Below are positions 1 through 64,000 of a DNA stretch of 64,000 nucleotides, piece by piece. The translations under genes were made by a program, and so were the position numbers. The stretch is from Aporrectodea caliginosa (Eukaryota; Annelida; Clitellata; Crassiclitellata; Lumbricidae). The stretch's first letter is position 1. Each line of letters begins with the position of its first letter. The DNA lies in the NCBI GenBank assembly GCA_020284085.1, contig JACEVL010001172.1:1-64000 (forward strand), in the 5' to 3' direction. The notes under the pieces are model-generated. The model saw only the letters and a program-made list of their open reading frames with translations, ran no database searches and was not told where the DNA came from.

Positions 1-15
1 ACTCTCTTCGGTCAT
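1..15 (-). CDS. SLCO/OATP copy 0, first five codons only
   Basis: The ATG on the minus strand is at 15-13 and the reading runs off the left edge (M T E E S). The call rests on close similarity of the flanking DNA (positions 1-210) to the start and upstream region of copy 1 (11560-11770), where the same ATG context precedes an OATP exon 1. Only the translation start is in the window, so nothing can be said about whether the rest of the gene is intact. Confidence 0.6.
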
Positions 16-1040
16 GTTTATGGGAATTTTCAGACGTCTGTCGATCAAAATGTTCTGCGCAGTCTCTCCGTTCTGTAAACGAGGGAGCGAATAGAAAAAT
101 TCTTCAACGAGTCTAAAAGCAATTATGAACGTTTCCAAAATTCAAGTCAACTGCCAAGAAACGCCGTTTGGCAATCCGATTTCGGCGGACTTGTGCGTTG
201 AAATGTAAACGCGGGCTTCTGGAACCTTAAATTTTCTGGGTATCACTGCGTCGAAACGTGTCAGATCGAAGTGTAAGGGTCAGATATCTGGCCTGGTAAG
301 GAACGGGGGGGGGATGTCGGTCACAGATGTAGGGCTGGGCTCGTGACGCGTTTAGAGACAGCCTGTCGGTTGTTCACGTGTAACTCGACTGTCGGTATAG
401 TCTGCAAGTATAGGCCTACTACCTAAAAACCGTATTCTATGACTCTAGCCAAGCAGCGTCAACATTTGAACTACATGTATTATAGCGACGATGTGTTAAA
501 GCGTTTAATAAAAAAAACTGCTCACTGTTTTACAAAGGTTAATTTTATGAGGTTTGCATGAACTGTTGTATGGTGTAGGCCTACATGAAGGTTCAATGGT
601 GGACTGAATCAACTGTTGCAAATCACTCTTCGGAAGAACTAAGCTCTGATTGCTGCCCTGTATTTAACGATCAAATTTAAATGATCCGTGGAACTGACTA
701 ATCGGACCTTTGAAAAAATCAATGGAGCGATCAATAATTGATTTGCATAACTTTAACGTACCGATGATTGGCTGAACATAATAGGCCTATTGGCGTCAAT
801 AATGAAGCGTATAGAGAGCGCATCAGGCCTAACATTAATTTGTTAGCTTAAACGTTGTAGGCTGCCCTGCATGATGAAAGGGAAATTAAATTTCATAGAG
901 TAGATGTTGCAAGAGTAGAGTTCATCTTGGTCAGATCGGCCGTATGCAAGATGTAGAGAAGCGGCCAGAGAACTGAGTTGCTCATGCAAATGGCCACCAC
1001 CATGGTCGAACCATCCAGGAAAGAACGGAGTGTTGCCTAC
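16..1040 (-). other. Upstream region of SLCO copy 0
   Basis: No ORF of interest. The segment aligns in blocks with the region upstream of copy 1 (11570-12270, then 13760-14070), so it belongs to the duplicated unit and probably holds the copy 0 promoter. It lacks the hAT insertion found at 12271-13759 in the paralogous position, making it the empty-site allele. No TATA box is convincing. Confidence 0.5.
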
Positions 1041-1045
1041 ACGAC

Positions 1046-1750
1046 TCAAACTACATGTAAGCTACGAGTGACAGCTGGTTCCTAGCACCCCTCAAATTAT
1101 AGAGCAATTTTGTTCAGATGACAGTTTAAAATGCTACCATTACAGTGTGGAAATTCAAAATATTTAAATTTTAAACACAACTAAAACTACATGTAAGCTA
1201 CGAGTGACAGCTGGTTCCTAGCATCCCTCAAATTATAGAGCAATTTTGTTCAGATGACAGTTTAAAATGCTACCATTACAGTGTGGAAATTCAAAATATT
1301 TAAATTTTAAACACGACTCAAACTACATGTAAGCTACGAGTGACAGCTGGTTCCTAGCATCCCTCAAATTAAAGAGCAATTTTGTTCAGATGACAGCTTA
1401 AAATGCTACCATTACAGTGTGGAAATTCAAAATAATTTAAATTTTAAACACGACTCAAACTACATGTAAGCTACGAGTGACAGCTGGTTCCCAGCATCCC
1501 TCAAATTAAAGAGCAATTTTGTTCAGATGACAGCTTAAAATGCTACCATTACAGTGTGGAAATTTAAAAATTAAATTTTAAACACGACTCAAACTACATG
1601 TAAGCCACTCGTGGCTTACATGTAGTTTGAAGTCGTGTTTAAAATTTAATTTTTTTGACAGCTGGTTTCTAGCATCCCTCAAATTAAAGAGCAATTTTTT
1701 CAGATTACAGCTTCAAATGCTACCATTACAGTGTGGAAATTTAAAAAATT
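1046..1750. repeat. 136-bp minisatellite ending in a palindrome
   Basis: About four and a half units of roughly 136 bp; the block ctacatgtaagctacgag recurs at 1051, 1187, 1323 and 1460, and a fifth, altered one starts at 1594. At 1571-1650 the array turns into a near-perfect inverted repeat of about 38 bp arms, centred near 1610, after which the unit resumes once in the original orientation without its start. It is absent from the paralogous position upstream of copy 1. It may be part of an unclassified transposon. Confidence 0.8.
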
Positions 1751-2285
1751 AAATAGAGGAGGGGCACATCCCCTCCCCAAACCCCTCCCTGCTCGGCGCT
1801 GCGCGCCTCGCCGATCGTCCTTCGACCGCTCCTTCACCGGTCCCCCAAACCCAGGACCAAGTCTCCGCCTATGATGTAGCGACACACAGAAAAAAACAGA
1901 GCGAGTGAGTGAGTGTCTTGGCCTAGTGGCCCTAGTTATTCAGATGGATCAGAAATTTAAAGTTTTGCCACTCCCCTAGACCACTAGTTCTACTCTCCAC
2001 GTTACTTTTGATCAGCGTTTCTCTGAATTCGTTCGTTCGCGATTCCACAAAGGTTAATAATAATAATAATGCCAACAGCAGCAGCAGCAACAACAACAAC
2101 AACAACAATAACAATATATAATAATAAAAATAATAATAAAAATATAATAAATATTAAAAATAATAATAATTATAATAATAGTAATTAATAATAATAAAAA
2201 TAATAATAGTAATAATAATAATAATAATAATATTTATAAAATTTGTCTAACTCTATTGTTATTAATTAATAGCTGAGGCGGGGTC
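1751..2285. repeat. GC-rich stretch followed by (AAT)n-rich DNA
   Basis: Positions 1755-1880 are GC rich with short inverted repeats. Positions 2055-2245 are an impure AAT/AAC microsatellite. No coding potential is supported. From about 2285 the sequence again aligns with the region 3' of copy 2 (about 14700-14930). Confidence 0.5.
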
Positions 2286-3163
2286 TAGTTAGATCGTTGG
2301 TGGTGCCACTGTAGGCCTACTTGTACTGTTCAATGTAATCGGTTTAAATTTAAACAACAGCGCAAACTTATACGACACCTTGTTTCTTCTCCCAAGAATG
2401 CATACTTAATTAATTTGATCTACATGTATGAGATATCTGTTCCATCTCAAACCACGTGGATGTCTTTAAATAGCTTGATGCATCGTGAAGAGTAAACTGG
2501 CATAATTAGTATAGGCTAGTATGTTTAACACAAGATGTATTTCTTAGACAAGAACTAAATATGGAGGAATAAAAATTATGTAGCGCATAACTTTTTACAT
2601 TTAACTACAATATAAATATGACGTTACAATGCTCAGGCACAGAATATACGTGCAATGTAAGCTTATGCGTATGGTCAAATGACTTAAAAATACCCAGGTG
2701 GTCATAAGAAATATCCAGATACCCATACGAAAGCAACAAAATCAGATCTAGTGAAAAATACCCAGCCGTGGCAACTTTGGCTTTTATACAAAAACAAGTC
2801 CCGACGTCATGGTGACTTATTTTGTTGTGCTAAAGCGTTATGTGGTAGATCTGAACAGCACTTGCATTTAATGTGTTAGTTAACAATTGTATAGCCCTAA
2901 CAAACTACTAAGTTGGAGGTAGACGAGTCTGAATTGATCGAGTTGCAACGTTCGAAGCCAATTACACAAAGGTTGCGACAAAGTCCATTAAATCTATGAT
3001 GTTCAACTGTGATCTTTAGTGGCAATCCGGCGCACGTGAGTGATTAGCTCTGCCACATAAATGACTGAAGGATGTTTTGAGTCAGAAATCTTGCTGGACG
3101 ACATGCAGAAAAAAAGTAAGAGTCCTTCACGACATGTAGCCTTATCATTACGTACACGTGTGC

Positions 3164-6100
3164 TTAGCCACTCATTTCAATAGCCTGACTGCTTTCCTTT
3201 TGATTCTGTCTCCCTGTCTCATCATCCAGTCCATTCTCCTTCCTGTCCCCGTCTTCCATGCGGAAGATCATCTTGCGAATGAACAGGAACAAGATGAAGG
3301 TCATCAGGAGATCAATGACTTCGAAACCGAGTGCCACTCCGTAAGTGACGTAACGGAACCGGTCTGTGTTGAAGAGAAGACATCCGCCCGTCTTCTTACA
3401 AGTCGTCTGCCACAGAATGCAGGCGGAGTCGACCAGGGAACCGTAGAGCAGCGGTGCTGGGACAAACGCTGGAAACGACATTCAAATTTTTATCTGACAC
3501 AGGTAATAGACAACACTCATCGATACTTAGGCCTATCTTCTTATCTGGAAGCACTACTGTTTCTGCCCGTCCTCTTAAGACTTCTCTTCTCGAGTGGTTC
3601 TTCTCACTGGGAGGCTGGGAGCGCCTCTGATTTGGTTGTACTGTGAAAGGCGCTTATAAGTCCCTAAATAGAATTGAATCGAAATGAATAGATACTTGTT
3701 TCACGCCTCAGATACAGTTTTCTGATCCCAATATTGCGTAATAAGCGCAAGAATTAAATAGTTAAAGCTAAGTTAGTCTCCGATAGGGTGAGAAAAAGAA
3801 GAGAAAAACACTCGAGACTCAGAGACACGTCTATAAACCGCAGTTAACGAAGAGCGATTATAGCAGAGAATTCTCACAGAAGAGACATTTCGCAGATCTA
3901 ATTAAAGACAATATGACCATGGACGATTGCTATAAGCGATTCTAGTGCCTTACCAAGGAGGTTGATTGCGAACGAGTTGATACTTAAAGCGAAGGCTCTC
4001 TCATCTTCATCGACGATTCTAAACAGGATAACAGACGATCGCACCATTAACATTAATCACCATCATCACCATCGCCATCAACGGTGATGAAGGACCTCAC
4101 CCGATCAGTTCATCTAAAACTAAGGAGGTCGAGGTCATATACGGTCGTTATAGAAAAATTGCACATCAACAGCTAGGCCTACCTGCTGTATTACATCCCA
4201 TGTCTATCTTATCCATCTTGATGCCAGAATGTTTTTATTAACCTGTCGAAAGATAGATCGATGAGTATAACCTACCTGAGGTTGACCATGGTCGATGGAA
4301 CTCTGGCTGTTGATCCGAGGAGTGACATCACGAACAGGGTAACTGCAAACGGAATGAGGAGATTGCATGGAGGACGACACAGACCAGGTCGCGCCCATCC
4401 TCCATCTTCTATTCCCATTTCCAATCCTCCGCCACCTCCACCAGTTGCTATTCCACCGTAGAAGTCTACTTCACCGGATCCTACGCAGCCGCATTCGGAA
4501 AAGGTCTACACAATAGACACATACACAGATCTATATAGTATATAGTATATAGTGTATATATATACATATATATACACACACATACTTACATACATACGTC
4601 AATACCAGCATATGCTTGGATGTCTGTCTTGCTTTATGTGAGGCGTGTAAACACATTGGATCCCAATTCAGGAAAGGACCTTAATTGTCCAGACAGATAG
4701 TATATTGAACATCGAAATTGTAGTCAACCACAGTATACCTGCTTAGAATCAGTCGTAGAACTGTTTATATTGAAGACTGCTTTCGGTCGTTGGACCATAA
4801 TGTTTATATTCTCACCCCCGCATCTGTTAATTGCTCAGCTTCAGGGATTGAATTGTCGGAGGGTTGGGATCAAGGGTTTAAGTCACCGAATTCATCTTCA
4901 ACCCCTCCAGGTAATTATCAAAAATTACCTTAGCGTTAAGTTAAACCCCAAACACCATTTAAACAGTTTTCAGTGGCTCAGTGTATCTCATTTGCTTAAT
5001 TAATGAGAACTCTGATTTGGTTTTCTCCAGTTTTCATTCAGACCACTTCAGTTTTTGTTAAGTCATAATATATTTAGAGCTATAAATTTTCTGAAAATTA
5101 ATCTCAAGAGTTTTCCAAAAAGTATACTTAATTGGTCGATATTTTGACACAGTTAAGGATCGAGAATACACCGCACCCACTACAATTTAGCACGTATAGC
5201 GGTTTTAGGTACGTAAGAAATTCAGGTCGTGAGATTCGGATATGTACAGTAAGAATTTTTCACCCTCCCAGTTCATACATGACAATTCAAACGGTGCTCA
5301 GTTTCTTAGATCGTTTCGATCTCAGCAAGTCCTACGTTTTTCAGTTAAATTTTCCAGCGTAGGTCATCTCTATGTCTCATTGAACGGACCTGCTGGACCA
5401 ACCTGGTCACGGCTTGGTTCTGGTACGCCATTGGTTGGCGTCTTGCACATTAAACATCTTCGCGTCAGAGTCCAGAGGTTTGAAATAATATTATTTGTAA
5501 TAATAAATACCTCACACGTGCGTTAAACACATCAGAAACAAAATGTTTACCAATAAAGAAACAGTGTTTAATTTTTTGTTCAGAGCCCATAGCATCAGTG
5601 GTTGAATCCCTGTGTCTGAGTCTGTTATATATCGACAGTCGACATCCTATACACGCGATGTTGTTCTCTGTTGTGATATGATACTTCGTCGTTTCATTAT
5701 TTTATCTTTAAAGAAACCTTATCTGGACTTTTGAACTCCTACTATTAGTTGTCGTGGTCTGCTAACCGTCTGCTGGGTTGGAGTTAGCGCAGCCTCTGTA
5801 CCTCGGTCCTCGTTCGAACAATTGACGTGAGCGCAATATACGGAGATATAATTTTATAGCCAGAGACACTTAATACAGGGAGAAGGATGGCTATGGGTTG
5901 GAGCAAAGGTTCATGTCAGATGTATTCTCTGAATTGTAGACCAGTGTAACATTTAACCGGAGAAACTATTTTTCTGAAAAAAAGAAGAAGAAAAATTACA
6001 AACGGAGAAAAAAGAAGAGAACGAATCACTATAAAGGATATTTTTATCGCTCGGTCAATGACCAGATTTCTGTTGGATCATTGTTTATGCTGTTCCTAGT

Positions 6101-6358
6101 GATGATGATTGTTGTTAATTTAATCTTTTGACCTATTCGACATCTCAACTGACCCCATTTGTAAAGCTCCTGCATCCGGCGGCACATGCCGAAAAGTAGG
6201 TCAGGTTATCACTTCCGCAAACAGGAGTATAAGACTTCCGGCTGGTCGAGCATGCGCAGTGCTTGTTGCAATCAGTTAGGACTGTAAACCTGAAGTGATG
6301 ACAATATAAGTGATTCTAGAAATATGTAGTTTAGATTACTGTAAAAGAATCAACGTAG

Positions 6359-6399
<41 letters not shown>

Positions 6400-6483
6400 G
6401 TCGTCATCGTCATCATCATCATCATCACCACCACCATCGCCACCATCATCGCCACAACCACCAGCACCAGCACCACCGCCACC

Positions 6484-6570
<87 letters not shown>

Positions 6571-9500
6571 GTCATCGTCATCGTCTTCATCAAAACTTGT
6601 CACAATCATCTCCACCATCATTAGGCCTACCATCATTATCGTCATCACCACCACCATGGCCTTCACCGTCATCACCATCACCGCCAGCATTTGCCTTTTC
6701 CATCAGCACCATCGCCATCTAAACTGCTACCATCATTATCACCTACTATCACCACCAGAATCAGAACATATTTATTGAACAGTTAATTTATTAATATAGC
6801 GCTATTTTGATTGGTTGACTAACCTTTGTTCTTCTGGGTCGATCTGACCTGCCATCTTCAGCTGAGGACAACCGAGTAAAAGGATAATGACAAGGCCAGT
6901 TGTGAAGACGATCTCTGAGAAGAGGACGATCTTGATGGCTCCACGAGGTCGGATCTTCAGTCGGGACATGAAGAGACCACCAGAGAAACCGCCGACAACA
7001 CCAGCCAGCGCAGACACCAACCCTTCAAATTAATAAACATAAGTCAGCTACGTAGGCTATCTGCAAGGGTACTGGACAGCAGTTGCGGACACTACAGTAG
7101 GTCACAGCCTCGTGCATATAATGAGCACACCAATAACAGTATATGGTCGAATCTGATAATTATATACATGAAGTAATTACCATCATTCTGCGACGTCTAG
7201 ATACTATATAGGCCAATACGAAACAGCTTATCAATATTGATAGCGAGCACCTGAGCAAGAGAGTGAGTGAGCGACTTAGCAAGGGAGTGAGTGAGCGACT
7301 GACCAAGAGAATGAGTGAGCGACCTAGGAAGAGAGTGAGTGATTGACCAAGAAAGTGAGTGAGAGTTTGACCAAGAAAGTGAGTTTGCGACTGATGAAGA
7401 GAGTGAGTGTGAGTGAGCGTCTTAGCAAGAAAATGAGCGAGCGACTGAGCAAGAGAGTGAGTGAGCGACTGAGCAAGAGAGCGAGTAAGAAATTGAGAAC
7501 TATAGCGAGTAAATCTGAGCAACTGATAAAGGACGAGTGAGCAACTACGCGATCTCTAAATGAATCAATTTTAACTGATTCGACGACTAATTTACCTGCG
7601 ATGAGACTGCCAACGTAGGCTCTTTCAAGGAAGTGAATTTCAATGTATCGGACAAGGTTGGAGAAGATTCCGATGACGATATAACCACTGCAAATAACGG
7701 AGCACAGACTGACGACGTAGGCTTTGTTGCGAAACAGATGCAAGAGACGCCGAGGAAACTCTAAACAAAGACAGCAAGTCATAGCATGTTAATATATGAT
7801 GAGGTAAGGTATACGGTAAGGTATGGTAAGATACAGTAGTAACTACAAATTCATGTAAAAATTTAATAAGGCAAGGATACAAAAAGGACAAGACAAGCAA
7901 CTTGTTCATATAAAGCAAGGTAAAATATGGTAAAGCTAAAACAGAGTTAAGATAATTTAGTGTAACTTAGATGAGGTTTGGTAATGCATGAATATAAAAA
8001 TACACACTATTGCCTCATCTAAACTTTCACCCGTTCTTAAATATTGACCCTGGAAGGCTGGTGGACAGGGTTACCACAGATGGTTTGATAGACTACATGT
8101 ACATTATGTTGCCAACCGGGCCCTACGTTACTTTCCTGGGCTTGCTAGTTTCGTATATGCAACACTACTCCGTTACTGTGTCGATGTTGCTAACCATGCA
8201 TGATTTTTGTAACTTTATAGAGATGTCCTTCAGGTATGACTGAATCTCTTGAATCTCAAAAAGATTAGTTTAAATTGAAAGTGTCCCTTAAATATTTTTT
8301 CTGGCATAAAATTGCAATGTATGTCAATAGAAAATTAAGTCCAGTTATGCAGCAAAAGGTATATGTACGTTATCACTTTTATGTTTATCTTTACAGCTCT
8401 AATCACCTGATGTCAAGCTAGTCATCCAATGGTTCATTCTCTTTTGATATACACTATGCCTGTAAATTATATGATCTCTGTTTTTCACGTAAATAAAACT
8501 TGAAACTTAATCATTAAATACATTTGATCTACAAACCCTGTGGTGCAATAGTATGTGATCTATTGTCTTAGTGTCATTATTAACTTTCTTTTACGGATGT
8601 AACGTTATACAGTGGAAACAAGGATTTGCAATACAATACAACTCACCTTTCATTTCTCGTCGAGCCATTGATAGAATGCTTTCATCAGTGGAGTTTGATC
8701 GCTCTGCAGATTCTGCTTTTTCCTTTTTTCTTGCGATGGTAGCTTTCTCGGAGCAGGACTTCGGAAAGAACCAGAGTGGAATAGAAGTAGCCAGAATTCC
8801 AGTGGCGCAGATAACATAACCCAACCACCAGCACCCAATCCATGACGGATCTGATGGATCGTCTATGACAGCTGTCAATCAGGCAAATACAGGTGATAGC
8901 AATATATTTTTTATTTGCTCAGAACAAGGTAAGGCAAGGCGGACGTCATCTGCCATGGCAACCGTAAGATGTCACTTAACAAAACAAAAAAATTTTGCTC
9001 TCGACAGCTTTAAAACTTTTCCAACTTATGCATAGGCCTATATAGGCTATTAATCAACTGTGTTAACATTCTGAGACTGACCACATGAAGAAATGCTCTG
9101 TAGCCTATCTTGGATGATTTTTTCACAATACAGGGGCTCACGTATCAAATCAAGTTTCCAATTGTTTTTCCAATCTAGTAAATAAATTTAAATTCTCAAC
9201 ACAGCAAATAAAGCTTGTAGGCTATTTATCTAAATAAGAAACTTCGTATAGGCACAGTCATCCTGATTAGAGTCATCACCAAAGCAATAGTATTAAGAGT
9301 ATTTAGAGCATTGAAGTAACTTACGACTAAGAAGATTTTCTGGAAGCCGAAGGGTCACTGCAGCAAGCATCATTCCACACAGTGGTTCAAAGGAGTACAT
9401 GCTAGCAAGAATACCTGTCAGTCATGGAAGAAAATGTTAGTCTTACCTTTAGGTCAAGTACAGTGTATAAGCCTACTCATGATTGTAACATTTGTATTTC

Positions 9501-11567
9501 ATCCTCTGTATGTGCGACGTTCTCCACTGGCTCCCCCTTAAGCAGCGAATCGAGTATAAGATAGCTGTCTTAGTCTGGTGCTGCCTGCCTGCCTGAATGA
9601 ATGAATGAATGAATACGTGGCTAAGTCTAGCTCATGTGCGATCTGAGCTGATCTTTGCCTCTCTTAACCCTGCCTTACACTCTTGATAATTATAAATACT
9701 TGAATGAATAACAGGACATTGGCTCATCTTGTCTTGCTTTACCTCAGAAGCCTAACAGCAACAAGCGGAAAACCTCCTAGGATAAGATCCAGGAAACGAT
9801 AGTTCGGCGGCCTATAAAGGGACTGGGAGATGATGTTGCAAACGTTTCATGGGGCCTCACAAGGGTTAGTCACATGAAGATCCTAGGTGTCACGATGACA
9901 GAGCAATTCAGCGTTAACAGGCATGCAAACGATATCATCATTAAGGATAGGCAATCGTTGTATGCCCTCCGCGTTCTAACAGCACATGGGTTAATGGGCC
10001 AATCTCTGAGTGATGGAACCACAGTGTCGCGAATGAACTATGCGGCCCAAGCGTAGTGGGGCTTCGTGGGGGAAGAAGAACGCTCGCGTCTTCAGGCTAC
10101 AATACGGTGACTGGTCCGGTCTAGATATCTACCGGAATCCTACCAATGTTTCGAGCAACTTTGCCAGAAAGCAGACTCCAACCTCTTTTCAGCCATCATC
10201 AGCAACCCTGCACATGTTCTACATCAGATATTGCCTCCCGTTAAAACTATTTCTTTCTTGCAAACGCCCCAGAATCCACTATACAATCATGCCTAAGTCA
10301 AACTCTCAAACTCGTAAAACATTTGTCACACGGATTCTTTATACTTAATTTTTTTATCTATTTGATGAACTATGTACACTAAAATGCGCTCAGCAGTTGG
10401 TTTTACGTTAAAGGATATACTTACTTACTTATTGCTAATTGGCAGTCTCACGATGGATCTCAGAGATCTTCTGCCCTGGTACGCTTCGTGCAGCTCTTAC
10501 TAAGTAACATTAAGAAACCTATTTTAGCCAATGCATTGCTATGACTAGAAATTTTGAAAAGTCACTCTATTATAGTCTAGTAAAATGAGCTCAAGATGTG
10601 TAAGCATCCATTGGTTACAAAAACCAAAATTTGATGAATTTTCATGACATTATTGAAAACGGTATTTTCTAGATCTTCTAGAAAGCAACAAATGGTCCCT
10701 TCTCTCGGCCGAGGTCACATACAGATGCTCTGAGCGAGACGAATTAACGAATAAAGGTGGAATTTGTTTGCCTGTCTTACCGATGTAGAAGGATGCCTTG
10801 CTTCCAGGTGAGTTTTCGTCGATGTATGCCAGACTTAGGGTGTGCAATCCCGTTCCTCCGATTCCGCTGATAAACTGAGCCAACAGAAACACATAGTAGG
10901 CTGGATGAACCTCCGTCTGCGATGAACCCTGTTCTATCTGGTCGCACTGATCACCGGATTTGTTCCAGTTCAGGCAGAAACGGTTTGCGGTTTCGGAGAT
11001 AGAAATGCTTTCGTTGGGGGTGTTAACCAGTCTGGGACGGTCTTGGTCGTATTGGGAAGATATGAAGAAATGGGGACTGGCCATCATGAACCCAGCCACT
11101 GACGCGAAGAGTACGGTGACGCTGATGATACGTGGCTTGTGTCCCTTTCTGCCGAAGTACCCGATGAAGATGATTAAGCAGACATGGAGCACATCGTTGG
11201 CGCTCTGCATGAGACCCGTCTGGGCGCTGCGCAGTCCGAATCGTCTCTCCAGGGTTCGGACCACTCCTACACCATAAACCATCATGACCATGTAGAACAG
11301 GATCAGCAGGGACATGTTGGCGATAAATAGTGGTAGGATGTACCCTCTCTGGCTGCTTCCATCGGACTTGTCGTCGGTGGTGGTGTTGGATTGCTTAGGG
11401 ATGTTAGCAGCCTCAACCTGAAGTAATGTCGTCGGAAAGCCGTTGGAAAGGGTTCCTTGATCTGCCGCTGCATTTTTCCGCGTCTCAGCGGCGTCGTCTG
11501 CTGATTCGCGAATGTCGTCTGCTTCGTTTTTTCGCGTAATTTTTCCATTTGGCCTTTCTTGAGACAT
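3164..11567 (-). CDS. Organic anion transporter polypeptide (OATP/SLCO family), copy 1, nine coding exons
   Basis: Predicted join (minus): 11567-10781, 9414-9325, 8871-8647, 7760-7596, 7022-6824, 6289-6154, 4505-4276, 4018-3954, 3468-3164; all introns GT-AG, total 2202 nt = 733 aa plus stop. OATPs are 12-helix plasma membrane carriers that exchange amphipathic organic anions such as bile acids, steroid conjugates and thyroid hormones. Exon 1 holds a charged N-terminus and the first helices (GLRSAQTGL, AYIDENSPGSK); exon 3 carries the family signature as DPSWIGCWWLG; exon 6 is a Kazal-like domain (TPVCGSDNLTYFSAC); exon 9 has TCKKTGGCLLFNTDRFRY and the last helix. Ten cysteines fall in exons 6-7 as in other OATPs. 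Exon 7 is longer than in the other copies (230 versus 197 nt) because of a Gly-rich insert. The start was chosen at MSQER, which aligns with copies 2 and 3. The individual substrate cannot be inferred. Confidence 0.88.
3545..3700 (+). mobile_element. LINE (L2-like) 3'-end remnant
   Basis: Lies in intron 8 of copy 1. It reads like the last residues of the L2-type ORF2 seen better at 40592-41298 (SHWE near the end) followed by the shared 3' motif ggcgcttataa. Only about 150 bp is left. Confidence 0.5.
6154..6289 (-). CDS. Kazal-domain exon (exon 6) of SLCO copy 1
   Basis: A 136-nt exon between donor GTCAGT and acceptor TTCAG. It translates in phase to FTVLTDCNKHCAC...SYTPVCGSDNLTYFSACAAGCRSFTNG, the Kazal-like segment of the large extracellular loop between helices 9 and 10. 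The same exon, near-identical, is at 17897-18032 (copy 2) and 34054-34189 (copy 3). It is too short to be noticed as an ORF and was found by comparing the three introns. Confidence 0.9.
6355..6600. repeat. (ATC)n/(CAC)n microsatellite
   Basis: Long ATC and ACC triplet tract in intron 6-5 of copy 1. The apparent poly-Ile and poly-Asp reading frames here are repeat artefacts. Confidence 0.95.
7215..7535. repeat. About 24-bp minisatellite, GAGTGAGTGAGCGACT-type
   Basis: Imperfect tandem units built on agagtgagtgagcgactgagca in the intron between exons 4 and 5 of copy 1. The overlapping frames on both strands (Ser/Leu/Thr-rich) are by-products of the repeat. Confidence 0.85.
9745..10440 (+). mobile_element. 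Non-LTR retrotransposon ORF2 C-terminal remnant
   Basis: In intron 1 of copy 1, opposite strand. Broken frames read HMKILGVTMTEQFSVNRHAND, SLYALRVLTAHGL, MNYAAQA and ITRILYT-like ends, the typical C-terminal region of an I/Nimb- or CR1-type LINE reverse transcriptase found in many marine invertebrates. Several frameshifts and stops show it is dead. The 3' end carries a short ACTT tail near 10420-10435. Confidence 0.65.
10685..10727. mobile_element. Partial copy of the 57122-57495 MITE family
   Basis: The stretch ggtcccttctctcggccga followed by ggtcacata matches the right terminus of the MITE at 57122-57495. Only one end is recognisable. Confidence 0.45.
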
Positions 11568-11822
11568 GTTTTGGTGAATTTTCAAACGTCTCTCGATCAA
11601 AATATTCTGCGCAGTCTCTCCGATCTCTAAGCGAGGGAGCGAACAGAAAAATTCTTCAACGAGTCTGAAGGCAATTGTGAACGTTTCCAAAATTCAAGTC
11701 AACTGCCAAGAAACGCCGTATGGCAATCAGGTTTCGGCGGACTTTTGAGTTTAAATGTAAACGTGGCCCTCTGGAAACATGAACTCCTATGTGGGTCCAA
11801 TGTCACTGCGTCCAAGCGTGCC

Positions 11823-11835
11823 AGATCAAAGGTTA
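11823..11835 (+). promoter_or_regulatory. DR1-type nuclear receptor site upstream of SLCO copy 1
   Basis: AGATCAAAGGTTA is a direct repeat with one-base spacing, the type of site bound by HNF4 and RXR heterodimers, about 260 bp upstream of the copy 1 ATG. Copies 2 and 3 carry better matches at 27753-27765 and 46272-46284. Binding is not shown by sequence alone. Confidence 0.4.
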
Positions 11836-12262
11836 ACGGTCAGATTTTTGGCCTCGAAACGAACGGGTGGCTCTCGGTCACAGATGTAAATGTGGGCTGG
11901 GCTCGTTGCTTGTTGCTCGTTGACCTCTGACCGGACAATATTATCGAAAGATTCTTAAAGTGTAGGCCTACGATTCCTATCAATTATGTTTTGACTAAGC
12001 GTCTGTGAATAAGATGGTTCCCCCGACTTCGCTTTTTGTGCGCTGTATAAATCTTGAGATTACAATTACGATTACGATACCTAAAGTTAGGTGTAGCCAA
12101 ACAGCGTCAACATTTGAACCATATCGACGATATAATAATAAACTGTAAGCATTCATTGTAGGTTAATGTTATGAGCGGTGCATGAACTGTTGTGATGTAT
12201 AGGTTCAGAGGTAAACTGATGAATCAAATTTCGGAATAGCTAATCTCTGATTGTTGCCCAGT

Positions 12263-13767
12263 ATTTACAGCAGGGCCGTTTTTAACACAGGTGCAAACGG
12301 TGCGGTGCACCGCGGGCCCCTGAGCCGCCGCGGGCCTCTGAGCCGATCGAGTTTTATTGCTATTAGCTAAACGTCGGGTGCAAGTCTCATTCTCACTTTA
12401 AATTTCTGTGAAATCAAAAAGTGTAAGGAAGCACTGGTGATTATACTGATTTAATACACTATGTTTACTAATGCTTACTTACACGGTTTGCGTGCTTACT
12501 GACCCGTCACAACAGCTCGTAACATGCACCCGCATTCCATAGATGATAGATCTATGGTTCTATAATGAACTGTGCATGCAATAATAGATATAGCATTATC
12601 TATGGCACGCCCCCACTCTCTGCTTACATGACCGTGAATTAGTGACATCACCTCATTTTGACGCACTTATCTATTTACCTATAGGGCTATAGTTAGCTCG
12701 GTGTCTTGACTGAATTTAAGTAAGTAAGTAGGTAAATATATTCTTTATCGAACCAGCTGCAATCCGAATACCGGTGTACATACATCATCTATAATAAGCA
12801 ATCAATAGTCAATAAGAATAAAAACATTCCACCCCATACAAGATTACAAGTTTCTTCATGTTATGGTCAGCTAACGATAAAACAAGGTCATGTGATGGGG
12901 TCGAAGGGAATAGACCAACCGCTCTATTGGAGGGAGAAACCTATAAGAGAACATGGCCCGGATTTCCCAGGACCGCCGAAAACAAGCAGGTGTCAGCTAT
13001 AAGGTATAGTTGTTCAAAGGTTAGGCTATCACTTGGGAGGTATCGCTGACGAATCAATCTGTTCATTACAGACTGGAGCATTCCCTTCTCCCTCAGGCTG
13101 GCAAAGCCCACCATGCCGGAGCAGCATAAAGCAAGCGAACCATCGTTGTCTCCCTCACCATATCGTAAAGCCCAGGGGCCAGGGCATTTTGACGTTTACA
13201 ATGCTTAAAAGTTAAAACGTTAAACTTAGCAAGTGGCTGTGCCTCTCGGTGACTGTTGCATGTAGCCTTAGGCCCTTAGCCTATGTATAAATAATCTTGA
13301 GTTTGAAAATTCAATTATATTCCGATGCGTTAGCAGCTCTGAAATTATGAGTAACTCATCTAAACAAATCCGGATTGCAGAAAAGACAGGCGAGTGTTAC
13401 AGATGAAAACGGACGTCGCCGAAATTTTGGCCTAACTGATATTTTGGCCTATAACATTTGCTCATTTGCTGAAGGCCTCAGCTTTAAAGAATTAACTATA
13501 TATTTAAGATTTATCAGATTTTATTGACAAATTGTTGTTATGTAGAGTTGAAGTGTTCTATATAGGCCTACACTTACTCTCAAACAGTCAGTGGCCGCAA
13601 CTTAATAACTAGTGTATAAAATTATAAGGATTATAACTAAGGGATAAATGGAATGGGGGCTATGGAAAAACCAACAGCAAACCGACGGCCGCTCGACCGA
13701 CACGGGCCCCTGTGGAAACTTTTTGCACCCACATTCGCAGAACCTTTAAAACGGCCCTGATTTACAG
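12263..13767. mobile_element. Non-autonomous hAT-type DNA transposon with 8-bp TSD
   Basis: Element 12271-13759 starts CAGGGCCGTTTTTAA and ends TTTAAAACGGCCCTG, forming terminal inverted repeats, and is flanked by exact 8-bp copies of atttacag (12263-12270 and 13760-13767). CAGGG ends and an 8-bp duplication are hallmarks of hAT elements. The interior (about 1.49 kb) has no transposase frame. Subterminal cgggcccctg motifs occur near both ends. The paralogous region upstream of copy 0 lacks it. Confidence 0.88.
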
Positions 13768-14214
13768 GCCAAATTAGGTGGTCTTGGAACCGCGTAATCG
13801 GACCTTATAAACGATCAAAGAGCGATCAATTGATTTGCATAATTTTAACGTACTGATGATTGGCCTAACAAATTGGCGTCACTGATGATGTATGTAGCGA
13901 GCGCATTAGGCCAAAAATTAATTCGAAAGCTTGAACGTTGTAGCCTACTTTGTAGGCTGCCGTACATGACGAAAGGCGAATCAAGTTTCACAGAGCAGAT
14001 GCTGCAAAAGTAGAGTTAACCTTGGACAGATGGGTCATTATATAGGATGTAGAGGAGCGGCCGAAAGGCTGAGACCCGTGGAACACTGAATGAGACTATA
14101 GTCCCAAACTCAGTGATCAGTTATCAGCCACTATCTCTTTGTCCGATTTTTGAGCAGATTCTGGTCACCACTTGAATACATCCTACTATTCTGAAATAGT
14201 TATTATGTGTTACT

Positions 14215-14540
14215 TTAATCTTCAGGGCGTTGTAACCAGTCGCAGTGCTTCAGGATTGTTTGATATGTTGGAAAAGTTTGACTTGAAGCAACTGACTATC
14301 ATTCTTACACCTTACTAGACCATGCACTAGATGTCTTGATAGCTCGTTCTGATACGCAATTACTTAATTCGGTTTCTCTTGTTGCTTCTTATCAGTTGGA
14401 TCCTACTGCCATCTTTCAGAATCTGCCTTCTCATTTAAACCGCCACCAAATTAAAAATAAATTAGTAAATTTTGCCGATGGCATAAAAAAACTTGACTCA
14501 AACTATAGCATAATATTCAGGCGTCTCCTTTATGGTTAGG
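14215..14540 (+). mobile_element. LINE endonuclease-domain fragment (tentative)
   Basis: A short open stretch reads VLIARSDTQLLNSVSLVASYQLDPTAIFQNL, which resembles the C-terminal part of the apurinic endonuclease domain of L2/CR1-type LINEs, where an SDH-type motif precedes the 'AIF' block; here the motif is degraded. Stops and frameshifts flank it. It lies between copy 1's upstream region and the 3' end of copy 2. Confidence 0.4.
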
Positions 14541-15049
14541 TCCTATCTCCACCACAAGCAGCTAACAAGCTGAATGCAGATGCCGTGCACTTTATCTGAG
14601 CTTCTTCATAGTCAAATGCCGTTTGGAAGTAAGAAATATGTCGAGCACACATCGTGAGCTGGGTTTAACTCTGCTCTTTCAGAAGCTAGTCAACTCAAAA
14701 GTTAGTTAGAGAGGTGGTGTTGCCACTGTTGGGTTCAATCAGATCTTAAATTTAATTTAATCTGATATTACATTTAAACAACAATGCAAACTTGTACGAA
14801 GACTTTTTCTTCTGCCAAGACAGTACTCTTAATTAATTCGATCTCTGAAATTTCTCTTTCACCTAGAACCATGTGCATTCTTTAAATGGCCTATTACATT
14901 GTGAAAAGTACCTTATTTATGTTGCCTTCTTATCTGACCTTATCTGTCTAAGACCTAACCACATGCAGCCTTACATAACTTACCTTATTTCTAACGTGCC
15001 TTACTAAGTTGTAACTGTAGCAACTGACTGTGACAGACTAAAACAGGTC

Positions 15050-15260
15050 ATGAACTCATCCAATCGCTACACTACATCGGCTCAACAGTGGCTAATAAAC
15101 GCTATCCTGGAAAGTGGGAACACTCCTTACCACCAAAACAGAACCCGGAAACTAGTGTAGCTGGAACACGATTAAGGAAAAGGATAAAAGACCAGGTGCT
15201 ATTGAACGAATGTGTTGTGCTATTCTTTGTGGTAATTCGATAAACGTTTAAGACTCTGCG
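15050..15260 (-). other. Conserved block 3' of SLCO copy 2 (3' UTR candidate)
   Basis: Nearly identical to 30010-30220 downstream of copy 3. It begins 65 bp beyond the stop codon and may be 3' UTR or simply part of the recent duplication. No clear AATAAA on the minus strand was fixed as the polyadenylation site. Confidence 0.4.
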
Positions 15261-15324
15261 GAAGAATGACTTTAACAAACCAGAAAGTTTTCTAGTAGAC
15301 AGAATACTGTTAACAAAAGTGCAG

Positions 15325-27570
<12,246 letters not shown>

Positions 27571-27686
27571 AATCGATTCAGCCTCCTCTGGTTAAACGAA
27601 AACTAAAAAGTACGATCTACAGCAACAGAGGACCCATCGCCACTCCCAAAATTGAAACTAAGACTGATCAGTTGATGACTGTTAGT

Positions 27687-27765
27687 CACGTGCCAAAGAG
27701 GAAGTTCGCTTTCCCGCAGAGTTCGGCGCTGAACTGTCCTCAGCTGCACACTTGGACTTTGAACT
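27687..27765 (-). promoter_or_regulatory. Proximal promoter candidate of SLCO copy 2: E-box and HNF4-type DR1
   Basis: CACGTG at 27687-27692 and, on the minus strand, AGTTCAAAGTCCA at 27765-27753. The latter fits the HNF4-preferred form CAAAGTCCA. Both are kept at the same spacing in copy 3 (46206-46211 and 46284-46272). HNF4 controls several vertebrate liver OATP genes; control here is inference. Confidence 0.5.
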
Positions 27766-27779
27766 TCTGAAGTCTTTCT

Positions 27780-29418
27780 TCCGACTGTTTTCTGTTTAAA
27801 ATTTAGAACGTTACAAAGATTGTTAAGAGCATCGGTCTACTGTAGGCTATAGCTGAAATTGATTGGATGCGCTACTCAGGGAAGACAGCCGAATACTTGA
27901 ACTGCTACGCCACAAAACAGGTGAAGGTCTGTCTGTAGGAACTGAATTTAGCTCTAGTAGGTATGTATGTCTACGTCTCTACTAGAACATTTTCGCCTAT
28001 CTTATACACCATAAGATTTCATTCCCCAGTGAGTGTGTTACATAATAGCCTACATTCGAGATATTACTTATATAAATAATATTATACCCGAAGTTCAACT
28101 CTTGTCAACTGGCAACCTTTCGTCAGGCTCAAAACTGAATGAGTGGATTTAATCTGCCTAAATTCTAACTGCGTGTAGTGAATTTGTGTCAAAACTCTTA
28201 AGTATTGTTGGCATTGAACTGTCAGTTACTTATACTGTAATGCTATCGCAACTCAGAGACTAGTAATCGTCATTTCCAAACTTCTAAAGCGCCACTCAAA
28301 AGCCAATCGCAGGGCACAAGCATATTCACGAGAGTTGCGTCGAGTCCGAGGGGTTGTCAAAACGGTAGTCCGAAGGAGGTCCGGGCGACTTGTTCCAGCG
28401 ACTTGGTTTATTGCGCTGTAGAAATGTTGAGAATACGATAACGATTTTTTGTTGATCGCGCGATAATCTGATGCAATCTGACCAACTAACTCTATCAGTC
28501 GAAATGAAAATTGTCTATAACATTAGAATCACGAAACGTGTTACAGCTTAACGATTGTAGTCTGTTGCTTCTTGTCTTGTATGCATTTATCTATATACAA
28601 ATATACAGTTAATATGCCGCCGTCTAAGTACCTGAAAAGATCGCTGCCTACGTTGATCTCGTTGATGTTAATAATAAAAACGTACATCTATCTACCTATC
28701 TATCTATGAAATTTATATAGCGCCCCTTAATCGCTTCTGATTGGTGTTCACTGTGAGAGGCGCTTTATAAATCTATAAATACAATACAAAATACAAATAC
28801 AATAGCGCCCTTCAAGTTAACTATTCAGAGGTACTCGTGACCCAGGTCAGCTCGAAAAGGAAATTCTTAAGTAGTTTATAAAAGGAGCCAGAGGTTTCGC
28901 GAGAGAGAATGCAGGTCAGAGAGGAGGCTATTCCAAAGAGAAGGACTCACGATCGAGATCAAATAGCGAAGCTTTTTTGGATAACTAGAAGCGTCACCAC
29001 AGGTGAGCGGACGCAATCACGTACTGCCCAAATAATTTATTCTAATCCATAGATATCGTGCTAGAATTTTCTGGCTTAACTTGCGTTGAATAAGAGAAGC
29101 TGGCTGACGTGTAGGCCTATTTATTTAGTGCTGTTCGCTACAGACGTAATTTCGGCATATCATTTGACTCCACCACGTCCTTCTCTGACCATGTTATTAT
29201 GCAAATAAAATGCAAATCAGCACACTTTCACATTCGGAATATTCAGCCTCCTGAAACTGCCTTAGTCTAGTTTGCAACCGCCCTGATTTTTTGTCATATC
29301 GAGTGACAATGTTCCCCGTAAGCCGCTCAGCACATTAAAGAAATGTCGCGCAGCAGTTTCAAAAGTCCGTGCACAAGTTTTGGTAGAAAATACATTTATA
29401 AGCTAATGTTTGTTTAAC

Positions 29419-29467
<49 letters not shown>

Positions 29468-29540
29468 TACGACAATTTCTACAGTGCCGTAATACGGCAC
29501 ATGCCGTTACAAGGGCGCTTTAAACTGGCCATTGAATTAT
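27780..29540. other. Intergenic region between copies 2 and 3 with decayed LINE/SINE ends
   Basis: No host gene is seen. Fragments with the AGCGC-type LINE/SINE 3' motif occur at 28265-28450 and 28690-28990 (minus-strand L2-like C-terminus), and a (GAT)n tract at 29418-29465. The whole region aligns with 46330-46750 plus 55567-57540 beyond copy 3, so it is part of the duplicated unit. Confidence 0.55.
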
Positions 29541-29544
29541 TAAC

Positions 29545-30000
29545 CTACTTAAGCCAAACATCTTCTTTAGTAAAAGGACATTATTACAAACGTGTATTTA
29601 GTCAGTACTGTAGACTGTAGTTGCATTTTACAATCACAAATGTTTCTGAAAATGTGTTGCTCAGTTTTATTGCTATGCGGAAATTAGGCTGCTCAAACAA
29701 CCGCCAGTTCCGTACAGGAAAAATATTAGAAAGAACGTTGATCTCGACTACTGCAACTCGCTTTTCATTGGGATTACTATAAGATTATTTGCAAAAACTA
29801 CATGTACATATGCTTCAAAATTCTCCGGTAATAGCCATAAGAAACCCACCCCACTATAACCATGTTGCACAAATACTGCATTCAATACTCGGGTTGCCGT
29901 TAGAGCAAACATGTCTGTGTGCATGTAAGCTATGTCTTCATAAAACATTGCACTCAAATCACCAGACTTAAAATCTACCTTCCTTGTTCACTCGTAAAGC
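29545..30000 (+). mobile_element. Old L2-like LINE fragment shared by two intergenic regions
   Basis: Broken frames read DYCNS-like and LQNSPVIAIRNPPHYNHV, part of the C-terminal half of an L2-type ORF2. A close relative is at 57545-58220, the equivalent place between copies 3 and 4, so this insertion predates the duplication. Confidence 0.5.
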
Positions 30001-30301
30001 AGCATAATCTTGAACTCGTCCAATCGCTACACTACATCGGCCCAACAGTGGCTAATAAACACTATCCTGGAAAGTGGGAACACTCCTTACCACCAAAACA
30101 GAACCCGGAAACTAGTGTAGCTGGAACACGAATAAGGAAAAGGATAAAAGACCAGGTGCTATTGAACAATTGTGTTATGCTATTCTTTGTGGTAATTCGA
30201 TAAACGTTTTAGACTCTGCGGAAGAATGACTTTAACAAATTAGTAAGCTTTCTATATAGTAGACAGAATACTTTAAGCAAAGTGCAGTTAAATGTTCGTC
30301 T

Positions 30302-46091
<15,790 letters not shown>

Positions 46092-46205
46092 AATCGATTC
46101 AGTTTCTTTGGTTAAACGAAAACTAAAAACTACAACCTACAGAATACAAGGACCATCACCACTTCCAAAATTGAAACTAAGCCTCATCGGTAGATGACTA
46201 TTAGT

Positions 46206-46284
46206 CACGTGCCAAAGAGGAAGTTCGCTTTTCCGCAGAGTTCTGCGCTGAACTGTCCTAAGCTGCACACTTGAACTTTGAACT
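46206..46284 (-). promoter_or_regulatory. Proximal promoter candidate of SLCO copy 3: E-box and DR1
   Basis: CACGTG at 46206-46211 and minus-strand AGTTCAAAGTTCA at 46284-46272, a perfect AGTTCA direct repeat with one-base spacing about 180 bp upstream of the ATG. Same arrangement as copy 2. Confidence 0.5.
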
Positions 46285-47210
46285 TCTGAACTCTTTCTTT
46301 CGACTGCTTTCTGTTTACAATTAAAAACGTTACAAAGGTCGTTAAAAACATCGGTCTATTACTGTAAGCTAGCTGAAATTGATTGGAGGCACAACTCAGA
46401 GAAGACAGTCGAATACTTGAACTGCTACGCCACAAAACAGGTGCAGGTCTGTCTTTAGGAATTGAATGTATGTCTATGCCTTTTAGACTAGTAGGACATT
46501 TTCCGCCCATCTTCTACACCACAAGATTTCATTTCCCAGTGTATGTTACATAATAGCCTACAGGCAGATATTACTTATATAAATAATTTATAATAAGTAG
46601 GCCTATATCCTAAGTTCAACTCTTGCCAACAGTACAGACAACCCAGGTGCAAAACTGAATGAGTGAATTTGCATCTGCCTAAATCCTAATTGTGTTTGGT
46701 GAATTTGTGTCAAAACCCTAAGTATTGTTGTCATTGAACCGTCTGTTGCTTATATCAATCAATCAATCAATCAATTTATTGATCCCAGAAACAAAACAAG
46801 ATTAACAGCATGAAACTACAGTATATAAAGTTCACAAACAATTATTGCAGAAGTTTATCTATGAAGAGATGGTATGAGGGAGCAAAGGGCACACCCGAAG
46901 GGACAAGTCCCGCTGAATAGGGGCCTAATTGCTTTAACTATATAGCAAAACTTGCAAGTTATTTTCTAGGACTAAATGGACGGCAGGGGAATTCCATCCC
47001 TACTCAACAAAATCAAAGAAATTAAACAGAAACAACCAAAAATCAAATGCTAATAAAACTAAGCACCGTTATGAGAACATAAGAACAACAAGGCACTGCC
47101 AAGACACAGAGCATTAAGTATAACAAGCATTACAACCTTATAATTGTATCAGGCAGTACACTTTAAATTGGATAACGGGCAATCAATAGAATGAGATATA
47201 GCACAAAAAG

Positions 47211-48779
47211 CTACATAATAATACTCATTGCGTGTGCACGGATCAAGTGTTTAAAATGAACGAGGCTCTTAGCCTCACGAATGACCAAAGGAAGGTTATT
47301 CCAAACGAGAGGACCTTGGTATTTGATTGAGAACTTACGTGAGTTTGTTCTTGCGAAGATGCATGAGTATTCTCTATTGCTTCTAGTGTCATTGATAGGT
47401 ATAATTGGGCTGAAATAGAAGAGAAAAGCAGGAGGGAGGATATTTCTGCCATACTGGTACATAAACACACCAGTTTGAATAAACTTAATTTGAGAAAGAT
47501 TTAAAAGATTAAATTTCAGATACAGAGGTCTGGTATGGGAATTAGCAGCAGATCTTGTGATTAGTCTTATGGCCTTTTTCTGAATGACCCTTAGATTCAT
47601 CAGGTGGGCGTCGTAAGTTGAAGTCCAGATGAAGTTGCAGTAAGTCAAGTAAGGATATATAAGGGTAAAGTATAAGTTGTTAAGTATGTGGGGAGGAAGA
47701 AGGTAGGATATTCTACGAATAATGCCAATGTTTTTTGAAATTTTCTTAGTGATTTCTAGTATGTGTGTATTCCATTTCAGGTGTTGGTCAATGTGGACCC
47801 CAAGAAACTTAGAGGAAGCGACTTGTGGAATTATTATGTTGTCTATTTTTAGTACGCTGTCAGAGGGTGGAATAATCTTTTTATTGGATCTGAAAATAAT
47901 AAAGTTCGTTTTAGAAATATTTAGGGAGAGTTTGTTAGCTTTGAACCAATCATTAGCCATTGCTAGTTCTTCGTTTGCTATTTTGATTAGTTCTTCGTAG
48001 GAGGCATGTGAAAGAAAAGCATTAGAATCGTCAGCGAATAGAATATAATGAAGGAGAGTCGAGGAGTTAGGAAGATCATTAATGTATATTAAGAATAAGA
48101 GAGGTCCGAGAATAGAACCCTGAGGAACACCAAACATAATAAGTTGGAAGTTGGATAATTTACCATTGCATGAAACTTGTTGATAACGGTTAGTTAAGTA
48201 ACTTTTGAACCAGTCTAATGCTTTGCCTCTGACCCCATAATGTTCCAGTTTAGAGAGTAAGATTTTGTGGTCGACAGTGTCAAAGGCCTTAGCAAGGTCC
48301 AGAAAAATACCAATAGAGAATTCATTGTTATCCATGGCTTGTGTTATTTTATCTTGTATGTCCAATAGGGACATAAAGGTCGAGTGGCCAGGTTGGAAGC
48401 CATGTTGAAAAGGATGAAGAATTTTTTTAGTATTTATAAAGGAGAACAGACGGTCATACATGACCCTTTCAAATAATTTAGAAAAAAAGGGCAAGATAGA
48501 GATTGGTCTAAAATTGGAGACTTCACTTTTATTTCCCTGCTTATGAATAGGCAGCACCTTAGCTAACTTGATGTTTGAGGGGACCTCACCATTTCTAAGT
48601 GAGCAGTTAATTATATCACTCAGTGGAACTGCGATAAGTTCCATGAGGGGAGAGATTAAATAAGGATTGATGTCGTCAGGGCCAGTACTATGGGTAACTT
48701 TCAAGGTTTTATTTATGGTTAGTAACTCTTGAGGGCAAGTAGGTAGGATAACAAAGGAGTTCAATGATGAGGATGGCAT
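47211..48779 (-). CDS. LINE reverse transcriptase ORF
   Basis: 522 codons from an internal ATG. Fingers and palm motifs are present: SNFRPISILP (about 88-97), HGFQPGHST, DLAKAFDTVDH (161-171), GVPQGSILGP (217-226) and catalytic FADD (248-251), followed by the thumb and a C-terminal region ending LVWNNLP. It copies LINE RNA by target-primed reverse transcription in its family. The real ORF continues upstream in another frame (48761-49153), so one frameshift separates this RT from its endonuclease. Confidence 0.9.
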   Translation of the reverse strand: MPSSSLNSFVILPTCPQELLTINKTLKVTHSTGPDDINPYLISPLMELIAVPLSDIINCSLRNGEVPSNIKLAKVLPIHKQGNKSEVSNFRPISILPFFSKLFERVMYDRLFSFINTKKILHPFQHGFQPGHSTFMSLLDIQDKITQAMDNNEFSIGIFLDLAKAFDTVDHKILLSKLEHYGVRGKALDWFKSYLTNRYQQVSCNGKLSNFQLIMFGVPQGSILGPLLFLIYINDLPNSSTLLHYILFADDSNAFLSHASYEELIKIANEELAMANDWFKANKLSLNISKTNFIIFRSNKKIIPPSDSVLKIDNIIIPQVASSKFLGVHIDQHLKWNTHILEITKKISKNIGIIRRISYLLPPHILNNLYFTLIYPYLTYCNFIWTSTYDAHLMNLRVIQKKAIRLITRSAANSHTRPLYLKFNLLNLSQIKFIQTGVFMYQYGRNILPPAFLFYFSPIIPINDTRSNREYSCIFARTNSRKFSIKYQGPLVWNNLPLVIREAKSLVHFKHLIRAHAMSIIM

Positions 48780-49124
48780 ATAGTCTTGGAATAATTTCTT
48801 TGAGGGGGTATTTTTAGCGCAAGTGAATTTGGTAGATTCGTAAAGTAGGAGTTAAATTGATCAGCCATTAGTTCAGGATCTTTTATTGTATTACCATTGA
48901 TATTGATTTCTTTTATAAATGAGTCAGAGTTATCAGATTTGACTATCGACTTGATTATCTGCCAGGTTTTTTTTACATCGTTACAGCATTTTGTAAATTC
49001 ATTAGCGTAGAACTCTTGTTCAATTTTGGTACGAATTATTTTATATTTATTACGATAGGTGGTAAAGATGGCCTTATTTTCAGGAGTAGGGTTTTTAATA
49101 TATTTGATGTACAGTTTTTCTTTC
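48761..49124 (-). pseudogene. LINE linker region between endonuclease and RT
   Basis: Reads KKEKLYIKYIKNPTPENKA and YANEFTKCCNDVKKTWQIIK, the conserved linker after the endonuclease in CR1/L2-type ORF2. It ends with a frameshift before the RT ORF and its 5' edge is the Penelope insertion. Confidence 0.85.
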
Positions 49125-49479
49125 TTTAAAGTGGATAACAATTCTCTGCCCACTCGGACAGCTATGCAGACCCTAAAGTGGATTAAACTGCCAGAAAATC
49201 AACTTTCAGATACTGATATATCAAAGAGCACAGCATCAATCAATCAATTTACAAGAACAAAAGTTATTCAAGCATCAGTGCTAATAGATTAAGAATGTTA
49301 TCACTGTCTATTTTATCTAAATTATTTTTTATTTCTCTTTTCAAGTGCCATGGGGCAGGGTATTTGGAGCTAATTAGAGATTTTTTTATGCTCTTGCTAT
49401 TTTTATAAGCTAGCATTGGTTTGCATTGTATATATTTATAGATCTCAGGGCATTCTGCTATTAGTTCGGACCACAGTTT
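49125..49479 (-). repeat. Terminal direct repeat, 3' copy (PLE)
   Basis: 355 bp covering the last about 72 codons of ORF2 and the 3' UTR, matching 54820-55174 base for base as far as can be read. Confidence 0.95.
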
Positions 49480-51369
49480 ATGTAGCGTTCTTTTGAGTAT
49501 GTTATTTTTGTCGTATTTGTTTTCATATATCAACACTAGTATAGGTCTATCGATTTTCTTAGTTTTAGTTTTATAGGTAAACAACGTTTCTCTGTCTATC
49601 TTAATCAATTTCATAAGTGCATTGTCTAGAATGGATTCAGGGTAATTTCTAAGTTTAAATGAGTTTACCATGCTTGTGACCTTAATAATCAAGTCTGCTG
49701 GATCTGACACAATACGTTTCAGTCTTAAAAATTGACTAAAAGGGATTGACCTTTTGGTATGTGTAGGATGGCAACTGGCATAGTTCAGATAGAGCTTTTT
49801 GTCAGTAGGTTTAGTATATATAGTAGTTTGTAGACCTCCACTGGATTTTCTAACGTTAACATCAAGAAAAGGAATCTCTGTTGTAGATTGATTTAATGTA
49901 AATTTGAAATTTGGGTGAAAGTTGTTAAGGATTTTGAAGTAATCTTTAAGTTCTTCAAGTGTCCTGTTCCAAATACCGAATAGGTCATCTATGAATCTAT
50001 TATGGGCCCACACATGTCTTGGGTTTTCTTTATTAAACCTTTGAAAGAATTTATACATGATTATATTGGCATTCTGAACTGAACTACCCCCACCCATTGT
50101 TAGGCCTTGGATCTGTTTATATATAGTTCCATTAAATGTAAAGTAACAATTTTTCAGGGTGAATTCTAAAAGTCTTTTAAGTAATGCAGCAGGTATGGGT
50201 TTAATGTCTATTTCATACTGTTTCCAATATTTTAATGTTTTAATGTAGTGTTCTATGATGAGTTCAATTCCTAGATCTAGCGGTATATTTGTATACAGTG
50301 ATTCTACATCCATTGTAACTAGGATGGTTTCATTTCTAATTCGATGATGCTCTTTTTTTAATTTATTAAGAAAGTCTGTCGTGTCTTTAATCAGGTTGGG
50401 TATATGGGCTTCTCCTATCTTCAGTACCTGCTGTAAGTAGGTATGTAGTTTATGAGTTAGGCTGTTACATTGCGATATTATAGGTCTCAAAGGGTTTCCT
50501 GTTTTGTGTATTTTGGGTAGTCCATAGATAATTCCCAATTCATTTTTCACGTCACTGATCCAGTTAAATTGCTTTTTAGTTAGGTATGGTTTCAGTTCGT
50601 TAATTAATAGATTATATTTAGTGAGTAAGTCCTCCTGTATAAAATGTTCTTCAGTAGTTTTAAGATATGTTGAATTATTTTCCAAATGTGCTATCATTTT
50701 TTCTTCGTAGTCGCTAGAGTTCATCAGCACTATACCTCCACCTTTATCCGCAGCCTTCAGAATAATTTCCTTATTTTTTCTCAAATTACTAAGAGCTGTG
50801 AGTTCAAATTTATTAATATTCGGGGTATTTTTCACTTTCTGGTTAATGTTTTTAATTTCATATTTTAATTTATTACAAAAATTGCTTATACAATGGTTAG
50901 GATTAGGTGGATACCAATTAGTAGAGATTTTAATCTTCTCTATTTTGGTTTTGTTCTGTTGGTTTTCGTTTTTATTTTTACGGTCTTTAATAATAGTAGA
51001 TGTATTAGCTTTTTCTGCATTTTTATCAAAGAAAATTTTAATTTGTAATTTCCTTTCAAATTTCTCAATTAAATCCATATTTTCTTCATTATAATCTGTA
51101 AAATTATTGGCATAAATGAAGTTAAGGCCTTTGTTTAAAAGAATTAGTTCATGGTGATTCAACTGATAACTAGATAGGTTAGTAACATTCGAATTATCAA
51201 CCACAAGTAAATATTTAGTTATAAATGCTTTTTGCTGTGCTGTTCTTATTCTGCGACTAAGTGTGAATGTTTTTCTAATCTCTCTGAAGTTACGAGGTCT
51301 TTTGTTATGTTCGTTACCTCTTGATTCGACCGCAGTCTTATCGCTGTTATGTTCTAAGTTCGATCCTTG
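49264..51369 (-). CDS. PLE ORF2: Penelope-type reverse transcriptase
   Basis: Open from directly after the TGA at 51372-51370 to the stop at 49264-49266, about 701 codons. Seen along it: LLNKGLNF (a PLE N-terminal block), ADKGGGIVLM, GLPKIHKTGNPLRPIIS, TMDVESLYTNIP (catalytic Asp), GLTMGGGSS, RFIDDLFGIW (FIDD catalytic pair), PFLDVNV, KPTDKKLYLNYASCHP and a thumb ending SLISSKYP. No ATG occurs in the first about 97 codons, which already include conserved RT-proximal sequence, so expression through ORF1 is likely. After the thumb only about 35 residues remain, with no CxC or GIY-YIG segment. GLTMGGGSS differs from the usual GTAMG-type block. Confidence 0.9.
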   Translation of the reverse strand, partial: QGSNLEHNSDKTAVESRGNEHNKRPRNFREIRKTFTLSRRIRTAQQKAFITKYLLVVDNSNVTNLSSYQLNHHELILLNKGLNFIYANNFTDYNEENMDLIEKFERKLQIKIFFDKNAEKANTSTIIKDRKNKNENQQNKTKIEKIKISTNWYPPNPNHCISNFCNKLKYEIKNINQKVKNTPNINKFELTALSNLRKNKEIILKAADKGGGIVLMNSSDYEEKMIAHLENNSTYLKTTEEHFIQEDLLTKYNLLINELKPYLTKKQFNWISDVKNELGIIYGLPKIHKTGNPLRPIISQCNSLTHKLHTYLQQVLKIGEAHIPNLIKDTTDFLNKLKKEHHRIRNETILVTMDVESLYTNIPLDLGIELIIEHYIKTLKYWKQYEIDIKPIPAALLKRLLEFTLKNCYFTFNGTIYKQIQGLTMGGGSSVQNANIIMYKFFQRFNKENPRHVWAHNRFIDDLFGIWNRTLEELKDYFKILNNFHPNFKFTLNQSTTEIPFLDVNVRKSSGGLQTTIYTKPTDKKLYLNYASCHPTHTKRSIPFSQFLRLKRIVSDPADLIIKVTSMVNSFKLRNYPESILDNALMKLIKIDRETLFTYKTKTKKIDRPILVLIYENKYDKNNILKRTLHKLWSELIAECPEIYKYIQCKPMLAYKNSKSIKKSLISSKYPAPWHLKREIKNNLDKIDSDNILNLLALMLE

Positions 51370-52857
51370 TCAGTTCTGTATGTTCGTATTCTCCCTGGCA
51401 AGGTCAGCACCAGTGGAGTTCTGCGTTTGGGTACGAGTCTCCCTGTCAGATTTTCTGTGTAGTTCGATCTGTTGGTTCGTCTGGTCTCTAGGAACCCAGG
51501 CGGTCGATGGGCCCGGCAGAGGAGGTTCACGAGCGTCTGCATAAGATTCTAAAGGTGCAGAATGTAGTTGAGAGCTGGGTCTGTCTTGAGTAGGTAACTG
51601 TCTGGGTGGCAGTGCTTCTGGGAAGTGTGTGCGTGGTTGGTGGGTATATCCAGTTCTTAGGTTGTTCCGGTGCAGTTCAGTTCCTGTTTCTTTTACTTTA
51701 TGCTGTCCAGATGTAGATCTGTCTGTATGTCTAAAGAAAGGGGAGTTCGAGGAATCCCTGTCTTGTTTCCAGTTATTAGTAGCCCCTCTGTAGTTCGAGT
51801 GTTCTCCAGGCCTCATCGATTTGTTCGTACTAGTTCTAACAACTTGACTGTAGAGTGGCTTAACCCCCGGTCGCTGCTGCTGCTGGATATCTTTGTCTGC
51901 TGCTATTGTCTGTGACTGAACTGGATAGTTATGCTGCCTAGCTCCATATTCCTCCCCTTGTCCATTCTCTTGTGTGGTGGATTGTAAGGTCTTCTTCTTG
52001 TAGAGGTAGCTGCCCGCTTGCGTAGCCGCCTTGAATGCCTTAGCCACGACAACTGCTACTTCTGTGTCACTCAGTTGATCCATCATAACCCGAGTTTCTG
52101 TGTTCAACAGTATCAATTTATCGTTTGCTTCCGTGATGATTTTGACTAGTAGATTTCTTCTAAGATGCTCTATCTCGTTCAGGTATAGTTCATATTCGTT
52201 GCTTAGACTGACTGCCAAACTTCTGATTGTCAGCAAGGGTGAGATAGTTCCAGGATCCAAGGGGGGTATGCAGAATTGCTCCAATTGTCGTGACAGTCCT
52301 AGGCCAGTCTTGACCCAGGCAGTCAGTTTGGTTCTGAGTTCCTTAAATAGTTTAAATTCACTATCTGCTAGCCTGCAATTGAGTTGTTCGTTCGTGTATT
52401 GATTTCTTATGGACTTCAGAGCCCCGTACATTTTGTAGAATTCGTCTCTGCTGCTTCTAGTCACTCTCTGGAGGTCGTTCAGTTGATCCTCTTGCAGTGC
52501 CAGGTCAGCTGTGTCTGCTTGCTGCGTGGGGGGTCTAGTATCAACACTAGGCCTACCAGTTTCCTTCATGAGGATGGCCAGGTCATTCACTGTCCTTTCT
52601 AGTTTCTCTATTCTCTCTCTCATTGCCAAAATTTCTGCTTCTGACTCTTTGCAAGCCCCACTGAGTTTACGTTTCCTAGTTGCTATGCATGATTTAGAGT
52701 TTCTGTTTGTTAAAAAAGTATCTAAGAGGTCCATTTCACTGTGTTCTTTTTCAAGATTTCTAAAATTTTGTCTGGGTGTTAGTTGTATAGTCGATGCATC
52801 ACTGTCTGTCATCCCGTGTGGCGGGGTACGTTGCGTTAAAGATAGACTATTTGCCAT
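51370..52857 (-). CDS. PLE ORF1: gag-like coiled-coil protein
   Basis: 495 codons from ATG 52857-52855 to TGA 51372-51370. N-terminal Ser/Thr-rich region, a basic patch (KRKL), then heptad-like LxxxxExxLxxxx sequence about residues 70-100 suggesting a coiled coil, a mainly helical centre, and a Gln/Arg/Thr/Pro-rich C-terminal half. No CCHC knuckle or GIY-YIG motif. It shares the frame of ORF2, separated by one stop. Role in RNA binding or particle assembly is inferred by analogy with gag/ORF1 proteins. Confidence 0.75.
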   Translation of the reverse strand: MANSLSLTQRTPPHGMTDSDASTIQLTPRQNFRNLEKEHSEMDLLDTFLTNRNSKSCIATRKRKLSGACKESEAEILAMRERIEKLERTVNDLAILMKETGRPSVDTRPPTQQADTADLALQEDQLNDLQRVTRSSRDEFYKMYGALKSIRNQYTNEQLNCRLADSEFKLFKELRTKLTAWVKTGLGLSRQLEQFCIPPLDPGTISPLLTIRSLAVSLSNEYELYLNEIEHLRRNLLVKIITEANDKLILLNTETRVMMDQLSDTEVAVVVAKAFKAATQAGSYLYKKKTLQSTTQENGQGEEYGARQHNYPVQSQTIAADKDIQQQQRPGVKPLYSQVVRTSTNKSMRPGEHSNYRGATNNWKQDRDSSNSPFFRHTDRSTSGQHKVKETGTELHRNNLRTGYTHQPRTHFPEALPPRQLPTQDRPSSQLHSAPLESYADAREPPLPGPSTAWVPRDQTNQQIELHRKSDRETRTQTQNSTGADLARENTNIQN

Positions 52858-52986
52858 GTTGTAGTAAAGATCAGTAAATTACAGTTCTCTTGTATGTCAT
52901 GTTGTAGTAAATATCAACGGAATAAAGAGGTGTTCTTTGGTGCAACTTTATTAAATTCAAATCCTTTAATGAAACGATTTAGAAGT

Positions 52987-53029
52987 GGCTGTAGCGCTTT
53001 CGTCTGCTTTACATGACTCGTCAGCAGCC
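52987..53029 (-). ncRNA. Hammerhead ribozyme motif (type I, minimal stem III)
   Basis: Minus strand, 53029 to 52987: stem I strand GGCUG; core CUGACGA; stem II GUC with loop AUGUAAAGCA and GAC; core GAAA; stem III GCGC; cleavage triplet CUA; stem I strand CAGCC, perfectly paired with GGCUG. All invariant core bases are present. The self-complementary GCGC with no loop fits the very short stem III of Penelope-type hammerheads, thought to work as dimers. It lies 130 bp upstream of the ORF1 ATG. Confidence 0.87.
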
Positions 53030-53194
53030 TAGTATCTAGAACAATTAAAAATTAACTTCTAAAATAAGTATAGCAAAAAATGCATATTAAAATCACTCAA
53101 ATATCTTATGGGCCTACAACAGAAATGCATTCAAACACAGCAAACAATCAAATAAAACTGAACAGTGCAATAACTATACTTAAGACAAACAAAA

Positions 53195-53508
53195 AACTAA
53201 GTAGAAACACATATAAGTAGGTAATTAAAAATTATTTAAGGCTATAGATATGATATTATAATGTCAGTGAAGAGCAGTTAGGTCTAGAAGGCAGTATAAT
53301 GTAATTTAAGAGACATTAAGGGTAATGGGAGAGGTCTGGAGCGAAGAAAATAAGAACTAAGTAGAAACACATATAAGTAGGTAATTAAAAAAAATTTTTT
53401 AAGGGCTATAGATAAGAAATTATAATGTCAGTGAAGAGCAGTTAGGTATAAAGGGCAGTATAATGTATTTTAAGAGACATTAAGGGTAATGGGAGAGGTC
53501 CGGAGCTA
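53195..53508 (-). repeat. 160-bp tandem duplication in the PLE leader
   Basis: Two imperfect units (53195-53354 and 53355-53508) sharing gtagaaacacatataagtag, gtgaagagcagttagg and gacattaagggtaatgggag. Confidence 0.85.
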
Positions 53509-54819
53509 TGAAAGTGAAGGAAACTTAGCAAACTTACAAAAGCAATATAATTATTAAAACCGAAGAGCAAAAATATCTATCTACATTCAAACTACTAATT
53601 ATAATGTAGGCTATGTATTTAAAATAAAACAGTGCTATAAAATAACTAATTGAACTCAAAATATACATTATATACAGTGCAGTGAGTCTCTTTAAAATAC
53701 CGTCTCTGATCAGACACAGTCTCTATTGCGTAGTGCAGTGAGACAAGACCAAGTTTAAAATATATAAAATAAATCATTTCCCTTAATATATTTAAAAACT
53801 GGCTTGACCATTCATTTCTTAAAGCGTTTAACTAAATATAAATTAAGTTACCTTAGTTCACAATTTATTTTAAATGAAGAAAATAAGAACTTAAAAGGAC
53901 CAATTGTCCAACGATTCAAGCTGCCCGCAAGTAATGAAAATAATCCATTGAAGGACGACAGTCTAAGTTATGTGTAGAAATTTTATAGCGCTATATTGAA
54001 GTGATCTCTGTAAGAAATATTTAAGACAGGGGGCCCTACGGCTCTAAGTGCTTAATATGCATACCTCAAAGGGCATGTATATTTTTTAACATTATTGGCC
54101 ACGTAGTGTGACCAATATAATTAAGCACAACCTGTCTAACATAAAAATATAAAGTTCGCTAACTATCGAGTCAGGTATATAATAACAAAAAGATCGCTAG
54201 ATGTCTAATAGTAAGTGACTATAATAATCGCTAGATGTCACTATGTCTAAAACATATGCTCCGCTACTAATGCAGTCGGCAATCACAACAATGTTGATAA
54301 TCTGACGCCATTTTACGAGACAGTCAAACTCATATACAATATCTATTAAAATGTCATGTTTTAAACAAATCTAGTGTGTTTTACGTTACTTAAAAATCAA
54401 ATCAAGTAATTTAAAACGTTGCGAGTACATGGTTAACTACAAGTCAGGCACTATGGGTAGTTAAAACTGAAACCGAAAGCGCTTAGGTAATTCAGAGTTC
54501 CTTACTACAGAAATAGTCAAACTATGACTGCTAGCACAAGTGGCAGTCCAATTTAAAACATTTCTAAATTATAATTTCAATGTGATAAATGCAGTATTTC
54601 TAATTGTTGTTTTAGCATTAGACCAAACCAACAGGAGGCCATCATCAATGTATCCAACCAACAACATCAATCAAAGTTCTTCACAAATTCTACTGTCTGG
54701 AGATCTCCATGCAAAAACAGTCTGCAACTACAACTAATGACAAGTTTCCAAAGCTACTGGCACACTTAACTGATACATCAAGGATTAAAACCACTGAAAA
54801 GACATCAATTATTATGTAA
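53509..54819 (-). other. PLE 5' leader, non-coding
   Basis: AT-rich sequence without a supported ORF. Given the tandem arrangement it probably contains the promoter of the full unit. No further hammerhead core (CUGANGA plus GAAA in register) was found by eye. Confidence 0.5.
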
Positions 54820-55174
54820 TTTAAAGTGGATAACAATTCTCTGCCCACTCGGACAGCTATGCAGACCCTAAAGTGGATTAAACTGCCAGAAAATCAACTT
54901 TCAGATACTGATATATCAAAGAGCACAGCATCAATCAATCAATTTACAAGAACAAAAGTTATTCAAGCATCAGTGCTAATAGATTAAGAATGTTATCACT
55001 GTCTATTTTATCTAAATTATTTTTTATTTCTCTTTTCAAGTGCCATGGGGCAGGGTATTTGGAGCTAATTAGAGATTTTTTTATGCTCTTGCTATTTTTA
55101 TAAGCTAGCATTGGTTTGCATTGTATATATTTATAGATCTCAGGGCATTCTGCTATTAGTTCGGACCACAGTTT
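54820..55174 (-). repeat. Terminal direct repeat, 5' partial copy (PLE pseudo-LTR)
   Basis: Same 355 bp in the same orientation ahead of the full unit, the tandem partial-plus-full arrangement usual for Penelope-like elements. Being 5'-truncated, it does not include the hammerhead motif. Confidence 0.95.
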
Positions 55175-55566
55175 GGAATTATGCAAGCCTTGTGTCATCC
55201 ATGGATGTTGAAAAGTGTTCTTTTTGGAGGTCTTCTTTACTTTTAATGGAAATGCTTGGTCGTAGTTAAGTTTAATTATATTTATGAATGAGGTGTAAGC
55301 TAGGTTTGTTTCTTCTTGATCACATAGCAGTTTTACAGATGACCAGTCAGCATCAGCCAATAGCCTTTTAAAATTAGAGATGGTATCCTGGTTAACAGTC
55401 CTTGACATCTCGATGGTTCTTGGAGTACATTGGGTATTTAAGTCATTCTGAATCCAAGTAATAATAGGTAAATGGTCGGAAATATCAGATATTATTATCG
55501 CCGAATTGATAACACAGTCTGCAGAGTTGGTAAAAGTGTTGTCGATTAGGGTAGCAGTGGTAGGAG
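55175..55566 (-). pseudogene. LINE endonuclease C-terminal fragment
   Basis: Reads LIDNTFTNSADCVINSA, then ISDHLPIITW (the SDH catalytic motif) and HPWMTQGLHNS, where the Penelope-like element begins. The frame continues by chance into the tail of the Penelope ORF2 and stops at 54959-54961. Confidence 0.85.
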
Positions 55567-56545
55567 TAATCCTATCGCAAATCAAAGAATCGTAATCGGA
55601 ATCCCCAAAAGTCTAAAGCGCCATTCGAAATCCAAGTAGGGGTGTGGGTTTTAGTCAAGAGCGCTGCGTCGAGTCAGAGAGGTTGTCCAAGGGTAGTTCG
55701 AAGGAGGTCCGTGCGACTGGTTCCAGCGACTTCGTTTTTTCCCCGTATTATGTCGAGAATACGACAACGATTTTTGATAAATCGCGCGACCATCTTATGT
55801 AATCTGACCACCTAATTTCTATCAGTCGAAATAAAAATTGTCTATAACATTACAACATGGGCGTAGCCAGGAAAAAATTTCGGATGGGTTTTAAGTTTTC
55901 AGGGGGTTCAATTGGAAATGGCCGAAAATTTAAGTTTTTTTGGTATTTCGCATATAGCTGCATAAAAAGAAAAAAAATTGAATTTCTTTGAGGGGTTTGA
56001 ACCCATAGAACTCCCCCTAAATACGCCCATGCATCACAATGACGATCGATAGAGATTCGGTTATTGCTCGACCACCTTCACGGAAGCATGTAGCGGCTGT
56101 TGCTCTACGATTGTAGTCTGTTGCTTCTTGCCTTGTATATACAAATATCTGTGCACTTACTATGCCGCCATCTAAGTAGGCCAACCTGAAAGATCGCTGC
56201 CTGCGTTCATCTAAATGATGTTAAGAAAAACGGTCGTCTATCTACCTATCTATCTATGAAATTTATATAACGCCCCTTCAAGATAACTATTCAGATTTCA
56301 GAGGCGCTCCCGACCCAGGTCCGGTCAAAAAGAAATTCTTAAGGACTGTAGTTTATAAAAAGCGCCAAAGGTTTCGCGGGAGAGAACGCACCGCAGAGGA
56401 GAGGCTATTCCAAAGAAAAGGACTCACGATCGAGATCAAATAGCGAAGCTTGTTCGGATAAACTAGAAGCATCACCACAGGTGAGCGGCCGCAATCAAGT
56501 ATACTGCCCAAGTATACTGTCATCTCAAGTATACTGCCAAGTATA
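55567..56545. other. Intergenic DNA paralogous to 28230-29030, with decayed LINE/SINE ends
   Basis: Aligns with the region upstream of copy 2. Includes tails with the AGCGC motif (55600-55760) and a minus-strand L2-like C-terminus (56240-56480). 55860-56030 is extra sequence with no recognised feature. Confidence 0.5.
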
Positions 56546-56547
56546 CT

Positions 56548-56743
56548 GTCATCTCGGGTTCGAATCCACCTCAAAAGCCGCCGCGTAGGGACCCTGGGCA
56601 AGTCCTTCACTCGCAATTGCTCATGCGCTTCGGCGTGAAACTCCGATTCAGCGTTCGCGCAGTAGTCGGGAGCGCCTCTGAATGGGAAATCTGGTTGGGG
56701 CGCTATAACAAGTGTTCAGATACAATACAATACAATACAAATA
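56548..56743 (+). mobile_element. tRNA-derived SINE, family A, copy 3 (5'-truncated)
   Basis: B box GGTTCGAATCC at 56557-56567, the same body as 18490-18723, tail GGGAGCGCCTCTGA...GGGGCGCTATAA and (ACAAT)n. The A-box half is missing. The paralogous site near 29028 is empty. Confidence 0.82.
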
Positions 56744-57121
56744 ATTTATTCTAATCCATACCGTGCTTGAATTTTCTGGAGTAACTTGCGTTGAATAACT
56801 TGCGTTGACGTGTATATAGGCCTATATAGGCCTATTTATTTAGTGCTGTTCGCTACAGATGTATACGCAATTTCGGCATATCATTTAACTCCACTACGTC
56901 CTTCTCTGGCCATGTTAGTATGCAAATAATATGCAAATCAGCACACTTTCACATTCGGAATATTCAGTCTCCTCAAACTGCCTTGTATTGGTCTAATTTG
57001 CAACCGCCCTGATTTTTGTCATCTCGAGTGACAATGTTCCTGCCGCGCAGCTCATTAAAAAATATTCTGCGCAGCAGTTTCAAAAGTCCGCGCACAAGTT
57101 GTGGTAGGAAATACGTAATAC

Positions 57122-57495
57122 GTGACGTCGGCCGAGAGAAGGGACCACTTGTCGGGTTCTAGATCAGCCGGAAAATGGGTTTTTCGTAATATCGCGATTA
57201 TTAATTTTTGCGTCTAATCACAGCATCTGAAGCTCATAATGGCCGTATAGCGACCTATAATGCTCTACCTGATGTTCTAAGGCCAAATACCTGGTAATAA
57301 CGCATTGGGTAGAGACAGTTTTAATATTTATAGGTGATTTCCCGCCAAATGATATTTTATATTTCTCTTGGAAGTTCATAAATTTTTGGCCAAACGTTCT
57401 GAAATTTTTACCGTGATTTTCTGATGGTATAAGCTTATGGAAACTGGTAATAAGTCCATTCCCGACAAGTGGCCCCTTCTCTCGGCCGACGTCAC
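57122..57495. mobile_element. TIR MITE, 374 bp
   Basis: Starts GTGACGTCGGCCGAGAGAAG and ends with its inverse; inverted arms of about 38 bp including ccacttgtcggg. No ORF. The paralogous position near 29398 lacks it, and one terminus recurs at 10685-10727 in copy 1. Confidence 0.8.
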
Positions 57496-57544
57496 ATAAT
57501 TATTATGAGCTAATGTTTGCTTATTCTGGCCATTGTATTATTAA

Positions 57545-58220
57545 CCTACTTAAGCCAAACATCGTCTTTAGTAAACGAACATTATTACAAACGTGTATTT
57601 AGTCAGTACTGTAGTCTGTAGTTACAATTTACAATCACAAATGTTTATGAAAATGTGTTGCTCAGTTTTATTGCTATGCGGAAATTTAGGCTGCTCAAAC
57701 AACCGCCAGATCCGTACAGGAAAAATATTAGAAAGAACGTTGATCTCGACTACTGCAACTCGCTTTTCATTAGGATTACTATAAGATAGTTGCAAAAACT
57801 ACATGTACGTAGGCCCTATGCTTCAAAATTCTCCGGTAATAGCCATAAGAAACCCACCTCACTATAATCATGTTACATAAATATTGCTCTCGATACGCTG
57901 GCTGCCTATAGAGCAAAGATGTCTGTATGCATGTAAGCTATGTCTAATACTTCATAAACATTACACTCAATCGCCCGACTTAAATCAATCCTCCTTGTTC
58001 ACTCATACCAGATCGATCAACGCATAGTCTGGCTCTTGCTGAGCCTCGCACCAAAACAGTGCTGGGCTCTAGAACGTTCGCAGTGGGTCGTCCAAAGGCT
58101 AGGAATTCACTTACGAATTTGTGCATTCATCTACAGCGAAACTTAAAACTCACCTGTTCCAGCTCATCTGCACATCTTAGTTCCACTCTTGCATTCTCTG
58201 TCTTATCGGATTCGACTTAA
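57545..58220 (+). mobile_element. Old L2-like LINE fragment (paralogue of 29545-30000)
   Basis: Broken frames with LISTTATRFSLGLL and LQNSPVIAIRNPPHYNHV, continuing to RWLPIEQR-like residues. Part of the duplicated intergenic unit. Confidence 0.5.
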
Positions 58221-58379
58221 GAGAGACAGAGACAGACAGAAAGAGACAGAGAGTCAGAGAACGACACACAGAGAAACCTGGCTTCTGTACTGAACTACGA
58301 TAACCTTTATTTCGGAATTTTTCACTTGACGCGAACCTCGACTGATAACTTGTGAATTATGATAACAGCGCTGGAATGG

Positions 58380-58455
58380 AGTCATTAGAATGGATTCATT
58401 AGAATGGAGTCATTAGAATGGAGTCATTAGAATGGAGTCATTAGAATGGAGTCAC
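58380..58455. repeat. 15-bp minisatellite (gagtcattagaatgg)
   Basis: About five units directly before the tail of the following LINE. Confidence 0.9.
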
Positions 58456-58465
58456 TAGAATAGAA

Positions 58466-59885
58466 TATCAAATCAAATCAAATCAGTTTATTTCCTGATC
58501 CAGCAAAGTACAATTATAGCACAAAAAACACAGTAAATTACATCAGTTGTGGATACCAAGGAGGAGACCCAGAAGGGATGAAGAATCCCGCTAATAGGGC
58601 CACCTAATAATTGAGAATAACAAAAATAAATGCATGACAGCCGGTTCTTGTTATTACACTTTGATGACAAGAAAATGGCTAAGTAATTAAACAAAATTAC
58701 AAACATAACTTAACTAACACTTAACTAACACACCCAATAAAAAAGAAAATAAGAATTCAAGTAATTTGCTGAATAAGGTAAAGTCGTAGTCTTTTCTTAA
58801 AAATATGCAGACCAGGTAGTTGACGAATAGATAACGGAATACTATTCCAAACGTTGGCCCCTGCAAATCTGATAGAAAATAACCGAGTGTTTGTATGAGC
58901 AAAAGGTTGTCGATATAATTTTGAATTTCTTGTAGAGTAAGAATGAATTTCAGAGGCACGGAGGAAGAGTTGTCTATAAATTGCTGGTAACAAATTATGC
59001 TCGTAACGATACATAAATTCCCCAATCTGTGCCTTCCTAATTTGTTCAATTTTTAAGAACTTAAATTCTAAAAATAGTTGACTAGTATGAGAACCGTAAG
59101 GAACACCAGCCACGCAACGGATAGCTCGTTTTTGCAGAATGATCAGCCTTTGTAGATTGGATTTATAAGTAGAAGCCCATATTATATTGCAATAAGCGAA
59201 GTAGGGATAGATGAGAGTGTAATAGAGGGTTAACCGAACATGGGGTGGCAGTAGGTATGAAGCTCGTTTTAGAATTCCTACATTCTTAGCTATTTTAGAG
59301 GAAATAGCTTCTATGTGATCTTTCCAAGATAGATGTTGGTCTAATATTACTCCTAAAAATTTGGATGAGGTTACTTGATTAATGAGATAACCATCAATAC
59401 AGAGAGTATTAGAAGTGGTAGGCAATAGTTTCCTATGGGACCTGAAAAGAATATAATTGGTCTTATCTAGGTTCAGTGATAATTTATTGGCACGAAACCA
59501 ATTAGCAATGTGAATTAGTTGAGCATTCACTATTTGGTATAAGTTTGCGAGTGAGCTGTGTGAATAAAAGATGTTAGTGTCGTCGGCAAAGAGCACGAAG
59601 TACATAAGTGGTGATGCATTTGGAAGGTCATTAATGAAGATGAGGAATAATATAGGTCCAAGGTTCGATCCCTGCGGAACACCAAATCGGACTGTGCGCA
59701 TCGTCGAGTAGGCACCATTGCAGTAGACCACCTGTGAGCGATTCTCAAGGTAACTAGCAAACCACTTAAGCTGAACACCTCTTATACCATAGTTGTTAAG
59801 TTTTTTAAGCAGAATATTATGGTTCACCGTATCAAAAGCCTTGGCCAAGTCGAAAAAGACACCAAGGGAATATTCAATATAAATA
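58466..59885 (-). mobile_element. 5'-truncated CR1/L2-like LINE with open RT fragment
   Basis: An open frame from about 59880 to 58757 reads GVFFDLAKAFDTVNH, GVPQGSNLGPILF, FVLFADDTNIF, FRANKLSLNLDKTNYILF, LLPPHVRLTLYYTLIYPY and VWNSIPLS before its stop. The N-terminal half of ORF2 was lost at insertion. The 3' end has a TGATT-repeat tail at 58466-58485. The frame has no stops, so it is a fairly young copy. Confidence 0.88.
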
Positions 59886-60109
59886 ATTATATGGGACCAC
59901 TGACCAGTATAATGGCTAGTCTGGCTGGAAGATGAATGAAAATCATAATCAAGACCATATGCTATTTATTGCAGACGTTGTGACATGTTTTAAACTATTA
60001 GAAGCATTAGGCTCTGGGGAAGAATGTGTACATATATATAGAAGGACCATTTGGCATTGCTGAGTCACCAGACCTTTATGAATCAGTAAGATTTCTAATT
60101 AGAATACTT

Positions 60110-60688
60110 TTAACAGCTGCTCGTCTCTATGGATTGCAGTGTTTCTTTTCGTCTGTCTTCCTCAGCATCTGGAATAGTCAGCTTCTTATCCATCTCTACC
60201 ACGTGGAAGACCATTTTGCGCACAATCAGGAACAAGAGGATATCCAGCAGGAGGTCGATTACTGCGAACACGAGTGTCACTCCGTAAATGACGTATCGGA
60301 ACCGGTCTGTGTTGAAGAGAAGACATCCGCCCGTCTTCTTACAAGTCGTCTGCCACAGAATGCAGGCGGTGTCGATCAGGGAACCATAGAGCAGATTCGC
60401 TGGCACGAAACCTAAAATTTATGCATCAGATTTCTGTGTGATTTTTCTAAGAGTGGTTATCAACTTCGTTGTATACATTGTAAGAATGGACAACACGTTA
60501 TTGCTCCATAGTATTTGTCTTATCCGTCATCGTCATGGAGACTATTGATGATGAAGACGACAACCGACATTATCGTCATCATCGTCGGTGGCGACGATAA
60601 CGATGATCACCATCGTTATTACCGTCGCCATCATTATCTCCATATTCAGAAACGGCAATATCGCCGCCATCATGACCACCACAACCAC

Positions 60689-60760
<72 letters not shown>

Positions 60761-62107
60761 TAACATCACCACCACCACCACCTCCACCACCACCACCACC
60801 AACAAAATCCCTACCACCACCATCACCATCATAATCACTTCAGTTCATCCACTATTTCCAACATTAGGCTACGTGGCGTAGAACAACCAAGTCCCGTGCA
60901 TGAATGTATCCATATTATAGGTGACACAAAAGATGTACCTGGTTGTGAATTAGTAAATAACAATTGACCAAATTTATGTAGGTTAAGGATATGAAATGCT
61001 TACCCAGGAGGTTGATGGCGAATGAATTTATACTGAGAGCAAAAGATCGTTCATCATCATCAACAACTCTAGATAGAAGAGACAATAAAAAAGTAAGTGT
61101 ACCGTTAATACACCAAATCTGTTAATATTATTAATATCAATAACTTTATTAGTGTAAAATGTTATAATCAGTATGAATTAGTATATTATATCATATTTAT
61201 TATTTCATATGTATCAAAAGTATGAATTGGAATATTATAATATTATCATGTTTATCATTTCTCTTATATAATTTAATCTATAAATTAATTGATTTAAAAA
61301 AAATATTAAATAGGCCTATTTATTTTTAGAGACCATATTTGATATAAATGAGGGATCTCCTCTGCCTGCCCTCTTTCTTGGAGAGTTTCCGTCTAGAGTG
61401 AAAACAGATCTTTTCAAACCATGCTATGGTGCACAGTGTTGCCACACCATATGTTGTATCATCCTAGTCGCTTTACACCTCAGTACCAGTCGACATCCTC
61501 CGGCTTCATCCCTTATTTATGACCTGGCGTCTATGCTGATCCAACAGACTGCAGCTCCGGAATTTATATAGCACCTGTGTTTAATATGGTCTCTTTAACA
61601 CAGCCTTTGTGTTGCGTTGGAAAATTTAGGACGCATTACATTATATATATTGTCCCATTGTTAAAAGGCGTGGGACAGCTTTCAGGCTGGTTTGATTAGC
61701 CTATAAACTACTGTGTCCTTGCGAGCGACAAGTCGTCCTGGAGATTACCGTGTGATGATGAATGGAATGCAGAAACTTTTCGAACCATGACACAATGTTG
61801 AGTGGCTATTGTTTATTTAAATGGCGTTAGTATGCAGGTATTCTATTAGTTGAACTATAGATTGACAGCTGAGTATACGTATTGAAAGAGAATAGACAGG
61901 TTAGACCGACCTGAAGTTGACGATGGTCGATGGAACTCTGGCTAATGATCCAAGGAGTGACATCAGGAACAGAGTAACTGCAAACGGAATGAGGAGATTG
62001 CATGGAGGAAGACACAGACCTTTTTGTGCCCAGCCTCCTTCTCCTATTCCTCCTCCTACTCCACCTACTCCCCCACCGGATTCTATGCAGCCGCAGTCGG
62101 AGTAAGT
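60110..62107 (-). CDS. OATP/SLCO copy 4, last three exons (5' part outside the window)
   Basis: Exon 7 62107-61911 (197 nt), exon 8 61068-61004 (65 nt), exon 9 60411-60110 (302 nt with TAA). Lengths, phases and GT-AG sites match the other copies. Exon 7 has the four loop cysteines but reads GWAQKGLCLPPC-type residues; exon 8 gives RVVDDDERSFALS; exon 9 has TCKKTGGCLLFNTDRFRYVIYGV and ends ETSSC. Intron 6 (above 62107) contains a minisatellite and a Gypsy-like gag ORF, and no exon 6 is seen before the window edge, so integrity cannot be judged. Confidence 0.82.
60685..60830. repeat. (ATC)n/(ACC)n microsatellite
   Basis: Triplet tract in the last intron of copy 4. Confidence 0.95.
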
Positions 62108-62139
62108 CTACACGATATATACAAGTACATGGATTTACA

Positions 62140-62300
62140 CCACGGACGGATAGGTGATTAGATAGGTGGATGGATAGATAAATGGATAGATGGATAGAGG
62201 GATGGATGGATAAATGGATAGATGGATGGATGGATGGATGGATAAATGGATAGATGGATAGATAGATGGATGGATGGATGGCATGGATGCATGGATGGAT
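62140..62300. repeat. GGAT/GATA minisatellite beside exon 7 of copy 4
   Basis: Tetranucleotide array in the same relative place as in copies 2 and 3. Confidence 0.9.
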
Positions 62301-62745
62301 AGTGGTTGAAGTCGGAAACGGTGGGTATGGGTTTCAAAAGTGTAGGTAGGGATGGGTGAAGAGTTGGACCGATGACCTGACTGCAGACTGATCTGCAATT
62401 TTTAGGGCCCGACCAGTAGACTATCTTCTACTGTCAAGCCTGGCTTATCTTGGCTAGTGAAGAAATAGTTTCACATAAGAATAGCAGTGGTTTTTTTTAA
62501 CCCGTTTATGATATTTGAGGCGAATGAATAAATTGATTGAAGCAGTGAAATGAGAATCTGGGTATATGCGGAAAAAGTTGATGATTCGCATGTTCTGTCT
62601 ATGAAGACATGAGTGATGCACATATCTGGGTGACATCAAATGATGTCATGATGACAACTGTGACGATACTGATGCTGGTGCCCTGGTGGATGCTGCTGAT
62701 GCTCTTGATGGTTCTTGTTGTTGATAATGATGACGATGATGATGG

Positions 62746-64000
62746 CTATGATGATTCTGAATCATCAACTGGTTGCTCCTGGGAAGATTCATTCACTTCC
62801 TCATCCTTAACGTCTGACTGCAGGGATTCGTTGTTGTTATCCTTCTCAATATTATCTTCCTTTACCTCTTCATTTACCTGTACTGATCGATCTACACCAA
62901 CCGCCATCACTACATATTCCGAACTCTCCATTAATAGGTCTACAATATGGGGTGTTAGAATAACCCGTTCATTTAGTTCAGGGACTACAGCAAACATGAC
63001 GCACAAAGATGGCGCAATATTCGTCGTTCCTTCCGATGGATTAGCTAATTTCAATTGTAGGTATACCACATCTGCCTTACATCCTTCTCCCTGAAAACCA
63101 ATTATGTTAATCCGTTTAATCACAGGCAAGTTTAGTGACTCAATTAACTTCTTATCAATACAACAAATTTCTGCTCCTGAATCAGATAACGCTGGTTGAG
63201 AAGGGAGATCTTCAATCTGTACATGGATATACGACCTCTCGTGTAGTCCATCAATACTATTATCGTATACTCTTACAGCAATTTCCGATTTTACTGGTTC
63301 GAGGTTGTCCAATAAATTCCCTTGCCTTACCTGTTCAGATATCTCATGCGCCACGTTGACCTTCTCCACCGATGAGTCGATCACCTCCTTAGTTGGGTTC
63401 CCAACCATACAAGCACCCACCTTTTTATAACTTCGATTGGTCGGGCACTCCTTTGCCCTATGACCCTTCTGATGACACAAGAAACAGAGACCCTTCACCT
63501 TGGCCTCCTCCTGAGACATCTTCGCACCTATCTTGGCTTCACCCCTTACTTCCGGTTTGAAAGACTTGGGTTGAGCTGTCTGGTTATTGACTTGGACTTG
63601 TGGTTGACTTCTCGTCCAATTGTTATACTTCGGTGTCGGATGACTACGGTACACCAAGTCACTCCCACCATCATGCGACGCTACATAAATGTCAGCTGCA
63701 TTAGCTATATCTTCACAGTTCAACCACTCCTCTTTTTCTTGGGCCAAGATATAATCCAAGCAAGCCTTCGACAAGGACTCCTTGAGCCGATCCGCCACCA
63801 GTAAACTTACAAGTTTATCAAACTCGTCAGTTATCTTTCTGCTTTTCAGATAATACATAAGAGCAACACGCAATTTGGATGAATAGATCGTAAAAGATTC
63901 GTCCGATGCTTTATGCATCGTCCAAAATCGGGCTCTAAGGGTTGAAGGGCTTATCTTAAATTCCCTTAGCAAAAACTCCTTCAAGAATTTGTAATCATTG
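62746..64000 (-). CDS. Ty3/Gypsy-like gag-protease fragment, open to the window edge
   Basis: Open from the right edge to TAG at 62748-62746, about 418 codons. An N-terminal helical region (FTIYSSKLRVALMYYLKS) resembles the SCAN-like capsid segment of some Gypsy elements; a CCHC knuckle CFLCHQKGHRAKEC lies about residues 167-180 of the visible part; DSGAE about 268-272 is the aspartic protease motif. The last residues are acidic (EDN, DDSESS) and merge into a GAT-rich host intron, so pol was lost: the element is 3'-truncated inside intron 6 of SLCO copy 4. Confidence 0.82.
   Translation of the reverse strand, partial: NDYKFLKEFLLREFKISPSTLRARFWTMHKASDESFTIYSSKLRVALMYYLKSRKITDEFDKLVSLLVADRLKESLSKACLDYILAQEKEEWLNCEDIANAADIYVASHDGGSDLVYRSHPTPKYNNWTRSQPQVQVNNQTAQPKSFKPEVRGEAKIGAKMSQEEAKVKGLCFLCHQKGHRAKECPTNRSYKKVGACMVGNPTKEVIDSSVEKVNVAHEISEQVRQGNLLDNLEPVKSEIAVRVYDNSIDGLHERSYIHVQIEDLPSQPALSDSGAEICCIDKKLIESLNLPVIKRINIIGFQGEGCKADVVYLQLKLANPSEGTTNIAPSLCVMFAVVPELNERVILTPHIVDLLMESSEYVVMAVGVDRSVQVNEEVKEDNIEKDNNNESLQSDVKDEEVNESSQEQPVDDSESS

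Follow-up and report, generated by a model that had tools for sequence, protein, structure and literature searches.

Penelope-like elements are known to carry minimal type I hammerhead ribozymes without a helix III (PMC6155905, PMC7761336). It has been proposed that these hammerheads cleave as dimers (PMC7761336), and Penelope elements are counted among the RNAs with double-hammerhead structures (PMC6466107). Dimeric cleavage of such variants is also stated in the title of Lunse, Weinberg and Breaker 2017 (cited in PMC7761336 and PMC6466107). The role and activity of the hammerhead in Penelope-like elements in vivo has nevertheless been called "still a mystery" (PMC7761336). The PAc element (Poseidon) of Anolis carolinensis, which is active in vitro, has its hammerhead at the junction between terminal repeat and ORF. 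This hammerhead cleaved only with the element protein, its mutants were described as having no effect on insertion in vitro, and RNA ends corresponding to its cut were reported as not found (PMC11167929). Elements lacking an endonuclease form a recognised subgroup of the Penelope elements (PMC6431247). Hammerheads that cleave better as dimers have also been described from axolotl and newt (PMC7229834).

The DNA analysed here, a stretch of 64 kb referred to as the window, has a hammerhead motif on the minus strand at 53029-52987 (Table 1). It reads GGCTG-CTGACGA-GTC-ATGTAAAGCA-GAC-GAAA-GCGC-TA-CAGCC as DNA and GGCUG CUGACGA GUC AUGUAAAGCA GAC GAAA GCGC UA CAGCC as RNA. The invariant core of type I hammerheads is CUGANGA ... 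GAAA ... UH, and every base of it is present, as CUGACGA...GAAA...UA in type I order. Stem I is formed by GGCUG/CAGCC (5 bp) and stem II by GUC/GAC (3 bp), with 3 bp more beyond a bulged A in the minimum-energy fold, and the position of stem III is taken by the palindrome GCGC. All invariant bases in order, the two stems and the GCGC stem III had been named in a preliminary description of this DNA, and direct reading found each of them. Intramolecular pairing in place of stem III is absent beyond one A-U pair over the GCGC tetraloop, a closure that should be weak in a single copy. The cut presumably falls after A17 of the hammerhead numbering, which we take to be the A at 52992, so that the 3' product would begin at 52991. 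The ATG of ORF1 (52857) lies 134 nt downstream of this site.

We regard the motif as very likely a true ribozyme, one of the minimal hammerheads found in Penelope-like elements, with a predicted cut after 52992. It resembles the minimal Penelope hammerheads (Cervera and De la Pena 2014; Lunse, Weinberg and Breaker 2017), as summarised in PMC6155905, PMC7761336 and PMC6466107, in type I order, in the missing or palindromic helix III, in the dimeric cleavage that is expected and in the Penelope-type carrier. The loopless stem III had been presented as a peculiarity, a view we do not retain, because Penelope-like elements are already known for minimal, probably dimer-cleaving hammerheads; it is a known form of the ribozyme, and the usual one in Penelope hammerheads (PMC6155905, PMC7761336). 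Stem I, stem II and loop II are present in the PAc hammerhead (PMC11167929) as in the motif of the window. The axolotl motif HHR_Amex1 also has a helix III of one base pair over a palindromic tetraloop, and it keeps loop-loop contacts; the axolotl and newt motifs are, however, part of short non-coding tandem repeats, whereas the motif described here belongs to a protein-coding retroelement (PMC7229834).

Table 1. Features of the insertion, its hammerhead motif and the interrupted LINE (positions in the window).
Feature	Position	Strand	Basis or remark
Minimal type I hammerhead motif	52987..53029	-	Direct reading, strict scan, chance simulations, dimer fold
Predicted cleavage site	52991..52992	-	Hammerhead numbering applied to the sequence
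Possible outer helix past stem I	UAGA 53035..53038 with UCUA 52980-52983	-	Minimum-energy fold
Left 355-bp direct repeat	54820..55174	-	100% identical to right copy
Right 355-bp direct repeat	49125..49479	-	Ends ...TTTAAA at the LINE
Leader, 1790 bp, left repeat to hammerhead	53030..54819	-	
ORF1, 495 aa, no known domain	51370..52857	-	
ORF2, Penelope-type reverse transcriptase without detectable GIY-YIG	49264..51369	-	
Host LINE, 5' part, left of the insertion	55175..55585	-	
Host LINE, 3' part, right of the insertion	47211..49124	-	Frame broken once

Structurally the motif is a common one; what is unusual is its place, outside both repeats and away from either end of the insertion. The insertion is 6050 bp long with a unit of 5695 bp, and the 355-bp repeat represents the 3' end of the element, consisting of the last part of ORF2 followed by 139 nt, which gives a partial-tandem (pseudo-LTR) layout. 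It appears to be young, since the two repeats are identical and the ORFs long and open. Repeat coordinates and scan agree with the earlier placement of the hammerhead outside the repeat and in one copy per insertion; it lies 1.8 kb from the repeat. The reviewed Penelope hammerheads, by contrast, are located in the pseudo-LTRs and occur in tandem. With PAc the window shares a hammerhead at the junction of leader and ORF. PAc differs in having a GIY-YIG domain and a single ORF, inside which the cut falls 26 bp past the start, whereas the element in the window has two ORFs, no endonuclease that we could find, and a cut predicted ahead of ORF1 (PMC11167929). The reading as a leader hammerhead of a Penelope-like element, with a palindrome that suggests dimeric cleavage, is well supported by the anatomy of the insertion and by earlier knowledge of such hammerheads.

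The position of the motif could be explained differently if the element proper began, at its 5' side, with the hammerhead. The leader of 1.8 kb would then be DNA of the source locus, brought along in an uncleaved transcript by 5' transduction or spacer capture. In support of this, the leader outside the repeat has no listed ORF of at least 100 aa and no significant match to the relatives of the reverse transcriptase, spacers of 0.9-1.5 kb that differ from copy to copy are described for the bdelloid element Pen1 (PMC3846280), and the Anolis hammerhead is located at the junction of repeat and ORF (PMC11167929). However, the captured spacers of Pen1 precede the 3' repeat, which is a different place (PMC3846280), and a leader of regular element sequence accounts for the layout equally well. 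A captured leader is an explanation to be taken seriously, although we consider it somewhat improbable. Two further features of the leader may be mentioned. It holds a 164-bp tandem duplication at 53195-53513, with two copies about 91% alike, and near 54650 one frame of the minus strand reads YIDDGLLLVW, similar to the catalytic motif of reverse transcriptases. We do not claim a reverse transcriptase relic at this place, where the reverse transcriptase profile gave an E of 1.1 and the best protein match an E of 0.23.

The repeats and the single hammerhead could also both be explained if the insertion derived from a circular RNA of 5695 nt, processed by the hammerhead and copied over one full turn and a further 355 nt. 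The geometry fits, with an identical overlap of 355 bp, a unit of 5695 bp and one hammerhead per unit, and hammerhead-processed circles have been reported for the non-autonomous retrozymes (PMC7229834). The same layout, however, results where a 5'-truncated copy and a full one form a partial tandem. Such tandems are described for Penelope elements, and one of them is likewise situated inside a non-LTR retrotransposon (PMC3846280). An origin from circular RNA seems unlikely to us.

A strict scan for pattern and pairing (core, 3-bp stem II, 5-bp stem I, any stem III) over both strands of the 64-kb window gave this motif as its single match. When one core mismatch and a 4-bp stem I were allowed, a single extra and unrelated place was found, at 29646 on the plus strand. 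Among 1500 simulated 64-kb strands of second order there were 25 matches with any stem III, equal to 0.033 per two-stranded window, and the form with a short palindromic stem III occurred in 0 of the 1500. First-order simulations (n = 60, loops up to 60 nt) gave 0.1 per window with any stem III and 0 for the palindromic form.

Searches of viral contigs with CTGANGA...GAAAGCGCTH returned at least 120 exact matches, and none among the matches listed had both stem I and stem II of 3 bp or more; a tight minimal-hammerhead pattern returned none from the same contigs. Related loci were sought in the viral contigs through ORF2 or its alignment (3 and 54 pattern-matching stretches) and through the ORF1 relative P0122 (7 stretches), with no relative among them. 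One scan of genome contigs gave 48 stretches, three of which are distant Penelope-type contigs (L001-L003), and neither scan nor Rfam found a hammerhead in these three. Their reverse transcriptases are of Penelope type at 27-30% identity, and the contigs are binned as bacterial (Enterovibrio, Poribacteria, Proteobacteria), probably as a result of eukaryotic contamination of the bins.

Rfam gave no hammerhead for the whole window at the gathering threshold, and none at E up to 10 for 48500-56500 and 52940-53075. The covariance check named in the preliminary description as a possible refutation hence ended below threshold. The silence of Rfam is weak evidence either way, because a model that includes stem III may give a low score to a motif that has none.

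In the minimum-energy fold of the monomer stems I and II are kept and the core is mispaired, and 70 of 200 shuffles of the motif folded at least as well, as did 156 and 118 of 200 for two larger contexts. The fold of 52970-53045 has a putative outer helix past stem I, separated from it by an internal loop with 5 nt on one side and 3 nt on the other. Support for this helix is weak, as 156 of 200 shuffles of this context fold at least as well. When two copies of the 43-mer were cofolded, the minimum-energy structure (-27.1 kcal/mol) was exactly the symmetric double hammerhead, in which AGCGCU pairs with AGCGCU to give a stem III of 6 bp and the strands of stem I are exchanged between the copies. 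The gain of the dimer over two monomers (-7.5) is ordinary and was reached by 522 of 1000 shuffles, and the dimer energy itself by 354 of 1000. We therefore rejected the dimer energy as a sign of function. The form of the modelled dimer is informative and its stability is not, and the form is largely a consequence of the palindrome.

That the motif arose by chance or is a decayed remnant, hammerhead-like but inactive or of no use to the element, would agree with the silence of Rfam, the mispaired monomer core and the three distant contigs without a hammerhead, but it is improbable in view of the simulated frequencies, the intact core and stems, the location just upstream of ORF1 in an element class known for hammerheads and the apparently young insertion.

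Placement just ahead of ORF1 in a Penelope-type element, a class with conserved motifs of this kind (PMC6155905, PMC7761336), supports a ribozyme. Such a ribozyme would cut the RNA of the element after the A at 52992 and leave an RNA that starts 134 nt ahead of ORF1, detaching the ORF1 RNA from the 1.8-kb upstream leader. Efficient cleavage would be expected where two motifs, carried by separate RNAs (in trans) or by neighbouring units of one tandem transcript, join by 6 bp along the self-complementary AGCGCU and exchange the strands of stem I. Alternatively, the element's own protein may aid cleavage by holding the fold. The cut might serve to trim the 5' end of an mRNA or of a template. Even a real motif may matter little, however, because in Anolis cleavage was not seen without protein and insertion in vitro did not depend on it, nor were RNA ends detected where the hammerhead cuts (PMC11167929). 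In an element whose ribozyme is unlinked from both terminal repeat and endonuclease, processing of the 5' end would be set apart from integration, and the role of the hammerhead would become testable; otherwise the motif in the window is one more instance of a known motif.

ORF2 matches Pfam RVT_1 (E 4e-13), and PF28514/PF26215, which occur in the reverse transcriptase matches, are presumably of Penelope type. A total of 7995 candidates were scored; the best 120 of at least 139 relatives are 25-80% identical to ORF2, and 21 of these 120 have the GIY-YIG domain (PF01541). Pfam found no GIY-YIG in ORF2 of the window or in its 14 closest listed relatives (P0001-P0014, 47-80% identity). Eleven of the 14 were aligned, leaving out the shorter P0005, P0011 and P0014. 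The ends of these eleven fall within a few residues of the position from which P0015-P0017 continue into further sequence, and Pfam marks a GIY-YIG in those three. A quick tree with SH-aLRT support and no bootstrap was made from 75 rows, the window and 74 of the 120 listed relatives. The window and P0001-P0014 form one clade (SH-aLRT 100), adjoining a group of 12 rows of which five have GIY-YIG. The GIY-YIG label is patchy across the tree (17 rows, 10 changes), so some of the absences outside the window clade may be due to fragments or Pfam misses.

The endonuclease-deficient telomeric Penelope elements and the Terminons of bdelloids likewise combine a Penelope-type reverse transcriptase without an endonuclease domain of its own with further ORFs and a hammerhead (PMC6431247). 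In Terminons the hammerhead is located at the 3' end by telomeric repeats (PMC6431247), whereas the insertion in the window lies internally in a LINE and ends in TTTAAA. The four rotifer-named reverse transcriptases in the tree (P0064-P0066 and P0073) are far from the window clade. This suggests that the endonuclease was lost separately from the bdelloid telomeric elements; the clade may equal a named group, e.g. Athena or Coprina. We tentatively picture a two-ORF, endonuclease-less and apparently animal lineage that inserts internally, perhaps at breaks and without target duplication. Its dimer-type hammerhead would have moved from the terminal repeat to the mRNA leader, where it would process a long transcript to give the ORF1 message its 5' end and would have ceased to mark an insertion end. 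This picture as a whole is rather speculative.

ORF1 has four relatives (P0122-P0125); the alignment with P0122 begins at the start Met of both and shows 54% identity. Pfam gave no match reaching the cut-off for ORF1 of the window, P0122, P0124 or P0125. The longest contig of the reverse transcriptase P0003 and that of the ORF1 relative P0124 are the same length (4547), which suggests that ORF1 and ORF2 may be neighbours in that source too. The two ORFs are in the same frame and parted by a single TGA (51369-51372, minus strand; context AAC TGA CAA GGA). In this copy the first Met of ORF2 comes 35 residues after the conserved TNLSS motif begins, while P0001 and P0003 start with a Met that precedes this motif by a good distance. 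ORF2 may be reached by readthrough or reinitiation, or its start may be damaged.

The insertion interrupts a LINE. The 120 listed relatives of this LINE include 74 that do not match the pattern used for the site, and all 46 readable ones have 9 residues between GL and LY. Joining the flanks leaves 2-8 target bases missing, depending on how AAA is assigned at both junctions, and no target duplication was seen. Lack of a target duplication has also been described, together with microhomology, for an endonuclease-bearing Penelope element (PMC3846280), so it is not in itself proof of endonuclease-free entry. Reading of the 3' end of the insertion revealed no telomeric repeats. At this end (49125-49161, minus strand) a 6-bp hairpin, CUGUCC/GGGCAG, is followed by a short tail ending in UUUAAA; this end is possibly a recognition or start site for the reverse transcriptase. 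The LINE and the Penelope element, together with an ORF at 45297-46091 on the minus strand that matches the organic anion transporters (Pfam OATP, E 3e-39), suggest that the DNA comes from an animal genome.
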